Shown here one piece after another: positions 1 to 64,000 of a stretch of 64,000 bases of DNA. The position numbers and the translations under genes were made by a program. Origin of the DNA: Actinopolyspora alba (lineage in GTDB: Bacteria; Actinomycetota; Actinomycetes; Mycobacteriales; Pseudonocardiaceae); the NCBI RefSeq assembly GCF_900112765.1, contig NZ_FOMZ01000002.1, positions 310,001-374,000 of the forward strand, written 5' to 3'. Numbering within the stretch: the stretch's first letter is position 1; each line of letters starts with the position of its first letter. The notes under the pieces were generated by a model. The model worked only from the letters and a program-made list of their open reading frames with translations. It was not told the origin of the DNA and ran no database searches.

Positions 1-717
1 CACTATCTCGGCTATCTCGTAATGCCGGACGAATCCGCCGAGATCGTCGGGGGACTCGATGTAGACGTCGAGCGGAAGGTCCGTGGCCGCTCGGATCGCG
101 GCCAGTTGTGCCGTGGAGAGATCGGTCGGCACGTTGTAGGTGTCGGCGCCGAACTCCTCCGCGATACGTATCGAGGCCGGATTGGACAGTGCCATTTGGA
201 CACTGATTTTGAAGCGCATGTCCGGGGGGAGTTCCCGCTGGGCACGCATTCTGGCAGCCACGGAGAGCACTCCCAGATCGGTGATCAGCACGCTGCGCAC
301 TCCGGCCGCCGCGCTTCTGCGGATGTCCTCGAGCACGTGAACAAGCTGCTCGGTGCCGCGCGCCTGGGACGCGACCGCGCCTCCGGTCGGGGACGAGGCC
401 ATCGCACCGGTGTGCCAGCCGGCTTGTGGGCGGGCGAACAGGCTCAACTCGACGTGGTTGCGGGCGGCGGTGCCCGCCATGCGCGCGAGTTCGTCGTCGG
501 TGAGCAGCATCACCCCGCTTCCCTGGGAGATCCGGTGCACCGGAACATCGCGCTCATCGGCCTCGGCAAGCACCGCGTCGAGCACTTCCGGCCCCTCGGT
601 GCTGGGGATCTCCACCCGGTAACGAGCACCGTCCGGGAAACGCTTCGAGCTGTCCGGCGGTGACTCGGCGTCCCCGGATGGCAATCCTTGGGATCGCAAG
701 AACGTTCGTGCTTCCAA
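1..717 (-). CDS. U32-family peptidase-like protein, C-terminus beyond the window
   Basis: About 239 codons are visible and the gene continues past the left edge. The start is TTG at 717, preceded by GGAG six bases upstream. The readable protein has the repeated beta-strand/helix pattern of a TIM barrel, with segments such as RISQGSGVMLLTDDELARMA, ADTYNVPTDLSTAQLAAIRA and SPDDLGGFVRHYEIAEIV. These match the actinobacterial group annotated as U32 family peptidases (PF01136-like). Family members have rarely been assayed as proteases, so the substrate is unknown. The gene diverges from an IclR regulator, and the intergenic space holds a motif that recurs before the SSS symporter at 4026, so it may act on the same solute as that transporter. 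Only family membership is supported here. Confidence 0.7.
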   Translation of the reverse strand, partial: MEARTFLRSQGLPSGDAESPPDSSKRFPDGARYRVEIPSTEGPEVLDAVLAEADERDVPVHRISQGSGVMLLTDDELARMAGTAARNHVELSLFARPQAGWHTGAMASSPTGGAVASQARGTEQLVHVLEDIRRSAAAGVRSVLITDLGVLSVAARMRAQRELPPDMRFKISVQMALSNPASIRIAEEFGADTYNVPTDLSTAQLAAIRAATDLPLDVYIESPDDLGGFVRHYEIAEIV

Positions 718-727
718 CGCCTACTCC

Positions 728-842
728 GTTCGAAATATCGGACGTTGTTCGGACAACTTAGTCGCGGAAGTTCCGCGAGGTCAATAGACGGCGCCGCGAG
801 CAACCGGCTACACCGTTCGGTAGGCTGTTCGAAATACCGGTC
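728..842. promoter_or_regulatory. Putative IclR operator region
   Basis: GTTCGAAATAYCGG occurs twice, at 728-741 and 827-840. The first copy runs into an imperfect palindrome GTTGT-TCGG-ACAAC (744-757). Nearly the same stretch (ATACCGAACG followed by GTTGT-TCG-ACAAC) lies at 4081-4102, just upstream of the symporter start. Sharing between these two promoters and the regulator's own promoter is seen directly. Assignment to the adjacent IclR protein is inference. Confidence 0.55.
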
Positions 843-920
843 AAATACCGAGTTACAACCGGCAGGTATCGCGGGCCGGGTCACAGCGCGTCCCGGCTCG
901 ACGACGGGAGGACGAATCCG

Positions 921-1682
921 GTGGCACGAGCGGTACCCGCACTGCAGCGGGCATTCGACATCCTGGAACTTTTCCTGGACGAACCGGAGCTCAGCGCTCC
1001 GGAGATCACGGGAAAGCTGGGACTGCCGCGCACAACGGTGCACGAGCTGCTCAGCACGCTCGTGGAACGCGGGTATCTCGTCCCCTCGGTCCGGGGCGGC
1101 GCTCGCTACCGACTGGGGGTGCGGGGTTTCCAACTCGGCTCCGCCTACGCCGACCGCCTCGACCTCGCTCGCGAGGGGCAGCTGGTGGCCGAGGAAGTGG
1201 CCGCCGAGTGCAACGAGACCGTGCACATCGGCATCCGCGAGGGAACCGAGGTGCTCTACATCGCCAAGGTCGACAGTGGACACCCGGTGCGGATGGTCTC
1301 GGCCGTGGGTAGGCGGTTGCCTGCCCACTGCACCGCTGTCGGCAAGGCCCTGCTCGCCTCGCTCTCGAAGGCGGAGCTCGACGAGCTCTACGGTTCGGAA
1401 GCGCTGCGCGCGATGACGGACAACAGCATCACCGACCTCACGAACCTGCGCACGGAGCTCGACAGCGTTGCCGAGCACGGCCGGTCACGGGAGTACTGCG
1501 AGTCCAACGACGCGGTCGCCTGTGTGGCGGCCCCGGTGCACGATCACTACGGAGTCGTCGTGGCCGCGATGAGCATCGCGGTTCCCATCCTGCGCTGGAG
1601 CGACACCTCGGAGAGCGAACTCACCGGAACCGTGATGCGGGGAGCGGAGAACCTCTCGGAACGGTTGGGCTACCGCGCGTGA
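921..1682 (+). CDS. IclR-family transcriptional regulator
   Basis: This is a 253-residue protein starting at GTG 921, with GGGAGGA at 907-913. Residues 1-60 form the IclR winged helix-turn-helix (MARAVPALQRAFDILELF, then the LPRTTVHELLSTLVERGYL recognition region). Residues 75-250 form the effector-binding domain with the typical VSAVGRRLPAHCTAVGKALL segment. Its length is normal for the family. It diverges from the U32 gene and is convergent with a small membrane-protein gene, from which a strong hairpin separates it. IclR proteins usually control adjacent catabolic or transport genes. The shared palindromes suggest it controls the U32 gene, itself and the SSS symporter. The effector molecule cannot be read from sequence. 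Confidence 0.9.
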   Translation: MARAVPALQRAFDILELFLDEPELSAPEITGKLGLPRTTVHELLSTLVERGYLVPSVRGGARYRLGVRGFQLGSAYADRLDLAREGQLVAEEVAAECNETVHIGIREGTEVLYIAKVDSGHPVRMVSAVGRRLPAHCTAVGKALLASLSKAELDELYGSEALRAMTDNSITDLTNLRTELDSVAEHGRSREYCESNDAVACVAAPVHDHYGVVVAAMSIAVPILRWSDTSESELTGTVMRGAENLSERLGYRA

Positions 1683-1717
1683 CGGGGCTTTCGTTCCGGC
1701 CGGAACGAAAGCCCCGT
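1682..1717. terminator. Bidirectional intrinsic terminator
   Basis: A perfect inverted repeat with 16-base arms begins ACGGGGCTTTCGTTCC and closes around GGCC. It lies between the convergent ends of the IclR gene and the small membrane-protein gene and can serve both. The T and A stretches fall inside the arms. Confidence 0.8.
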
Positions 1718-1744
1718 CGGCGGGTTTCCGCGACGTAAACCCGA

Positions 1745-2032
1745 TCAGTCGCCCTCGTCGCCCCGCGTAGGGGTTTCCAGCGGACGCAACCGCACCCACA
1801 GCAGGAAAAGCGCTCCCAGGACCAACATCGACAGTCCCGTCCAGAGATTGATGTTTACCCCCTGGGCCTTGGCCAACCCCTCCTCGGTGGGAAACAGCCC
1901 GGCCGAACCGACCAACAGGCCGTAGACCACGAACAGGCCGCCTATCACCGTCCGCACGTCGAACAGCTTCGCCGATCGCTCCCGCCGTGCGGCGTCCGAC
2001 TGCTCGCTTCCCGGTTCACGTGACTCCGACAT
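1745..2032 (-). CDS. Small two-helix membrane protein
   Basis: This is a 95-residue protein. A charged N-terminus of about 25 residues is followed by two hydrophobic helices (VIGGLFVVYGLLVGSAGLF, about 30-48, and WTGLSMLVLGALFLLWV, about 64-80) and an acidic tail. No enzymatic motif is visible. It lies downstream of the SSS symporter on the same strand, separated by a repeat-containing gap of about 330 bases. Short proteins of this type commonly accompany solute:sodium symporters in actinomycetes, so an accessory role in transport is possible but not shown. Confidence 0.7.
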   Translation of the reverse strand: MSESREPGSEQSDAARRERSAKLFDVRTVIGGLFVVYGLLVGSAGLFPTEEGLAKAQGVNINLWTGLSMLVLGALFLLWVRLRPLETPTRGDEGD

Positions 2033-2203
2033 CGCTCACCTCCACCGAACCTGCTGTCCTTCTTGATCCAAACCCATGATTCCTCTCATCGGGCAACACC
2101 CTCGTGCGCCGTGAAACAACTCCACATCGAACTCCCCGATCGGCCAGGCCGAGGTGCGACGTTCCTCTTCGGCACGGCAGTGCCGAAAAAACGACGCACC
2201 CAG
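2033..2203. other. Intergenic spacer left of repeat R1
   Basis: No gene is supported here. A short hairpin, TTCGGCA with TGCCGAA at 2168-2185, is followed by six A on the plus strand. Read towards the small membrane-protein gene this puts the U run before the stem, so it is not a standard terminator. Confidence 0.5.
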
Positions 2204-2318
2204 TCGGCACCGCCGCGGGTTCTCCCGTGCGGCTCTCGCGAGGACGCCGGAGATGTTGTGTAGTGCCTACCCGATGTCTCCGGACCCGCAGCGAGAGCCG
2301 TGCGAGAGGTTCCGCCAC
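2204..2318 (+). repeat. Dispersed structured repeat R1
   Basis: This is a member of a repeat family with five copies in the window. The left arm is GCACCGCCGCGGGTTCTCC and the right arm ends GAGAGGTTCCGCCAC. CGGCTCTCGC (2230-2239) pairs perfectly with GCGAGAGCCG (2291-2300). Inside, CCGGAGA (2247-2253) pairs with TCTCCGG (2277-2283) around a loop that contains GTAG-TGC-CTAC. The right arm lies 41 bases from the end of the symporter gene on the complementary strand (stop at 2359). Confidence 0.75.
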
Positions 2319-2358
2319 GGGACCACCCCGGCAGCCCGGCCAAAGACTCTGTCCAAAA

Positions 2359-4026
2359 CTAGAGGGAGAAGGGGACGTAGCACAGCACGGCGAGCACGAT
2401 CGCCCCCCAACCGAGCAGGGCCGGTTTGCGGTACCAGGCGTCATCGCCCCGCTGCATCTCTCCGGAGTCCGTGGCATCGGCCCGGGTGTAGACCAGCCCC
2501 GCGAGCTCGGCCTCCGGTTTCGGTGTCGTCGCCAGCGCGATCGGGACGCTGACCGCGAGGTCGGTCACGAGAGCGATGATGGCCGCGATCATGTTCACGC
2601 CCTGCGCGCTGTCCATGTCCACTATTCCGACCCGGTACATGCTGTAGAAAGCGATCGGCGCGAGGGTGCCGAGCAGCAGTCCCCAGAATCCCGCCTTGGC
2701 GGTCATGCGTTTCCAGAACAACGCCAGAATGAACGTGGCGAACAACGGGACGTTGAAGAACGAGAACAACGTCTGCATGTAGTTCATGATGTTGCTGAAG
2801 GAAGCCGCGATGAACGCCGTTCCGATACCGATCACCACACCGATGGCGGTGATGACACGCCCGACCGTGAGGTAGTGCGAATCCGGCATGTTCGGTTTTA
2901 TGTACGGCTCCCAGATATCCGCGGTGAACACGGTGTTGAAACTGGAGACGTTGGCCGCCATACCGGCCATGAACGAGGCCATCAGACCCGTGACCGCCAG
3001 CCCCAGCACGCCGTTCGGCAACAATTGCGCCATGAGCAGCGGAATCGCCGAGTTGTAGTCGTACTGACTGCCGGGTTGCCCGATGTTGGGCTGCATGATC
3101 AACGCGATCAGACCGGGCAGCACCACGACCAGCGGGATGAACATCTTGGGGAACGCAGCGATCAGCGGAGTGCGCCGGGCCGCCGAGAGGTTCTTGGCGG
3201 ACAGGGAGCGCTGCACCTCCGCGAAGTTGGTGGTCCAGTACCCGAAGGAGATCGCGAAGCCGAGGCCGAGCGAGATGGTGAGCCAATTGGCCCCGAGCGG
3301 GTTGTCCTGCCCGAATCCGGTGCCGCCCCAGGCGCTCAGGAACTGTGCTCCTTCGGAGGCGGTCACCTTGTCGATGACACCGCTGACACCGCCGACCCGG
3401 ATCAGCCCGAGCACGGTGAGCGGCACCAGCGCCGCCACGATGACGAAGAACTGCAGCACCTCGTTGTAGATGGCCGAGGTGAGTCCACCGACGGTGATGT
3501 AGATCAGCACGAACACACCAGCTATGACGATGGACAGCGGGATCGGCCAGCCGAGCAGTGCCTGCAGCACGATGGCCAGCGCGTAGAGATTCACACCGGC
3601 TATCAGAACCGAGGCCACCGCGAATATGACCGCGCTCAACAGGTGCGAGGAACTGCTGAACCGCCGCAGCAGGAATTCGGGAACACTGCGCACCTTCGAG
3701 TTGTAATAGAACGGCATCATGACCAGGCCGAGGAAAACCATGGCCGGAATCGCGCCGATCAGATACCAGTGCACGGTGTAGGCGCCGTACTGCGCGCCGT
3801 TGGCGGCCATGCCGAGAATCTCGGTGGCTCCCAGATTCGCCGAGACGAACGCCAGTCCCGTCACCCACGCGGGTAGTGAACGCCCGGACAGGAAGAAGTC
3901 GAGCGTGGAGTGGACGCTTCGTTTCGCGGCGAACGCGATACCTAGCACGACCACGAAGTAAATGACAAGAATGAGGCTGTCCATCCAGTTCATGGACAGC
4001 CGTAGCCCATCGGCCAGAGTGTGCAT
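2359..4026 (-). CDS. Sodium:solute symporter (SSS family)
   Basis: This is a 555-residue polytopic membrane protein with about 13-14 predicted hydrophobic segments. It shows SSS-family features: an early helix (LILVIYFVVVLGIAFAA), then STLDFFLSGRSLPAW, SANLGATEILGMAANGAQYG and GGLTSAIYNEVLQFFVIVAA. I place the start at ATG 4026 (MHTLADGLRLSMNWMDS). An in-frame start at 4131 would put the palindromic operator at 4081-4102 inside the coding region and adds a non-membrane, basic tail. It probably imports a small organic solute (sugar, carboxylate or amino-acid type) with sodium. The substrate is unknown. The shared operator links it to the IclR/U32 pair. Confidence 0.88.
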   Translation of the reverse strand: MHTLADGLRLSMNWMDSLILVIYFVVVLGIAFAAKRSVHSTLDFFLSGRSLPAWVTGLAFVSANLGATEILGMAANGAQYGAYTVHWYLIGAIPAMVFLGLVMMPFYYNSKVRSVPEFLLRRFSSSSHLLSAVIFAVASVLIAGVNLYALAIVLQALLGWPIPLSIVIAGVFVLIYITVGGLTSAIYNEVLQFFVIVAALVPLTVLGLIRVGGVSGVIDKVTASEGAQFLSAWGGTGFGQDNPLGANWLTISLGLGFAISFGYWTTNFAEVQRSLSAKNLSAARRTPLIAAFPKMFIPLVVVLPGLIALIMQPNIGQPGSQYDYNSAIPLLMAQLLPNGVLGLAVTGLMASFMAGMAANVSSFNTVFTADIWEPYIKPNMPDSHYLTVGRVITAIGVVIGIGTAFIAASFSNIMNYMQTLFSFFNVPLFATFILALFWKRMTAKAGFWGLLLGTLAPIAFYSMYRVGIVDMDSAQGVNMIAAIIALVTDLAVSVPIALATTPKPEAELAGLVYTRADATDSGEMQRGDDAWYRKPALLGWGAIVLAVLCYVPFSL

Positions 4027-4080
4027 TGTCGTCCGATCCTGTCGCCGTCCGCGAGTTGGCTCTCCAATCGCATGTCCGGA

Positions 4081-4102
4081 ATACCGAACGTTGTTCGACA
4101 AC
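4081..4102. promoter_or_regulatory. Putative IclR operator before the symporter
   Basis: ATACCGAACG is followed by GTTGT-TCG-ACAAC, with the nested palindrome CGAAC-GTT-GTTCG. It matches 735-757 beside the IclR gene apart from single-base differences and one base of spacing. It lies 55 bases upstream of the symporter start. Confidence 0.5.
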
Positions 4103-4552
4103 GTACGACACGATCGGGTGACGGTCAACACATACGAGACGGCAGGTTCTCCCTCGAACGGAGTACCAGCGCCAGCCGTCCGATGCGTACGGCAGCACCG
4201 GAGAAAACCGACGAAACACTTTGTGCACAGCGAACACCCGCGAGCGCGGAGTTCCTTCGAGAGCGCTCACACAGCGTCGCTCGTCCGCGAGAGACGGCGC
4301 ACGGTCCGGCACACCGGGAACCGACGTCTCACGGAGTGGTCCCCCGCGGCCCGAAACGCCCACCGCGGGATGCCGGGCGACCACCTCCGACAGCGATCCG
4401 CCCCGGGAAACCGGGACGGTTCCGCGGGGCGGGGCTCTCGGGTGTCGGGTTCCGCCGAGGCGCGGTCACACGTCGGCTCGTGTCCCGAGGTGGCGGCCGT
4501 TTCCCTCCGCGCGGGGAATGACGAGGCTCCGCGCGGACTCGCACCGGGTTTC
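4103..4552. other. Intergenic region without a recognised gene
   Basis: No open frame here has convincing coding character. The only structure I see is a 9-base-pair hairpin, TCCGCGCGG at 4506-4514 with CCGCGCGGA at 4529-4537. It lies 16 bases beyond the stop of the serine hydrolase and could terminate that gene. Confidence 0.45.
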
Positions 4553-5905
4553 TCACTCCCAGGGCAGCGTCCCACCCGGAACGGGGGCCGAGGGATCGTA
4601 GGGCCTTCTGGTGAAGACGAAGGTGTTGAGATCCAGATGCGTGACGGACCCGTCGGTCGCCCGGACGACGCGCAGCCGCTCACCGCGGTGATAGCCGTCC
4701 AATCCGATCCAGTTGTCCGGCCCGTCCGGCCGGAAGCGTGACTGCCGCCCCGGCCCCTGCCAGGCCGAGAGATCGAGCATGCCGTCGGGCAGCACTCGGA
4801 GCAGCTGCGGCACCGGACCCCAGTACCACAACCCGGTCAGTTCCAGCAGATCCTCGGAGACCCCTCCCTCGGGAACCCACTCCGGAGGAATGCGGGGTTC
4901 GTGCTCGGCGAGGATCTCGAGCAGATCGACCGCGAGCGCGCCGTTCGCTCCCGCGGTCGTGTTGGCGAGAAAGATCACACCGGTGGACTCGGCGGGCTCG
5001 GCCAGCATGTTGGCCAGAAACCCCGGCATGGAGCCACTGTGCCCGACGAGCGCACGCCCGTTGTGCCGTGCCAGTTGCAGCCCCAGCCCGGCTCCCCTGG
5101 TCCACTGCGGCCCGTCGTCCACACTGGCCGGTTTGCGCATCTCGTCGAGCGTGTCGGGGTGCAGCACCTCCCCGGTCTCACCAGCCAGGAAACGCAACCA
5201 GCGGATCATGTCGTCCACCGTGGACCAGAGCTGACCTGCCGGAGCCATCGCGACCGCGTCCTCGAACGGTTCGGGTTGCAGCACGTCGGCCCAGGGGTGC
5301 ACCGCCAGACCGGGCGCGTACGGCGGTACGGGACTCTCCGTGGTGCGGTGCATCCCGAGCGGTTCCAGGATCTCCTCGTGCAGCACCGTCGCGAAGTCCT
5401 TGCCGCGTACGCGCTCGATCAACTGCCCCAACAGCCCGAAAGCGGTGTTGGAGTAGTGGAACACGTGCTGCGGTTCGGGACGCAGCTGGTCGCTGTCCAC
5501 GCCCGCGAGGAAGTCCCCGGCGGCCTCGCCCTTGGTCCGCTCCCACCACTGCCCGGCCGGCTCGGAGCTGAGCCCACTGTTGTGCGCGAGCAACTGCCAG
5601 ATCTGCCGGTCGTCGACGGCCGTGCCCGGCACGTGGTCCCCGAACCGGTCGGACAACGACAGCAGTCCCTCGTCCCGCAGTCGCAGCACCAGCACAGCCA
5701 CGAAGGTCTTGGTGATGGACCCGATGCGGTACTGCGTATCGGAATCGGGCCGTCGATCGCCCACCCACCCCCGGGAATCCACCCAGATCGTCTCACCGTC
5801 GCGCACCAATCCGGCGATGATCGAGGGAACACGGTTCCCCGACTGTTCCAGTGCCAGTCGGCGCAGCAGTGCACGTCGGGTCGCGGGCAGAAGTTCACCG
5901 GCCAT
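4553..5905 (-). CDS. Serine hydrolase of the beta-lactamase/class C fold
   Basis: The protein has about 450 residues (453 if it starts at 5914). The catalytic signature SITK (residues 66-69 in the longer numbering) supplies the nucleophilic serine and lysine. YSN (154-156) supplies the second motif, and HSG near 293 takes the place of the KTG box, as in esterases and D-aminopeptidase-like members of PF00144. A C-terminal domain of about 110 residues follows. ATG 5905 and ATG 5914 are both possible and neither has a strong ribosome binding site. There is no signal peptide, so it is probably cytoplasmic. Whether it cleaves peptides, esters or beta-lactams cannot be decided. Confidence 0.85.
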   Translation of the reverse strand: MAGELLPATRRALLRRLALEQSGNRVPSIIAGLVRDGETIWVDSRGWVGDRRPDSDTQYRIGSITKTFVAVLVLRLRDEGLLSLSDRFGDHVPGTAVDDRQIWQLLAHNSGLSSEPAGQWWERTKGEAAGDFLAGVDSDQLRPEPQHVFHYSNTAFGLLGQLIERVRGKDFATVLHEEILEPLGMHRTTESPVPPYAPGLAVHPWADVLQPEPFEDAVAMAPAGQLWSTVDDMIRWLRFLAGETGEVLHPDTLDEMRKPASVDDGPQWTRGAGLGLQLARHNGRALVGHSGSMPGFLANMLAEPAESTGVIFLANTTAGANGALAVDLLEILAEHEPRIPPEWVPEGGVSEDLLELTGLWYWGPVPQLLRVLPDGMLDLSAWQGPGRQSRFRPDGPDNWIGLDGYHRGERLRVVRATDGSVTHLDLNTFVFTRRPYDPSAPVPGGTLPWE

Positions 5906-6090
5906 GCAGCACATACTTTCGCGCGGCCACCGTCGTTGGCAAGTTCGCCACGCGCCGGAACGCGGTGTGACCGCTGATACACCGAACGGCGAAACGGCAG
6001 CCGAGCGGCGGTACGAGCGTGTCGATCAACCGCCGTGAAAGACGGACGGGGCTTGCCAAACCGGGCGGGGCACGCAACCATACGAGCGCC

Positions 6091-6320
6091 GATGGTTCAG
6101 CGGCGAGGGCACAGGCCTCGGCGCTGAGGCAAGAGGGAATCCGGTGCGAATCCGGAACTGCCCCGCAGCGGTGAGTGGGAACGAACGTCGTCACCGCCGC
6201 GCTCCCCGCCCGGGATCGCGAGCGGAACACGGCACTGGACCAGGGGTCCGGGAAGCCGACGACCAGTAGGAGAACCGGCTACAGCCGGCGGTGCCCGCGA
6301 GTCCGAAGACCTGCCGTCGG
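6091..6320 (+). ncRNA. Cobalamin riboswitch upstream of metE
   Basis: The conserved elements appear in order: AGAGGGAATCCGGTGCGAAT, the CTGCCCCGCAGCGGTGAG segment, and the B12-box-like GAGTCCGAAGACCTGCC ending near 6316. A GC hairpin follows at once (GCGCACCG at 6322-6329 with CGGTGCGC at 6334-6341) and is a candidate expression platform. It sits about 150 bases ahead of metE. The expected logic is that adenosylcobalamin binding lowers expression of the cobalamin-independent enzyme. Confidence 0.93.
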
Positions 6321-6471
6321 TGCGCACCGCGAGCGGTGCGCGAGTCCGGGACCTCGAGGGAAGGTCGGCAGGGCGGTCACGTCGCGAGCTCCCACGCGAC
6401 CGTGGACACGTGTGCCCTCATTCCTCGAGGTGCTCGGTCGACCATGTCGTCGAGCTCGCGAGGAGAGAGCT

Positions 6472-8763
6472 TTGACCAGCGAAATCGGATCCACCGTACT
6501 CGGATACCCCCGCATCGGCCCGCAGCGGGAACTCAAGCGGGCCCTGGAGAGCTACTGGGCGGGCAGGAGCGGTGAGGAACAGCTGCGCGAGACCGCCCGC
6601 ACGCTGCGTACCCAGAGCTGGCGGGAACTGCACGAGGCGGGTCTGGGATCCGTTCCCAGCAACACGTTCTCCTATTACGACCAGGTCCTGGACACCGCGG
6701 TGACCTTCGGCGCCGTGCCGGAGCGCTACCGCGAGCTGGGGCTGGACCCGTTGGACACCTACTTCGCCATGGCACGCGGTGTGGAATCCACCCCGCCGCT
6801 GGAGATGACGAAGTGGTTCGACACCAACTACCACTACCTCGTTCCCGAGATCGGCCCGGACACCGGGTTCGGTCTCGCCGACCGCACCCCGGTGGAGCGG
6901 TTCCAGGAGGCGCGGGAACTCGGGATAACCACCCGCCCCGTGCTGGTGGGGCCGCTGACCTTCCTGCTGCTGTCCAAGAGCGCCGAGGGGGCACCGTCCT
7001 CCTTCGCGCCGCTGCACCGGTTGGACGACCTGCTGGAGGTTTACGCCGAGCTGCTGGGCGAGCTCCACCGCGCCGGTGTGGAGTGGGTGCAGCTCGACGA
7101 GCCGGCGTTCGCGGCCGACCGCGAACCGGCGGAACTGGAGAAGCTGCGCGGCGCCTACCGCAGGCTCGGTGAGCTCACCGCACGGCCGAAACTGTTCGTG
7201 CCCACCTACTTCGGCGATCCGGGCGAGGCCCTCGGCGTGCTGGCCTCCTCACCGATCGAGGCGGTCGGGGTCGACCTCGTGGCGGGATCGACCACGATGG
7301 AGGTGCTGTCCGGCCTGACCGGCCTGCGGAACAAGACGCTGGTGGCCGGTCTCGTGGAAGGCCGCAACATCTGGCGGACCGACCTCGACGACGCGCTGGC
7401 CAAGGCGGCGACGCTGCTCGGTCTCGCCGGTGAGGTATCGGTGGGCACCTCGTGCTCGCTGCTGCACGTGCCCTACGACGTCGAGGCCGAGCAGGACATC
7501 GACCCGCAGGTCAAGTCCTGGCTGGCGTTCGCGCGGCAGAAGGTCGAGGAGGTCGTGCTGCTCGACCGCGCCCTGCACGAGGGGCGCGAGGCGGTACGCG
7601 GCCGACTGGACAAGGCCCGCGCTCCGATCGAGGACCGGCGAAACGCGGCAAGGCTGCACGACAAGGCGGTGCGTGATCGTATCTCGAAACTGCGCCCGCG
7701 GGACGCGGATCGCGGTGAGTACACCAAGCGGCGTGCGGATCAGCAACGGGCACTGGGACTTCCGCCGCTGCCGACCACGACGATCGGTTCTTTCCCGCAG
7801 ACCACGGACGTGCGCAAGGCGCGCGCCCAGCTCCGGGACGGCAAGATCGACGAGGCCACCTACAACACCAGGATGGTCGACGAGATCCAGCGCGTGATCA
7901 CCATGCAGGAGGATCTCGGCCTCGACGTGCTCGTGCACGGCGAGCCCGAGCGCAACGACATGGTGCAGTACTTCTCGGAGTACATGAACGGCTTCGTGAG
8001 CACGCTGAACGGCTGGGTGCAGTCCTACGGCTCGCGCTGCGTGCGCCCGCCGATCCTGTTCGGCGACGTCTCGCGGCCCGAGCCCATCACGGTCGAGTGG
8101 GCCAAGAAGGCCCAGAGCATGACCAGCAAGCCGGTCAAGGGCATGCTCACCGGTCCGGTCACCATCCTGGCCTGGTCCTTCGTCCGGGACGACCAGCCGC
8201 TCGGGGACACGGCCAACCAGGTGGCGCTGGCGATCCGGGACGAGGTGGGCGACCTCGAATCGGCCGGTATCGGCGTGGTGCAGGTCGACGAGCCCGCACT
8301 GCGCGAGCTGCTACCGCTGCGTTCCGAACGGCACGGGCACTACCTGGAGTGGGCGGTGCGCTCGTTCCGGCTGGCCACGGCGGGCGTAACCGACGCCACG
8401 CAGATCCACACCCACCTGTGCTACTCCGAGTTCGGCGAGGTCATCAACGCGATCGTGGATCTCGACGCGGACGTGACGAGCCTGGAGGCCGCTCGTTCCC
8501 GGATGGAGGTGCTGGACGACCTCAACGAGGTCGGGTTCGCCAGGGGCGTCGGCCCGGGTGTCTACGACATCCACTCACCACGTGTACCGGATTCCGACGA
8601 GATCGAGAAGCTGCTCAGCGCGGCCCTGGAAGCGGTGCCCGCCGAGCGGCTGTGGGTCAACCCCGACTGCGGGCTCAAGACCCGTGGCTACGAGGAGGTG
8701 CGGACCGCTCTGGAGAACATGCGTGTCGCGACCGAGCGGGTGCGCGGCTCGTCGCGGAGCTGA
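6472..8763 (+). CDS. metE: Cobalamin-independent methionine synthase
   Basis: This is a 763-residue 5-methyltetrahydropteroyltriglutamate-homocysteine methyltransferase, the usual MetE length. It starts at TTG 6472 with AGGAG at 6461-6465, giving [20 protein letters not shown]. The N-terminal barrel covers about residues 5-320 and the catalytic C-terminal barrel about 430-755. The zinc ligands are visible in [12 protein letters not shown] (His-x-Cys) and in [14 protein letters not shown] (distal Cys). It transfers the methyl group of methyltetrahydrofolate to homocysteine in the last step of methionine synthesis. The B12 riboswitch implies that the genome also carries a cobalamin-dependent MetH or imports B12. 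Confidence 0.97.
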
Positions 8764-8819
8764 GCGCACCTGAGGGGTCGGATCGTCGGACTCGCGTCGT
8801 GCGCGTTCACCAGCCATGA

Positions 8820-8887
8820 GTTCCCGCGCGGGAACGACACGCGCACGGCGTGGAACGGGTCGCCCCGGGGTTCACGGAGCCCGGGGC
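8820..8887. terminator. Two hairpins downstream of metE
   Basis: GTTCCCGC-GCGGGAAC (8820-8835) is a perfect palindrome. GCCCCGGG (8862-8869) pairs with CCCGGGGC (8880-8887). No U tract follows either. They are the likely end of the metE transcript. Confidence 0.55.
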
Positions 8888-9039
8888 GCCCCGTTCGTGT
8901 TCGGCCGAGGCTCCGGACCGCCGGAACGGTGAGAGGTTCCGCCGATCGACCCCGGGACACCCGGGAAGCGGAGTTTCCGTGGTGAATATCGGCGATCACC
9001 CGCTGTATGTGTGCGACTCGGGTTGGCAGAATTACCGGG

Positions 9040-10002
9040 ATGAGCTCCGAGTACGACCGAGTGGACGTTCGCGGGGTGGTCGGCTTCGTGCTGATCGCCT
9101 ACATACCGGCATGGTTGCTGACCCTGCCGCTGTGGCTTTCCGGCAAGGGTCTGTCCTGGGCCTGGTACCCGCCACTGCTGATCGCGATGATGTTCATGCC
9201 CGCAGTCGCGACGTTCGTGACGAACCGCTGGATCAGCCCGCGAGGCCGGATACTCCGCGAGACCGGTGTGACCCATCCGAACGGGATACGCGGCTGGTGG
9301 CGGTACGGGCTGCTCGGCTGGATCGGTGCGCCGGTGGCGATGCTGCTGGCGCTGTTGGTCGGCTGGGCACTGACCGTCTACGACGCGAGCTGGTTCGACT
9401 TCACCGGGCTGCCGGGACAGCTCCGCTTCGCGCTGACCGACCAGGCCCCGGACTCCGCGTTCGCCGGGGGTCTGCTGCTGCTGTCGCACGTGTTCGTGTT
9501 CGGCTGGCTGAACGTGATTCCCGCCGCCGGTGAGGAATGGGGCTGGCGGGGTTACCTCACCCCCGCTCTGCTGCCGCTCGGCCAACCGGCCGCGTTCCTG
9601 ATCACCGGAGTGCTGTGGGGACTCTGGCACGCTCCGCTGCTGGTGCTGGGGTACAACTACCCGACCGTGCCCGTGGTGGCCGCCTTCATCATGATGATCA
9701 TTTTCTGCGTGCTGGTCAGCGTGCTGCTCGGCTGGCTCAGGCTGGCTTCGCGCAGCGTGTGGCCCGCCGTGGTCGCGCACGGTTTCCTCAACGCCGCGGC
9801 CGTGCTCCCCGCCGTGTTCAACGCACCGGAGGAGACGTTCTCCAACGTCTCGGTGGGTCTGCTCGGCTGGACGGGCTGGATCGTGCTGGGGTTGCTGATC
9901 CTGCTGCTGGTGGCGCTGCACCGGCTGCCGGTGCGCATCTCACGGGAACAGGTGGAGGAAGAGGGCATCACCAGCGGTGTCTCCCGGTTCCACCACCGCT
10001 GA
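9040..10002 (+). CDS. CPBP-family intramembrane metalloprotease
   Basis: This is a 320-residue protein with about eight hydrophobic segments. The CPBP (CAAX protease and bacteriocin-processing, PF02517) motifs are present in order: the EEWGWRGYL box, WHAPL, and HGFLNA near the C-terminus, which are the expected glutamate and histidine ligands of the membrane glutamic/metallo active site. The start is ATG 9040. CAGAAT lies seven bases upstream and no Shine-Dalgarno is visible, so a leaderless transcript is likely. It lies alone between metE and a convergent penicillin-binding protein gene. Such proteins process prenylated or small membrane peptides or confer self-immunity. The substrate here is unknown. 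Confidence 0.88.
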   Translation: MSSEYDRVDVRGVVGFVLIAYIPAWLLTLPLWLSGKGLSWAWYPPLLIAMMFMPAVATFVTNRWISPRGRILRETGVTHPNGIRGWWRYGLLGWIGAPVAMLLALLVGWALTVYDASWFDFTGLPGQLRFALTDQAPDSAFAGGLLLLSHVFVFGWLNVIPAAGEEWGWRGYLTPALLPLGQPAAFLITGVLWGLWHAPLLVLGYNYPTVPVVAAFIMMIIFCVLVSVLLGWLRLASRSVWPAVVAHGFLNAAAVLPAVFNAPEETFSNVSVGLLGWTGWIVLGLLILLLVALHRLPVRISREQVEEEGITSGVSRFHHR

Positions 10003-10085
10003 TCCTCCGCGTCCCGTCGAGGAGGGGCACGCCCGTGCCCCCCGTTCGAGCCGGTGCCGCTGTGGACCGGACACACCGAACGAAA

Positions 10086-10126
10086 ACGGCCCGGCCGGTC
10101 ACCTGGGATTCGACCGGCCGGGCCGT
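10086..10126. terminator. Bidirectional terminator hairpin
   Basis: ACGGCCCGGCCGGTC (10086-10100) pairs perfectly with its complement at 10112-10126 across an 11-base loop. It lies between the convergent CPBP protease and penicillin-binding protein genes. Confidence 0.8.
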
Positions 10127-10134
10127 CGCACGCC

Positions 10135-12261
10135 TCAGAACTCGGGCAGCTGCTTGACCGGGAGCCCCTCGTGCACCGTGTTCATGGCCGGGTAGAACGT
10201 CCGCGCCGGAATGGTGCCCCCGTAGAGGTTCCCGCCCGTGTCACTGCACTGGTAGGGCGCCGCGCTGCCGTTGACGCAGATCCCCTCGTAGGGCGGGCCG
10301 TCGGTGTAGGTCATCACGGCGCCCGCCATCTGCGGAGTGGCACCGACCAGCACGGCGGACTGGTAGTACTGCGTGGTTCCCGTCTTCGCCATCAACGGCC
10401 TGGTCCAGCCCGCGGACTCGGCGGCGGCGTGCGAGGTACCGCCCGCCTTGTGGTCGTCGGAGAGCCCCTGCGCCAGTCCGTGCGCGGTGCGCGGGGACAC
10501 CACCTGTGAGCAGGACTTCTCGTTGACCTGGACCGGGTTGCCGTCGCGGTCGGTGATCGACTCCACCGGAGTGGGCGGGCACCACTTGCCGTCGCTGGCG
10601 ATGGTGGCCATGACGTTGGACAGCTCCAGCACGCTCACCGGTGTGACACCGAGCGTGAACGATCCCTGCCTGCTCTGCTTGATGTCCTTCGCCTTCGTGA
10701 CCTTCTTGTCCGTCTCGGGATCCCCGTCGGCGTCCACCTTCCGACTGAGACTGTGGCGCAGCCCCAGTTTCTCGGCCATGTCCACGGCGTTGTTCAGTCC
10801 GACCCGCTCCAGCAGCCAGACGAACCCGGTGTTCGGAGAAGTGGCCAGCGCGTCCCGCAGGCTTCTGCTGCCGGAGGAGACGCCCTCGGCGTTGTGCACG
10901 GTCCACTGCTGCCCGTGTCCGAACTGGTGCGTCGTGTAAGCGGACGGAACCGGAATCGTGTCGTTCGGGCTCCACCCCTGCTGGATCGCGGCGGCGGCGG
11001 TGAAGATCTTGAACACCGAGCCTGATCCGTAGGGAATCACTTCGGTGGTGATGTTGTAGGCCGTCTGCCCCTTGCTGGCGTCGTTGCCGTAGTCGCGGTT
11101 GGCGACCAGCGCCCTGACCTTGTGGCTGTTCTGGCCCGGCTCCACGATCGCCATCGGGTTGGCGATGTTGTCGGAGTCCTTGGGGACCTGCGCCTCGGCC
11201 GCCTTCTTGGCCGACTTGGTGGCCTCGGGATCCATCGTGGTGTGGATGGTGTAACCGCCGTTCTCCAGCTCCTTGTCACTGAAACCGGCCTCGTTGAGGT
11301 AGTCCCGCAAGTAGGAGCAGAAGAATCCGTTGGTGGCGCTGCCGCCCGCGCTCACGCAGCTGCTCGGCGGCCGCCCCAGCGGGTGCAGCACGCCCAGCGG
11401 CTGCTGCTTGGCACGCTCGGCGTCCTCCTTCGTGATCCGGAAGTTGTTGTTCGGCTGGGCCATCCGATCGATGACCTCGTTGCGCCGCTCCCGCGCCGCG
11501 TCCGGGTTGCTGTTCGGATTGAGCGCGCCGGGCGCGTTGACGATCGCGGCCAGCAGCGCGGCCTGCTGAATGTTCAGCTGGTCCGAGCTGATGCCGAAGT
11601 AGGTCTGGGCGGCGGCACCGACCCCGAACGTCTGGTTACCGAACGGCACCACGTTCAGGTAGGAGGTGAGGATCTCGTCCTTGCTCATGGTGCGTTCGAG
11701 CTCCACGGCCAACCGTGCCTCGCGCAGCTTGCGGGCGATGGTGGTGGCCTGGGCGTCGTGACGCTCCACCTTGTTGTCGGCCGCCACGTGCACCAGGTAG
11801 TTCTTCACGTACTGCTGGGTGATCGTGGAGGCGCCCTCCTGCACGGAACCACTGCTGATGTTGGTGGCCAGCGCGCGCATGGTGCCCTGCCAGTCGACAC
11901 CGTTGTGGTCCCAGAACCGCTTGTCCTCGATCGCGGTGATCGCCGAGCGCATGGTGTCGGCGATCTCGTCGGAGGAGGTGGGAATCCGGTAGTCGTCGTA
12001 GAAATGGGCGATCGGATCGCCGTTGCGGTCGAGCACGTCGGTGGTCAGCGGCATTCGCGCCTCCTCCAACGAATCCGACATCCGGGACATGGCCGAGGTC
12101 GTCTCGTTCACCATGGCACCGGCACCGATGGCGGCGGGCAGCATCAGACTGGCCACCAGCACACCTGAAAGCACACAAAGACCGAAGAGTTTTAACAGCA
12201 CGCCACCGCGCCGCACGCAAGCCCCAATCACACTCGTGTCCACCGAGCAGAGCATCGACAT
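10135..12261 (-). CDS. Bifunctional class A penicillin-binding protein
   Basis: This is a 708-residue protein starting at ATG 12261, with GGAG four bases upstream. Longer in-frame starts lack coding character. A short cytoplasmic segment precedes one membrane helix (LCVLSGVLVASLMLPAAIGA). The transglycosylase domain (GT51) shows IEDKRFWDHNGVDWQG, EGASTITQQYVKN and RKLREARLAVELERTMSKDE. The transpeptidase domain has the active-site SVFK, the SPN motif in ATSPNTGF, and KTG in AKTGTTQ. It polymerises and cross-links peptidoglycan outside the membrane. The upstream gap of about 425 bases separates it from the divergent Bell-like gene and holds its promoter, which I could not pin down. Confidence 0.95.
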   Translation of the reverse strand: MSMLCSVDTSVIGACVRRGGVLLKLFGLCVLSGVLVASLMLPAAIGAGAMVNETTSAMSRMSDSLEEARMPLTTDVLDRNGDPIAHFYDDYRIPTSSDEIADTMRSAITAIEDKRFWDHNGVDWQGTMRALATNISSGSVQEGASTITQQYVKNYLVHVAADNKVERHDAQATTIARKLREARLAVELERTMSKDEILTSYLNVVPFGNQTFGVGAAAQTYFGISSDQLNIQQAALLAAIVNAPGALNPNSNPDAARERRNEVIDRMAQPNNNFRITKEDAERAKQQPLGVLHPLGRPPSSCVSAGGSATNGFFCSYLRDYLNEAGFSDKELENGGYTIHTTMDPEATKSAKKAAEAQVPKDSDNIANPMAIVEPGQNSHKVRALVANRDYGNDASKGQTAYNITTEVIPYGSGSVFKIFTAAAAIQQGWSPNDTIPVPSAYTTHQFGHGQQWTVHNAEGVSSGSRSLRDALATSPNTGFVWLLERVGLNNAVDMAEKLGLRHSLSRKVDADGDPETDKKVTKAKDIKQSRQGSFTLGVTPVSVLELSNVMATIASDGKWCPPTPVESITDRDGNPVQVNEKSCSQVVSPRTAHGLAQGLSDDHKAGGTSHAAAESAGWTRPLMAKTGTTQYYQSAVLVGATPQMAGAVMTYTDGPPYEGICVNGSAAPYQCSDTGGNLYGGTIPARTFYPAMNTVHEGLPVKQLPEF

Positions 12262-12687
12262 CGGGCTCCGGCGCGCGTGCCGCGTTTCAACGGCGCTGAT
12301 AGATCCGGAACCCACGAGGGAAACGTGGCGCCGGGTCGGACCGGGCACCGATCCCGGATCCCCCGTCGTCGCTCGCTTACTTGATATCACACCGCACGTG
12401 GTCAGTAACCGGGTTCCACCGGAAAAAGTGGACTTCACCGGGGAAAACCACTCGAACGCAGGCGTCCGGGTGAGTGATGTCACCGAAAAGCAACCGGAAT
12501 CGAGCGGCGACGCTCGGTAATCCGCGAAGACCGCCGCGAATCCCGGAAAGCCCCTGCCCGAGCACCGGTGAACCTCGCGGACACGAGCCCGAAGCGGAAC
12601 GGCACGCCCCGGCGTCACGCATGATTCGCACCGGTGTCACGCACGAATCGCGAACACAGTGGATACCCGAATGGCTACACTGGGCGA
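12262..12687. other. Divergent promoter region
   Basis: No gene is supported. TACACT at 12675-12680 is placed as a -10 element for a leaderless transcript of the gene starting at 12688. Short A-rich patches at 12419-12450 contain CCACCGGAAAAAGTGG-type partial inversions of unknown meaning. Confidence 0.4.
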
Positions 12688-13068
12688 ATGACCGATCCCT
12701 TTCTGGACTCCATCGCCGCGGCACTGGCCGGGCAGGCCGCGGCGGCGCTCGGCAGCGCGGGCTCGGCGGCACTGGCGAAGGTGCGGGAGCTCGTGCGAGG
12801 CAAGTCCGAAGCGGACCCGCGAACCGAGGCGGCGCTGGAGGCCGCCGAGGACCGTCCCGCCGATCACCCGAAAGTCAGTGCGCTGGCCGAACGGCTCGAA
12901 CAGCTGGAACACGACGATCCCGAGTTCGGCGCACGATTGCGCGAGGCGGGTGAACCCGTACACCAGCAGCTGCGGGCCACCGGCAACCGGACGGTCAACC
13001 AGTTCAACGGCAACGCGCACAACGTGGTGCAGGGCGAAACGTTCGACCGGATCGAGTTCAACGGCTAG
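12688..13068 (+). CDS. Small protein with Bell-like domain and RHIM-like amyloid motif
   Basis: This is a 126-residue protein. TACACT ends seven bases before ATG 12688, so the message is probably leaderless. Residues 1-90 are predicted helical, with Ala/Leu-rich repeats and the DPRTEAALEAAEDRP and LAERLEQLEHDDPEFGARL pattern. This resembles the N-terminal domain found in many actinobacterial proteins that end in amyloid-signalling sequences. Residues 100-124 contain N-x-F-x-G-x-A-x-N-V-V-Q-G, then T-F and I-E-F, close to the bacterial RHIM-like (BASS3-type) pattern N..G.V.G.VVQ.G.I.G.V.F. If correct, it is the receptor-side or adaptor half of an amyloid-signalling immunity or cell-death pair. 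No effector gene is adjacent. The domain assignment comes from pattern recognition only. Confidence 0.55.
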   Translation: MTDPFLDSIAAALAGQAAAALGSAGSAALAKVRELVRGKSEADPRTEAALEAAEDRPADHPKVSALAERLEQLEHDDPEFGARLREAGEPVHQQLRATGNRTVNQFNGNAHNVVQGETFDRIEFNG

Positions 13069-13102
13069 TTGAACTTTCCGGCTGACCGTCGTAGGCACGC
13101 GG

Positions 13103-13298
13103 GTGGCGGAACCTCTCGCACGGCTCTCGCTGCGGGTAGGCCCGACCTCGGGTAGCGACCTGCGCGGCGAGCGGCCCGGCCTCGCAATGCATCCGACTCA
13201 CGCACCGGGGTTCCCTGCGCTGCCTCGCTCACGGTCGTGTGCCGAGGGGACCCGCGATTTCACGAGAGCCGCACCGGAGAACCCGCGGCGGTGCCGAT
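13103..13298 (-). repeat. Dispersed structured repeat R2 (expanded interior)
   Basis: This copy is inverted relative to R1. The GGTTCCGCCAC arm (13103-13115 as GTGGCGGAACC) begins 34 bases after the stop of the Bell-like gene. The arm pair CGGCTCTCG(C/T) with GCGAGAGCCG is kept, and the distal arm GGAGAACCCGCGGCGGTGCC ends at 13296. The interior is about 80 bases longer than in R1, R3 and R4 and shows no clear inner stem. Confidence 0.7.
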
Positions 13299-13336
13299 CG
13301 CGAGGGTGGTCGGAGTTCGGCACCACGCCGTGGGCT

Positions 13337-13483
13337 CGACGATTTCGCGAGAAATTGACGAAGCTCGGGGCGCGCCACCGTACCGGGCCGTCGATTTCGC
13401 GAGAAATCGACGCGCGGCTGGGGAAGGAGCCCCGGTGGTGAGGTGGTCCGGCCCGGGTGGTGTCAATTTCTCGCGAAATCGAC
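13337..13483. repeat. Cluster of three short palindromes (P1-P3)
   Basis: P1 (13337-13360) has core ATTTCGCGAGAAAT. P2 (13390-13411) has perfect 9-base arms GTCGATTTC and GAAATCGAC around GCGA. P3 (13462-13483) has the inverted core. Core spacings are 52 and about 71 bases, with unrelated GC-rich spacers. The cluster follows R2 and precedes the end of a convergent gene. The mirror-image arrangement is seen at 36906-37215. Confidence 0.75.
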
Positions 13484-13511
13484 GCCACCGAGGAATCGAC
13501 GCGGGCGAGGA

Positions 13512-14003
13512 TCAGCGGCGTCGTGAGTCGACGGCGTTGAGCTCGGCGAGATAGCGGTTGTACTCGGCGAGCTGCGGGTCCTCCTCCTCGGTGACCGAGG
13601 GCGCGCGCTCCGGAACCGGGGAACGTCTCAGGCGCTCGGACTCGCCCTTCTCGGCGGTGCTTTTCGCGGTATCCGGTGGAGGCTGTTCCGCTTCGTCCGA
13701 CCCGTCATCACCGAAAGTGTCGGGGACGGCGTCAGAGAGCGTGGGATCCATGACCGGTTCGGCCGCTTCCTCCGCCACGCTGCCGAGCGACATCCGGATC
13801 ACCTGGTACCACAGGAACACGGTGAACGCACCGAACAGCGGCCACTGCAGTGCGTAGCCGAGATTCTGGAAGCTGCCCCCCGCGTCGTGGGCACGTTCCC
13901 ACTGCCACCAGCCCAGCCAGCCGGTGGCGACGACGGCGGCGAGGAACACCAGGTGCAGCAGTACCCAACCCGGCGAAAGCAGACGGCCCTTCACGCGAAC
14001 CAT
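13512..14003 (-). CDS. Conserved membrane protein of unknown function
   Basis: This is a 163-residue protein. Two hydrophobic helices (WVLLHLVFLAAVVATGWLG, about 13-31, and WPLFGAFTVFLWYQVIRMS, about 55-73) flank WWQWERAHDAGGSFQNLGYAL. An acidic, low-complexity cytoplasmic tail of about 85 residues follows. The WQWERA region is reminiscent of the first helix of SURF1-type proteins, but the rest of that family is absent. The layout resembles an actinobacterial conserved hypothetical protein. It lies downstream of the DUF6319-like gene on the same strand, with a hairpin between them. Confidence 0.7.
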   Translation of the reverse strand: MVRVKGRLLSPGWVLLHLVFLAAVVATGWLGWWQWERAHDAGGSFQNLGYALQWPLFGAFTVFLWYQVIRMSLGSVAEEAAEPVMDPTLSDAVPDTFGDDGSDEAEQPPPDTAKSTAEKGESERLRRSPVPERAPSVTEEEDPQLAEYNRYLAELNAVDSRRR

Positions 14004-14095
14004 TGTAGGTTCGAGTGCCCGTCGCCGCCGCGACTGCCCGCCCGCGAGTCAGGCTTCCCGCCCGTGCACGACCGAATCGGCGTGCGGCGTACCGC

Positions 14096-14125
14096 GCGGC
14101 GAGTGACGAACACACCACTCGCCGC
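14096..14125 (-). terminator. Hairpin terminator
   Basis: GCGGCGAGTG and CACTCGCCGC form a 10-base-pair stem with a 10-base loop, 20 bases beyond the stop of the DUF6319-like gene. Confidence 0.6.
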
Positions 14126-14145
14126 CCGGTAAGCGACCGGCGCCG

Positions 14146-14973
14146 TCACCGGGTGCCGAGTTCCTCCAGCCTGCGCTGGGCCTCGTCGAGCTCGCGCTGC
14201 AGCTGCTCCACCCTGGCGCGCTGGTGTTCCCGCTCCGCCTCCAGCAAGGGCTCAACCGCCTGCGCGACGTCGTCGTGCAGCGCTTTCGCCGCCTGCCCCA
14301 CGGCGGAGGCCGGGACGTCGGTCGGACGCAGCACCCGCTTCCTGCCGTTGCTGACCTCGACGCTCCAATGCCCGTCCTCGCCCGCGGTGAGAATGATGGT
14401 CGCGCCCGCGGGACGACGTGGCGAGTTGTTCTTGGTCGTGTTCCCGCTCGTACGGGAAGTACCGTTGCGCTTGGAACCGGTCGACTCGGTCTTGTTCGAC
14501 TGTTCCCCCGCACTCGAGGAGGACGGTGAACCACCGGATCGTTTCGACGTCCCGGCGGTGCCGCGTTCGGTCGCCCCGGAGTCCTTCGCCGTGTTCGTCG
14601 TGTCGCCCGGATCGCCCGTAGCCGCGGACGCGGTGGCAGTCGGGCCGGTGGGAGCCGGCTCGGCGTGGGTGGCCGGCTGAGCGTCGTCGGCACCCTTCTT
14701 CTTGGCGGTCCGACCGGTCTCCTTGCGTTTCGGCGCCGGCTTGTCCAGGGTCACCTCGGCCGCGGAGAAGGACAGCACGTCCTTGGATCCTGCCGGTTTG
14801 ACCTGCAGGAACTCTCCTTCCGCGGGCTCGTCCATGGCGACGACCTTGCCGGAGCGCCCGGCGTCGACGCCGACCGCCGAACCGGTGAACCACACGGTGG
14901 GTGTGGTTCCGTTGTCCAGTTCCTCACGAAGGCCGCTGATCTGTTCGGAGGACAGCGCACGGGCCTCGGACAT
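14146..14973 (-). CDS. DUF6319-like protein
   Basis: This is a 275-residue protein in three parts. The N-terminal domain (about 1-75: LREELDNGTTPTVWFTGSAV, SGKVVAMDEPAEGEF, VKPAGSKDVLSFSAAEVTL) resembles the actinobacterial DUF6319 family. A disordered Ser/Thr/Gly/Lys-rich linker follows (about 78-175). The C-terminal part reads IILTAGEDGHWSVEVSNGRK, followed by RVLRPTDVPASAVGQAAKAL, and ends in a coiled coil (LEAEREHQRARVEQLQRELD). Basic stretches in the linker would allow nucleic-acid contact, but no function is established. The family name is from memory and moderately secure. Confidence 0.65.
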   Translation of the reverse strand: MSEARALSSEQISGLREELDNGTTPTVWFTGSAVGVDAGRSGKVVAMDEPAEGEFLQVKPAGSKDVLSFSAAEVTLDKPAPKRKETGRTAKKKGADDAQPATHAEPAPTGPTATASAATGDPGDTTNTAKDSGATERGTAGTSKRSGGSPSSSSAGEQSNKTESTGSKRNGTSRTSGNTTKNNSPRRPAGATIILTAGEDGHWSVEVSNGRKRVLRPTDVPASAVGQAAKALHDDVAQAVEPLLEAEREHQRARVEQLQRELDEAQRRLEELGTR

Positions 14974-15148
14974 TTACGCTCCCGAGTGGACAACGGCAGC
15001 CGCCCGCCTCGCCGCTCGGCGTATCGGACACCGGCCGTACCCGCGCGGAATCCGCGGGAGGCGCTCCGACGCGCGGCGGTCGGGAGGCTTGCCGGGATGG
15101 GCTCACACGACCTGACCGCCGCAGCGTATCGAACGTCCGTGCGAATCC

Positions 15149-16645
15149 TCAACGCGCCCCGGCGCGCTGGAGCTCGTAGTCCTTCGGATCGGCCTTGCGG
15201 GTCTGCCACCAGTAGTTCCAGGTGAAACCGGGCCAGAGGGTGCGGTTGACCCCGTTGGCGTCCAGGTACCAGCTCTGGCAGCCGCCGTCCGACCACACGG
15301 CATCGGCGAGGTGCGACTGGATCCGCTCGTTGAACTCGTCCTGGGCCGACTGGCGCACGTCGGCCTGGGTGAACTCGCCCCGGAGCAGCGGGCGCAGGAT
15401 GCTGAGCACGTAGTTGATCTGCGACTCGATCATGAACACCACCGAGTTGTGCCCCAGTCCGGTGTTCGGTCCGAGCAGGAAGTACAGGTTGGGGAAGCCG
15501 GAGACCGTTATCCCCTTGTGCGCCTCCATGCCGTCCTTCCACGCGTCCCGCAGCTTGCGGCCACCCCTGCCGACGATCTCCAGGTGGTCGAACGCGTCGG
15601 TGACGTGGAATCCGGTGCCGAAGACGATCGCGTCCACCGGGTGTTCGACCCCCTCGCCGTCGATCACCGAGTTCTCGCGCACCTCGGCCACACCGCTCGT
15701 GTTGAGATCCACATTGGACCGGTTCAGGGCGGGGTAGAAGTCGCTGGAGAGCAGGATCCGCTTGCACCCCATCGAGTAGTCCGGGGTGACCGCCTCACGG
15801 ACGCGCTTGTCGTGCACCTGTTTGCGGATGAACCGCTTGGCCAACCACTGCGAGACGCGCTGCAGCCGGGGCTCGCGCAGCACGGCCACCGAACGTATCT
15901 CCAGCGTCATGTAGATGGCGAACCGCACGGCGCGCTGCAGGAAGGGAACGTAGCGGAAGGCGCGGCGCAGTTTCGCCGGGATCGGGCGATCCGGCTTCGG
16001 CTGGATCCACGGCGGCGTGCGCTGGAACAGGTTCAGCTTCGACGCCTGCTTGGCGACCTGCGGGACGAACTGGATCGCGCTGGCCCCGGTCCCCACCACC
16101 GCGACCCGTTTGCCGGTGAGGTCGTAGTCGTGATTCCAGTCGGCCGAGTGAAAGGCCTCGCCCCGGAACCGCTCCAGCCCCGGCAGGTCCGGGTAGTTCG
16201 GGATGTGCAGTGCGCCCACCCCGGAAACCAGCGCCCTGCCCACGTACTCGGTGCCCTCGGCTGTGGAGACGTGCCATCGGTGGGCCTGCTCGTCCCACTC
16301 AGCGCCGGTGAACTCCACCCCGTAGTGGATGTGCTTTTCGACGTCGTACTTCTCGGCGCAGTGGCGCAGGTACCGCTCGATCTCGCCCTGCTCGGCGAAC
16401 ATCCTCGACCAGTCGGGGTTCTGCTCGAAGGAGAACGAGTACATCAGCGAGGGGACGTCACAGGCGCACCCGGGGTAGGTGTTGTCCCGCCAGGTTCCGC
16501 CCAGATCCCGGGACTTCTCCAGCAGGACGAAATCCTCGACACCCTCCATCTTCAGCCGGATGGCGGTTCCCAATCCCGAGAAACCGCTACCGACGATGAC
16601 CACGGAGGCGTCGTACCTGTGTTGTTCCCGCGGTTCGTTACCCAT
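15149..16645 (-). CDS. Flavin-binding monooxygenase, Baeyer-Villiger type
   Basis: This is a 498-residue protein. The FAD Rossmann motif is VIVGSGFSGLGTAIRL (about 16-31). The Baeyer-Villiger fingerprint FxGxxxHxxxW is present as FRGEAFHSADW, immediately followed by the NADPH Rossmann motif VAVVGTGASAIQ. LLEKSRDLGGTWRDNTYPG is also typical. The enzyme should use NADPH and O2 to insert oxygen next to a ketone carbonyl, or oxidise a soft nucleophile. The substrate is unknown. It diverges from a TetR regulator, with a palindromic operator between them, and is probably induced by its substrate. Confidence 0.93.
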   Translation of the reverse strand: MGNEPREQHRYDASVVIVGSGFSGLGTAIRLKMEGVEDFVLLEKSRDLGGTWRDNTYPGCACDVPSLMYSFSFEQNPDWSRMFAEQGEIERYLRHCAEKYDVEKHIHYGVEFTGAEWDEQAHRWHVSTAEGTEYVGRALVSGVGALHIPNYPDLPGLERFRGEAFHSADWNHDYDLTGKRVAVVGTGASAIQFVPQVAKQASKLNLFQRTPPWIQPKPDRPIPAKLRRAFRYVPFLQRAVRFAIYMTLEIRSVAVLREPRLQRVSQWLAKRFIRKQVHDKRVREAVTPDYSMGCKRILLSSDFYPALNRSNVDLNTSGVAEVRENSVIDGEGVEHPVDAIVFGTGFHVTDAFDHLEIVGRGGRKLRDAWKDGMEAHKGITVSGFPNLYFLLGPNTGLGHNSVVFMIESQINYVLSILRPLLRGEFTQADVRQSAQDEFNERIQSHLADAVWSDGGCQSWYLDANGVNRTLWPGFTWNYWWQTRKADPKDYELQRAGAR

Positions 16646-16692
16646 CCCCCGGTACCTCCCGAACGAAGTGACGTGAGCTTACCAAGCAGTAG

Positions 16693-16713
16693 GTTACTAC
16701 GAGTAAGTTACTT
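16693..16713. promoter_or_regulatory. TetR operator between monooxygenase and TetR genes
   Basis: The 5-base half-sites alternate as TTACT-ACG-AGTAA-G-TTACT (16694-16712), giving two overlapping palindromes. It lies 48 bases upstream of the monooxygenase start and 18 bases upstream of the TetR start, so one protein bound here could control both. Confidence 0.6.
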
Positions 16714-16730
16714 GCGGTAGGGTTGATTTC

Positions 16731-17459
16731 GTGGAGATCGCACAGCGGGCGGGCTCGGGCCGCAAACGGATGTCGAGAGCCGAACGGGAACAGCAGATCC
16801 TGGGGATCGCGGAGGAAGTGTTCGCCGAGCGCGGCTACCAGGCCGCGGCCATGGACGACATCGCGCGTCGCGTCGGCCTGTCCAAACCGATGCTGTACGA
16901 GTACTTCGGTTCCAAGGAAGGGCTGCTGCTGGCCTGCCTGGAACGGGCCAAACGCGAACTGCTGGAGTGCACCTCCGCCGCGGCGGCCAGTGCCGAGAGT
17001 CCCGAGCAGCTGCTGCACGACGGACTGCTGGCCTTCTTCCGGTTCGGCGAGGACCACAAGCAGTCCTGGGCGCTGCTGCGCAACGAGTCGGCCGTACCCG
17101 GCATGGAGCTGGACACCGAGCTGGAGGGGATCCGCAGGCAGCAGGTGAGTTTCACCTCGGACATGCTGCGCATGTCGCTGCCGGAGACCGACGAGTACCG
17201 CATGGAGGCCTTCGCCGAGGCGATCATCGGGGCCTGCGAGCGCATGGCACTTTGGCGGGAGAACCACCCGGAGGTCACCCCGGAGATGGCCGCCGAGCAC
17301 CTGATGGCACTGATCGGCCCGAGTCTGTCCGGCGAGGCACGCTCGTTCTCCGAACCGGCGCCTTCCGAACAGGAACTCTCGAGGCAGGCGTCCTCCACGC
17401 GGGAACCGCCCGGTCGAACAACCCGGCCACCGGAATCGTCTTCACACGATCAGGGGTAG
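16731..17459 (+). CDS. TetR/AcrR-family regulator
   Basis: This is a 242-residue protein starting at GTG 16731. The TetR helix-turn-helix occupies about residues 18-65 (EQQILGIAEEVFAERGYQAA, then RRVGLSKPMLYEYFGSKEGL). The ligand domain is followed by a disordered tail of about 35 residues. The start is only 85 bases from the divergent monooxygenase gene, the usual layout for a local repressor of a detoxifying or catabolic enzyme. Confidence 0.92.
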   Translation: MEIAQRAGSGRKRMSRAEREQQILGIAEEVFAERGYQAAAMDDIARRVGLSKPMLYEYFGSKEGLLLACLERAKRELLECTSAAAASAESPEQLLHDGLLAFFRFGEDHKQSWALLRNESAVPGMELDTELEGIRRQQVSFTSDMLRMSLPETDEYRMEAFAEAIIGACERMALWRENHPEVTPEMAAEHLMALIGPSLSGEARSFSEPAPSEQELSRQASSTREPPGRTTRPPESSSHDQG

Positions 17460-17606
17460 TGGAAGCTCAAGCCTCAAGATCCACGAGTGCCCTTCCGATG
17501 CGATCGCGTAGGTCGATTGTCACGTGTACGCGCGTCCTCCGAAAGGACGCGGCGCCCGGCGTGTCACGACCCACGCCCGTGAACTCGGATTCAAGGAGTA
17601 CTGATC

Positions 17607-18476
17607 TTGCGCCCCTGGACCACGCGCACGTTGAACGCTGTTGTTGTGGCCGCGGGGTTCGCCGCAGCCGGAACGGGAGTGGCAGCCGCCGACTCCCCCG
17701 AAGCAACGACGCCGGACCTCACCAAGCCGGACCTCTCCCAGGTTCCCGACGAGATCGACTTCACCGCCCCGCTGGACACCTGCAAGAACCCGGGTGGTGT
17801 CCCCGGACGGGAGAAGATGCCCTGCGCTGACACCACGCTGCGCACGAACGCCCCCAACCTCGTCAAGGAGGTCGGCACCGAGATCGCCAGGCTCGGCCAC
17901 GGTGTCGCCGACGAGGTCCGTGACGGCGAACCGACACTGCAGTCCGGTGAGGCGACCAGGTTGCTCGGTCAGGTGGCGACCACCACCGCGCGAGCCGAGC
18001 AGTGGACCAAGACCCGGCCGGAGATCGGCGTCAACGTCCGGCCCGACCACACCGGTGTGTTGCGGGAGAAGACCGATAACGCCGAGTTGCTCGACGCCGA
18101 GGTCGGGCCGCGCGGCGAGAACCACGAAGGTTTTTCCACAGTGGACACCGCTGTGGACGCCACCGTCGCGCAGGGCTACGACACCAAGCCGCTGACCAAC
18201 CCGGTCGGGGCTGTGGGCAAGGTGGCCGAGAACAATCCGCTGCGGATGTCCGGCAAGCCGGTCGAGCTACCCCAGGTGGAACACGTGGTTCCCGCGACGA
18301 AGCAGGTTCCGACGGTTCGCAGGCTGGACGACAACCCCTCCGGAGCGGTGCGGGACGCGGCGACCGGCCTGGTCGAGAACCCTTCGGAAACACTGTCACT
18401 GGGCAAGGGAACCAGCCTCAACGAGGGAAGGACCCTGCCCGTCGGTGAAGTGCTCCGCAACGCGGCGCTGAACTGA
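17607..18476 (+). CDS. Secreted protein of unknown function
   Basis: This is a 289-residue protein starting at TTG 17607, with AAGGAG at 17593-17598. It has a Sec signal peptide (basic RPWTTR, hydrophobic VVVAAGFAAAGTGV, AAA-type cleavage near residue 28). The mature part is hydrophilic, with two early cysteines (in LDTCKNPGG and MPCADTT) and recurring TNP, GAVGKVAEN and VRDAATGLVENP segments that suggest weak internal repeats. There are no catalytic motifs and no sortase signal. It ends in LRNAALN. It is probably exported to the cell surface or medium. I do not recognise the family. Confidence 0.75.
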   Translation: MRPWTTRTLNAVVVAAGFAAAGTGVAAADSPEATTPDLTKPDLSQVPDEIDFTAPLDTCKNPGGVPGREKMPCADTTLRTNAPNLVKEVGTEIARLGHGVADEVRDGEPTLQSGEATRLLGQVATTTARAEQWTKTRPEIGVNVRPDHTGVLREKTDNAELLDAEVGPRGENHEGFSTVDTAVDATVAQGYDTKPLTNPVGAVGKVAENNPLRMSGKPVELPQVEHVVPATKQVPTVRRLDDNPSGAVRDAATGLVENPSETLSLGKGTSLNEGRTLPVGEVLRNAALN

Positions 18477-18481
18477 CCGCC

Positions 18482-18516
18482 GCTCGGGCGCGGGGTCTCC
18501 TCTCCCGCGCCCGAGC
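18482..18516. terminator. Strong intrinsic terminator
   Basis: GCTCGGGCGCGGG pairs perfectly with CCCGCGCCCGAGC across a 9-base loop, six bases beyond the stop of the secreted-protein gene. Confidence 0.8.
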
Positions 18517-18532
18517 CGTACGGGCGCTCTCG

Positions 18533-18578
18533 AACCACACGGACAGCCGGAACCACACGGGCAGCCGGAACCGCACGG
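18533..18578. repeat. Short tandem repeat, period 18
   Basis: Two full copies of AACCACACGG(A/G)CAGCCGG and a partial third copy (AACCGCACGG) lie between the terminator and the end of the broken DUF1996 gene. No function is apparent. Confidence 0.8.
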
Positions 18579-18632
18579 CTTTCGGGACAACGAGCACCAC
18601 GACGACCGGGACGGCACCGGTGGCCGAATCGG

Positions 18633-19573
18633 TCATTCGACGTCAGGGCGTCCGGGAAGTCGGTAGTTCTCCCCGAGCGCCGCGCCCCGGTCCGGCTTGT
18701 ACTGGTCGAAACCGCGGGGATCGCACTGCAGGCCGCCGTTGATGCAGTGGCTCACCAACGCCTACAAGGTCCGCGGATCCCACGCGTTGATGAAGTCGTA
18801 GTGCCAGGAATAGCCCTCACCGCTGGCAAGCCGGACATCGGACATGTCCCCGTCCACCGGGAAAGCCATCTTGAACTCCAGCATCGGCACCGCGACCGGA
18901 TGCGTGTCGGGGCAGGCCCCGTCGGTCGGGTAGGCCATGTGGCTGCGATGGTCCACTGAGTCGAGATGCACCCCGTCCCAGCAGCTGGGCGCCTGGAAAC
19001 GGATGTTGAGCTGACTGCCCTCCGGGCAGCCGCTGGCGGGAAAGTTCCAGTTGTGCGTGTCGTTGCCGCACTCCCATCCCTCCACCGCGCCGGGCGAGTT
19101 CCGGAACTCCTCCTCGGTGTTGGAAGGATTGCCCGCTATGAAGCGCAGTCCCTGCGGGAAGGACTGAACGCTCTGATAGTCGATTATTCCGGATTTGTAG
19201 TAGATTACCCGTTTCCGATGGGCTCGATCGGCTCGTCGTTCTTGTAGAGCGTCGGGAACCAGTAGGCGGAGAGATCGTCCGGATTGAGGCAGGTGGTCGA
19301 TCCGACGCCGGCGTCCGACAACGAGTCCGTCGTGGACTCGGCATCGGTTCCGGTGTTGCCCGGGAAAGTGTGGTCGTGCGATGTCCCCGACTCACCGGGG
19401 AAGACGATGGGGTCGTCCTTGGCACGATGGGAGAACGAGCAGTCGACCTGGAACTCGTGGTGCGTGACCAGCGGCGTGGCACTCGTCTCCGCCTGGGGTG
19501 CCGCGGCGAGCAGCGCCGCGGCGACAACCGTGGCCACACCGCCGCACAGGGGCTTCACGATGCTGCGTAACAC
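18633..19573 (-). pseudogene. DUF1996 secreted protein, broken by a frameshift and a stop codon
   Basis: The N-terminal part has a signal-like helix (GVATVVAAALLAAAP) and the DUF1996 opening HHEFQVDCSFSHRAKDDPIV, then GTSHDHTFPGNTGT and YWFPTLY. The frame hits TAA at about 19205-19207. The conserved continuation VIYYKSGIIDYQSVQSFPQG starts one base out of frame, as if one G were lost near 19210. The second part (WECGNDTHNWNF, WDGVHLDSVDHRSHMAYP) reaches TAG at 18759-18761 directly after DPRTL. In the same frame beyond it the family's C-terminus follows (ALVSHCINGGLQCDPRGFDQ) up to a TGA at 18633. Two independent lesions make it a pseudogene unless the sequence is wrong. The likely original start is GTG 19573. 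Confidence 0.85.
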
Positions 19574-19984
19574 GGATCCTGCCGGGGAACGGAACAATCG
19601 CGTTCCCGGAACGGAGCACGAAAACGCGAATCCGGCCACGAACCGGGCGACCACTCGTGCACCCCGCTCGGGAACGCTGCCGCAGCAGATTGCGCAATTC
19701 CAGTCGCCAGTGTCAACCGAATACCCCCGTTCCACGGGCGAACCGAAATTCCTTTCCCCGCTTTTCCCGGGAAAGAATTGTTCAGCGCAACCGGAATGCG
19801 GGAAATTTGCTCTCCGGGGCTCAGCGACGTTGCCCCACTCGGATCCAATCCGGTTTTTCGCCCCGACAACGGCCGGATCCCTCGAAGCGGGGCCGGAAAC
19901 GAAGTGAGCGGGCCGCCTCCCCCGCCCAGGGAGGCGACCCGCTCACGTCTCGTTGAAGTTTTCCGGTCGGGTTGTCGGGACGCG
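19574..19984. other. Intergenic region with a terminator and no gene
   Basis: There is no credible coding frame. GTGAGCGGG (19904-19912) pairs with CCCGCTCAC (19938-19946), with a nested GCCTCCC/GGGAGGC stem. It is probably the terminator of the fadA-fadB transcript, which ends at 20045. Several shorter inverted repeats with TCCCGGGAA-like cores lie at 19590-19780. Confidence 0.5.
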
Positions 19985-20038
19985 CCACCCGGCGGAACCT
20001 CCCGTCGGCTCTCGCTCCGGGTGGCCCGACATCGGACA
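19985..20038 (-). repeat. Dispersed structured repeat R5 (partial)
   Basis: Only the arm with GGTTCCGCC, the GCGAGAGCCG segment and part of the inner region (GATGTCGGG) are present, read on the minus strand. The other half is missing. Unlike R1-R4, the conserved end points away from the neighbouring gene end (fadB stop at 20045). Confidence 0.6.
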
Positions 20039-20044
20039 GGTGGA

Positions 20045-22267
20045 TCAGGCCGCGGCGGCGGCCACGATCTCCCTGTCCGGTTCCCCGATCTCGAAGACCT
20101 CACCGGATTCGGCCCTGGCAACCAGGGAGGCGGGGGGCTCGAACCGGGCACCGTACTGTTCGGCCAGCTGCCGGGCACGTGCCACGAAACCGCGCAGTCC
20201 GCCCTCGTAACCGTTCATGTACTGCACCACGCCGCCGGTTCCGGGCGGGAAACCGATCCCGAAGATCGAGCCGATGTTGGCGTCCGGCACGGAGGTGAGC
20301 ACCCCCTCGTCCAGGCAGCGCACCGTTTCCAGTGCCTGCACGAACAGCATGCGTTCCCGCAGGTCGTGCAGCACGATCCGTGCCGGGTCGACCCCGTCGG
20401 TACCGAAGTGTTCGCCCAGTCCGCTCCACAACCCCAACCGACTGCCGTCCTCGGAGTACTCGTAGAAACCGGCACCGGAGGAACGTCCCTCGCGGCCGAA
20501 CTCCTCGACCATCCGATCCAGGATGGGATCCGCCGGGTGGTCGCTCCAGCTGCCGCCCGCGGCCTCGACCGCCTTGCGAGTCTCCTCCCGGATCTTGCGG
20601 GGCAGCGTGAGGGTGAGCTCGTCGTACAGCTGCAGCACCGGGGCGGGAAAGCCCGCCTGCGAGGCGGCCTGCTCGATCGAGGGGGCAGGTATCCCCTCGC
20701 CCAGCATCGCCACTCCCTCGTTGAGGAAGGTGCCGATCACGCGGCTGGTGAAAAAGCCCCGACTGTCCTGCACCACGATCGGTGTCTTGTTGATCTGACG
20801 GACCACGTCGAAGGCCCTTGCCAGCGCACGGTCACTGGTGCGCTCGCCGCGAATGATCTCGACCAGCGGCATTTTGTCCACCGGCGAGAAGAAGTGCAGC
20901 CCGATGAAGTCCTCCGGCCTGCTCGCCCCCTCCGCGAGGTCGGTGATCGGCAGTGTGGAGGTGTTCGAGGTGAGCAGCGCGTCACTGTCGATGTACTGCT
21001 CGGCCTCGGCGTAGACCCGGTGCTTGACCTCGGGGTCCTCGAAGACCGCCTCGATGACGAGGTCGCAACCCTCCAGCTCTCGCGCCTGGTCGGTGGCGGT
21101 GATCCTGGCGAGCACGTCATCGCGTTCCCGCTCGGTGATCCTGCCCTTGTGCAGTGCCTTGTCCAGCACCTTGGCCGAGTACTGCTTGCCCTTCTCCGCG
21201 GACTCGGCGGAGACGTCCTTGAGCACGACCCGCATTCCCGCCTTGGCACAGACGTAGGCGATGCCCGCCCCCATCATGCCGCCACCGAGCACACCGACCT
21301 TCTCGGCCGACCACTGCGGCTGTCCGTCCGGCCTGCTACCACCGGAGTTGATGTGCTCCAGGTCGAAGAAGAACGCCTTGCTCATGTTCTTCGAGGTCTG
21401 CCCGCACATCAACTCGACGAAGTAGCGCCCCTCGATGGTGAAGGCGGTGTCCACGTCGACCTGTGCGCCCTCCACCGCGGCGCAGAGGATGTTCTTGGGA
21501 GCGGGCAGGTCGGCGCCCTTGAGCTGTTTGCGCACGTTGGCGGGGAACGCGGGCAGATTGGCCGCGAACTTCGGATCGGAGGGGGTGCCGCCGGGGATCC
21601 GGAAACCCTTGCGATCCCAGGGCTGGCTCGCTTCCGGGTTCTCCCTGATCCATTCCCTGGCGCGCCTTAGCATGGCGTCCCGGTCGTCGACTACCTCGTC
21701 GATCAGCCCGATCTCGCGCGCCTTCTCCGGGCGCAGCCGCTGGCCCTGCGTGAGCACCCCGAGCAGCGCGTCGGCTATGCCGAGCATCCGCACGGTACGA
21801 ACGACACCACCACCGCCGGGCAACAGGCCGAGGCTCACCTCGGGAAAACCGAACCTGGCCTTGGGCGAGTCCAGCGCGACGCGGTGATGGCAGGCCAGCG
21901 CGATCTCCAGCCCACCGCCGAGCGCCGTACCGTTGAGGGCGGCGACGACCGGCACGCCGAGGGTTTCCAACCTGCGGAGCTGCTGCTTGGCGGCGGTGCT
22001 GCTCTCGGCGGCACGCGTCACGTTCTCGGGACGCGCCTTGATCAGCTCCCGCAGGTCACCACCGGCGAAGAAGGTGCTCTTTCCCGAGGTGAGGATCACC
22101 CCGCTGATGCTCTCGCGTTCGCTCTCCAGCCGCTGCACGGTTTGTTCCATGGAACGCAGGTAGCGCTCGTTCATGGTGTTGGCCTGCTGCTCCGGGTCGT
22201 CGAGGGTGAGAACGACGACGCCGTCGGCGTCGGGACCCTCCCAGCGGATGGTGCTCTGTTCGCTCAT
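20045..22267 (-). CDS. fadB: Fatty-acid oxidation complex subunit alpha (enoyl-CoA hydratase / 3-hydroxyacyl-CoA dehydrogenase)
   Basis: This is a 740-residue fused enzyme. The enoyl-CoA hydratase domain (about 10-200) has the oxyanion-hole segments GGDLRELIKARP and ALNGTALGGGLEIALACHHR. The 3-hydroxyacyl-CoA dehydrogenase N-domain has the NAD motif GVLGGGMMGAGIAYVCAKAG (about 325-345). The following segment GLHFFSPVDKMPLVEIIRG is characteristic, and the two C-terminal domains follow. AAGGA precedes ATG 22267 with good spacing. It converts trans-2-enoyl-CoA to 3-ketoacyl-CoA in two steps. The thiolase gene fadA lies 156 bases upstream on the same strand, completing the cycle. Confidence 0.95.
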   Translation of the reverse strand: MSEQSTIRWEGPDADGVVVLTLDDPEQQANTMNERYLRSMEQTVQRLESERESISGVILTSGKSTFFAGGDLRELIKARPENVTRAAESSTAAKQQLRRLETLGVPVVAALNGTALGGGLEIALACHHRVALDSPKARFGFPEVSLGLLPGGGGVVRTVRMLGIADALLGVLTQGQRLRPEKAREIGLIDEVVDDRDAMLRRAREWIRENPEASQPWDRKGFRIPGGTPSDPKFAANLPAFPANVRKQLKGADLPAPKNILCAAVEGAQVDVDTAFTIEGRYFVELMCGQTSKNMSKAFFFDLEHINSGGSRPDGQPQWSAEKVGVLGGGMMGAGIAYVCAKAGMRVVLKDVSAESAEKGKQYSAKVLDKALHKGRITERERDDVLARITATDQARELEGCDLVIEAVFEDPEVKHRVYAEAEQYIDSDALLTSNTSTLPITDLAEGASRPEDFIGLHFFSPVDKMPLVEIIRGERTSDRALARAFDVVRQINKTPIVVQDSRGFFTSRVIGTFLNEGVAMLGEGIPAPSIEQAASQAGFPAPVLQLYDELTLTLPRKIREETRKAVEAAGGSWSDHPADPILDRMVEEFGREGRSSGAGFYEYSEDGSRLGLWSGLGEHFGTDGVDPARIVLHDLRERMLFVQALETVRCLDEGVLTSVPDANIGSIFGIGFPPGTGGVVQYMNGYEGGLRGFVARARQLAEQYGARFEPPASLVARAESGEVFEIGEPDREIVAAAAA

Positions 22268-22392
22268 TGATCCGTCCTTGGAAGCTGGTTTCGGAAGTTG
22301 GTCGGGTGGCCTGGGTGGAGTGAATGAACCGCGCGGCCCGAAATTCGGCCGGAGTGGCCGAACCGGTCGCGGCTCGGCAGCCGGGATCCGGT

Positions 22393-22432
22393 GGCTCCGG
22401 GTTCTACCCGGCGGCTCCGGGTTCTACTCGGT
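22393..22432. repeat. 20-base tandem duplication over the fadA stop codon
   Basis: GGCTCCGGGTTCTACCCGGC is followed directly by GGCTCCGGGTTCTACTCGGT. The second copy includes the last codons and TAG stop of fadA (22424-22426). The duplication therefore extends the 3' untranslated side, not the protein. Confidence 0.75.
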
Positions 22433-23641
22433 CACTCGTTCGACGATCGTCGCGATTCCCATTCCGCCCCCGATGCACAGCGTCGCCAGGCCGTAGCGCT
22501 GGCCGCGTCGTTCGAGTTCGTCGACGAGCGTGCCCAGGATCATCGCCCCGGTCGCACCGAGGGGGTGTCCCATCGCGATCGCGCCGCCGTTGACGTTGAC
22601 CTTCTCGTGCGGGACGCCGAAGTCCTTCATGAACTTCAGCGGCACGGCCGCGAACGCCTCGTTGATCTCGACGAGGTCGATGTCGGAGATGTCGAGCTCC
22701 GCCTTGCCCAGCGCCTTGCGGACGGCGGGCCCCGGGCCGGTGAGCATGATCGTCGGGTCCGCGCCGCTGAGGGCGGCGGAGACGACGCGGGCGCGCGGTC
22801 GCATCCCGCTGCGCTCGCCGAACCGCTCACCACCGATCAGGGTGAGTGCGGCTCCGTCCACGATGCCCGAGGAGTTGCCGGGCGTGTGCACGTGGTTGAT
22901 CTTCTCGACCCAGTGGTACTTCTGCTGGGCGACGGCGTCGAAACCGCCCATGTCGCCGATGCCCGCGAACGAGGGTTCCAGACCGGCCAGCCCCTCGACG
23001 GTGGTGTTGGGCCTGACGTGTTCGTCGCGCTCCAGGACGGTCATGCCGTTGCGGTCGCTCACCCCGACGACGGATTCGGAGAAGCGGCCGTCGGCCCACG
23101 CCTTGGCGGCGCGCGTCTGCGACTCGGCGGCGAAGGCGTCGACCGCGTCCCGGTCGAAGCCTTCCAGGGTGGCGATCAGATCGGCACCGATTCCCTGCGG
23201 GACGAAGGACGTTTCCAGGTTCGTCTCGGGGTCCATCGCCCAGGCTCCGCCGTCGGTTCCCATGGGTACGCGGGACATGGACTCGACCCCGCCGGCCAGC
23301 ACGGCGTCCTCCCAACCGGAACGGATCTTCTGGGCGGCGGTGTTCACGGCTTCCAGCCCGGAGGCGCAGAACCGGTTGAGCTGCACGCCGCTGACGGTTT
23401 CGGGAAGTCCTGCCGCGAGCGCGGCTGCCTTGGCGATGTCACCGCCCTGGTCACCTACCGGTGTGACGACGCCGAGCACCAGGTCGTCGAGAACTTCCGG
23501 GTCCAGGTTGGGGTGACGGCGGCGCAGCTCCTCCACCAGCCCGACGACGAGGCTGATCGGCTTCGTCCCGTACAGCGCGCCGGATTTCTTGCCGCGACCG
23601 CGCGGAGTGCGGATCGCGTCGTAGACAAAGGCCTCGGACAT
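22424..23641 (-). CDS. fadA: Acetyl-CoA C-acyltransferase (3-ketoacyl-CoA thiolase)
   Basis: This is a 405-residue thiolase. The nucleophilic Cys is in [11 protein letters not shown] (about residue 90). The thiolase motifs [11 protein letters not shown] and [15 protein letters not shown] (catalytic His) and the second Cys in LCIGGGMG are all intact. The start is ATG 23641 with GAGGAGG nine bases upstream. It cleaves 3-ketoacyl-CoA to acetyl-CoA and a shortened acyl-CoA. It is the first gene of the fadA-fadB transcript. A promoter-overlapping inverted repeat at 23683-23703 suggests ligand-dependent repression. Confidence 0.95.
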
Positions 23642-23682
23642 GTGTGGGGTGCCTCCTCGTTGCGGCTGTCCTCCAGGGAGAG

Positions 23683-23703
23683 TGTGACACCAAGACTGTC
23701 ACA
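23683..23703. promoter_or_regulatory. Inverted-repeat operator overlapping the fadA promoter
   Basis: TGTGACA (23683-23689) and TGTCACA (23697-23703) are perfect 7-base arms with a 7-base spacer. On the minus strand TTGACT at 23702-23707 could be the -35 hexamer, so the operator sits between -35 and -10. The regulator is not in this window. Confidence 0.5.
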
Positions 23704-23827
23704 GTCAATAGGATATATTCTCCCGGAACCGGTGGGGTGCAGTACCTGCTCGATGTCGGGCCGCCCGGAACGAGAACCGGCGGAAAGTTCCACCGAACGG
23801 GCATCCCGACGAGCCGACGGGCCCCGC

Positions 23828-25162
23828 TCAGGCGGAGTCGCGCAGCAGCGACTCGACCGAACGGCCGCGGATCGCGGCGTCGAGCAGCTGCACCGTGTGT
23901 GCCATCGGCATTCGCTCCCCCTTGGCGCGCAGCGCCGTCCGGATCTGCATCGAGCAACCCGGGTTGGCGGTCACCAGCAGGTCGGCCCCGGTGTCGAGCA
24001 CGTTGTCGGCCTTGCGCGCACCGAGCTCGGCCGCGGCCACGGGACGCAGCAGGTTGTAGACCCCGGCCGACCCACAGCACAGCTCGCCACGGTTGATCTC
24101 ACGCAGTTCGAGTCCGGGAATCGTCCGCAGCAGTTCACGGGGTTGGGCACGGACACCCTGACCGTGACTGAGGTGGCAGGCGTCGTGATAGGCGATCCGC
24201 ACCGGCAGCGAACCGCGCGTCGCCACCGGCCCCAGTTCGACGAGCACTTCGGAGACGTCGCGCACCCGCTCGGCGAACTCCGCCGCGCGCGGGGAGTACA
24301 ACGGGTCCCCCGCGAGCAATCGCGGGTACTCCTTCATCGCCGAACCGCAACCCGCCGAGTTGACCACCACGTAGTCCACCCCGGCGGTGTCGAACGCGTC
24401 CAGGGTTGCCCGCGCGAACCGTTCGGCCTCCCGCTCGCGACCGGAGTGCTCACTCAACGCACCGCAACATCCCTGGGCGGGCGGAATCACCACCTCGCAG
24501 CCCTCCGCGGCGAGCACCCTCGCGGTCGCCGCGTTGACGTCCGGGAAGAAGGCGTGCTGCACGCAGCCGGTGAGCATGCCCACGACGGCTCGACGCGGAC
24601 CGGCGGCGGGCACCCGGTCGGGAAGCGGCGCGGCGCGCCTTATCGGGGGTGCGAGCGACTCCATCGTGCGCACCTCGGCGGGCAGCTTGTTCAGCAGTCC
24701 GCTGCGCCGCAGCAGAGCTCCGATCCCGAGGCGCTGGTACAGCGCCAGTGGGCCGCGCAGCAGGCGCAGGCGGCGTCGGTGGGGAAAGAGCGCGAAGATC
24801 GCCGCGCGCCACCAGCGCTGCCACCTCCCGCGGGGATGGTTACGTTCCACCTGCGCACGGGTCTGGCTGAGCAGCGTGCCGTACTGCACCCCCGACGGAC
24901 AGGCAGTCACGCAGGCCATGCAACCCAGGCAGTTGTCGAAGTGCTCGACCATGCTCTCCGAGAGGGGCTCCCCGTCGAGGCCCGCTTCCATCAGGTGAAT
25001 GCGTCCACGCGGCGAATCCATCTCCTCGCCCCACAGCTCGTAGGTGGGGCAGGTGGGCAGACAGAATCCACAGTGCACACAGTCGTCGATCAGTCCCCGC
25101 TCGGGCGGGTTGAACACGTCGAACGCACCGTCCGGACCGGAACGCTCCGAGCCCTCACTCAT
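23828..25162 (-). CDS. glcF: Glycolate oxidase iron-sulfur subunit
   Basis: This is a 444-residue protein. Two 4Fe-4S binding motifs appear as CVHCGFCLPTCP (about 30-41) and CLGCMACVTACPSG (about 95-108). Two cysteine-rich CCG domains follow (GCVQHAFFP, GCCGALS, and later YHDACHLSHGQGV, GELCCGSAG, NPGCSMQ). It starts at ATG 25162 or the adjacent GTG 25165, with AGGGGG upstream. It carries electrons from the flavin subunits GlcD/GlcE to the membrane quinone pool. It lies downstream of glcD-glcE on the same strand, but a 240-base gap containing repeat R3 and a possible promoter separates them. Confidence 0.9.
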   Translation of the reverse strand: MSEGSERSGPDGAFDVFNPPERGLIDDCVHCGFCLPTCPTYELWGEEMDSPRGRIHLMEAGLDGEPLSESMVEHFDNCLGCMACVTACPSGVQYGTLLSQTRAQVERNHPRGRWQRWWRAAIFALFPHRRRLRLLRGPLALYQRLGIGALLRRSGLLNKLPAEVRTMESLAPPIRRAAPLPDRVPAAGPRRAVVGMLTGCVQHAFFPDVNAATARVLAAEGCEVVIPPAQGCCGALSEHSGREREAERFARATLDAFDTAGVDYVVVNSAGCGSAMKEYPRLLAGDPLYSPRAAEFAERVRDVSEVLVELGPVATRGSLPVRIAYHDACHLSHGQGVRAQPRELLRTIPGLELREINRGELCCGSAGVYNLLRPVAAAELGARKADNVLDTGADLLVTANPGCSMQIRTALRAKGERMPMAHTVQLLDAAIRGRSVESLLRDSA

Positions 25163-25182
25163 CACTGCCCCCTGGTCAGCTA

Positions 25183-25209
25183 TCTACTGTAGACACCGTG
25201 GTGTCGAAC
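25183..25209. promoter_or_regulatory. Putative operator upstream of glcF
   Basis: CTACTGTAG (25184-25192) is followed by a perfect inverted repeat GACACC-GT-GGTGTC (25192-25205) and GAAC. The minus-strand word GTTCGACACCAC (25198-25209) recurs exactly at 28321-28332 before glcD, beside another CTAC/GTAG palindrome. This suggests one regulator for both transcripts. Confidence 0.5.
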
Positions 25210-25255
25210 CACCGCTCCCGCACTCACGCAGGCCAAACTCCCACCACTCCCGGCG

Positions 25256-25367
25256 TCGGCACCGCCGCGGGTTCTCTCGGGTGGTGCTCGTGAGGAAGGC
25301 CCGACGTGGCGTAGGCCGCTACTCGAGGTCGGGCACCCGGAGCGAGCGCCGCCCGAGAGGTTCCGCC
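25256..25367 (+). repeat. Dispersed structured repeat R3
   Basis: The family arms GCACCGCCGCGGGTTCTC and CGAGAGGTTCCGCC are present. The inner stem is GCCCGAC (25299-25305) with GTCGGGC (25328-25334), and the loop again contains GTAG...CTAC. The conserved end lies 38 bases beyond the glcE stop (25406). It separates glcE from glcF. Confidence 0.75.
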
Positions 25368-25405
25368 GAACGACCACCTACGGCGACCGAGCCGGCAGTG
25401 CGACA

Positions 25406-26692
25406 TCAGAGGCCTCCCACGAAACGCCCGGGTGCTAGCCGGTACTCCGGGTCGAACTGCTCCTTGACCCGGCGCAGCAGGTTGAACACTCCCGGCTCCG
25501 GTGTCTCCCAGGGATCGACCAGCTCCAGCACCGCGACCGGCGCGCGCAACACCGTGGTGTGACCGTGCAGCCGAGCGCTCGCGGCCCGCAACCGGGAAAC
25601 CGCAGCAGCGGTCCGGGCGGCTCCGGCTTCGGCCGGGACACCCCCCAGCAGCACTCCGGCACCCGCCGACCCGCGCACGGCCAGCGGCACCCCGGCCTCC
25701 CGCGCCGACCGCTCGGCGTGGTCCAGCAGCGACGCGAGCTCGGCCGGTTCCGCGGCGAAGCGCAGCCCGGTCGCCGTGCCGGGGTCGAACGGATACTCGC
25801 CCCACCACGACGGTGCGGCGCGTTCCACACCGGCGGTGACGTCCAGTTCCGTACCGAGCCACTCGGCCAGCTGCCACGCACGCTGCTCGGTCGCTCCCGG
25901 CATGCCCTCCAACTGCGCGCAGACCTCGAAGGGGGAATCAGAGTCCGGCCGGTCGAGCTCGATTCCGGTGGGCGCGGCCTGCGAGGAGCGCAGCGAGCGC
26001 ACCGCTGCCGCCGCCGCGTCGGCACGGGGCACGCGCAGCGTGACCCACCGGTACTCGGCCGCCAACGGGTGCAACCGGAAGGTCGTCTCGGCGATCACAC
26101 CGAGGGTGCCGTAGGAACCGGTGTAGAGCTTGCCGAGGTCGTAACCGGCTACGTTCTTGACCACCTTGCCGCCGGAAGCGGTGATCTCACCGTCGGCACG
26201 AACCACCCGGACACCGATGAGCAGGTCCCGCACCGTGCCGAACAGCTGACGGCAGGGGCCGGCGGAGGCGGTGGCGACGATTCCGCCGAGAGTGGCGCCG
26301 GGCAACGGGTGATCCACGGAAAGCTGCTGCCCCGCCGCCGCGACGGTCCGCCGGACCAGGGAAAGCGGGGTGCCCGCCGTGGCACGCAGCACCAGGTCGC
26401 CCGAGGCGTGCTCCAGCACACCCTCGGTTCCCGAGGTGTCGAGAACCAGGTCCACACCGCTGGGCGCCGCACCCCAGTCCAGCTTGCTGCCCCCGCCGCG
26501 CGGCACTACCCGCAGCCGGTGCGCGGCGGCCACGCGCAGTACCTCCGATATCTGCTCCGTGCTGTTCACCCGCGCCACCCAGCGCGGGGGCACTCCCCGC
26601 ACCGCGTCGGCCTCCGTGGCGTCGTGCAGATCGTCGGTGCCCAGCACGTCCGCCAGTTCGGTGCGTGCGGAGTCCACGGTCCGAGAAGTCAT
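25406..26692 (-). CDS. glcE: Glycolate oxidase FAD-binding subunit
   Basis: This is a 428-residue protein starting at ATG 26692, which overlaps the glcD stop (TGATG), so the two are translationally coupled. The FAD-binding (PCMH-type) domain shows RVVPRGGGSKLDWGAAPSG, VDHPLPGATLGGIVATASAG and KVVKNVAGYDLGKLYTGSYG. It is shorter than GlcD, as expected for GlcE. With GlcD and GlcF it forms the glycolate dehydrogenase that oxidises glycolate to glyoxylate. A longer start at 26800 would run through the glcD 3' end and is unlikely. Confidence 0.9.
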   Translation of the reverse strand: MTSRTVDSARTELADVLGTDDLHDATEADAVRGVPPRWVARVNSTEQISEVLRVAAAHRLRVVPRGGGSKLDWGAAPSGVDLVLDTSGTEGVLEHASGDLVLRATAGTPLSLVRRTVAAAGQQLSVDHPLPGATLGGIVATASAGPCRQLFGTVRDLLIGVRVVRADGEITASGGKVVKNVAGYDLGKLYTGSYGTLGVIAETTFRLHPLAAEYRWVTLRVPRADAAAAAVRSLRSSQAAPTGIELDRPDSDSPFEVCAQLEGMPGATEQRAWQLAEWLGTELDVTAGVERAAPSWWGEYPFDPGTATGLRFAAEPAELASLLDHAERSAREAGVPLAVRGSAGAGVLLGGVPAEAGAARTAAAVSRLRAASARLHGHTTVLRAPVAVLELVDPWETPEPGVFNLLRRVKEQFDPEYRLAPGRFVGGL

Positions 26693-28215
26693 CAGAATTC
26701 GTCCGCCAATCCGGCCTCGGCGAGTGGGTGCGCGCCGCGCCGCGGTCCCGGCACCTCGCCACAGAGCCTGGGAGTCGGGAAGACCTTGCCGGGATTGCAC
26801 ATCCCGGCCGGATCGAACGCGCAGCGCACGTACTGCATGGTGTCCAGGTCCTGCGGGGTGAACATGCGCCCCATGTAACGGACCTTGTCCGCTCCGACGC
26901 CGTGCTCACCGGTTATGGAGCCACCGTGCTCGACGCACAGGTCCAGGATCGCGCCGGAGACCTCCTCGGCCCGCTCGGACGCGCCGGGAACGGAGCTGTC
27001 GAACAGCACCAACGGGTGCAGGTTCCCGTCACCCGCGTGGAAGACGTTGGCCACCCGGACCCCGGATCGTGCCGACAACTCCGCGATCCGGCGCAGCACC
27101 TCGGGAAGCGCCGTCCGGGGAATCACCCCGTCCTGCACGATGTAGTCGGGGCTGATCCTGCCGACAGCGGCGAAGGCGGACTTGCGGCCCTTCCAGATCA
27201 GGGCTCGTTCGGCTTCGTCCGCCGCGCTCCGGACCTCGAAGGCGCCGCGCTCGGTGCAGTACCTCCTGACCTCGGTGAAGGTGTGCTCCACCTCGGCTTC
27301 GGGGCCGTCCAGCTCCACGATGAGCACCGCCCCCGCACCTTCGGGATAGCCGCACCGCACGGCCTGTTCCGCGGCGGCGATGGAGAGCTCGTCCATCATC
27401 TCGATGGCGGCGGGGGTGACTCCGGCGGCGATGATGGCCGATACCGCCTCCCCTGCCTCGTCGGTGGAGGAGAACCCGGCCAGCAGGGTTCGCACCCTCT
27501 CCGGTTGCCGCAGCAGTCGCACGGTGATCGAGGTGACCACGCCCAGCGTTCCCTCGCTGCCGACGAAGGCTCCGAGCAGGTCGTAACCGGGTGCGTCCCT
27601 GGCGGCCCCACCCAGTTCGACGGTCGCCCCGTCCGGGGTCACCACGGTCATCGACAGCACGTGGTTGGTGGTGAAGCCGTACTTCAGGCAGTGTGCTCCC
27701 CCGGAGTTCTCGGCCACGTTGCCGCCCACCGAGCAGACCTGTTGGCTGGATGGATCTGGGGCGAAGTAGTAGCCGTAGGGCGCGGCGGCCTTGGTGACGT
27801 CGAGGTTGATCACGCCGGGCTCGACGACGGCCCGTTCGTTGTCGATGTCGACCTCCAGAATCCGACGCATCCTGGAGGTGACCACCAGCACCCCGTCGGA
27901 GCGGGGCAGCGCCCCCGCCGAGAGCCCGGTACCGGAACCACGCGCCACGAAGGGCACCCCGTGCTCGGAGCAGGTCGCCACCGTCGTGGCCACCTGCTCG
28001 GCGTCTTCCGGCAACACCACCACGGCGGGAACCGAGCGGTGGGATGAGAGTCCGTCGCACTCGTAGGTGCGCAGCTTCTGCCGGTCGGTGATCACCGCTC
28101 CCTCGGGCAGCGACGCGCGCAGCCGCGCGACGCACCCCTCGACATCCGGTGGGCCCGTCCCCTCGCGCGACGGGGACGTCGTCTCCCCTTGCCGGGGGAT
28201 ATCGGTGGCGGACAT
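26692..28215 (-). CDS. glcD: Glycolate oxidase catalytic FAD-linked subunit
   Basis: This is a 507-residue protein starting at ATG 28215, with GAGGAG seven bases upstream. The PCMH FAD domain contains VPFVARGSGTGLSAGALPRS, QQVCSVGGNVAENSGGAHCL and GFVGSEGTLGV-type sequence (AFVGSEGTLGVVTSITVRLL). The C-terminal FAD-oxidase domain carries NVFHAGDGNLHPLVLFD and EHGGSITGEHGVGADKVRYM. It oxidises glycolate or a related 2-hydroxy acid. It is first in the glcD-glcE-(glcF) set and diverges from the type VII-associated locus. D-lactate is an alternative substrate in this family. Confidence 0.92.
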   Translation of the reverse strand: MSATDIPRQGETTSPSREGTGPPDVEGCVARLRASLPEGAVITDRQKLRTYECDGLSSHRSVPAVVVLPEDAEQVATTVATCSEHGVPFVARGSGTGLSAGALPRSDGVLVVTSRMRRILEVDIDNERAVVEPGVINLDVTKAAAPYGYYFAPDPSSQQVCSVGGNVAENSGGAHCLKYGFTTNHVLSMTVVTPDGATVELGGAARDAPGYDLLGAFVGSEGTLGVVTSITVRLLRQPERVRTLLAGFSSTDEAGEAVSAIIAAGVTPAAIEMMDELSIAAAEQAVRCGYPEGAGAVLIVELDGPEAEVEHTFTEVRRYCTERGAFEVRSAADEAERALIWKGRKSAFAAVGRISPDYIVQDGVIPRTALPEVLRRIAELSARSGVRVANVFHAGDGNLHPLVLFDSSVPGASERAEEVSGAILDLCVEHGGSITGEHGVGADKVRYMGRMFTPQDLDTMQYVRCAFDPAGMCNPGKVFPTPRLCGEVPGPRRGAHPLAEAGLADEF

Positions 28216-28288
28216 CGGCGGACTCCTCACCTGGCCGTGCAACACGGAGCGCACCTGGCAATGGCGTGACGTGGACCATAGGCCCGCG

Positions 28289-28351
28289 TTGACACCGACC
28301 ACAACAGATCAACCGGGTGTGTTCGACACCACAACGAGAGTCTACGCGTAG
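28289..28351. promoter_or_regulatory. Putative operator region upstream of glcD
   Basis: GTTCGACACCAC (28321-28332) and the palindrome CTACGCGTAG (28342-28351) match elements before glcF. A related GACACCGACCACAAC lies at 28291-28305. The intergenic region also serves the divergent gene at 28445. Confidence 0.5.
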
Positions 28352-28444
28352 TAACCGACTCCTGATTTTGTGAACAGGGCACGAAATCCCGCGGGAGCGC
28401 GATAAAGTCCGCCGCGGACGAAGTCGATCTTTCGGGGGAACATC

Positions 28445-28945
28445 GTGGACGTTTCGGACCGCGTCCAGCGGATGATGTCCGACTTCGAACAGCAGGCCGC
28501 CAAGGCAGCCGAGGTCAAGGACCGGATGAGCGAGCTGCGCGGCACGGCACGCAGTGAGGACGGCGACATCGAGGTCACGGTCGCTCCCTCGGGAGCGGTA
28601 CTGGATCTGCGGCTCGAATCGGGGGCCGTGCGGCAGTCCCACACCGCACTGCAACAGTCCCTGTTGGACACCGTCCGGCAGGCGACGCAGGACGCCGCCG
28701 CGCGACTGGACGAAACGGTACAGCCGCTCCTCGGTGACCGGGCGGAGCAGTTCAAGCAGGCGTTCGACTCGCACGGCGCGCGGCCGGTGACTCCGGAGTC
28801 GGGTGGTGACGCGGCCGGAGGCGGCACGGGCACCGCCTCCACCGGTTCGACGAACGCTCCGCGAGGGTCCTCCGGCGCGGGTGGCAGCCGCCCGGAGGGG
28901 GACGACGAGGACGACGACTTCTCCGACGGTTCTTTTCCGAAGTGA
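28445..28945 (+). CDS. YbaB/EbfC-like small protein of a type VII-associated locus
   Basis: This is a 166-residue protein starting at GTG 28445, with GGGGGA upstream. Residues 1-100 fit the YbaB/EbfC fold found in actinobacterial ESX-associated proteins: an amphipathic helix (VQRMMSDFEQQAAKAAEVKD), a three-strand sheet (DIEVTVAPSGAVLDLRLESG) and a long second helix. The C-terminal 55 residues are Gly/Ser/Thr-rich and end in a run of acidic residues. It is followed after seven bases by a protein with type VII substrate features, so a chaperone or partner role at the locus is plausible. The nucleoid-binding function of true YbaB is not implied. Confidence 0.7.
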   Translation: MDVSDRVQRMMSDFEQQAAKAAEVKDRMSELRGTARSEDGDIEVTVAPSGAVLDLRLESGAVRQSHTALQQSLLDTVRQATQDAAARLDETVQPLLGDRAEQFKQAFDSHGARPVTPESGGDAAGGGTGTASTGSTNAPRGSSGAGGSRPEGDDEDDDFSDGSFPK

Positions 28946-28952
28946 TCTTCCG

Positions 28953-30050
28953 GTGTCGACGAAACTGGGGGTGCGAACCGAGGCGCTCTACGCCTACCGC
29001 GACGGTTCGCAGCAGGTCGCGAGGCATCTGGAACAACTTTCCGAGGTAATTGAGCAGGCCAGGGTCAGCCATGACTGCTTCGGACCGATCGGCTACATGC
29101 TGGCGCGGGACTACTTCAACTCACTGCAGGAGTGCCGGGACTCGGCCTCGAAGGCCGGCCAATTCATGGACAGCACCGGCAAGGCCGTCGCCGAGTGCGC
29201 CCAGAACTACACCGACACGGACGAGGCCGAGTCCGGCAAGATCGCCAAGATCGACCTGAGTGCCATGCGACCGAGTGGATCAGGGCCGGGCAACCTGTCC
29301 GATGTGAACAGCGCTGGCGCGAACGAGGCACGCAACGAGATGGAGCGGATCGCGAGTTACGGCAGCTCCTGGGCCTCGGCATCCCAGAGCCTGGAACGGG
29401 CCGGTGATCCGCCGAGCATCGCGATCGCCACGGTCAACGCGCGTTCCGAGCAGCTCAACGCGCTGACCAGCCCGGGCCAGGCGTTCATCGACAACGGGCT
29501 GGGCTTTCTCATCTCGATCGCGATCAGCCCGCTGGTGGAGCTGATCCTGGAACCGGCCGTGGGAGATCCGACCCAGATGCGCGGCACCGGCAAGGGCTGG
29601 GCCGAGGTCGCGGACCGGGTGGACCGGCTCGCCGAGCACGAGGGCGATCGCGCACAGGCGACCGAGCCCGTCTGGGAGGGGCAGGCGGCGGACTCCTTCC
29701 GCAAGCAGATGGACGAGTTCGGCTCGGGAGCCAAAGCACTGGCGACCGACATCCGGGGGATGAAGGAGTCGCTGGACCTCGCGGCTGATCTGTTCGACGC
29801 GTTCGTGGAGATGTGCATCGACATCATCCAGGAACTCGTGATCGGGCTGATCGTCGAGTGGCTGGCGGCACTGGCCGCCTCCTGGATCACGGCTGGTGCT
29901 TCGGTCGGCGCGGCCTCCGGGATGACCGCCGCCCAGGTCGCCATCACCGGCACCCGCTTGGGCAGCAAGGTCGCCAACCTGTTCCACAAGCTCAAGCCCA
30001 TCGTCACCAAGCTCGAGGACCTGGTGCAGAGCCTGCGCAAGGGGCGTTGA
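28953..30050 (+). CDS. EspC/WXG-like type VII secretion-associated protein
   Basis: This is a 365-residue protein. The start is GTG 28953, seven bases after the preceding gene. Residues 1-100 (LGVRTEALYAYRDGSQQVAR and the following helix, with YMLARDYFNSL) resemble the ESX-1 EspC/DUF2580 helical hairpin of secreted partners. A second helical hairpin around W241-E-G243 resembles a WXG100 unit. The last 80 residues are hydrophobic (IIQELVIGLIVEWLAALAAS) with a Gly/Ala-rich stretch and a basic end. No catalytic toxin domain is visible. It may be a secreted or membrane-inserting substrate. The three-gene order suggests that the next gene encodes a partner or protector. Confidence 0.7.
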   Translation: MSTKLGVRTEALYAYRDGSQQVARHLEQLSEVIEQARVSHDCFGPIGYMLARDYFNSLQECRDSASKAGQFMDSTGKAVAECAQNYTDTDEAESGKIAKIDLSAMRPSGSGPGNLSDVNSAGANEARNEMERIASYGSSWASASQSLERAGDPPSIAIATVNARSEQLNALTSPGQAFIDNGLGFLISIAISPLVELILEPAVGDPTQMRGTGKGWAEVADRVDRLAEHEGDRAQATEPVWEGQAADSFRKQMDEFGSGAKALATDIRGMKESLDLAADLFDAFVEMCIDIIQELVIGLIVEWLAALAASWITAGASVGAASGMTAAQVAITGTRLGSKVANLFHKLKPIVTKLEDLVQSLRKGR

Positions 30051-30688
30051 ACGAACTCGTGGAGAAAATGAACCACCTTCGCAACGGGAACATGATCCAA
30101 CGGTGGGCGGGGCGGCAGCTGGATTCGAATCCGGTCACGAAGCTCGTCACGCGGGGCTCCGACAACGCCACCGAGGTCCGCAACGCGAAGACGGCTTTGT
30201 CGAATGCCCAGGAAAGACTCGACAACAGCGGTTCGCTTCCCGAAGAACAGCAAAGATTGCTGCGACAAGAGGTACGAGACGCACAAAAGCGCTACGGCGA
30301 GATCAACACCGCCTCCACCACCCCGAACCGGTTCATGAAGGACCGGGAGGCGGACCCGGAGACCAGTTACAAGAACGACGGCACTGTTCGGACGTCCTGG
30401 ACCGGCAACATCAAGACCTACCAACCCATCGCAGCCGCTATCGGGGAGCTGAACCTCGACCACGGCACGAACGGTTCCACCTGGACGCCCGTATTCAACG
30501 CCGCGCTGACGGCGGCATGGGTGTTCGACCTGCTGTTCCTGATCGGCTATCTGAACGCGGGCGAAATCTCGGGGAACTCCGACAACATCCTGGCCAACCT
30601 CGCCAAGGACCTGCTGAAGGTGGTCATGATCCTGTTCGGAGGCGCCTACCTGCTCATCATGCCGCTCAACCTCATCGCGATCTGGTAG
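30047..30688 (+). CDS. Membrane protein of the type VII-associated locus
   Basis: This is a 213-residue protein if it starts at TTG 30047, which overlaps the preceding stop (TTGA). ATG 30068 is an alternative. The N-terminal 100 residues are hydrophilic with a coiled-coil-like segment (AKTALSNAQERLDNSGSLPE). The C-terminal third has two membrane helices (VFNAALTAAWVFDLLFLIGY and LLKVVMILFGGAYLLIMPLN). Overlap with the upstream gene indicates translational coupling, hence joint function. An immunity-like or docking role is a guess. I do not recognise the family. Confidence 0.65.
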   Translation: MNELVEKMNHLRNGNMIQRWAGRQLDSNPVTKLVTRGSDNATEVRNAKTALSNAQERLDNSGSLPEEQQRLLRQEVRDAQKRYGEINTASTTPNRFMKDREADPETSYKNDGTVRTSWTGNIKTYQPIAAAIGELNLDHGTNGSTWTPVFNAALTAAWVFDLLFLIGYLNAGEISGNSDNILANLAKDLLKVVMILFGGAYLLIMPLNLIAIW

Positions 30689-30691
30689 GGC

Positions 30692-31576
30692 TCACCGGTC
30701 CGGCAGTGCCCCGAGATCACCGAGCCGGTAGCCGTTCGGATATCCGGGGTAGCTGAGCTTCTTGCCGCGTCCCAGCCTGCTGACCTGTCGCGCGGGACGC
30801 AGGCGTTCGAGCGCACCGTGCAGCCGCAGCGCGGCGGTGACCGCACTCGTCTCCCAGCTCTTCGGTTCCGGAAAGCCGAACGCCGTGCGCATCGCCGGTT
30901 CCAATCCGGCGATGAAGCCACGGCGGGCGAGCCCCCGCAACGGCTTCGGGAACCAGGCGCAGACCATCGCGAGGTTGTAGCGGCCGACCTCGTGGTTGCT
31001 ATCGGCGTACCTGAAGTGCTCGGCCTCGTAATCGCGGTTGAACCGGTCGAACTCCTCGTAGCCGGGAATCCCGCGTATCCCCATTCGAACGCCGATCTGG
31101 TGGTAGTGCCAGTACGCCGCCGTCCGCTCGTGGTCGCTCAGGGGTCGCCAACCGTAGGCGTCGATCCACCTGATCGGTTCGTAGATGAAGGTGGACAGCA
31201 CGTAGAGCATGTCGTCGTTGCTGATGTCGTAGCGGCCGTGCATCCGGTTGACCATGCGCAGCGCCTGCTTGCCCCGCTGCGAGTCGTAACCGTGCCTGCC
31301 CATCTCCTCCATCAGGATCGAGGTGTCGTCGTAGCGCTGCTGGGCCCTGCACTCGAACTCCCCCGTGTGACGCAGCAGTTCGGAGATGCTGGGTACGCAG
31401 AAGGTGCGGAACAGCGCGAGTTCCAACGCCCGCGTGTAGTCCCAGGGGAACTCCAGACCGGCCGAGATCCGGTACACCAGCGTGTGTTCGCGCTCCGGGT
31501 CCAGCCGTCGGATCAGCCGCAGCCGTGCGTACTTGCCCAGCGGATCGAACCCGCGTTCACCAGCGGTACGGGACAC
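30692..31576 (-). CDS. Oxygenase of the MpaB / DUF2236 family
   Basis: This is a 294-residue protein starting at GTG 31576. The sequence is mostly helical with conserved histidines and arginines (LLRHTGEFECRAQQRYDDTS, VNRMHGRYDISNDDMLYVLS, ERTAAYWHYHQIGVRMGI). These match the ER-bound oxygenase MpaB / rubber-oxygenase-like family (PF09995), which binds heme or metal through histidine. It lies six bases downstream of the phosphodiesterase gene, on the same strand and probably co-transcribed. The substrate is unknown. Confidence 0.78.
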   Translation of the reverse strand: MSRTAGERGFDPLGKYARLRLIRRLDPEREHTLVYRISAGLEFPWDYTRALELALFRTFCVPSISELLRHTGEFECRAQQRYDDTSILMEEMGRHGYDSQRGKQALRMVNRMHGRYDISNDDMLYVLSTFIYEPIRWIDAYGWRPLSDHERTAAYWHYHQIGVRMGIRGIPGYEEFDRFNRDYEAEHFRYADSNHEVGRYNLAMVCAWFPKPLRGLARRGFIAGLEPAMRTAFGFPEPKSWETSAVTAALRLHGALERLRPARQVSRLGRGKKLSYPGYPNGYRLGDLGALPDR

Positions 31577-31582
31577 CGAAAA

Positions 31583-32734
31583 TCACCCTCGCGCGACCAG
31601 CAGTGGAATGTACTGCTCGTCGGCGGTCAGCGAGCCGTGCTGCCCGAGCAGTGCGGCGGCGTGGGGCTCGGCCGACGAGCGGATCACTCCATTGTGGCGT
31701 GCGACAGCGATCACGTCACCTATCCGGGCAAGAACTCCCTCGGAGATCACCGATCCGAACCAACCGGCCGCGATGGCCTCCTCCGCGGTGAGCACCGTCG
31801 CGTCGGAACCGAGCCTGCTCCGCCACGTGGCCAGCACGTGCTCGGTGGCTCCGGGCTCGGTGTAGACGTGCCGAACACGCACCTCGCCGCCGACCAGCCG
31901 TACCCCCTCGGAAAGCTCGGGGTCGGTGTCGGCGTCCGGCGAGCTGCCCGGCTCGAAGGGGACCATGCCGTGATCGGCCACCACCAGCAGTTGGGTCCCG
32001 GCGGGGAGCCGTTCGGCGATCGACTCGACCAGTCGATCCACCTGGCGCAGGTGCATCCGCCACGGCTGCGAGCCCGGCCCGTGAACGTGTCCGAGCATGT
32101 CCAGCTGCCCGTGGTAGCCGTAGCACAGCACGGGGGACGGGGCCTCCATCCCCGCGAGCAGCTGCGCTGCCAGGTCCCCGAGCGCGTTGACGCCTCGCAG
32201 TTCGCCACCTCGTAGTGCTGCCCTGGTCAACCCGGTCCCCGCGAACTCGGCCGGTACCACCAACCGGGTGTCGACCCCGGCCGCCACGGCACGCTGCGGC
32301 ACGGTCTCCTTCGGTTGAACCGTCTCGGGAGGCCATGCGTCGAGCAAGCTCGTGTCCTTGCCGGAATCGTCCCGCCTGCTCCAGGACAACGGCCGCAGCA
32401 GCGCTCCACCGGGTTCGGCGAAGGAGTAACCGACCACGCCGTGCTCCCCCGAGCAGCGACCGGTCCCCAGCGAGGCGATGCTGGTGGCGGTGGTGGTGGG
32501 AAAACCGGCAGCACCCGGCCTGCCGGTGTCCAGTTCGGCCAGCACCGGGGCATCGGCGGCGTACTCGCGAAGCAGCCGCCAGCCGAGACCGTCGACGAGC
32601 AGCACCGCGGCCGAGGAGCACTCGGACAGTCCCATCCGGTCGGTGAATCCCGGCTTTCCCATCGCTCCCAGTGCCGAGGGCAGCGTGTCCGCCAGCTGCC
32701 ACTCGGCCGCGTCCGGGGCGACGATCCAGTCCAT
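31583..32734 (-). CDS. Alkaline-phosphatase-superfamily phosphodiesterase
   Basis: This is a 383-residue protein starting at ATG 32734, with GGAGG seven bases upstream. The metal-binding nucleophile region is FPTTTATSIASLGTGRCSGE (Thr nucleophile), preceded by AAVLLVDGLGW (first metal Asp). LLVVADHGMVPFE supplies the Asp-His pair of the nucleotide pyrophosphatase/phosphodiesterase group. It probably hydrolyses nucleotide or lipid phosphodiesters in the cytoplasm, as no signal peptide is seen. The coupled MpaB-like oxygenase gene follows. Confidence 0.88.
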   Translation of the reverse strand: MDWIVAPDAAEWQLADTLPSALGAMGKPGFTDRMGLSECSSAAVLLVDGLGWRLLREYAADAPVLAELDTGRPGAAGFPTTTATSIASLGTGRCSGEHGVVGYSFAEPGGALLRPLSWSRRDDSGKDTSLLDAWPPETVQPKETVPQRAVAAGVDTRLVVPAEFAGTGLTRAALRGGELRGVNALGDLAAQLLAGMEAPSPVLCYGYHGQLDMLGHVHGPGSQPWRMHLRQVDRLVESIAERLPAGTQLLVVADHGMVPFEPGSSPDADTDPELSEGVRLVGGEVRVRHVYTEPGATEHVLATWRSRLGSDATVLTAEEAIAAGWFGSVISEGVLARIGDVIAVARHNGVIRSSAEPHAAALLGQHGSLTADEQYIPLLVARG

Positions 32735-32895
32735 GGCCGAACCTCCGTCGGTGCCTGCTCACGAGCCGGTTTGCCGATAGACGGACTCCACACCCGGGTA
32801 CCCGGGGTGCGGGGAACCGAAATCTCGGTAACAGCCTCTCACCGATGCGGTCCGCGGTGCTACGGCCCGCGGTGGTGTTCTTCGGCGCACTCGGC

Positions 32896-32917
32896 GTCGA
32901 TTCCTCGCGAAATCGCC
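32896..32917. repeat. Isolated palindrome P7 of the ATTTCGCGAGAAAT family
   Basis: GTCGATTCC-TCGC-GAAATCGCC differs from perfect dyad symmetry by two bases. It lies just beyond the 3' end of the acyl-CoA dehydrogenase gene (stop at 32933). Confidence 0.6.
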
Positions 32918-32932
32918 GGGCGTGGTGAGCGA

Positions 32933-34075
32933 TCAGATGTCCAGCTGCCGCCCCACGATCTCCTTCATGATCTCGGTGGTGCCGCCGTAGATGGTCTGCA
33001 CCCGGGTGTCGAGGAACGCCTTGGCGATGGGGTACTCGAGCATGTACCCGTAACCGCCGTGCAGCTGCAGGCACCTGTCCACCACGCGCTTGTTCATCTC
33101 GGTGACCCACCACTTGGCCATGGCGGCGTTCTCGATGCTGAGCTCGCCCTTGAGGTGCTCGCGGACGCAGCGATCGACGAACACCTGGCCGATCTCCACT
33201 TCGGTGGCGATCTCGGCCAGTTCGAAGCGGGTGTTCTGGAACTTGCCGATGGGCCTGCCGAAGGCGGTGCGCTCCCGGCAGTACTCCTTGGTCATCTCCA
33301 GGGCCTTGGCCGCGCCCGCGGCCGAGGCGACCGCGATGGAGAGCCGTTCCTGGGGCAGGTTCTGCATCAGGTAGATGAAGCCCTGTCCCTCCTCGCCCAG
33401 CAGATTCGTGGCGGGCACGCGCACGTCGTTGAAGAACAGCTCGGCGGTGTCCTGCGACTTCTGGCCGATCTTCTCCAGGTTGCGTCCACGCTGGAAGCCG
33501 GGACGGTCGCTCTCCACGACCAGCAGGCTGATGCCCTCGTGCCCGGCGTCGGGATCGGTACGGGCGACCACGATCACCAGGTCGGCGTTGATGCCGTTGC
33601 TGATGAAGGTCTTCTGCCCGTTGATCACGAACTCGTCGCCGTCGCGCGTCGCCGTGGTACGGATGCCCTGCAGATCGCTGCCCGCCTCCGGCTCGGTCAT
33701 GGCGATGGCGGTCACGGTCTCACCGCTGCAGAAACCGGGCAGCCAGCGGCTCTTCTGCTCCTCGGTGGCCAGTTTGCTCAGGTAGGGCACGTTGATGTCG
33801 TTGTGCACGGGGGCGCCGAACCCGGTGACCCCGGCCGCGATCAGTTCCTCGTCGAGGACGATGTTGAAGCGGAAGTCGTCGATACCTCCCCCACCGAAGC
33901 GCTCCTCGACGGCGGTGCCGAGCAGCCCCTGCGCACCGGCCTTGCGCCAGGCGTCCTTGCTGACGACACCGGCCTCTTCCCACTCCTGCTGGCGCGGGAC
34001 GAGTTCCTTGACGACGAAGGTCCGGCAGGTCTCGCGGAAGGCCTCGTGCTCCGCTTCGAACAGTTCCCTGCGCAT
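32933..34075 (-). CDS. Acyl-CoA dehydrogenase
   Basis: This is a 380-residue protein, the normal length, starting at ATG 34075 with GAGG upstream. The FAD-contact segment TVTAIAMTEPEAGSDLQGIR and FISNGINADLVIVVARTDP mark the middle domain. The C-terminal helical domain contains RTAFGRPIGKFQNTRFELAE and LHGGYGYMLEYPIAKAFLDT, including the RVQTIYGGTTEIMKEI substrate-binding end. It oxidises acyl-CoA to trans-2-enoyl-CoA. The CoA-transferase gene lies 64 bases upstream on the same strand, so the pair probably activates and oxidises one substrate under the divergent MerR regulator. Confidence 0.95.
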   Translation of the reverse strand: MRRELFEAEHEAFRETCRTFVVKELVPRQQEWEEAGVVSKDAWRKAGAQGLLGTAVEERFGGGGIDDFRFNIVLDEELIAAGVTGFGAPVHNDINVPYLSKLATEEQKSRWLPGFCSGETVTAIAMTEPEAGSDLQGIRTTATRDGDEFVINGQKTFISNGINADLVIVVARTDPDAGHEGISLLVVESDRPGFQRGRNLEKIGQKSQDTAELFFNDVRVPATNLLGEEGQGFIYLMQNLPQERLSIAVASAAGAAKALEMTKEYCRERTAFGRPIGKFQNTRFELAEIATEVEIGQVFVDRCVREHLKGELSIENAAMAKWWVTEMNKRVVDRCLQLHGGYGYMLEYPIAKAFLDTRVQTIYGGTTEIMKEIVGRQLDI

Positions 34076-34139
34076 TGGCCTCACGTTCCTTTCACTGTGC
34101 GGGAACCGCGCCGGTTCCCGTCCGGGATGGGTCGACGGA

Positions 34140-35306
34140 TCAGGAGGGATCGTCGAGTTCGCCGTGCACCGCGCCGGAGGACAGCAGCCCGTCGTGGTCG
34201 GCGACCCGCCATTCCCGGAGTACCCGCCCGCTGTGGGCACCCGACTCCGCGACCGGGCCGGGCTCCGGGTTGGGGGTGCGCGAGAACCTGGGTGCGGCGG
34301 CGGGCTGCACCACTCCCTCGGATTCGACGAGGGTCCTCCTCGCGAGCACGTGCGGGTGGCGGGACGACTCGGTCATAGACAGCACCGGGCTCACGCAGGC
34401 GTCGGTGCCGTCGAAGACCTCGGTCCAGTGCTGCTTGGTGCCACTCGCGAACGCCTCGGTGAGCCGTTCGCGGATCCGCGGCCAGTTGACGGGATCGTCG
34501 CGGTCGGGCAGCTCACCCGACAGCCCCAGTCCCGCCAGCAGCTGCTCGTAGAACCGCGGTTCCAGCGCGCCGACCGCCATGTACTCCCCGTCGGAAGTGG
34601 CGTAGACGTCGTAGAACGGTGCACCGCCGTCCAGCAGGTTGGCGCCTCGGCGGGTGTCCCACCCGCCGGTAGCGAGCATGCCGTGCAACATGGTGGCCAG
34701 ATGCGCCGATCCATCCACTATGGACGCATCGACCACCTGCCCGCCACCACCGGCGCGGGCACGCAGTTGGGCGGCGAGGACGCCCACTGCCAGGTACATC
34801 GCACCGCCGCCGAAGTCCCCGAGCAGGTTCACCGGGATGCGGGGTGGTCCGTCCGCCTCGCCGATGGTGTGCAGCACCCCGCTGATCGCGATGTAGTCGA
34901 TGTCGTGGCCCGCGGTGTCGGCCAGCGGACCGTCCTGGCCCCACCCGGTCATGCGGCCGTAGACGAGATCGGGATTGCGCTCGAAACAGGGCTCGGGCCC
35001 CACGCCGAGCCGTTCGGCGACGCCGGGACGGAAGCCCTCGAGCAGGATGTCGGCGCGTTCCGCCAGGGCCAGCACCGTCTCGGGACCGCGTTCGTGCTTG
35101 AGGTCGACGCGCACGGACCGCTTGCCCCGGTTGAGCAGGTCCTCCTTGCCGCTGCCGCCGGTGGGACGCTCGACGCGCACCACGTCGGCCCCCAGGTCCG
35201 CCAACAGCATGGCGCAGAACGGCGCGGGACCGAGTCCGGCGAGTTCGACGACCCGCACTCCGGCCAACGGCCCCGATCCGACCGCTCGCTCATCCGATGA
35301 CGCCAC
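34140..35306 (-). CDS. CaiB/BaiF-type CoA-transferase (alpha-methylacyl-CoA racemase-like)
   Basis: This is a protein of about 388 residues. GTG 35306 has GAGGGAG ten bases upstream and is preferred over an in-frame GTG at 35330. Family III hallmarks are LAGVRVVELAGLGPAPFCAM, LADLGADVVRVERP, the GRMTGWGQDGPLADTAGHD segment, and DIDYIAISGVLHTIG. These are closest in style to alpha-methylacyl-CoA racemase, which interconverts 2R/2S-methylacyl-CoA before beta-oxidation. A CoA-transfer function is the alternative. With the downstream acyl-CoA dehydrogenase it forms a two-gene catabolic unit. Confidence 0.88.
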   Translation of the reverse strand: MASSDERAVGSGPLAGVRVVELAGLGPAPFCAMLLADLGADVVRVERPTGGSGKEDLLNRGKRSVRVDLKHERGPETVLALAERADILLEGFRPGVAERLGVGPEPCFERNPDLVYGRMTGWGQDGPLADTAGHDIDYIAISGVLHTIGEADGPPRIPVNLLGDFGGGAMYLAVGVLAAQLRARAGGGGQVVDASIVDGSAHLATMLHGMLATGGWDTRRGANLLDGGAPFYDVYATSDGEYMAVGALEPRFYEQLLAGLGLSGELPDRDDPVNWPRIRERLTEAFASGTKQHWTEVFDGTDACVSPVLSMTESSRHPHVLARRTLVESEGVVQPAAAPRFSRTPNPEPGPVAESGAHSGRVLREWRVADHDGLLSSGAVHGELDDPS

Positions 35307-35369
35307 TGGAGCACACTCCCTCGTTCCCACCGGAAGGTGATCGCGACCACCCCTAATTCGACGGAGTTA

Positions 35370-35393
35370 GTGTTACATTTCTGGTGTCACATT
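35370..35393. promoter_or_regulatory. Direct-repeat operator for MerR regulator
   Basis: GTGTTACATT (35370-35379) and GTGTCACATT (35384-35393) are direct repeats offset by 14 bases. They lie between the divergent CoA-transferase and MerR genes. TAGTAT at 35401-35406 is a likely -10 element for the MerR gene. Confidence 0.5.
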
Positions 35394-35416
35394 GGTCAAG
35401 TAGTATCCTGCTGTAC

Positions 35417-36151
35417 ATGCTCCGAACAGCCGACGAAGAGCTCACGATCGACGAGCTGGCAGCCAGGGCGGGCGTGACCGTGCGTACGGTGCGCTTCTAC
35501 GCGTCACGTGGTCTGCTGCCACCACCTCGACTGCGCGGTCGCGTCGGGTTGTACGGGGCCGACCACCTGGCACGCCTGGACCTGATCCGGGAACTGCAGA
35601 ACCTCGGTTTCACGCTGACGGCCATCGAGGGGCATCTGGAACGGATTCCCGACGACGCTCCACCGGAGGAACTGGCGCTGCAACGCGCGCTGCTCGCTCC
35701 CTGGACGAGCGATCAGGCCGAGGAGATCGACCGGGAAGAACTGGACCGGCGCGCCGGTCGTGCCCTTTCCGACGAGGAGACCGAGCAGCTGCTGACGCTG
35801 GGAATCCTGGAACGGATCACCGACGGGCCGGACGACAACGACGAGCAGCGGCTTCGCCTGACCAGCTCGTCCATGCTCAACGTGGGATTACAGATCACCG
35901 AGCTGCGGCTGCCCCGGGAAATGCTGCTGCAGGCCAAGCACATCGTGGAGCAGCACACCTCGCAGATGGCGAGCGAGCTGCGCGAGCTGTTCGCGGCCAA
36001 CGTGCTGCGCCCCTACGTGGAACGGGGCCGGCCGGAATCCGAGCGGGAACGGGTCAGGACCGCGGCCGACCAGCTGCGTCCGCTCACGATTCAGGTACTG
36101 GTCAACGGGTTCCAGCGTGCCGTCAACGACGTGATCCGCAATCATGTCTGA
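35417..36151 (+). CDS. MerR-family regulator
   Basis: This is a 244-residue protein. I choose ATG 35417 because TAGTAT lies about ten bases upstream, implying an almost leaderless message. The in-frame GTG at 35384 falls within the operator repeats. Residues 1-70 form the MerR winged helix (LTIDELAARAGVTVRTVRFY, YGADHLARLDLIRELQNLGF). The long C-terminal half is helical, probably a dimer and effector domain. It faces the CoA-transferase/acyl-CoA dehydrogenase pair across a 110-base gap and is the obvious candidate to control it. Confidence 0.88.
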   Translation: MLRTADEELTIDELAARAGVTVRTVRFYASRGLLPPPRLRGRVGLYGADHLARLDLIRELQNLGFTLTAIEGHLERIPDDAPPEELALQRALLAPWTSDQAEEIDREELDRRAGRALSDEETEQLLTLGILERITDGPDDNDEQRLRLTSSSMLNVGLQITELRLPREMLLQAKHIVEQHTSQMASELRELFAANVLRPYVERGRPESERERVRTAADQLRPLTIQVLVNGFQRAVNDVIRNHV

Positions 36152-36242
36152 CCGGGGTGTTCGGGACCGGTTCTCCTGAACCTTCCCGACGGGATCCGCC
36201 GCTGTCTCGTGAGCCGAGTTCTCGTCGTGCACGTGTGCTGTG

Positions 36243-36306
36243 ACCTCCGTGCACGGGGAGCTCCGTGCACGGGGAACTCCGTGCACGGGGAACTCCGTGC
36301 ACGGGG
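36243..36306. repeat. Four 16-base tandem repeats
   Basis: The unit (A)ACTCCGTGCACGGGG is repeated four times without gaps. The first two copies differ at the second or third base. Each unit contains the palindrome CCGTGCACGG. The array lies 137 bases upstream of the SSI-like gene, where it could be a multi-site operator. Confidence 0.9.
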
Positions 36307-36442
36307 AACTCACAGTCCAAGTTGCTTCCACGATCGACGGAAACTCGATCCGGTGATACTGGCCCGTGATTGCGGCGCGGTGCTACTCCAACCGGGTAAG
36401 TATTTCCCGAGGTGATCCCTATCGACACGGAGGAAGCACAAC

Positions 36443-36892
36443 ATGAGCTTTTCCGGACCGCTCGGCCGCACTCTGTTCACCGCCTGCGCGGTAGTCACGG
36501 GCATGCTGTTGCCGCTGGTACCGCACGCGGGCGTCGAGCGGGCTTCCGCCACGACCACGACCTCGGTGAACGAGGTCCAGCCGGCGATCAGCGTCCTCAG
36601 TCTGCGGGTCATTCCGACGAACCGCGCGGAGGGGACGCGATCGGTGACGCTGCGCTGCGAACCGGCAGGCGGGACTCACCCCCGGGCCGAGCAGGCGTGC
36701 GAACAGCTGGCGAGCAACGAGGGCGAGTTCGGCGCGCTCCAGGAGCAGCGGAATCCGATGTGCCCGCTGGTGTACCGTCCGGTCACCGTCCACGCCACCG
36801 GGATGTGGCGAAACCACGCCGTCGACCACCGCGAGACGTTCTCCAACGAGTGCGAGATGCGGGCGAAGACCGGTGAGCTCTTCGAGTTCTGA
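36443..36892 (+). CDS. SSI-like secreted serine-protease inhibitor
   Basis: This is a 149-residue precursor. GGAGGA lies eight bases before ATG 36443. The signal peptide is residues 1 to about 36 (LFTACAVVTGMLLPLVP). The mature part is the Streptomyces subtilisin inhibitor fold: SVTLRCEPAGGTHP, ACEQL, MCPLVYRPV and ETFSNECEM. Cys72, Cys86, Cys107 and Cys137 match the two conserved disulfides. By alignment to SSI (reactive bond after Met73 in MCPMVYDPV), the P1 residue here is Leu109, consistent with inhibition of subtilisin- or chymotrypsin-like proteases. It is secreted to the medium. Confidence 0.93.
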   Translation: MSFSGPLGRTLFTACAVVTGMLLPLVPHAGVERASATTTTSVNEVQPAISVLSLRVIPTNRAEGTRSVTLRCEPAGGTHPRAEQACEQLASNEGEFGALQEQRNPMCPLVYRPVTVHATGMWRNHAVDHRETFSNECEMRAKTGELFEF

Positions 36893-36905
36893 TGTCGCAC
36901 CGGCG

Positions 36906-37031
36906 CGATTTCGCGAGAAATCGACGCCCCGGTGCGGGGAGATGCCCCGGGCGGGCGTCAATTTCGCGAGAAATCGACGTCCCGCTATGGCGGTGTGGCC
37001 CCGAACTCCGTCAATTTCCCACGAAATCGCC
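36906..37031. repeat. Cluster of three short palindromes (P4-P6)
   Basis: P4 (36906-36925) and P5 (36957-36978, GTCAATTTC-GCGA-GAAATCGAC) are near perfect; P6 (37010-37031) is degenerate. Core-to-core spacing is 52 and 53 bases, and the 30-base spacers are unrelated to each other. The cluster starts 14 bases after the stop of the SSI gene and is followed by R4. Confidence 0.8.
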
Positions 37032-37101
37032 GGGCCACCAGCCCCGACGAACAGCCGCACTCCCACCACTCCCGCAAGCCGACCCCCACCACCCTTGCGG
37101 C

Positions 37102-37215
37102 AGGACCGACCGCGGGTTCTCCGGCGAGTGCCTCGCGAGGACGGCCCCGACGTTGTGTAGTGCCTACCCGATGTCGGGGCACCCGCAGCGAGAGCCGTGC
37201 GAGAGGTTCCGCCAC
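37102..37215 (+). repeat. Dispersed structured repeat R4
   Basis: The family arms are CGCGGGTTCTCC and GCGAGAGCCGTGCGAGAGG followed by TTCCGCCAC. The inner stem is GCCCCGAC (37144-37151) with GTCGGGGC (37173-37180). The 21-base loop is the same as in R1, although the stem sequence differs. The conserved end lies 35 bases beyond the stop of sdaA (37251). Confidence 0.8.
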
Positions 37216-37250
37216 GGAACCTCCTACGGAGGCGACTGCGCCATCGGCCG

Positions 37251-38606
<1,356 letters not shown>

Positions 38607-38711
38607 TGATCGTCTCTTCTTCGTACGTGAGGTGTGGTTCGCCTGCCCCGCCACCTCGTCGTGGCGGGGGCCGTCAATCAGCGGCGGCGGGAGTCACTAG
38701 GCGGTGGGGAG

Positions 38712-39083
38712 TCACTCACCCGTGAGTTCGGCGTACTGCGTGGCGTCCAGCAGCGGACCGTACTCGCTGACGCGCAGCTCCAGCAGCCAGCCCTCGCCGA
38801 AGGGGTCGTCGTTGATCTGGGCGGGGTCGTCGACGACGGCCTCGTTTACCGAGACGACCTCACCGGTGGCGGGGGCGTAGAGGTCGCTGACCGACTTGGT
38901 GGACTCCAGCTCGCCGCAGGCCTCACCGGCGGTGATCTGCTTGCCCACCTCGGGCAGGTCCACGTAGACGATGTCACCGAGCGCGTTGGCCGCGTAGGGG
39001 GTGACCCCGACACGCACGACGTCGCCGCGCTCGGCCAGCCACTCGTGCTCCTGGGTGTACTTGAGGTCCGTGGGCAGACTCAT
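38712..39083 (-). CDS. gcvH: Glycine cleavage system H protein
   Basis: This is a 123-residue protein starting at ATG 39083, with GGAG eight bases upstream. It opens LPTDLKYTQEHEWLAERGDV. The lipoylated lysine is in ELESTKSVSDLYAP, and GEGWLLELRVSE marks the C-terminal part. It shuttles the aminomethyl group between the P, T and L proteins. gcvT and gcvP are not in this window. The glycine riboswitch immediately upstream should turn on gcvH and the following sdaA when glycine is abundant. Confidence 0.96.
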   Translation of the reverse strand: MSLPTDLKYTQEHEWLAERGDVVRVGVTPYAANALGDIVYVDLPEVGKQITAGEACGELESTKSVSDLYAPATGEVVSVNEAVVDDPAQINDDPFGEGWLLELRVSEYGPLLDATQYAELTGE

Positions 39084-39221
39084 GGGGGAGGCTCCATTGC
39101 TGTCGTTTGGACACCGGTACCCGACGTCCCGTGGGGCCGTCGGACACGAGCATTCTCGCGTGCCGCGACTCCACCCGGCCGGGCGGCATGCCGCGAACAC
39201 CGGAGTCCGCGTACTTGGTGG

Positions 39222-39428
39222 CCTCCCCCTCTGTTGCGGAACCTGAGAGCTTCACCGCGACGTCGCGGTTTGCACCGTGGGTGCGCACGCCTTCGTCGCG
39301 GCGGCGCTTTCCAGAGTTGCCTCGATCGGACGGTACGGATGCCTGAGAGTTTACGGGGAGTTTTGCTCCTTCGGCGCCCGTTCGGTGACACCGTGTGCAC
39401 GGTGCTCACCCGCGGGACTCTCCCGCCC
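39222..39428 (-). ncRNA. Tandem glycine riboswitch
   Basis: Read on the minus strand, aptamer 1 shows GCGGGAGAGTCCC, CGCCGAAGGAGCAAAACTCC and AACTCTCAGGCA. After a short linker, aptamer 2 shows CACCCACGGTGCAAACC, GAAGCTCTCAGGTTCCG and CAACAGAGGGGGA. Both aptamers have the paired AGGAGCAA/GGTGCAA and CTCTCAGG signatures of the gcvT-type glycine riboswitch. The 3' end lies about 140 bases before gcvH. Confidence 0.92.
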
Positions 39429-39657
39429 GGTGTCGTGGGCCGATATGCGATTGTCGCTGTGTTCGGCAACGATAACCCGAGGGGTGGGCGTATCCAACCC
39501 CGGATATCGCGAAGCGGCGAGTACGGGCCCCGAATGGGGCGTCGAAGCTCGCGCGGTGTGCCCACGATCACCGCCGGAGGTCGCCGCGGACCTCACGTGA
39601 TCGGGCGGGAGAACTCCCTTCTGATCTGATCCGTCGTGAACGATCCCGGGAGGGGTG

Positions 39658-41244
39658 ATGGTCGACATACGGGGCCTGGTCGAGCGAGTCGGCCCCACAC
39701 TGCTGCGTCCGGTGGTGATACCGGACGAGACCGGCGGCGTGGGGGACGTCGTCATCGCCGAACCCGAGGAACCCGGCGGGATCGGAACGGCCGACGTGGT
39801 GCTCGGCGTGGGGGGTACCGACCGGGCGTGGGCCGCGGAGCTGGTGCGTGAGTGCGGTGTGCGGCATGCGGCGGCCGTGCTGCTGAAACCGCCGGTGTGC
39901 GCCGAGGAGTCGGTGATCTCGGAGGCGAAGGACGCGGGACTCGCGCTGATCGAGGTCCGGCGGGGCGCGGCCTGGGCACAGCTGGTGTGGTTGCTGCGGG
40001 GCGCGCTGGCGGGAACGGACCCGGGATCGGCGGTCGGCTCCCCGCAGCAGGTGGGCTCGGCGGGACTGGGCGATCTGTTCCGACTGGCGGACGCGGTGGC
40101 CGAGGTGGTCGACGCCCCTGTGACCATCGAGGACGCGCACTCGCAGGTGCTGGCCTACTCGGCGCGGCAGGACGTGACCGATCCCGCCCGGGTTTCGACG
40201 ATCATGGGGCGTAGGCAGCCGGACGACGTGCTGGCGAAGTTCCGGGCGCGGGGCACGTTCCGACAGCTGAGCCGCGGCGGCTCGGCCGTCTACGTCCCGG
40301 AACAGCCGGACGGCACGCTGCCCCGGTTGGTGGTGCCGATCCGGATGGGCGGTGAGCTGCTCGGATCGATGTGGGCCGTGGTCACCGGCGAGGTGTCCGA
40401 GCAGCGCGCCTCGGCGTTCGCCGACACCGCCGCGCTGGTGGCGCTGCAACTGCTTCGCTGGCGGGTGATGACCGACTCGGAGCGGCAGCGTTCGGCCGGG
40501 CTGGTGCGGTCGCTGCTGGAGGGCTCCGAGGGCTGGCGCGCGGCTGCCAACGAGTTGGGGGTACGTGCCGAACCGCACCGGGTGGTCGCGATCGACGTGC
40601 GCGCCAGTGACGGTACCGACGAGGGGCACCGGCTCGCGATGTGGGAGTGGATCACCCGGGGAATCGGCCGCGGTCCGATGGTCGCCGAGTCGGGTGGGGT
40701 GCTGTACGCGGTGGTGCCCGACCGTTCCGGCGCGGGTGGCTGGCCCGCCCTGCGGGAGGCGTTGCTGGCGCACATCCACGAGATGGACGCGGCCGATCCG
40801 CGCCCACTGGTGGCGGTGGGCACCGCCTCCCCGGTGGCGGAACTGCCGGACTCCCGCGGCAGGGCCGATGAGGTGCTGGCGCTGCTGCGCACGGGCATGG
40901 TGGAACGCGAGGTCGCGGTCCACGAGCAGCTCTGGCACGCCCTGGTTCTGGCGAGGGCGGCCGGTGCCGCCAGCGACGCGGGCGTGGAATCGCTCGGTCC
41001 GCTGCGGCGGCTGCGCGACAACGACCACGCCCAGGGGACCGACTACCTGCGCACCCTGCACGCCTGGCTGCGCCACCCGGGGGATCCGCGTGCCGCGAGC
41101 CGGGAGCTGCGGGTGCACCCGAACACCTTCCGGTACCGGATGAAGCGAGTGGGCGCCCTGCTGGACGTGGATCTCGACGACGCGGACGTGCGTTCGGCAC
41201 TGCTGGTGCAGTTGCTGGCCGAGCGGTGGAACCCGCACGGCTGA
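39658..41244 (+). CDS. PucR-family transcriptional regulator
   Basis: This is a 528-residue protein starting at ATG 39658 (an adjacent GTG at 39655 is possible), with GGGAGG upstream. The N-terminal PucR-like domain (about 1-120) is followed by a GAF-like central part (DAVAEVVDAPVTIEDAHSQV) and the C-terminal PucR helix-turn-helix (RAASRELRVHPNTFRYRMKR). It lies 220 bases upstream of ald in the same orientation. PucR-type AdeR/AlaR-like proteins activate alanine dehydrogenase genes in other actinobacteria and bacilli, so alanine-responsive control of ald is the likely role. Confidence 0.88.
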   Translation: MVDIRGLVERVGPTLLRPVVIPDETGGVGDVVIAEPEEPGGIGTADVVLGVGGTDRAWAAELVRECGVRHAAAVLLKPPVCAEESVISEAKDAGLALIEVRRGAAWAQLVWLLRGALAGTDPGSAVGSPQQVGSAGLGDLFRLADAVAEVVDAPVTIEDAHSQVLAYSARQDVTDPARVSTIMGRRQPDDVLAKFRARGTFRQLSRGGSAVYVPEQPDGTLPRLVVPIRMGGELLGSMWAVVTGEVSEQRASAFADTAALVALQLLRWRVMTDSERQRSAGLVRSLLEGSEGWRAAANELGVRAEPHRVVAIDVRASDGTDEGHRLAMWEWITRGIGRGPMVAESGGVLYAVVPDRSGAGGWPALREALLAHIHEMDAADPRPLVAVGTASPVAELPDSRGRADEVLALLRTGMVEREVAVHEQLWHALVLARAAGAASDAGVESLGPLRRLRDNDHAQGTDYLRTLHAWLRHPGDPRAASRELRVHPNTFRYRMKRVGALLDVDLDDADVRSALLVQLLAERWNPHG

Positions 41245-41464
41245 CTGTTGTGCCGACAGCACAAGAGTACCGGTGCGATCTCATCGTGCGGGAATGATGC
41301 GGCCGGGCCGGTGACGGAGCATCGTGGTGCGCGACAGCGCCGCGCCGTCACTCCCGCACACCGGGGCGGACGGGCGGCGCGGTGCGGAGAAAGCCCCCGG
41401 CACACCCGCCGGTTCGGTGATCACCCGAACGGAATCGGACACCACCCCTCGGAAGGAAATCGCA

Positions 41465-42583
41465 GTGAAGATCGCCGTACCCCGCGAGATCAAGAACAAC
41501 GAATACCGCGTCGCGCTCACACCAGCGGGGGTGCACGAGTTCGTCGGCAGAGGCCACGAGGTGTTCGTGGAGGCGAACGCGGGCGCGGGCTCGTCCATCC
41601 CCGACGAGGAGTTCCTCGCGGCGGGGGCGAAGGTTCTTCCCGGCGCCGACGAGGTGTGGTCCGAGGGCGAGCTGGTGCTCAAGGTCAAGGAGCCGATCGA
41701 GGAGGAGTACCCGCGACTGCGGCGGGACCAGGTGCTGTTCACCTACCTGCACCTGGCGGCGTCGAGCGGACTCACCAACGCGCTGCTGGACTCCGGGGTC
41801 ACCGGTATCGCCTACGAGACGGTGCAGACCGCCGACGGTGCGCTGCCGCTGCTGGCCCCGATGAGCGAGGTGGCCGGTCGGCTGGCTCCGCAGGTGGGGG
41901 CCTACTCGCTGATGCGCCCGAGCGGTGGACGCGGGATGCTGCCCGGCGGTGTTCCCGGCGTGCACCCGGCACGGGTCGTGGTGATCGGCGGCGGTGTCGC
42001 GGGGCTGAACGCCGCGCGGGTCGCGCTCGGCATGGGAGCCGACGTGGAACTGCTGGACACCAATGTGGACAAGCTGCGTGAGATCGACCGGGACTTCGAC
42101 GGGCGCATCCGCACGGTCACCTCGAACCGCTACAGCGTCGAGCAGGCGGTTCGCGCGGCCGATCTGATCATCGGTGCGGTGCTGATCCCCGGCGCGAAAG
42201 CGCCGAAGCTGGTCTCCAACGAACTCGTCGCGCGACTCAAGCCGGGCAGTGTGCTGGTGGACATCGCCATCGACCAGGGCGGGTGCTTCGCGGACTCCCA
42301 ACCCACCACGCACGACGACCCGACCTACCGGGTGCACGACTCGGTGTTCTACTGCGTGGCCAACATGCCGGGGGCGGTGCCGAACACCTCCACGCACGCG
42401 CTGACCAACGTGACGCTGCCGTACGCGCTGCGGATCGCCGAGCGGGGCTGGCGGGAGGCCTGCCGCGAGGACGCGGCGCTGGCCGCGGGGCTCAACACCC
42501 ACGACGGAACGCTCGTCAACGAACCGGTCGCCGCCGCGCACGGCCTGTCGCACGACGACGTGGCGAGCGTGCTCGGAGCGTGA
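41465..42583 (+). CDS. ald: Alanine dehydrogenase
   Basis: This is a 372-residue protein starting at GTG 41465, with AAGGAA upstream. It opens KIAVPREIKNNEYRVALTPA, with the substrate lysine in ELVLKVKEPIEEEY and the catalytic histidine in LFTYLHLAAS. The NAD motif is VVVIGGGVAGLNAARVALGM, with VELLDTN binding the ribose. The C-terminal signature DIAIDQGGCFADSQPTTHDD is complete. It deaminates L-alanine to pyruvate and ammonia with NAD, or runs the reverse reaction. Together with sdaA the region channels amino acids to pyruvate. Confidence 0.97.
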   Translation: MKIAVPREIKNNEYRVALTPAGVHEFVGRGHEVFVEANAGAGSSIPDEEFLAAGAKVLPGADEVWSEGELVLKVKEPIEEEYPRLRRDQVLFTYLHLAASSGLTNALLDSGVTGIAYETVQTADGALPLLAPMSEVAGRLAPQVGAYSLMRPSGGRGMLPGGVPGVHPARVVVIGGGVAGLNAARVALGMGADVELLDTNVDKLREIDRDFDGRIRTVTSNRYSVEQAVRAADLIIGAVLIPGAKAPKLVSNELVARLKPGSVLVDIAIDQGGCFADSQPTTHDDPTYRVHDSVFYCVANMPGAVPNTSTHALTNVTLPYALRIAERGWREACREDAALAAGLNTHDGTLVNEPVAAAHGLSHDDVASVLGA

Positions 42584-42646
42584 CGGCCGAGTCGTCTCGC
42601 CGGGGAGCCGAGTGGACGAAGCACCACGGGAAGCGGTGTCCGATGA

Positions 42647-42682
42647 GAAACGGGGCCTCTCTCGCGAGAGAGGCCCCGTTTC
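42647..42682. terminator. Intrinsic terminator downstream of ald
   Basis: A perfect palindrome of 36 bases starts GAAACGGGGCCTCTC and is centred on TCGCGA. A short T-rich stretch follows. Confidence 0.85.
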
Positions 42683-42953
42683 GTTCGAGGCGGCCTGCTC
42701 AACCAGCCTGGGGGTCACCGGGAGCTGGCCGCCGACTCTCAGTGTAGAACACGAATGCCCGGTTACCGAAGCCCTGCGACCGGATGTTCAGCTGATTTTC
42801 TTCTCGCTGCGCTATCAGCCTTCACCCGTGTTTCACACGAAAGTGTGATGAAGCGAGCAAAACCTGAAGTCCTTACGGGTGAACGTCGATGGTCCAGTCA
42901 GGTGCGGTACCACTCCACCGCTCCCACGCAACGAGCAGTTCGGGAGGATCCGT

Positions 42954-43673
42954 ATGGAGATCGGGACTCGTCGGCCGACCCGTCCGAGCAACCCCACGAC
43001 GGCACTGGGTGGCGATCTGAGCGAAACCACCGTCGAACGGCCGCGACCCGATGCCGAGGAGGCCCGGGACGGCTTCGAGGGCATCACCGCGGCGGAAGAT
43101 CACGAGTCCTTACAGCGGCAGCTCGACCGACTGGAACAGCTGGCCGACGAGGGTCCCGCGGAGGCGGTGCTGCCGCTGGCCCGCTCGGAACTGCACCGGT
43201 TGACGGAAGGACTGCGTGCGCTGCTGGAGGAGCACGGCCCGGACGAGAGCGGGCGGTGCCCGGTCTGTCCGGGCGGACTGCGCGCGCGCCGCTGGCCGTG
43301 TGAGGTCTGGACCACCGCGCACGCCCAGCTGATCGGCGAGGATCCCGACCCGGTCGGCAGCGCCAACCGGTCCAAGCTGGCCCGGCTCCGGGAGAAGGCC
43401 CCCCGCAACCCCTTCGGACAACAACGCGCCACTCGCACTCCGAAGATCCCGGTGGCAGGCACGGCCGTCGTCTCCGGTGGCGCTCGCGGCCCCGGCGATT
43501 GGAACACGGGTGAGTTCACGCTCCCGGACCCGACGAACGCGCCGGACAACGACACGCCGAACGACGAGGCCACCGAGGAACTGCCCGCCGTCCCGCCCGT
43601 CGGCGGCCACCTGGAAACCGACCGCAACCGGATCCACCGCGCCGGCATAGCCCCCAGGGAGAGCCCCGTGTAA
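42954..43673 (+). CDS. Conserved hypothetical protein with CPVC motif
   Basis: This is a 239-residue protein starting at ATG 42954, with GGGAGG upstream. Residues 1-40 are disordered. About 45-100 form helices (SLQRQLDRLEQLADEGPAEA and LARSELHRLTEGLRALLEEH). A single CxxC in GRCPVCPGGLRARRWPCEVW has a third Cys nearby, a possible zinc or redox site. Residues 150-239 are low complexity (NDTPNDEATEELPAVPPVGG). I do not recognise a function. It lies alone between the ald terminator and the ABC transporter. Confidence 0.75.
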   Translation: MEIGTRRPTRPSNPTTALGGDLSETTVERPRPDAEEARDGFEGITAAEDHESLQRQLDRLEQLADEGPAEAVLPLARSELHRLTEGLRALLEEHGPDESGRCPVCPGGLRARRWPCEVWTTAHAQLIGEDPDPVGSANRSKLARLREKAPRNPFGQQRATRTPKIPVAGTAVVSGGARGPGDWNTGEFTLPDPTNAPDNDTPNDEATEELPAVPPVGGHLETDRNRIHRAGIAPRESPV

Positions 43674-43904
43674 CCACTCGAGGAGCACCGTTCCGCGGCG
43701 AGGTCCACGGGTCAACCACACACCGCTCCGGCTGGTGTGGGCGCCGACACGAAAGATCCTCGCGGACACCGGGACCGATCCGGTCACACATGAGGCAGGA
43801 TTGGGTGCAGCGTCCAACGATCAGCCACGGACCCGTTCCGTGGTGACCGCGTGGCGCCGCACGGACCGCGAGGATCGGGGTGTCCCCGTGAACGGGAGGA
43901 ACGA

Positions 43905-45254
43905 GTGCACGACGGCAGCGGCCGCATCCTGGTGCAACAGCTGCACAAAAGCTTCGGGCCCCTGACCGCGGTCCAGAACCTCGATTTCGCGGTCGAGCCC
44001 GGTTCGGTGACCGGTTTCCTCGGCCCCAACGGCTCTGGCAAGACCACCACCCTGCGCATGATCCTGGGGTTGATGAAACCGACCTCCGGTGCCGCCTACG
44101 TCGAGGGCGTTCCGTTCACCAGGCTTCGGAACCCCGCGAGGATCGTGGGAGCGGTGCTGGACTCGCAGTCCTTTCACCCCGGACACACCGCGCGCGGGCA
44201 TCTGCGCTGCTACACGGCCGCCCTGGGATTACCGGACGAGCAGGCCGATCAGGTGTTGGAACTGGTGGGACTCGGCAACGCCGCGCGTCGCAAGACCAAG
44301 GGCTTCTCGCTGGGCATGCGGCAGCGGCTGGCACTCGCCACCGCACTGCTGGGGGATCCCCGGATCCTGGTGCTCGACGAGCCCGCCAACGGGATGGATC
44401 CGGAGGGGATCGCCTGGCTGCGGGGCTTCCTGAAGGCATACGCATCCACCGGGCGCACGGTGCTGGTCTCCAGCCACCTGCTCCGCGAGATGGAGCACAC
44501 CGTGGATCACGTGGTGATAGTCAGCCGCGGCCGGTCGGTCTACAACGGCAGCCTGGAACAGCTGCGCGCCGACAGGCAGTCCCGGGTGCTGGTTCGCGTG
44601 TCGGATCCGATGACGCTGAGCTCGATGCTGCGGGAGAGCGGTGTGAGCACGGAGTACCTGTGGGACGGCAAGCTCGCGGTCACGGGTGTGGACACACGCG
44701 GCATCGCCGACCTGGCGTTACGCGCCGGAGTGGCGATCCAGGAGTTACAGGAGTCCTCCGGTGATCTGGAGCAGCTGTTCTTCCAGCTCACCGAGGGGCA
44801 GTTCGCAGGATCCGACCAACCGTTCGGCCCCGGTCAGGGGGCGACTCCCGGCGCGGCCGGACAGCAACAGCAACAGTGGCAACCGCAGCCCGCGCGGCAA
44901 CAGGGATACGGGCAGCAGGGGTTCGTGCAGCCGGGTCAGCAACCGTCACAACAGCAGCCGCCACCGCAACAGCCGTTCCAGCAACCACCCCAACAGTGGC
45001 AGCGGTCCCAGCAGTCGCCGTACCAGCAACCGGCTCCCCCACAGCCTTCGCCGGATGCCGCGGCACCGAGCCCGTGGGCACCGGACGGTGCCGGGCAGCG
45101 GTTGTCCGAGAGTTCCCCGCCCGAATCGGACCCACCCGGCCTGGGGGGTGGCTACCGCCCCCGAACGGATCAACCGGAACAGCGGGAACCGGAACGACAC
45201 GAGGCCGAGCACGCCGGGGCCGACGAGGACGCGTACGGGGGTGAGAACCGGTGA
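43905..45254 (+). CDS. ABC transporter ATP-binding protein with Gln/Pro-rich tail
   Basis: This is a 449-residue protein starting at GTG 43905, with GGGAGGA upstream. The ATPase domain (about 1-230) has Walker A GPNGSGKTTT, signature SLGMRQRLALATAL, Walker B ILVLDEPANGMDPEG and the H-loop SSH. It has a DrrA/CcmA-like C-terminal extension to about residue 305. The remaining 145 residues are Gln, Pro and Gly repeats ending in an acidic stretch, which is unusual for this family. It overlaps the permease gene by GTGA, so the two form one exporter. The substrate is unknown. Confidence 0.92.
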   Translation: MHDGSGRILVQQLHKSFGPLTAVQNLDFAVEPGSVTGFLGPNGSGKTTTLRMILGLMKPTSGAAYVEGVPFTRLRNPARIVGAVLDSQSFHPGHTARGHLRCYTAALGLPDEQADQVLELVGLGNAARRKTKGFSLGMRQRLALATALLGDPRILVLDEPANGMDPEGIAWLRGFLKAYASTGRTVLVSSHLLREMEHTVDHVVIVSRGRSVYNGSLEQLRADRQSRVLVRVSDPMTLSSMLRESGVSTEYLWDGKLAVTGVDTRGIADLALRAGVAIQELQESSGDLEQLFFQLTEGQFAGSDQPFGPGQGATPGAAGQQQQQWQPQPARQQGYGQQGFVQPGQQPSQQQPPPQQPFQQPPQQWQRSQQSPYQQPAPPQPSPDAAAPSPWAPDGAGQRLSESSPPESDPPGLGGGYRPRTDQPEQREPERHEAEHAGADEDAYGGENR

Positions 45255-46111
45255 AGGGACTGATCAGAGCCGAGCTCCGCAAGATGCTGCCCACGCCGCT
45301 GTGGTGGGCACTGCTGATACCGGTGGCACCGTGGAGTCTGCTGGTCGCCTGGTACGGCACGGCGATCGGCCAGGTGGAGGTGCTCCAGGAGGTCACCGGG
45401 CAAGCGCTGCCCACCGGACTGCTGGCGATGTCACTGGCCACGAACTACAGCACCATCTTCGCCGCCCTGCTGGGAGCGTTGATCATGACCCGGGAGTCGT
45501 GGAACAAGACCATCACGACCACTTTCCTGACCGCGAACCCGCGCAGCTCGGTGCTGGGCGCGAAACTGGTGCTGTGCCTGGCACTGTCGGTGGTCTACGG
45601 GATCGTCAACGCCGTCTTCGGGTTGCTGGGCGGTTATCTGGGCGGCTCGCTCGGTAACGCCACGGGCGGTGTCGGCGGCCTGGACCAGTGGCTGATCATC
45701 GGCGGTGCGGGTGTGCTGGCCACGGTGCTGTGGGCGTTGGTGGGATTCGGGTTCGGCGCGCTGGTCAACAACTCCGTGGCCGCCGTGCTGGTGCTGGTGT
45801 TCTACAAGTTCATGGTCGACGTGATCGCCTCCATATGGCTCGCGAGCAGCCAGTTCGCCTGGCTGAGCGGTTATCTGCCCGGCGCGGCCTCGAACGGGAT
45901 CGTGGGCAATCTGGCGGTGCCGATGTTCATCTCGGAGTTCGCGGGGCCACGCGAGTCGATAGTTCCGGCGCAGGCCTTCGAGCAGCTGCACGCCGTCTTC
46001 GGTGGGGACTACGGCTTCGCCTGGTGGGGCAGCCTGCTGGTGTTCGCGGGCTATGCCGCGCTGCTCTGCGTCGGGGCGATGCTGCTCGTCCGTAACCGCG
46101 AGATCAACTGA
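45251..46111 (+). CDS. ABC-2 type permease
   Basis: This is a 286-residue protein starting at GTG 45251 inside the preceding stop codon. About six membrane helices are visible (LWWALLIPVAPWSLLVAWYG, SVVYGIVNAVFGLLGGYLGG, LIIGGAGVLATVLWALVGFG, SLLVFAGYAALLCVGAMLLV). It opens KGLIRAELRKMLPTPLWWAL, typical of ABC-2 permeases. It pairs with the upstream ATPase as an exporter. No resistance or biosynthetic gene nearby indicates what is moved. Confidence 0.9.
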   Translation: MKGLIRAELRKMLPTPLWWALLIPVAPWSLLVAWYGTAIGQVEVLQEVTGQALPTGLLAMSLATNYSTIFAALLGALIMTRESWNKTITTTFLTANPRSSVLGAKLVLCLALSVVYGIVNAVFGLLGGYLGGSLGNATGGVGGLDQWLIIGGAGVLATVLWALVGFGFGALVNNSVAAVLVLVFYKFMVDVIASIWLASSQFAWLSGYLPGAASNGIVGNLAVPMFISEFAGPRESIVPAQAFEQLHAVFGGDYGFAWWGSLLVFAGYAALLCVGAMLLVRNREIN

Positions 46112-46285
46112 GGCGAACGAGCCCCGTCGGGAACGTGACGAGGACCGTCCAGTTCTCTCACCTCCCCGGAACGGGGCTCCCGTCGCGGTGCGGGTGTGCT
46201 CTTCGCGGTTCAGTTCTCCGTTCGGAAACGTGTTCCTGAGCCGTCGTATCGCCACGCGGCCACGGTTACACAGGGGCGGAAACAG

Positions 46286-46927
46286 TCACCGACCCCACCC
46301 GGGTCCACCCGTTGTCGGCTCTGTGGGCAGCGTGTCGGCGACGATGGCGCGGCCGCACTCACTGGCGGCGATCCACTCGTCGATGCTGCCCTCGGCGGTG
46401 GACAGTTCCAGGTCGGTCAGGCTGACCGCCCCGGGCGAAGCGGTGGTGCTCTCGCCCCCGGGTGGTGTGAGGGCGTTCCACCACAGGCGGTGATTGGTCA
46501 GTGCGTTGGCAACGACCAGAGTGCCGTACCCGTCGTGCTGGTCACGGATCCAGTCGAGGGTGTCCCCACCGACGGTGGAGAGCACGACCACCCCGCCCGC
46601 GAGTGTCTCCGGCAGCGCGGTCAACTGTTCGCGCAGCCTCGAATCGGCCAGGGCGTCCAGCACGACCCGCGTAGTGTGCGCCCGCCGTAGCGTGTGTTCG
46701 TCGAGGGATTCGCGCACCCACACCCCGTCGCCGAGGTCGTGCTCGGTGTGCTCGACCAGCCCCTCGGAGGGCCATTCGGCCAACCGGTCCACCAGGATCT
46801 TCTCCAGGTCGCGCCGCACATGTGGCAGGGACCGCGCGGTGACCACTGCCTCGCGGCCGACGAGGTACCCCTCCCATCGAGGCTCGGGCCCGGTGACACA
46901 GCGATGGACCACATGCAGACCGCTCAT
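46286..46927 (-). CDS. Hypothetical protein
   Basis: This is a 213-residue protein starting at ATG 46927, with GGAGG four bases upstream. It looks globular and cytoplasmic, with alternating strands and helices (VVVLSTVGGDTLDWIRDQHD, YGTLVVANALTNHRLWWNAL). There are no signal peptide, membrane helix or known catalytic motif. Codon use is like its neighbours. It diverges from hsp20 across a 158-base AT-richer gap. No function can be assigned. Confidence 0.65.
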   Translation of the reverse strand: MSGLHVVHRCVTGPEPRWEGYLVGREAVVTARSLPHVRRDLEKILVDRLAEWPSEGLVEHTEHDLGDGVWVRESLDEHTLRRAHTTRVVLDALADSRLREQLTALPETLAGGVVVLSTVGGDTLDWIRDQHDGYGTLVVANALTNHRLWWNALTPPGGESTTASPGAVSLTDLELSTAEGSIDEWIAASECGRAIVADTLPTEPTTGGPGWGR

Positions 46928-46978
46928 CACTCCTCCACATGTCTCCTTCCGCAAATGGAACTAGGCACTGATCGTCAG

Positions 46979-47012
46979 GGTTGAAAATTTATGCTCGCCG
47001 TAGCAAAATAAG
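46979..47012 (+). promoter_or_regulatory. Possible hsp20 promoter in an AT-rich patch
   Basis: TTGAAA (46981-46986) and CAAAAT (47004-47009) are spaced 17 bases apart in a locally AT-rich stretch upstream of hsp20. No clear HAIR or CIRCE element is visible. Confidence 0.4.
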
Positions 47013-47085
47013 GGATGTCACGGCAGGAGCACAACGAAACAGGGCTCAACGAGAACAGTTGGATACCGATAAGGAGGAACTCGCC

Positions 47086-47535
47086 ATGACCGTGGCTTTC
47101 GACCCGCTGTTTCGTGACCTGAACCGGCTGGCCACCGAGGTGTTCGGATCCAGCAGGGCCCCGCAGAGCATGCCCATGGACGCCTACCGGTCCGGGGAGA
47201 GCTACATCGTCGAGTTCGACCTGCCCGGTGTCGCCCCGGAGTCGCTGGACGTGCGCGCGGAGAACAACACGCTGACCGTGCGGGCCGAGCGGTCCGGACG
47301 CAGGAGCACGCAGAGTGATGGCGAAGTCAACTACGTGGCCGCGGAACGTCCGCGCGGAACGTTCTCCCGCCAGCTATCCCTCGGAGACGGCCTCGACGTC
47401 GACAACATCACGGCCGACTACACGGACGGAGTGCTGACCGTGACGCTCCCCGTGGCCGACCAGGCCAAACCGCGCCAGATCAACGTCGAGCGCGGCAAGG
47501 GTGGCCAGCGGGTCATCGAAAGCGGCAACGAGTGA
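47086..47535 (+). CDS. Hsp20/alpha-crystallin small heat-shock protein
   Basis: This is a 149-residue protein starting at ATG 47086, with AAGGAGG eight bases upstream. The alpha-crystallin domain (about 35-130) contains SYIVEFDLPGVAPESLDVRA, NNTLTVRAERS and RGTFSRQLSLGDGLDVDNIT, ending with the A-x-x-x-G-V-L-T-V pattern (ADYTDGVLTVTLPV). It is an ATP-independent holdase that binds unfolding proteins under stress. The convergent MerR/HspR-like gene may be its regulator. Confidence 0.95.
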   Translation: MTVAFDPLFRDLNRLATEVFGSSRAPQSMPMDAYRSGESYIVEFDLPGVAPESLDVRAENNTLTVRAERSGRRSTQSDGEVNYVAAERPRGTFSRQLSLGDGLDVDNITADYTDGVLTVTLPVADQAKPRQINVERGKGGQRVIESGNE

Positions 47536-47587
47536 ACCACCGGCGGGAGCCCGTGCGGCATTCCGCCGAGCCGAACCGATCGGAACC

Positions 47588-47628
47588 GGCCCATCGGGGC
47601 ACCCGGCCACCGCGTGCCCCGATGGGCC
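47588..47628. terminator. Bidirectional terminator hairpin
   Basis: GGCCCATCGGGGCAC (47588-47602) pairs perfectly with GTGCCCCGATGGGCC (47614-47628) across an 11-base loop. It lies between convergent hsp20 and the MerR-like gene. Confidence 0.85.
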
Positions 47629-47637
47629 GTGATCACG

Positions 47638-48021
47638 TCACGCTCGCCGCTCGTCCGATATCTCGTTCTCCCAGTTCGGAGAGCGATCAGGCGGAGGAGT
47701 CATTCGCCTGCCCCCCCCCCCGGAGGGATCCTCGTCGGTGTACTCGGCGAGCTGGTCCTCCAGGCTGATGATGCGGCAGGCCGCCGCCACCGGAGTACCC
47801 TGGTCCACCAGGCGACGCGCCCGCTCCGCCTTGCGCAGTTGCCGCCGCGAGTACCGACGATGCCCACCGGCCGAACGCTCCGGAACGACCAGTCCCGCTT
47901 CCTCGAGTGAACGCAGGAACGGCTGTGCGACTCCCACCATCTCCGCCGCACGTCCCATCGTGAAAGCGGGATAGTCCTCATCGTCGAACTTGCTCACCGA
48001 CCGCGACGGGTCACCGCTCAT
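47638..48021 (-). CDS. HspR-like MerR-family regulator with a G11 tract
   Basis: This is a 127-residue protein starting at ATG 48021. The MerR helix-turn-helix is clear (AFTMGRAAEMVGVAQPFLRS, SAGGHRRYSRRQLRKAERAR), with the PFLRSLEEAGLV form seen in HspR-like proteins. A short coiled part follows (AACRIISLEDQLAEY). The tail DPSGGGGRRM is encoded over eleven consecutive G (C at 47711-47721 on the plus strand). A length change here would alter the last 30 residues. It is convergent with hsp20. Repression of heat-shock genes is the likely job. Confidence 0.85.
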   Translation of the reverse strand: MSGDPSRSVSKFDDEDYPAFTMGRAAEMVGVAQPFLRSLEEAGLVVPERSAGGHRRYSRRQLRKAERARRLVDQGTPVAAACRIISLEDQLAEYTDEDPSGGGGRRMTPPPDRSPNWENEISDERRA

Positions 48022-48628
48022 CGCACTACCTTTTCCGTGCGCACATCGACAGGCCCCCGGCGCGTCCCGGAATGCGCCGGGGGCTCGGAGAATTCACTCG
48101 ACTACCTCAGCACAGTGACCGATCCGCCCGCGCGAGAAGGACGAGCCGCGACCGGATACGAACGATGTCTCCTTCCCCGGCCCCGGTCCGCTCCGCCGAT
48201 CGTGTCAACCCGGAACTCCCGTCGAACCGCGCCCCTACAGCGCACGCACCACGACTGGCCGACGACCTCTCCTGTCATTTCCGTACTTCCAAGAGATTAA
48301 CTGTGAAAAAGAAAGATGTCTATGGTCACGAATACAGATTTTCTCCGAAGCGTACCCCTTTCCGCGGGAAGTCTGGGAACGCGGCGAGGCGTCGGCCAGT
48401 GGCATCGGTGGACTCGTGCGGGCGGGCCTCGGCGCTGACCTCGTAACCGAGCGCGGCCGAATGGGGCCGGACCGTCTTCCGCGAGTGGGCGGTGGCCGGG
48501 CCGCCCGTTCCCCCTCGTGGACGAGAAATACATCCGTGTTCGCGATACCCAGGCCCTGCCGACTCCACGACAATCGGAGCCGGAGCTCTCGCGCTCGACG
48601 ACACGCACCTCGACAGGAGTCAGCGATC
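48022..48628. other. Long intergenic region without a recognised gene
   Basis: No frame has convincing codon bias. Positions 48284-48352 are distinctly AT-richer than the surroundings and contain GTGAAAAAGAAAGATG, which opens a short frame of about 47 codons. Its continuation loses any protein-like character. The patch may hold a promoter. Confidence 0.45.
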
Positions 48629-49597
48629 GTGAACGTATCCGAAGCCGAGGACCGGGCCGACACCTTCGTACCGCACGACCATCCCGAGTGGACCGTCGAC
48701 CTCGGGGAAGTCCGCATGAACTACGCGGTCGCGGGCGAGCCGGACTCCCCGGCGCTGCTGCTGATCCCCGGGCAGAGCGAGTCGTGGTGGGGCTACGAAC
48801 CCGTGTTGGAACCACTCGCCGAGCACTTCCGCACCTTCGCGGTGGACCTGCGGGGGCAGGGCCGCTCCACGTGGACGCCGGGGCGCTACACCCTCGACAA
48901 CTTCGGCAACGATCTCGTGCGGTTCATCGACCTCGTCATCGGGCGCCCCACACTCGTGGCCGGTCATTCCTCCGGCGGTGTACTGGCGGCGTGGTTGTCC
49001 GCCTACGCGAGACCCGGCCAGGTCCGAGGGGCCGTCTACGAGGATCCGCCGCTGTTCTCCTCGGAGACGGAACCGGCCTGCGGCCCGTCGATCCGGCAGG
49101 GAATGGGGGCGGTGTTCGCGGCGTGGCACAAGTGGCTCGGCGACCAGTGGTCGATCGGCGACTGGCGCGGACTGCGGCGGGCGCTGCCCGACGAGCTCCC
49201 GTCCGTGCTGCTGGAGGGTCTGCCGGGAATGCGCCCGAACGACTCGGAGGGCGAATCCGTCGCCGGACCACCGCAGAACCTGCGGGAGTACGACCCGGAG
49301 TGGGCCCGGGCCTTCGTCTCCGGCAGCGTCACGGCGGGCTGCGATCAGGCCACCATGCTCTCCCGCGTGCGTGCACCGGTGCTGCTGACCCACCACTTCC
49401 GACGGATCGACCCGGACACCGGCCACCTGCTCGGCGCGGTCGCCGACGTGCAGGCGCAGCGGGCCCGTCGGCTGATCGAGGCGGCGGGACAGCCGGTCAC
49501 CTACCGGTCGTTACCCGAGATGCCGCACTCGATGCACGGCACGGCCCCCGAGTTCTACGCGCGCACCGTCACCGAGTGGGCAACGTCGTTGGCCTGA
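48629..49597 (+). CDS. Alpha/beta-fold hydrolase
   Basis: This is a 322-residue protein starting at GTG 48629, with AGGAG ten bases upstream. The fold markers are LLLIPGQSESWWGYEPVL (oxyanion region), VDLRGQGRST, the nucleophile elbow G112-H-S114-S-G116, and a C-terminal MPHSMHG histidine. The size and the WTPGRYTLDNFGNDL segment resemble epoxide-hydrolase/esterase-type enzymes. The substrate is not deducible. It stands alone between two long non-coding stretches. Confidence 0.88.
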   Translation: MNVSEAEDRADTFVPHDHPEWTVDLGEVRMNYAVAGEPDSPALLLIPGQSESWWGYEPVLEPLAEHFRTFAVDLRGQGRSTWTPGRYTLDNFGNDLVRFIDLVIGRPTLVAGHSSGGVLAAWLSAYARPGQVRGAVYEDPPLFSSETEPACGPSIRQGMGAVFAAWHKWLGDQWSIGDWRGLRRALPDELPSVLLEGLPGMRPNDSEGESVAGPPQNLREYDPEWARAFVSGSVTAGCDQATMLSRVRAPVLLTHHFRRIDPDTGHLLGAVADVQAQRARRLIEAAGQPVTYRSLPEMPHSMHGTAPEFYARTVTEWATSLA

Positions 49598-50355
49598 GGC
49601 GGGGTTCGCCAGCTGCTTCGGGGATCGTGCGTTGACCCGCAGCGTGGATTTCACGAGAAAACGACGCGGAACCAGCGGCAGCGGTGTGCTCGCCCAGCGG
49701 CTCCACGCACTCCACGGATCGGCGTGTCGGGCGAAAACCGCACGGCGAAGCCGCACGAGTCCGCTCGGTGAGTTGGAAGTCATGCGCGTCCGCCGTCCTG
49801 GAACGTCGCCTCGTCAACGCCGACCGGATTTCCCGGCGCTCCAGGAAGTAACCTACTCCGGCGACAGCCCCATCGGCAGCGGCGCGCGGACTGCGCGTAG
49901 CCCGACACCGGATCGACCGGAGATGGATCACCACGGCCGCCTCGGGAACCTGACGACGAAACACCGTCACTCGCCGAGATCAGCGAAGAAGCAACTCGCG
50001 CCCCCGGCCGCGCACCGCTGTCGACCGGTGACGGTCGGGACGACACGCATCGCTGGCAGCTTCGAGCCGCGCGAATGGCGATGCGGTCACCCCGGACGGC
50101 CGAGACAAGCCCCGCGGTTCCGACTGGCACCGGACGCCCCGGCTCTGCTACCTTGCACGGCGTGCCTACGGGAAGTCTGTTTCTCTGACCCGCTCCTCGG
50201 ATGGATGCGGAAGGCCGGAGTGAGTTCTCCTCCGGTGCTGTGATGCCGGGCGGTGCCCGCATCACTTCACTCATCGTGCCCTTTCGGCTCGTTTCCGCAT
50301 CGGCGTCCCCTTCGGTGATCCCGTTTTCGGTTACACGACGAGAGTTGAGCGAGTC
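49598..50355. other. Long non-coding region
   Basis: There is no credible gene on either strand. It contains a degenerate palindrome of the ATTTCGCGAGAAAT family (P8, 49644-49665, GTGGATTTC-ACGA-GAAAACGAC). A hairpin with one bulge (GTGATGCCGGGC with GCCCGCATCAC, about 50239-50264) lies upstream of the esterase-like gene. The remainder may include remnants of a lost gene. Confidence 0.5.
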
Positions 50356-51648
50356 ATGACGACTGACCACGTTTCCGTGTCGAACACCCCGAACATCGAC
50401 TGGTTCCGCGAGCACACCAGCCGCCTGAGCGGTTTGGACATCGACGCCCCGCTGGACGACCTCGAACCGTTGCGCGACGTCATCGGCGACGCACGTGTGG
50501 TCGCCGTGGGTGAAGGCGCCCATTTCGTCGGCGAGTTCACCAGCACCCGCCAGCGGGTGCTGCGTTTCCTCGCCGAACGCTGCGGGTTCACGGTGCTGGC
50601 CTTCGAGTTCGGATTCGGAGAGGGAATCGCCCTGGACAACTGGCTGGGCGGCGAGGGTGACGACGCCGAGCTCGCCGCGATGGGCGGAACCACGAACGCC
50701 GGGGTCAACCCGCGCATGGTGCGCTGGCTGCGTCGGCACAACCGCACCAGTTCCCATCCGCTGCGCTTCGTCGGGATCGACACCCCCATGGCCGGTGGCC
50801 GACTTCGCCCGGATCTGGAACCACTGGTCGAGTACCTCCGCGAGGTCGACCCCGCGGTGGTCGGCCTGATCGACCGGGCGCTGGGCATCGTCGACCGGTT
50901 CACCGGTGATTCGGTGGCCGTGGCAGCACCGGGATGGGCGAGGTTGGAAACGGCCGAACAGGACGCACTGACCGCCTCGCTGGCACGGTTGTCACTGCGG
51001 TTCCGCTCGATGGAGCCGTTGTACGTCTCGCGTGGTGGTAGATCCGCTTACGATGTGGCGCTGCGCCACCTGGAGGCGGCCCTGCACACCGACTACATGT
51101 TCGGTGCCATGCGCGACGTCTTCACCGGTCAGGGGCTGGAAGGTGACACTTCCGTCCGGGACCACCACATGGCCGAATCGGTGCGTTGGCACCTCGCCAA
51201 CGCCGGGCCGGACACGCGCATCGTGCTGGCCGCCCACAACAACCACATCCAGAAGACACCCGTGTACTTCGACGGTGAACTCGCGGCCCTGCCCATGGGT
51301 TACTACCTCGACCGCGTGCTCGGCGAGGACTACCGGGCGCTCGCCCAGACGCACACCGCCGAACACGTGGCGGAGATGCACCCGGACGAGAGAGCCGATT
51401 CCGGGCTGACGGTGGCCGAGGAGCCCCTCGACGCCCCTGAGCCCGGAAGCGTCGAGGCCGCCGCCATCGAGGCCGGTTACGGCGAGGACATCAGCCTCAC
51501 CAACCTCCGGGAGGCACCCGTGGGGAGGCTGGACCGCATCCGCACCCAGAGCGCGACGCAACTCACTCCGGTGGTGGAGGCGTTCGACGGAGTGCTGACC
51601 GTCCCCACGGCCACCACCTACTACACGACCGGTCTGCGAGAGGAGTAG
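50356..51648 (+). CDS. Erythromycin esterase-family protein
   Basis: This is a 430-residue protein starting at ATG 50356. Family motifs (PF05139) are VVAVGEGAHFVGEF, with Glu53, His56 and Glu60, then FEFGFGEGIALDNWL, RDHHMAESVRWHLAN, and LAAHNNHIQKTPVYF near the C-terminus. True EreA/EreB hydrolyse the macrolide lactone with the conserved His/Glu. Most actinobacterial members have unknown substrates, and their presence does not prove resistance. A strong terminator follows. Confidence 0.9.
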   Translation: MTTDHVSVSNTPNIDWFREHTSRLSGLDIDAPLDDLEPLRDVIGDARVVAVGEGAHFVGEFTSTRQRVLRFLAERCGFTVLAFEFGFGEGIALDNWLGGEGDDAELAAMGGTTNAGVNPRMVRWLRRHNRTSSHPLRFVGIDTPMAGGRLRPDLEPLVEYLREVDPAVVGLIDRALGIVDRFTGDSVAVAAPGWARLETAEQDALTASLARLSLRFRSMEPLYVSRGGRSAYDVALRHLEAALHTDYMFGAMRDVFTGQGLEGDTSVRDHHMAESVRWHLANAGPDTRIVLAAHNNHIQKTPVYFDGELAALPMGYYLDRVLGEDYRALAQTHTAEHVAEMHPDERADSGLTVAEEPLDAPEPGSVEAAAIEAGYGEDISLTNLREAPVGRLDRIRTQSATQLTPVVEAFDGVLTVPTATTYYTTGLREE

Positions 51649-51658
51649 CGGGAAACCG

Positions 51659-51700
51659 GGTTCGTTCCCCGGGAAAACGCGTTTTCCCGGGGAACGAACC
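51659..51700 (+). terminator. Intrinsic terminator
   Basis: A near-perfect palindrome (arms start GGTTCGTTCCCCGGGAAAA, centre CGCG) lies ten bases after the esterase-like gene. Confidence 0.85.
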
Positions 51701-51779
51701 GCCTCCCGAGCCGGGGCACTCGCCCCGGTACGGCGACGTCGAAGCTCATCCGGCGCGAACTCTCGGGCGTTCCGGAGAG

Positions 51780-52295
51780 TCAGTCGGAGGTACTGGGCGA
51801 CTCCATCGGCTCGTGGGGGTAAGCGGCGATTCGACGTGCCTCGGCGATGACCTCGGCGTCGATCCACGCTTCGTCGGGAGTACTTACGTCGTAGCCGACA
51901 GTGGTGTACTGGTCGTCGAGGCCGGCGACCAGTTCGGTCAACTCCAGTTCGTGCCCGTGGGCCAGGTGGATACGCCACGCGAACTCGCGGACCGTCAGCT
52001 CCCCGGCCAGCACGCGCTGTGCGAGTATCCGCGCGGCGGCCACCCATCCTGCCTCGCTGTCGAGCGGGTGGAAGACGAGCCCGAGCTCGTCGAGCGCGAC
52101 GGGTAGCAGCGCGGGCACTCTTTCCGCTGCCTCCGCCCGGGTGCACGCGGCGAGAACGCGCAGCGTGGGACTGTCGAGACCGGCGACGAGCGCGTCGCAG
52201 GCGACGCGGACGAGTTCCTCGGCGTGGACCTCACGCATGCTCCACAGCGCGGCGTTCTCCTGCAACTCCCGCGCTGCCGTTTCGGGCGAAGACAT
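51780..52295 (-). CDS. Conserved hypothetical protein
   Basis: This is a 171-residue protein starting at ATG 52295. It is mostly helical and acidic (ARELQENAALWSMREVHAEE, LRVLAACTRAEAAERVPALL, AWIDAEVIAEARRIAAYPHE), without membrane segments or known catalytic motifs. The pattern suits an all-helical cytoplasmic protein. It points away from the FAS-like operon. A longer in-frame start at 52490 has no coding character in its extension. Confidence 0.65.
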   Translation of the reverse strand: MSSPETAARELQENAALWSMREVHAEELVRVACDALVAGLDSPTLRVLAACTRAEAAERVPALLPVALDELGLVFHPLDSEAGWVAAARILAQRVLAGELTVREFAWRIHLAHGHELELTELVAGLDDQYTTVGYDVSTPDEAWIDAEVIAEARRIAAYPHEPMESPSTSD

Positions 52296-52575
52296 CCCTC
52301 GATCGTCCAGTTTCGGTGTTCCCGGCGTCCAGCGGTTTCCTCGCGCGGGTCCGAGCCGAGTCCGCGTCTCGGCAGCGCCGGCGGTCGGAACACCGAGCGG
52401 TCGACAAAGCGACGTGCCCGCACAAGCCCGGCAACGTGTTTCGCACGGCGAAACAAAGCTTGGACATCGACCATCCACCGCGCTGACCATGCCAACTATA
52501 CGGAGCTACACCACGCAGCAGGGTCAGGTGCGGCAGGAAAAACCGACGTCTCGACGACTTTCGAAGGTGACCGCG

Positions 52576-52782
52576 ATGCAAAAGAAACACGAGGCCGAAC
52601 TGCAAGGCGGCCCCTCGGATCTGAGAAGCAGACACCCGATTCCCGAACCTCCCCAGGAAGAGATAAAAGTTCCACGCCGCAACGGCTATGAGCACTACTC
52701 GTTCTCCGGAAGTTACCAGGAACAGTCGGGAGAGGTCATAGCAGTGTTTCAGTGGTCCTATCGCACGCAGAGCGCCGAGTGA
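52576..52782 (+). CDS. Small DUF5988-like protein heading the FAS-like operon
   Basis: This is a 68-residue protein starting at ATG 52576, with GAAGGTGA upstream. The sequence holds AELQGGPSDL, then EEIKVPRRNGYEHYSFSG and VIAVFQWSYRTQSAE. It resembles the DUF5988 family of short proteins found at the head of actinobacterial specialised-metabolite clusters (pattern GGP.DLP...IKVP..GGYEHF). The function of the family is unknown. The next gene follows after 48 bases on the same strand. Confidence 0.6.
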   Translation: MQKKHEAELQGGPSDLRSRHPIPEPPQEEIKVPRRNGYEHYSFSGSYQEQSGEVIAVFQWSYRTQSAE

Positions 52783-52830
52783 ATCGGCTCGATTCGTTTC
52801 CCGACAGAACCGACCACGCAGGAAAGCGCA

Positions 52831-54696
52831 ATGGTATCTCAGGATCACGAACCGGGCGACGGCGCCGCCGATGAGCTGACGCGGCTGGTTTACGACGGCA
52901 CTTTCGAAACCGTGCACAGAGAAGCTCGTGACATCCTGCGCCATCCCGTTTTCGACCATCGTGACGGGCTGACTGCCGAGCAGGAAGGAAGATTGGCTTA
53001 TGAACGCACCCGCACGGTGCACCATCGGATGGGACCGGCGGAAAAGACGGCGCGGGATCCGCTCAGGCTGACAGCCGCTGGCGAGTGGTCGTGCCTGTTG
53101 GACACGACCACGCTGCCGTTGCTGATGAGTCACTACAACCTGTGCCTGGGCACGATTCTCACGCACGGACGTGAGCGCGACGATCTGGAAGATCACCTGG
53201 CTGAGCTGCGTGAGATGTCCTCGGTCGGCGTGTTGATGGTGAGTGAGCTCGGTTACGGCAACAACGCGTCCGCGCTCGAGACCGAGGCCGTCTACGATCC
53301 CGAGCGACGAGAGTTCGTGCTCAACACACCCGCACCGCGAGCGCGGAAGTTCATGCCCTATACCGGTATCCCCGACATCCCGAAATTGGCTGTCGTCCTG
53401 GCCAGATTGGTAACCGAAAACAAAGACCGCGGGGTGTTCCCGTTTCTCGTACGCGTCAGCGACGAGAACGGTTTACGGCCGGGCATCCATGCCGTCAAGT
53501 GCCCGGAGAAAGCCGGACTCGCTCTGGACAACGGCATCACCTGGTTCGACCACGTGCGGATCCCGCGGCGCAATCTGCTGGCAGGCGACATGGCGACGCT
53601 GGAAGCGGACGGGACGTTTCGAGCCGCGATCACCGGCAAACGGGCACGTTTCCTGCGCGCGTTGGAACGCGTACATCTCGGACGGTTGTGTCTGGCAGGA
53701 GCGGTTGTCGCCGCCGGTCGAGCGGCGATCAGCCTGACCGTCACGTACGGACAACGACGACTGACCGCGGCACCGGGGCACGGCTCCGTTGCCGTCATGG
53801 CCTACCGAAGTCATCAGCGCGAGGTCCTGACCTCCCTCGCCAAGGTGTATGCCACCACCTTCCTGGTGAACCACGTCAAACGCTGGTTCGACGCCGGCGG
53901 AGAAGCGGATGCCGAGCTGCAACGACTCGTAGCGCTGACCAAGGCGCTGTGCGGCTCCGAGATGTCGGAAGTCCTCCATGCGTGCCGGGAACGCTGCGGT
54001 GCACAGGGCATGTTGCGGATCAACCGGATCCCCGACTACGTGGCGATGGCCCAGGGGGTGGTGACCGCCGAGGGGGACAATCTGCCGCTGCTGTCCACCA
54101 CGGCCTATCAGCTTCTGCAACACGAGGAACAAGCGGAGGAATCCACTCCCGCGCCGCCTCGGGATTCGGAAGATCCGTCCTGGCACATCCGGCTGTTGCG
54201 GTTCCGGGAACGACGACTGCGGCAGCGCGCACGTGAGCGGATGCGCGACCGGCTGCGCGGTGAGGCGACTCTGCTGGAAGCCTGGAACGACAGTTCCACC
54301 CTCGCGATCGACATGGCCCACACCCGCGCCGCACGTATCGCGTTGGAATGCTTCCACGACGCCGCCGACGCGTCGCCGCACCCGCGAGCACGTGCGGCGC
54401 TGCGGCGCTTGGCGAGCCTGTACGGACTGCTCACGGTACGCGGGAACGCCGACTGGTACCTGGCCAACCGGGCACTCACGCCGGAGCAGACCGATGCCCT
54501 GCCCGACATGGTGGACGGCCTGTGCTCCCGCATCGCACCGGATGCCGAGCTGCTCACCGAAGGATTCGCGATTCCGGCAGAGCTGTTGCGCGCCCCCATC
54601 GCCGGCGATGACCACATCGCCGCGATGCAACGGTTCGCCTCGGAGAAGCGCGGTGCGACGGACGGCACGGAAGCACCCGAAGAGGAGCGGGTATGA
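52831..54696 (+). CDS. Acyl-CoA oxidase-like flavoprotein
   Basis: This is a 621-residue protein starting at ATG 52831, with AGGAAA upstream. It is longer than acyl-CoA dehydrogenases (about 390) and matches the two-domain acyl-CoA oxidase layout. The flavin/substrate segment VSELGYGNNASALETEAVYD corresponds to the TELGHGTN..GLETTA.YD signature. ERCGAQGMLRINRI followed by GVVTAEGDN carries the likely catalytic glutamate. The helical C-terminal domain runs from about 440. Acyl-CoA oxidases desaturate acyl-thioesters and pass electrons to O2, giving H2O2. Its place in front of KAS III by an ATGA overlap suggests it acts on a CoA- or ACP-bound intermediate. Confidence 0.85.
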   Translation: MVSQDHEPGDGAADELTRLVYDGTFETVHREARDILRHPVFDHRDGLTAEQEGRLAYERTRTVHHRMGPAEKTARDPLRLTAAGEWSCLLDTTTLPLLMSHYNLCLGTILTHGRERDDLEDHLAELREMSSVGVLMVSELGYGNNASALETEAVYDPERREFVLNTPAPRARKFMPYTGIPDIPKLAVVLARLVTENKDRGVFPFLVRVSDENGLRPGIHAVKCPEKAGLALDNGITWFDHVRIPRRNLLAGDMATLEADGTFRAAITGKRARFLRALERVHLGRLCLAGAVVAAGRAAISLTVTYGQRRLTAAPGHGSVAVMAYRSHQREVLTSLAKVYATTFLVNHVKRWFDAGGEADAELQRLVALTKALCGSEMSEVLHACRERCGAQGMLRINRIPDYVAMAQGVVTAEGDNLPLLSTTAYQLLQHEEQAEESTPAPPRDSEDPSWHIRLLRFRERRLRQRARERMRDRLRGEATLLEAWNDSSTLAIDMAHTRAARIALECFHDAADASPHPRARAALRRLASLYGLLTVRGNADWYLANRALTPEQTDALPDMVDGLCSRIAPDAELLTEGFAIPAELLRAPIAGDDHIAAMQRFASEKRGATDGTEAPEEERV

Positions 54697-55724
54697 GCGC
54701 GGTGGTTTGCGGTCTGGGTGGGTGGCTTCCACCGACCATCGTGACGAACGAGGAACTGTGCGACCGGCTGGACACCACCCCGGAGTGGATCCGGAGTCGC
54801 ACGGGGATAATCGAACGTCGCGTCGTCTCGTCGGGTACCGCCACGAGCGACCTCGCCGTGGAAGCGGGGCGCCGGGCACTGCGATCCGCGGGGTTCTCCA
54901 CCGTTGGAGCGGTGGTACTCGCGACCACCTCGCCCGACAGACTGTGCCCGGCGAGCGGGCCGGAAGTCGCCACTCGCCTGGGGCTTGTCGAAACCCCGGC
55001 TTTCGACGTGGACTCGGCGTGCAGTGGTTTCGTGTACGGACTGGCCACCGGCGTCGGACTGATCTCGGCCGGTGTCAGCGACAGTGTGCTGCTCATCGGC
55101 GCGGAAGCGTTCTCCACGCTGGTCAATCCGGCCGATCGCACGACCGCCACGGTCTTCGGTGACGGCGCCGGAGCTCTCGTGCTGCGACGGGGCCGCCCGG
55201 ACGAGCCCGGCTCACTGGATGCGTTCGACCTCGGCGCGGACGGGGAGCACAGTGACCTGCTCGCGATTCCCGCCGGGGGCTCGCGGCAACGCTCGGCTAC
55301 GGGCCTCGGACACGGAGACGAGGCCGACTGGTACCTGCACATGGCCGGCCGGGCGGTCTATCAGCAAGCCGTCGCCAGAATGCGGGACTCGACGCGGCGG
55401 GTGCTGGAACGAACCGGGTGTTCGGCATCCGACGTCGACGTCCTGGCCGGGCATCAGGCCAACATCAGGATTCTGGAGGCGCTCGCGGAACGGCTCGGCC
55501 TTCCCGGGGATCGGATTGTCAGCAACATCGACCGTGTCGGCAACACCCTGGCTGCCTCGATACCACTGCTGCTGGACACCGCGACCAACGGAAATCTGAT
55601 CCCTGGCGACCGTGTGCTCATCACCGCCTTCGGCGCCGGTCTCTCCTGGGGTTCGACGCTGCTGACCTGGCCTGATCTTTTCGTTCAGCCGGTTGATCTA
55701 TCCGCAGAGGAGGAAACCACATGA
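54693..55724 (+). CDS. Beta-ketoacyl-ACP synthase III
   Basis: This is a 343-residue protein. Its ATG overlaps the preceding stop. The catalytic triad is Cys110 in DSACSGFVYGL, His254 in LAGHQANIRILEAL, and Asn284 in DRVGNTLAASIPLL, all intact. It should start chain assembly by condensing an acyl-CoA with malonyl-ACP. It is FabH-like. The primer specificity (acetyl, branched or other) is not readable. The next gene is the ACP, again with ATGA overlap. Confidence 0.93.
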   Translation: MSAVVCGLGGWLPPTIVTNEELCDRLDTTPEWIRSRTGIIERRVVSSGTATSDLAVEAGRRALRSAGFSTVGAVVLATTSPDRLCPASGPEVATRLGLVETPAFDVDSACSGFVYGLATGVGLISAGVSDSVLLIGAEAFSTLVNPADRTTATVFGDGAGALVLRRGRPDEPGSLDAFDLGADGEHSDLLAIPAGGSRQRSATGLGHGDEADWYLHMAGRAVYQQAVARMRDSTRRVLERTGCSASDVDVLAGHQANIRILEALAERLGLPGDRIVSNIDRVGNTLAASIPLLLDTATNGNLIPGDRVLITAFGAGLSWGSTLLTWPDLFVQPVDLSAEEETT

Positions 55725-55963
55725 ACCGGATCGCGGAAACACTCACCGAGATCCTGACGAACAAGTTCAACGTCGCCGCTGAAGCCGTGCGAGGCGAAGC
55801 CTCGTTCGAGGATCTCGAACTGGACTCGTTGGCCCAGGTCGAACTGGGTGAGTTGATCAACGAGCGCTTCGGGGTCGCTCTGACCGATGAGGAGATGCTC
55901 GATCTCAACAGCTTCGACGACATCACAGCCCTCATCGCCGAACGAGTCGGGAGCCCGCGATGA
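55721..55963 (+). CDS. Acyl carrier protein
   Basis: This is an 80-residue protein starting at ATG 55721, overlapping the previous stop, with a strong GAGGAGG. The phosphopantetheine serine lies in LELDSLAQVELGELINERFG (DSL motif). The length and acidic helices are typical of type II carrier proteins. It carries the growing chain between the KAS enzymes. Confidence 0.95.
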   Translation: MNRIAETLTEILTNKFNVAAEAVRGEASFEDLELDSLAQVELGELINERFGVALTDEEMLDLNSFDDITALIAERVGSPR

Positions 55964-57180
55964 GCGATACCGCTCCCCTGGTCACCGGAATCGGGTTGGT
56001 CAGCCCGGCGGGAATCGGCGTGGACCGGAACTGGCAGCGGATCACGGAGGCGGTACCGGCCACCGCGCACGATCCGGTGCTGGCCGGTCTGCCCGTCGAC
56101 ATCTCCTGCCGGGTCCCGGAGTTCGATCCGGACGCCCTGTTGGGACAGCACCGCGCATGGCGGCTGGATCGCTATGCCCAGCTGGCACTCGTCGCCGCGA
56201 AGGAAGCCCTCGAAACAGCGGGGGTAATCCCGGGTGAGGTCGATCCGGCGCGAGTGGCCGTGGTGCTCGGCACCGGCGCCGGCGGCACGACCACCATGGA
56301 GAACCAGCAAACCGCGTTGACGCGGGACGGTGCGGGTGCGGTCTCACCCCGCACACTGCCGATGGGGCTGCCCAACATGGCGTCGGGGGAGATCGCGATC
56401 GAGTTCGGCTTCCGGGGCCCCGTGCTCACGACCTCCACCGCCTGCGCTTCGGGCGCCACGGCCATCGGTGTCGCGCGGGATCTGCTGCGTTCGGGAACGG
56501 TCGACCTCGCCCTGGCCGGTGGTACCGAAGCCGTCATCACACCGCTGTTCGTGACCGGGTTCCACCGCATCAGGGCCCTCTCGCGGCACATCCACGAGCC
56601 GCGGGAGGCCTCCCGCCCGTTCTCCGTCGGGCGGGACGGATTCGTCATCGGTGAGGGAGCGGGGATGCTCGTGCTGGAACGGAGCGAGCACGCTCGCGGC
56701 CGGGACGCTCCGAGGTGGGCGCACCTCGCCGGTTACGGAGCGACCGCGGACGCGCATCACCCGACCGCCCCCGCTCCCGACGGCGCAGGAGCCGAAGCCG
56801 CGATGCGCGCGGCCCTGACCGACGCCGACATCGCCGGGGCGGACATCTCCCACGTCAACGCACACGGCACATCGACGCGGCTCAACGACGCCCTCGAAGC
56901 CGATGTCGTTCAACGGGTGCTGGGGGACGAGGCCCTGGTCACCTCCACCAAGGGGGTCACCGGCCACACCCTCGGCGCCGCGGGCGCGCTGGAGGCCGCC
57001 TACACCGCACTGGCTCTCCAGCACGGCACGGTCCCGCCCACGGCCAACCTGACGGAACCTGATCCGGGAATCGGCACCGAACTCGCGACCACAGCCCGCT
57101 CCGCCCCGGGTCGAGCCGCCCTCAGCAACTCCTTCGGTTTCGGCGGACACAACACAGCACTCGTGCTCACATGCCCGTGA
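55960..57180 (+). CDS. Beta-ketoacyl-ACP synthase II
   Basis: This is a 406-residue protein. Its ATG overlaps the ACP stop. The Cys-His-His triad is present: Cys162 in TSTACASGATAIG, His302 in HVNAHGTSTRLND, and His336 in KGVTGHTLGAAGALEA. It is an elongating FabF/KAS II type rather than a chain-length factor, because the Cys is retained. It extends acyl-ACP with malonyl-ACP. No ketoreductase, dehydratase, enoyl reductase or malonyl transferase gene is in the operon, so those steps must come from elsewhere or be skipped. Confidence 0.94.
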   Translation: MSDTAPLVTGIGLVSPAGIGVDRNWQRITEAVPATAHDPVLAGLPVDISCRVPEFDPDALLGQHRAWRLDRYAQLALVAAKEALETAGVIPGEVDPARVAVVLGTGAGGTTTMENQQTALTRDGAGAVSPRTLPMGLPNMASGEIAIEFGFRGPVLTTSTACASGATAIGVARDLLRSGTVDLALAGGTEAVITPLFVTGFHRIRALSRHIHEPREASRPFSVGRDGFVIGEGAGMLVLERSEHARGRDAPRWAHLAGYGATADAHHPTAPAPDGAGAEAAMRAALTDADIAGADISHVNAHGTSTRLNDALEADVVQRVLGDEALVTSTKGVTGHTLGAAGALEAAYTALALQHGTVPPTANLTEPDPGIGTELATTARSAPGRAALSNSFGFGGHNTALVLTCP

Positions 57181-57213
57181 TGCTCGGACGATCGCGAGTG
57201 AGAGGAGCGTTCG

Positions 57214-58647
57214 ATGAGCACTGCCACCGATCAGCGGGAGAACCCGTCGGATACGGATCCGAGGGATCCGAGCGCGCGGTTGGAACGTCTGGTCGATCCG
57301 GGAACGCTGGACCCGTTGCACGAGCGGGACGACAGCGGCGTGCTCACCGCGCGCGGACGAGTGGACGGCACTCGGGTGGTGACCTACTGCTCCGACGGGA
57401 CGAGGATGGGCGGGGCGATGGGCTCGGCGGGTTGCGGGCGCATCGTGGAAGCGATCGACCTGGCGGTGCGCGAGCGCTGCCCCGTGATCGGCGTGTGGCA
57501 CTCCGGTGGAGCGCGGTTGCCGGAGGGTGTGCTCTCCCTCGACGGTATGGGGAGGATGTTCTCCGCCATGATCCGTGCTTCCGGTCGTGTTCCGCAGATC
57601 TCGGTGATAGTGGGCCCGGCGGCCGGAGGCGCGGTCTACGGGCCCGCGCTGACCGACGTGGTCGTCATGAGCCCTTCGGGCAAGATGTTCGTCACCGGTC
57701 CGGAAGTGGTCAGAAGCGTCACCGGGGAAGAAATCGACATGGAGGGGCTCGGCGGGACCGACGCGCACGGCGGAAAGTCCGGTGTGGTCCACCTCGTCGC
57801 CGATGACGAATCCGACGCCTACGCTCGCGCCCGTCGGGTGACCGGGCTACTAGCCCGGCCGGGCGAGTTCGCGCCTCGAACCACTGCCGAACGGCCGGAG
57901 TTGAAAGCGCTGCTGCCGGACCGGCCACAGCGGGCCTACGACACGCATCCGATCATCAGTCACATCCTGGACGACGATGGGACGGGGCGGAACGGCTTCG
58001 AGGAGTTCCAGCCCCGGTGGGCGCCGAACATGATCACGGGGCTGGGGAGGCTGGCCGGACGTTCGGTCGGGGTGCTGGCCAACAACCCGATCAGGTTGGG
58101 AGGTTGCCTGGACTCGCTCTCGGCGGAGAAGGCCGCCCGTTTCGTGCGGCTGTGCGACTGCTTCGGCGTTCCGCTGGTGGTGCTGGTCGATGTACCCGGG
58201 TATCTGCCGGGAGTCAGCCAGGAGTGGAACGGGGTGGTACGTCGTGGTGCCAAGCTGCTGCACGCCTTCGGGGAGGCCGTGGTGCCACGCGCCACCCTGG
58301 TACTGCGCAAGTCCTACGGCGGCGCTTACATCGCGATGAACTCCCGTGCGCTCGGAGCGGATCACGTTCTCGCTTGGCCCGAGGCGGAGATCGCCGTGAT
58401 GGGAGCGAAGGCGGCGGTGGGCGTCCTGCATCGGAAGCGGCTGGCCGCCGCACCCGAGGAGGAGCGCGAGGCACTGCGGGACGAACTGGCAGCGGAGCAC
58501 GAACGCGCCTCCGGCGGCGTGGAGCGCGCGGTGGAGCTCGGGTTCGTGGACGAGATCGTCGATCCGGCCGAGAGCCGACGCAGGCTGGCCGAGGTACTGG
58601 CCGCGGTCCCCGAGCGCAGCGGCACCCACTCCAACATTCCGTTGTGA
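57214..58647 (+). CDS. Acyl-CoA carboxylase carboxyltransferase (beta) subunit, AccD6-like
   Basis: This is a 477-residue protein starting at ATG 57214, with AGAGGAG upstream. The carboxyltransferase fold shows VIGVWHSGGARLPEG, VGPAAGGAVYGPALTDVVVM and VTGPEVVRSVTGEEIDMEGL, and in the second half VLANNPIRLGGCLDS, LVDVPGYLPGVSQEW and KSYGGAYIAMNSRALGADHV. It has no N-terminal zinc ribbon, so it is of the PccB/AccD6 type. It needs a biotinylated alpha subunit encoded elsewhere. It probably supplies malonyl- or methylmalonyl-CoA to the KAS enzymes of the operon, as accD6 does in the mycobacterial FAS II operon. Confidence 0.92.
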   Translation: MSTATDQRENPSDTDPRDPSARLERLVDPGTLDPLHERDDSGVLTARGRVDGTRVVTYCSDGTRMGGAMGSAGCGRIVEAIDLAVRERCPVIGVWHSGGARLPEGVLSLDGMGRMFSAMIRASGRVPQISVIVGPAAGGAVYGPALTDVVVMSPSGKMFVTGPEVVRSVTGEEIDMEGLGGTDAHGGKSGVVHLVADDESDAYARARRVTGLLARPGEFAPRTTAERPELKALLPDRPQRAYDTHPIISHILDDDGTGRNGFEEFQPRWAPNMITGLGRLAGRSVGVLANNPIRLGGCLDSLSAEKAARFVRLCDCFGVPLVVLVDVPGYLPGVSQEWNGVVRRGAKLLHAFGEAVVPRATLVLRKSYGGAYIAMNSRALGADHVLAWPEAEIAVMGAKAAVGVLHRKRLAAAPEEEREALRDELAAEHERASGGVERAVELGFVDEIVDPAESRRRLAEVLAAVPERSGTHSNIPL

Positions 58648-58849
58648 CGGTTCGTCGCCACCTGTTCGTGTGAGTTCTTGCTCGGGGTCGACGATGACCG
58701 GTGCGGGGTCGATGAGAACCACTCGGTAAGAATCATTCGGTAGAGCGTCTCGTCCCCACCGCAGGAGAAATACGGGGGACACTTTCGGGTCGATTCCGCC
58801 ACCGGCGTAACCGATTCCGCGCGTACGGCCGTGGGCCTACCGTGGCCGC

Positions 58850-59647
58850 ATGAACTCACCGATCACGGGCACGGCCGCCGGGGTGCCGTTCACCGCCCTG
58901 CCACCGGTGGACGAGGGCTTCGCGCCGCTGATCGTCACCTGGCACATGCTGGACGCGCCGAGGTCGGACGCCGCGTTCGCCGCCGCGTTGCCGATGAACG
59001 ACCTGCCCGCCTGGCGGGTGCACCTGGGCATGCCGATGTGCGGGGCGCGCATGGTCGACGGCAGCACCGACGCCGTCGTGGAGCTCGCCCGCGAGGACGC
59101 GCTGATGTCCTTTCTGCACCCGTTCGTCCGGAAGGCGAGCGAGGAGTTTCCGGCAGCGCTGAGGTCGATCCGTGCGCGACTTCCGGTGGAGGACGGCCCC
59201 ATAGGGGTGCTCGGTGGCTCGCTGGGTGGGGCCGTCGCGCTGCGGATACTGGCCGACACCGACACACCGGTCTTCGCCGGGGCCGTGGTGAACGCCGCCA
59301 TCCGGATAAGGTCCGCAGTGGAGCTGTTCCCCGGCGACTACCTCTATGACGCCGAGTCCAACGAGATCGCCGACGAGCTGGACTTCGTCACCAAGGCGGA
59401 CAGGATCGCCGATCGCGCGCCGCTGCTGGTCGTCAGCGGCGAGCGGGACCACCCGGCGCTGCGTGCCGACGCGTTGGACCTGGTCGACACCGCGGGGCAA
59501 CGGGCCGAACTGCTGTCGGTTCCCGAGCTGGCCCACCCGCTCGCCGAGGAACCCGGCATCGAACCCGCCCCGCAGCAACCGCTGGCGCGTGAGGTGGACC
59601 TCGGCCTGACCGCGTGGTTTCGACGCCACCTTCCGGATCGGGGCTAG
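58850..59647 (+). CDS. Alpha/beta-fold hydrolase
   Basis: This is a 265-residue protein. TACCGT lies nine bases before ATG 58850 and no Shine-Dalgarno is seen, so a leaderless start is likely. The nucleophile elbow is GVLGGSLGGAVALRI, a later acid is in VVSGERDHPALR, and the histidine is in PELAHPLAEEPG. This resembles the dienelactone-hydrolase/BAAT-like subgroup of short esterases. The substrate is unknown. A hairpin terminator follows. Confidence 0.82.
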   Translation: MNSPITGTAAGVPFTALPPVDEGFAPLIVTWHMLDAPRSDAAFAAALPMNDLPAWRVHLGMPMCGARMVDGSTDAVVELAREDALMSFLHPFVRKASEEFPAALRSIRARLPVEDGPIGVLGGSLGGAVALRILADTDTPVFAGAVVNAAIRIRSAVELFPGDYLYDAESNEIADELDFVTKADRIADRAPLLVVSGERDHPALRADALDLVDTAGQRAELLSVPELAHPLAEEPGIEPAPQQPLAREVDLGLTAWFRRHLPDRG

Positions 59648-59652
59648 GTAAG

Positions 59653-59692
59653 ACGGCTCACCTCTTGAAAGCGAGGCCCGGCTGTGAGCCGT
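59653..59692 (+). terminator. Hairpin terminator
   Basis: ACGGCTCAC (59653-59661) pairs with GTGAGCCGT (59684-59692), with a smaller CCTC/GAGG stem inside. It starts five bases after the hydrolase stop. Confidence 0.7.
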
Positions 59693-59796
59693 GCCCGTGA
59701 AGCCAGTCGGGCGCCTGCGGAGAGGACGCGGTAGGAAGTCGTGGCAGGAGCGTGGCTTCGGAGCGGCGAGAGGTACAGGGTCGGTATAAGTTGGAC

Positions 59797-60315
59797 ATGA
59801 TCCGCAACGCGCGAGCCGATGAGCTTCCGAAGCTCCGTGAGATCGAGACCGCCGCGGGGACGGCCTTTCGTGAGATCTGTATGCACGAGATCGCCGACGA
59901 CGAACCACCCACTACCGTCGAGCTCGCCGCCTTCCAAGCGGACGGTCGCGCGTGGGTCGCCGTCGACGCCACGGATCGTCCCGTCGGTTATCTGCTGGTG
60001 AGCCTCGTGGACGGCGACGCCCACATCGACCAGGTGTCGGTCCACCCCGACCACGCGCGCCGAGGGCTGGGGCGGGCGATGATCGAGGTCGTCGTCGGGT
60101 GGGCACGCGGCCGTGGTCTGCCCGGGGTGACGTTGACCAGCTTCGCCCGGGTGCCCTGGAACGCGCCCTACTACGAACGACTCGGCTTTCACGTCCTGCC
60201 CGACGAGCAGCTCACGAGCGGACTGCGGGCCATCCGTGAGGAGGAGTCCGCGCGGGGCTTGGCCAACTGGCCGCGCGTCGCCATGCGCCGGGTTGTCACC
60301 GACCTGCCGCGCTGA
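59797..60315 (+). CDS. GNAT-family N-acetyltransferase
   Basis: This is a 172-residue protein from ATG 59797. TATAAG at 59785-59790 suggests a leaderless message, and a longer start at 59752 is possible. The acetyl-CoA binding motif A is VSVHPDHARRGLGRAMIEVV (R-x-x-G-x-G), preceded by a beta strand HIDQVSV. Motif B ends in APYYERLGFHVL. It acetylates an unknown amine. Confidence 0.87.
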   Translation: MIRNARADELPKLREIETAAGTAFREICMHEIADDEPPTTVELAAFQADGRAWVAVDATDRPVGYLLVSLVDGDAHIDQVSVHPDHARRGLGRAMIEVVVGWARGRGLPGVTLTSFARVPWNAPYYERLGFHVLPDEQLTSGLRAIREEESARGLANWPRVAMRRVVTDLPR

Positions 60316-60417
60316 ACGATCGTCGGTGCGACACCGCCCGGCCGGCCGATGCGGGACCGCACTCCATCGGAGGATTTCCAGTGGCTGTTCGCCGGAGGCG
60401 TGCGGCAGGCTGACGCC

Positions 60418-61188
60418 GTGTCCATGTCTGCTTCGGACGCGGCGCAGGAAGCCGCGGTGGTCGAGCTGGTGCGGTCGGTACTCGACGAGGACGTGATCGG
60501 CGTACAGCGTTACGGATCGGCGGTGCACGGCGGGCTGCGACGTTTCAGCGATCTCGACCTGCTCGTCGTCACCCGGCGAACGATCGGGCCTGTTCGACGG
60601 CGGGCGCTGGTGGAGGGTTTGCTCCGGATTTCCGGGCCCGATCCCGGTGCGCGGCCACGCCCGGTGGAGCTGACCGCCGTGGTCGCCGGTGAGGTGCGGC
60701 CCTGGCGATATCCGCCCCGCGTGGATCTGCAGTACGGCGAGTGGTTGCGCGCCGAGTTGTCCACCGGCGCCGAACCGCCCTCGGGCCCGGATCCCGACCT
60801 GGCGGTGCTGCTGGCATCGGTACGCGAGCGTGGTGTCGCACTGGCAGGACCGTTAGCCACGGAGCTGCTGGACCCGATGCCGCACGAAGATTTGGTGCGG
60901 GCCGTGCTCGACGGGCTGCCGGGACTGCTCGCCGAGCTGCGCACCGACACCCGCAACGTGGTGCTGACCCTGGCCCGAATGCTGGTGACCGTACGGACCG
61001 GGCGGATCGTGCCGAAGCCGGAAGCGGCCGAGCTGGTACTTCCACGACTCTCCGACGGCGACGGGAACGTCCTGGCACACGCCCGCGCCGTGCACGCGGG
61101 CGAGCAGGAGGCGCTGCCCGCTGAGCTTCCCGAGCTCGACGATTTCGCCGCACGCATGGCGGCGGCGATCCGAGCGGATGCCGGATGA
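60418..61188 (+). CDS. Aminoglycoside nucleotidyltransferase-like protein (AadA type)
   Basis: This is a 256-residue protein from GTG 60418 (ATG 60424 also possible). The nucleotidyltransferase motif is YGSAVHGGLRRFSDLDLLVV, with the G-S and D-x-D metal ligands. RPVELTAVVAGEVRPWRYPP and the helical C-terminal domain with RNVVLTLARMLVTVRTGRIV resemble ANT(3'')/ANT(9) enzymes. These add AMP to streptomycin or spectinomycin. Similarity to the fold and motifs is seen; actual drug modification is not established. Many actinomycetes carry such genes chromosomally. Confidence 0.82.
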   Translation: MSMSASDAAQEAAVVELVRSVLDEDVIGVQRYGSAVHGGLRRFSDLDLLVVTRRTIGPVRRRALVEGLLRISGPDPGARPRPVELTAVVAGEVRPWRYPPRVDLQYGEWLRAELSTGAEPPSGPDPDLAVLLASVRERGVALAGPLATELLDPMPHEDLVRAVLDGLPGLLAELRTDTRNVVLTLARMLVTVRTGRIVPKPEAAELVLPRLSDGDGNVLAHARAVHAGEQEALPAELPELDDFAARMAAAIRADAG

Positions 61189-61314
61189 CGAGCGGTGCTG
61201 TGGAAACCCTCGAAGCGGGCGGACAGGCCGATGGGTGCCGGACGCGACCTACCGGGCGCGGAAAGGATCGCCGGGTGGCCGGATGTCCAGCCGGTTTCGG
61301 GTGGCCGTCCGAGT

Positions 61315-61896
61315 TCAACGCGATGTCCGGGGTGGCCGCACGATGGACACGTTCCCGGACAGCGGGGTGGTTTCGCACTCGGGCCAGCGGTGGGCCAGGC
61401 CGTGCAGTCGCTCCAGCAGCAGCGTGGACGCACCGAGGAGGTTGCCCGGTTCCTCGTCGGTGAGATCGGTGAGATCGAGGTGCAGCAGGTAGTAGTGCGG
61501 TTCTGTGTCGGCGAGCCAGCGGAACCGCACCACGAGAACGCTGCCCACTGCTACGGCGTGGAACCCGACGATGTTGTCCAGCACACCGGCACGCTCGGCC
61601 ACCTCGTTCGGATCCGAGCCCAGCGGGGCGTAGGCCACCCACTCTCCCCTTCCCGACCGCAGTGCCTCGTCCACGACCTCGGACGGCAGCGGCGGCGTGG
61701 GACGGGGAACCTCGGCGGGGTCGCGCTCCGGTTGGGCGCCCCACTCGGCGTTCTCCAACTCGGCCAAGCGCCGCACTTCCTCGGTGTCCACGGGAACAGG
61801 GTGGCAGCGGAGAAAAACGGCGCGAAACTCCCCGAGGAGTGCGCCTGCCGTCGTGCTCAACCGTTCGCGATGCCTCGGCAGCGTAGCGATCACCAC
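61315..61896 (-). CDS. Hypothetical protein
   Basis: This is a 193-residue protein starting at GTG 61896. It is probably globular, with strand-rich regions (VVRFRWLADTEPHYYLLHLD) and no membrane segment or known motif. It diverges from a GNAT gene across 75 bases. The 3' end overlaps nothing. I do not recognise it. Confidence 0.6.
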   Translation of the reverse strand: MVIATLPRHRERLSTTAGALLGEFRAVFLRCHPVPVDTEEVRRLAELENAEWGAQPERDPAEVPRPTPPLPSEVVDEALRSGRGEWVAYAPLGSDPNEVAERAGVLDNIVGFHAVAVGSVLVVRFRWLADTEPHYYLLHLDLTDLTDEEPGNLLGASTLLLERLHGLAHRWPECETTPLSGNVSIVRPPRTSR

Positions 61897-61971
61897 TCCA
61901 GCGGCGACAGCAGCGGGATACCGCAGCGCATTCGCGGCTCGCCCGTGGGAGCGACTGTAAGCTCGGTCATC

Positions 61972-62469
61972 GTGAGTTGGTTACCCGACGACTTCGTCCA
62001 CCCTGGCTACACGCCCGTGCCCGGCACCGCGCTTCACCTGCGGCCGATCCGGGAGGCGGACACCGCCCTCGACTACCCCGCAGTGATGGGCTCCCAGGAG
62101 CGCTTGTGGGAAATCTTCGGCCCGGCCTGGGGTTGGCCCCGGGAGACGATGACGTACGAGGAGGACCGCGTCGAACTGCTGCGGCACGAGAACGAGGCAG
62201 CCGCGCACCGCTCGTTCAACTACGCGCTGCTGGACGAGGCGGAGACGGCGATCCTCGGTTGCGTCTACGTCGATCCTCCCGAACGCATCGGTGCCGACGG
62301 CGAGGTGTCCTGGTGGGTGGTGGACGAACTCGTCGACAGTGAGCCCGAAGAGGCGCTCGACGCACTGGTGCCGCGGTGGATCGCCACCGAATGGCCCTTC
62401 CGAAACCCCCGGTTGCTGGGGCGTGACATCACCTGGCAGGAGTGGCTCGCACTGCCACGCGTCTCCTGA
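61972..62469 (+). CDS. GNAT-like acetyltransferase
   Basis: This is a 165-residue protein starting at GTG 61972. The opening ALHLRPIREADTALDYPAVM and the central SFNYALLDEAETAILGCVYV-type beta sheet are GNAT-like. The usual R/QxxGxG acetyl-CoA loop is not evident, as the region reads GEVSWWVVDELVDSEPEEAL, so it may be a divergent or inactive member. It lies opposite the hypothetical gene ending at 61315. Confidence 0.7.
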   Translation: MSWLPDDFVHPGYTPVPGTALHLRPIREADTALDYPAVMGSQERLWEIFGPAWGWPRETMTYEEDRVELLRHENEAAAHRSFNYALLDEAETAILGCVYVDPPERIGADGEVSWWVVDELVDSEPEEALDALVPRWIATEWPFRNPRLLGRDITWQEWLALPRVS

Positions 62470-62613
62470 CACGCTCGATGCCGATGCCGGATCCGCCGGT
62501 GGCCGTCGACCCTGCCATTCGTTCTCGATTCGGCACCGAGCCGGAACGGTCACCAGCGGCGCATCTCTCGCTATTATTAATGAGTACGCAGCAGTCCGAC
62601 TCCGTGGCAACGG

Positions 62614-63135
62614 TCAGCCGGGTGCCAGGAGTCGATGGCGTCCGATGTAGCCGGACTCCGGTCCGAGGCTGTCGGGATGCGGGCGGCAGCCGAGCAGTTC
62701 GGCGATGTCCTGCTCCACCAGGCTGGGGCCGTTGCGGTGCCTGCCGGGGCTGACCGGCGGAAACGGCTTGGGCTCGCGGGGAACCTCGCACGCGGAGAAC
62801 CACCGCGAATGGTCCGGGTCGTCCAGTGGCGAGTGAATCTCGGTGGTTCGCTCGGTGGTCACTTCGGGGTGTTCGGGCACCGTGCGGGTCGGCGGTGTTC
62901 GTGGTTCGGGCACGAGCCGGGGTGCGAATTCCCGGGCTTCCGGCGGGGACGACGGCGCGGCGAGTGCGTGGTGCTCGGTGAGGCCGCGTTCGATGAGATC
63001 GCGTACGGTGAGCGCGCCCGGCCCGGCGTCGGCGTGCTGCCCGTTGCCGCCGCGCAGCGGCAGGAAGGCGCAGAGCACCACAGCGAGCACGGCTCCGAGG
63101 AGCCAGAGCGGGCCGAACGGTTCGTGGAGTGGCAT
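62614..63135 (-). CDS. Single-helix membrane protein
   Basis: This is a 173-residue protein whose ATG 63135 overlaps the preceding stop (TGATG). One N-terminal membrane helix (LWLLGAVLAVVLCAFLPL) is followed by a Pro/Glu-rich hydrophilic region (EPRTPPTRTVPEHPEVTTER) and a C-terminal part with SLVEQDIAELLGCRPHP. Type II or lipoprotein-like topology is possible; no lipobox is seen. It belongs to a cluster with the CxxC protein and the broken gene, facing the XRE regulator. Confidence 0.6.
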   Translation of the reverse strand: MPLHEPFGPLWLLGAVLAVVLCAFLPLRGGNGQHADAGPGALTVRDLIERGLTEHHALAAPSSPPEAREFAPRLVPEPRTPPTRTVPEHPEVTTERTTEIHSPLDDPDHSRWFSACEVPREPKPFPPVSPGRHRNGPSLVEQDIAELLGCRPHPDSLGPESGYIGRHRLLAPG

Positions 63136-63413
63136 CACAGGAACTCCGTGCCGAATTGGTCGTGCAGTCTGCGGCGGGCGTCGCGGTGGCGTTGTTCGCG
63201 GTTCTCACTGCGGATGAGGGCTTCGCTCATGCAGGAGTCGCAGGTGGGCAGCAGCCAGTCCGCATCGGACGATTCGGTGAGCGTCACCGAGACGCCGCAC
63301 AGGGTGTCGCGGTGCTGTTCGGGGCGCGGCGGGGTGTCGGGACCGAAGGCGTGTCGGTATCCGGCGATCGGGTTCCACCACACCACCGGACCGCGCCAAC
63401 CAATGCTGAACAC
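63135..63413 (-). CDS. Small CxxC protein
   Basis: This is a 92-residue protein from GTG 63413, with GGGAG six bases upstream. It opens FSIGWRGPVVWWNPIAGYRH, has a Cys in DTLCGVSVTLTESS, and a CxxC motif in LLPTCDSCMSEALI that may bind zinc. The C-terminus is basic and helical. The preceding 400 bases contain protein-like pieces in other frames, so the true N-terminus could be longer in an intact relative. Confidence 0.6.
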   Translation of the reverse strand: MFSIGWRGPVVWWNPIAGYRHAFGPDTPPRPEQHRDTLCGVSVTLTESSDADWLLPTCDSCMSEALIRSENREQRHRDARRRLHDQFGTEFL

Positions 63414-63415
63414 GT

Positions 63416-63787
63416 GGGTCTCCCTTCCATCGGGACGAAAGCTCGAACTCGGGGTTCGAGACGAGTAGGGGTTCGGAGTCGACGGCGAGCGCGCTGCGCT
63501 CACCCGTACGGAGGACGTTGCTCGCGCGAATGGCGTTGTCCACCACCGGGTCCGCCACCGGCGGGCGCGCTCAGCAGCACCCGCATCACGCACGCCGCGC
63601 AGGGCTCACCCGCCGCGCCGCGTGGGGCGTGCCGTGGATCGGTGACCCACTCGGTGTCGCGGCGGGAGAACTGCCGCCGCACGGCGAGATCAGGTAGTCG
63701 CGCCCCACCGCGACGTCCACGGCGTGCGCCAACCGCTCGGACTCGGCCGCCACACCCTCCCGCCACCGAAACCACCACCAGGACATT
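63416..63787 (-). pseudogene. Frameshifted small-protein gene opposite the XRE regulator
   Basis: A good start (ATG 63787 with GAGAGGAG five bases upstream) gives MSWWWFRWREGVAAESERLA up to GRDYL. The protein-like sequence then continues in another frame (RRQFSRRDTEWVTDPRHAPR and GEPCAACVMRVLLSAP, with a CxxC). It then returns to the first frame (ADPVVDNAIRASNVLRTGER, then DSEPLLVSNPEFEL). Each piece has high GC at third positions in its own frame. Two shifts, near 63690 and 63560, are needed. This is a decayed gene or sequence error. A zinc-binding role is suggested only by the CxxC. Confidence 0.6.
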
Positions 63788-63826
63788 TGGCTCCTCTCCG
63801 GTGAGATCATTAAGCATAGGCTGCCA

Positions 63827-63841
63827 TCGCATAATGCGATT
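63827..63841. promoter_or_regulatory. Palindromic operator between small-protein locus and XRE gene
   Basis: ATCGCAT-A-ATGCGAT is a perfect 15-base palindrome in the 117-base gap between divergent genes, in an AT-richer stretch. It is a probable site for the XRE protein encoded next to it. Confidence 0.55.
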
Positions 63842-63904
63842 TTGTAAGTACACGATCAGGTGAGGATCTTGTGAGAGCACTATGCGCTCGTGAAAACTGG
63901 TCAC

Positions 63905-64000
63905 ATGGCGATCAGTCCGACAGTGCGACGACGCATACTGGCGAGGAAGCTGCGTGAACTACGTGAGCAGGCGGAGCTCACTCAGACCGAGACAGCTCGT
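63905..64000 (+). CDS. XRE-family helix-turn-helix regulator, truncated by the window edge
   Basis: Only 32 codons from ATG 63905 (or 37 from GTG 63890) are visible. AISPTVRRRILARKLRELRE followed by QAELTQTETAR is the typical opening of the XRE/DUF5753 regulators that are abundant in actinomycetes. These are usually encoded beside small proteins such as those on the opposite strand here. Confidence 0.8.
   Translation, partial: MAISPTVRRRILARKLRELREQAELTQTETAR

Follow-up and report, generated by a model that had tools for sequence, protein, structure and literature searches.

A dispersed hairpin repeat with conserved structure at gene ends of Actinopolyspora and related genera: a candidate 3'-boundary element

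Copies of the hairpin repeat in the window

The window, i.e. the whole stretch of 64,000 nucleotides of Actinopolyspora alba DNA that was analysed, contains the copies R1, R3 and R4 of a dispersed hairpin repeat, each facing the 3' end of a gene on the opposite strand, together with a rearranged copy and 5'-truncated remnants (Table 1). On the side away from its facing gene, R1 has a co-oriented gene. R1 and R4 have GTTGTGTAGTGCCTACCCGAT in common, set in the stems CCGGAGA/TCTCCGG and GCCCCGAC/GTCGGGGC, respectively; R3 has GCCCGAC/GTCGGGC and retains GTAG...CTAC. These sequences are as quoted in the initial annotation of this DNA, and the dispersed family proposed there is real and larger than had been noted, with R1, R3 and R4 among its members.

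The rearranged copy R2 retains the outer arms and has 126 nt in place of 46 nt in the model. It is a chimera that took a part from a second hairpin family, its 3' half being rejoined at GCAGGTCGCTACC, and its counterparts in the related genomes G005 and G009 are likewise chimeric with that family. The second family (GGTGCGTGAGTCGGATGCAT...GTAGGTCGCTAC...CCGACTCACG) also has a GTAG-CTAC tip and gives 13 matches in the four genomic regions compared below, including positions 251107 and 303284 of contig C29 of A. alba and others.

Further small repeats accompany the element. Two to three short GGCCGAACTCCGACCACCCTCGCA-like units lie just upstream of the long hairpin in several A. alba copies, for example in the 5' flank of R4, and the companion palindrome GTCGATTTCTCGCGAAATCGCC is often found upstream of the element in Actinopolyspora. 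In the stretches L130 and L047 the 3' tail of the element (CCGC-CACCGGCACCGCCACGC... and similar) is duplicated alone and may be a module.

Table 1. Copies of the repeat and neighbouring features in the window
Feature	Position	Strand	Remarks
R1, long hairpin P1	2215..2315	+	Inner stem CCGGAGA; model match 2189-2341, E 1.4e-22
Gene facing R1, sodium:solute symporter (PF00474)	2359..4026	-	Stop 43 nt past P1
Cobalamin and glycine riboswitches	6076-6332 and 39321-39435	+ and -	Rfam gathering scores passed
R2, rearranged copy	13080..13312	-	Model E 5.9e-7; 3' of + strand gene 12688-13068
Companion palindrome GTCGATTTCTCGCGAAATCGCC	13328-13487, 32895-32921, 36908-37035		
5'-truncated remnant, 3' half only	19991..20039	-	Begins close to the apical loop (profile position 55)
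5'-truncated remnant	23727..23794	+	3' end 33 nt before stop of - strand gene 23828-25165
R3, long hairpin P1	25267..25366	+	Inner stem GCCCGAC; model match 25241-25392, E 1.8e-19
Gene facing R3, FAD-binding protein (PF01565)	25406..26677	-	Stop 39 nt past P1
Tandem 16-nt repeat CGTGCACGGGGAACTC	36232-36311		About 5 units
R4, 5' flank	37020..37111	+	C-rich linker containing short units of the CCGCACTCCCACCACTCCCGCAAG type; upstream of the linker, palindrome GTCAATTTC...GAAATCG
R4, model match including flanks	37086-37238		E 1e-19
R4, long hairpin P1 (GCGGGTTCTC ... GAGGTTCCGC)	37112..37212	+	Inner stem GCCCCGAC; outer arms of mixed subtype
R4, 3' linker	37213..37250	+	38 nt, then TCA, the TGA stop of the serine dehydratase gene on the opposite strand
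Gene facing R4, serine dehydratase (PF03313, PF03315)	37251..38606	-	3' end toward R4

Anatomy, fold and covariation

The element is about 150 nt long. Read on its own strand, it consists of a small hairpin or palindrome, a C-rich linker, the long hairpin P1 of about 100 nt, a second C-rich linker and often another small hairpin, and is followed by an opposite-strand stop codon. P1 is marked by a GUU/GUU motif at its base, a GAGGA internal loop and GTAG in the apical stem.

As suggested in the initial annotation, a covariance model, based on 57 copies and comprising 151 positions and 41 pairs, was made and run on related genomes. Covariation was scored in alignment A3 (114 copies, mostly fetched via exact end motifs and hence invariant there by construction), in A4 (77 Actinopolyspora copies, 76 of them distinct, found by similarity or by the model) and in A6 (92 copies from several genera, 91 of them distinct, found by the model or by similarity and none by an exact motif). 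The GUU/GUU base is kept in 78 of the 91 usable copies of A6 and in 70 of the 77 of A4, and the GAGGA loop in 86/91 and 73/77, respectively.

The predicted RNA folds of the plus strands of R4, R1 and R3 are better than those of 200 out of 200 shuffled sequences (z = -3.8, -6.1 and -5.5), and those of the opposite strands are weaker (z = -1.6, -3.6 and -3.1; for R4, 11 of 200 shuffles did equally well). R1 and R3 are predicted to form a single long hairpin. In the best fold of R4 the inner hairpin forms and the base opens into flanking hairpins, because the left arm CGGCGAGTGCCTCGC and the right arm GCGAGAGCCGTGCGA belong to different subtypes; the covariance model flags non-standard pairs in these outer arms. 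The outer arms had been described as nearly invariant, which is true of the A. alba genome (88% mean column identity in the 31 copies of alignment A1) and does not extend across genera, where 114 copies have 89 distinct arm pairs.

Both sides vary in 27 of the 41 pairs in A3, 18 in A4 and 28 in A6. The covariation score was 0.372 in A3, compared to 0.119 (sd 0.005) in shuffled and at most 0.081 in slid alignments; the corresponding values were 0.161, 0.062 and 0.042 in A4 and 0.417, 0.127 and 0.085 in A6. The observed score was reached by none of 500 shuffles in each of the alignments. Sliding preserves the relatedness of the copies, which shuffling destroys, and the alignments, being fitted to the model, are biased in favour of the structure. 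Pairing is poor at some apical positions, e.g. two pairs are open in 63 and 61 of about 90 copies of A6. Covariation so far above both controls is expected of a structured RNA, and it strongly supports a fold that is conserved under selection while its sequence turns over.

Copy number and distribution

The A. alba genome has at least 40 BLAST matches to R4, and all 40 scored among 237 candidates have E ≤4.1e-30, so the repeat is not due to chance. The model finds 18 matches in 414 kb of this genome, 136 and 133 matches in the congeners G003 and G009, and 48 in G031 (150 places scored in each of the latter three). In a survey of the family it matched 15 of 60 genomes and 12 of 46 genera (E 0.01), and in an order-wide survey 8 of 150 genomes (E 0.001), all eight from the same family; both surveys used stricter filters, with at most 51 or 20 places scored per genome, and may have overlooked weak copies. 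Here, the family is the grouping of the genome collection used, and NCBI places Actinopolyspora in a family of its own. Since 34 of the 46 sampled genera of the family have no match, the element is dispensable.

At least 116 stretches of contigs matched in an exact-motif scan. Those with listed titles (80) belong to Saccharopolyspora, Actinopolyspora, Halopolyspora, Amycolatopsis and Sciscionella, apart from one in Azorhizobium (L033), which was taken as a chance match and discarded. The genomes G102 and G111 have one and two model matches, respectively. The best copy in each adjoins a gene that we take to be gatB, and both have a G-C pair in the outer stem where C-G is usual (2 of 91 copies in A6).

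The Rfam search of the window returned only the cobalamin and glycine riboswitches and no family at the element; in the stretches L045 and L057 nothing was found at the element with E up to 5. Membership in an Rfam family was thus rejected. The literature searched does not describe the element either, and some copies may appear under other names in the lists of 190 ncRNAs and 265 intergenic candidates of Saccharopolyspora erythraea. These searches agree with the earlier remark that no described element has this consensus.

Placement at gene ends

Placement relative to genes could be analysed for 143 of 144 copies, the remaining one having no recognisable end; genes were called by a codon-usage script of this analysis, not by a published caller. 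None of the 143 copies lies inside a called gene. For 139 of them the locus includes a gene on the 3' side. In 119 of these 139 cases it is encoded on the opposite strand and ends toward the element, and in the other 20 it is co-directional and reads away from the element, the start codon lying 51-53 nt off in five of these. The distance from P1 to the opposite stop codon is confined to 28-50 nt in 92 of the 119 copies (median 40); the other 27 stops lie outside this interval, the range being 11 to 569 nt. The 5' neighbour reads toward the element in 74 cases and away from it in 57 (n = 131).

Genes next to elements end in TGA, TAG and TAA in 69, 19 and 9 cases (n = 97), compared to 705, 106 and 36 cases among all genes (n = 847). 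As TGA is not enriched near the elements, it is the position that is kept and not a TGA motif, and TGA as a target motif for insertion was rejected.

In the 20 nt upstream of P1 the frequencies of C and G are 0.52 and 0.22 in copies from Saccharopolyspora and other genera, and 0.53 and 0.25 in 33 Actinopolyspora copies. The 20 nt downstream have 0.45 and 0.21, and 0.44 and 0.22, respectively, and control gene ends (n = 122) have 0.34 and 0.35. No U-tract follows P1 on either strand: T accounts for 0.06 of the 20 nt downstream, and A, the counterpart of U on the opposite strand, for 0.14-0.15 of the 20 nt upstream.

The placement bears on the possibility that the copies are an independent family of trans-acting small RNA genes, or landing sites for an RNA-binding protein. 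The conserved GUU/GUU base and GAGGA loop beside freely varying helices do resemble a recognised ligand. Against such a role, the element keeps a fixed antisense position at unrelated genes, which are a symporter, FAD protein and serine dehydratase gene by Pfam and further include, as we presume from reading them, gatB-like and gcvP-like genes. This position argues for a role in cis, and we consider a trans-acting family or a landing site improbable.

The folding strand

If both strands were equally important, departures from Watson-Crick pairing to G-U and to A-C should be equally frequent. Among near neighbours, single changes between Watson-Crick pairs and G-U outnumber those involving A-C by 67 to 29 in A3 (83 copy pairs) and by 47 to 21 in A4 (60 copy pairs), with a further 58 and 39 single changes, respectively, leading to other mismatches. 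The standing ratio of G-U to A-C cells is 248:34 and 215:28 at well-paired variable positions, 244:100 with looser filters and 273:137 if poorly paired positions are retained.

The excess of G-U over A-C identifies the strand of the element as the folding strand. A strand-specific fold fits RNA, and it fits single-stranded DNA as well. The initial annotation had left the choice between RNA and extruded DNA; RNA or single-stranded DNA is now favoured and a two-strand cruciform disfavoured.

Replication polarity

With the origin set at dnaA and the terminus assumed at the opposite point, 161 of the 203 listed copies in five genomes are head-on to the replication fork. The proportions are 26/26 in G031 (best 26 of 48 matches), 28/32 in G032 (best 32 of at least 51), 18/21 in G070 (best 21 of 40), 28/37 in G003 (best 37 of 136) and 61/87 in G009 (best 87 of 133). 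In G009 the part of contig C1 from 0.014 to 1.30 Mb, a quarter of the chromosome that holds the assumed terminus, contains none of these best 87 of 133 copies.

The bias of gene strands was controlled for in 40 stretches of G031 and G032, picked for containing copies, with 67 of 71 model matches used and four antisense duplicates dropped. Genes on the leading strand make up 208/373 (56%) of the genes of these stretches in G031 and 218/351 (62%) in G032, and copies antisense to the leading direction make up 23/23 and 36/44. In convergent gaps, where either orientation would place the element past a gene, 29 of 35 copies face the leading-strand gene. The polarity of the copies, in convergent gaps as well, is thus above the strand share of the genes and exceeds gene bias.

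Polarity of this degree could indicate a signal acting at the DNA level, that is, a hairpin or a protein-bound site that pauses forks or orients the handling of the chromosome, like KOPS or Ter but based on structure. The listed copies of G031, all of them head-on, fit such a signal. It gives no reason for the spacing from the stop codon, the excess of G-U is easier to explain under RNA, the polarity is weaker in Actinopolyspora (61/87 and 28/37 listed copies), and the element is absent from most sampled genera. We regard a polar DNA signal as quite unlikely.

Replication polarity also speaks for non-autonomous mobile DNA, the hairpin of which would be recognised in single-stranded form at the replication fork. 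Transposition of single-stranded DNA of the IS200/IS605 type is replication-polar. The fold, strand, polarity and 3' placement would then reflect the chemistry of insertion together with selective tolerance, and the element would render no service to the host. A point against it is that the better-folding strand is, by derivation, the leading-strand template and not the lagging one.

Local history of the copies

We compared A. alba with G005 and G009 (97.8% to each other, 95.8% to A. alba) and G004 (93%) over regions of 273-414 kb. A copy at the same locus is present for 15 of 18 A. alba copies in G005, 11 of 13 mappable ones in G009 and 9 of 11 in G004. Flanks match between the copy at 53860 in A. 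alba and that at 56197 in G005, and the type of the inner stem differs; G005 and G009 have the other stem type at the R1 locus, and their flanks are different too. Stem types therefore look like interchangeable blocks, as from gene conversion or allelic recombination, and one block swap can mimic many compensatory changes. The initial annotation had derived selection for structure from R1, R3 and R4. Selection is strongly supported by covariation among many copies and across genera, and the comparison of R1 with R4 is itself weak evidence for point-by-point compensation, given that whole stem types are exchanged between orthologous copies, that the arms of R4 are mixed and that half-copies are broken at the tip of the hairpin.

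The same observations could be taken to mean that the covariation is mutational, with template switching, quasi-palindrome correction or gene conversion keeping the arms complementary without selection. The block swaps at orthologous loci, the mixed-subtype arms of R4, and the chimeras and breaks centred on the GTAG...CTAC tip would all be in line with this. Correction should remove mismatches, yet both the GAGGA loop and the GUU/GUU motif at the base are retained in different genera; and it should produce G-U and A-C equally, against the 114:50 found among near-neighbour changes. A purely mutational origin of the covariation is already weakened by these findings and appears very improbable.

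A local profile search found 30 truncated matches. All of them lack the 5' part and none the 3' part, and in 17 the start falls in the region of the apical loop (profile positions 46-55); several are one locus seen in two or three species, and the distinct loci number about 10 by eye. The one-sided loss may be due to selection, as the 3' half borders the gene. The clustering of breaks at the tip of the hairpin suggests breakage of a DNA hairpin, and it would also be expected of a polar DNA signal whose hairpins are cut.

At one locus G005 has an insertion of 229 nt (227 nt in its sister G009) relative to A. alba, which ends one base before a stop codon. It has no target-site duplication, A. 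alba has a further, smaller indel about 50 nt upstream, and G004 has the same short junction as A. alba in the alignment; the difference may also be due to two separate losses and not to a single gain. The sharing of most A. alba copies with three relatives partly bears out the earlier statement that the element is not a recent copy, and the insertion qualifies it, as copies can apparently arise anew. An empty site with a target-site duplication was rejected: loci differing in presence are mostly deletions, half-copies or ambiguous, with this one insertion lacking a duplication. For the same reason, at a single locus with a second indel nearby, the element was not assigned to MITEs, which are defined by terminal inverted repeats together with such a duplication.

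On contigs of Saccharopolyspora hirsuta closely similar copies have long upstream parts in common. In copies of this type (among them L032, L034, L046, L053, L078, L089 and L095) the outer boundary merges into another palindromic repeat. A palindrome GATTTCCATTGAAATC lies beside these copies, analogous to the Actinopolyspora palindrome GTCGATTTCTCGCGAAATCGCC.

The local history thus touches again on mobile DNA. Its patchy distribution (15 of 60 genomes), the insertion in G005 and G009 that is absent from A. alba and G004, and the similar S. hirsuta copies with common upstream parts favour a mobile element. The lack of a target-site duplication at the one insertion and the presence of most compared copies at orthologous loci count against it, and so does the absence of matches among plasmids (two queries) and phages (one query), by which carriage on plasmids or phages was rejected. 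The Y1_Tnp domain (PF01797) was found in 7 of 14 element-bearing genomes, being absent from G008, G032, G033, G045, G054, G058 and G070, and in 2 of 16 other genomes. A Y1_Tnp enzyme is therefore not required, and a RAYT/Y1_Tnp mobiliser was rejected because the presence of the domain does not track the element. Overall, we hold mobile DNA of this kind to be unlikely as the full explanation, though likelier than the other alternatives to a boundary role. Compared to a boundary role, dispersal coupled to the fork explains the polarity nearly as well and the spacing from the stop codon less well, and the two are compatible.

Comparison with known repeats and RNA elements

PMC3733652 describes REP and BIME repeats as intergenic sequences of high copy number, mostly downstream of genes, that form hairpins with G-T pairs in the stems. 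The element resembles REP, BIME and REPIN repeats mobilised with RAYT (TnpA-REP) in copy number (133 and 136 matches), hairpin, GTAG motif and intergenic 3' placement, with 119 of 139 copies facing a 3' end. It is not a short GTAG-tagged hairpin: the REP/REPIN hairpin has 20-40 nt, compared to about 100 nt in P1, and has GTAG at its foot, in contrast to the tip of P1. The element further differs from them in its fixed orientation to the gene end and its replication polarity.

ERIC and similar imperfect-palindrome repeats of 100-200 bp are intergenic long imperfect palindromes, as is the element, and differ from it in sequence and host group. Unlike ERIC, the element shows covariation across genera and no target-site duplication at one insertion. 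Riboswitches and other cis-regulatory RNAs of Rfam have strong covariation around conserved loops, as the element does; unlike them, it has no Rfam match and lies at the 3' ends of unrelated genes.

Intrinsic and Rho-dependent terminators have the gene-end placement, hairpin and C-rich flank in common with the element. In contrast to terminators, it has no U-tract, has conserved internal motifs and a mismatch at the base that terminators do not need, and is oriented against the adjacent gene. An intrinsic terminator was rejected as neither strand has a U-tract. As for Rho, the linkers are C-rich and G-poor but short.

A possible boundary on antisense transcripts

We tentatively favour the reading that the element is a putative 3'-boundary element, conserved in structure, on transcripts that enter gene ends antisense and usually head-on to replication. 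The folding strand antisense to the gene, the narrow distance to the stop codon, the head-on polarity and the C-rich linkers together make up what such an antisense boundary is expected to look like.

We propose that an RNA polymerase could near the gene end from the far side, through convergent read-through or through divergent or antisense initiation. The element would then be transcribed in its folding sense and P1 could form in the nascent RNA, at which transcription would stop or the transcript be processed. Rho could perhaps load on the C-rich linkers, and P1 could perhaps protect the new 3' end. The net effect would be that antisense, usually head-on, transcripts are halted at the edge of the coding sequence. 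Termination itself, the involvement of Rho and the spread of copies are the least certain parts of this scheme.

Several findings do not sit easily with the proposed boundary. P1 is followed by no U-tract on either strand, which sets the element apart from an ordinary intrinsic terminator. The C-rich part has just about 25-60 nt, which is short for a classical rut site, and T is scarce in the linkers. The 20 copies with a co-directional 3' neighbour, five of them with its start codon 51-53 nt off, argue against a pure terminator, as termination would be harmful there. Furthermore, 27 of the 119 opposite stops fall outside the 28-50 nt interval, the 5' neighbour is not directed toward the element in 57 of 131 cases, the raw ratio of G-U to A-C is weaker (273:137), other mismatches are frequent (58 and 39), and 34 of 46 genera have no match.

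A more far-reaching form of the boundary reading is that the copies constitute a genome-wide, replication-polar set of RNA boundaries, in which one fold, copied beside many unrelated leading-strand genes at a distance set relative to their stop codons, halts antisense transcripts that come in head-on, and in which the GUU/GUU and GAGGA motifs are recognised by a protein dedicated to them. We consider this extension rather unlikely.

Repeats dispersed in bacterial genomes are usually taken for parasites or debris. In this case, a single fold is maintained across genera while the sequence of its arms changes, the copies keep within a narrow range of distances from stop codons, and their orientation is tied to replication. 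Even if it is merely mobile DNA, the element would be an unusually clear example of dispersal that is polar with respect to strand and fork, with conserved structure and without a known enzyme. If the boundary reading is true, it would provide a direct handle on how gene ends are protected from antisense transcription and head-on collisions avoided, in a host group that includes antibiotic producers.
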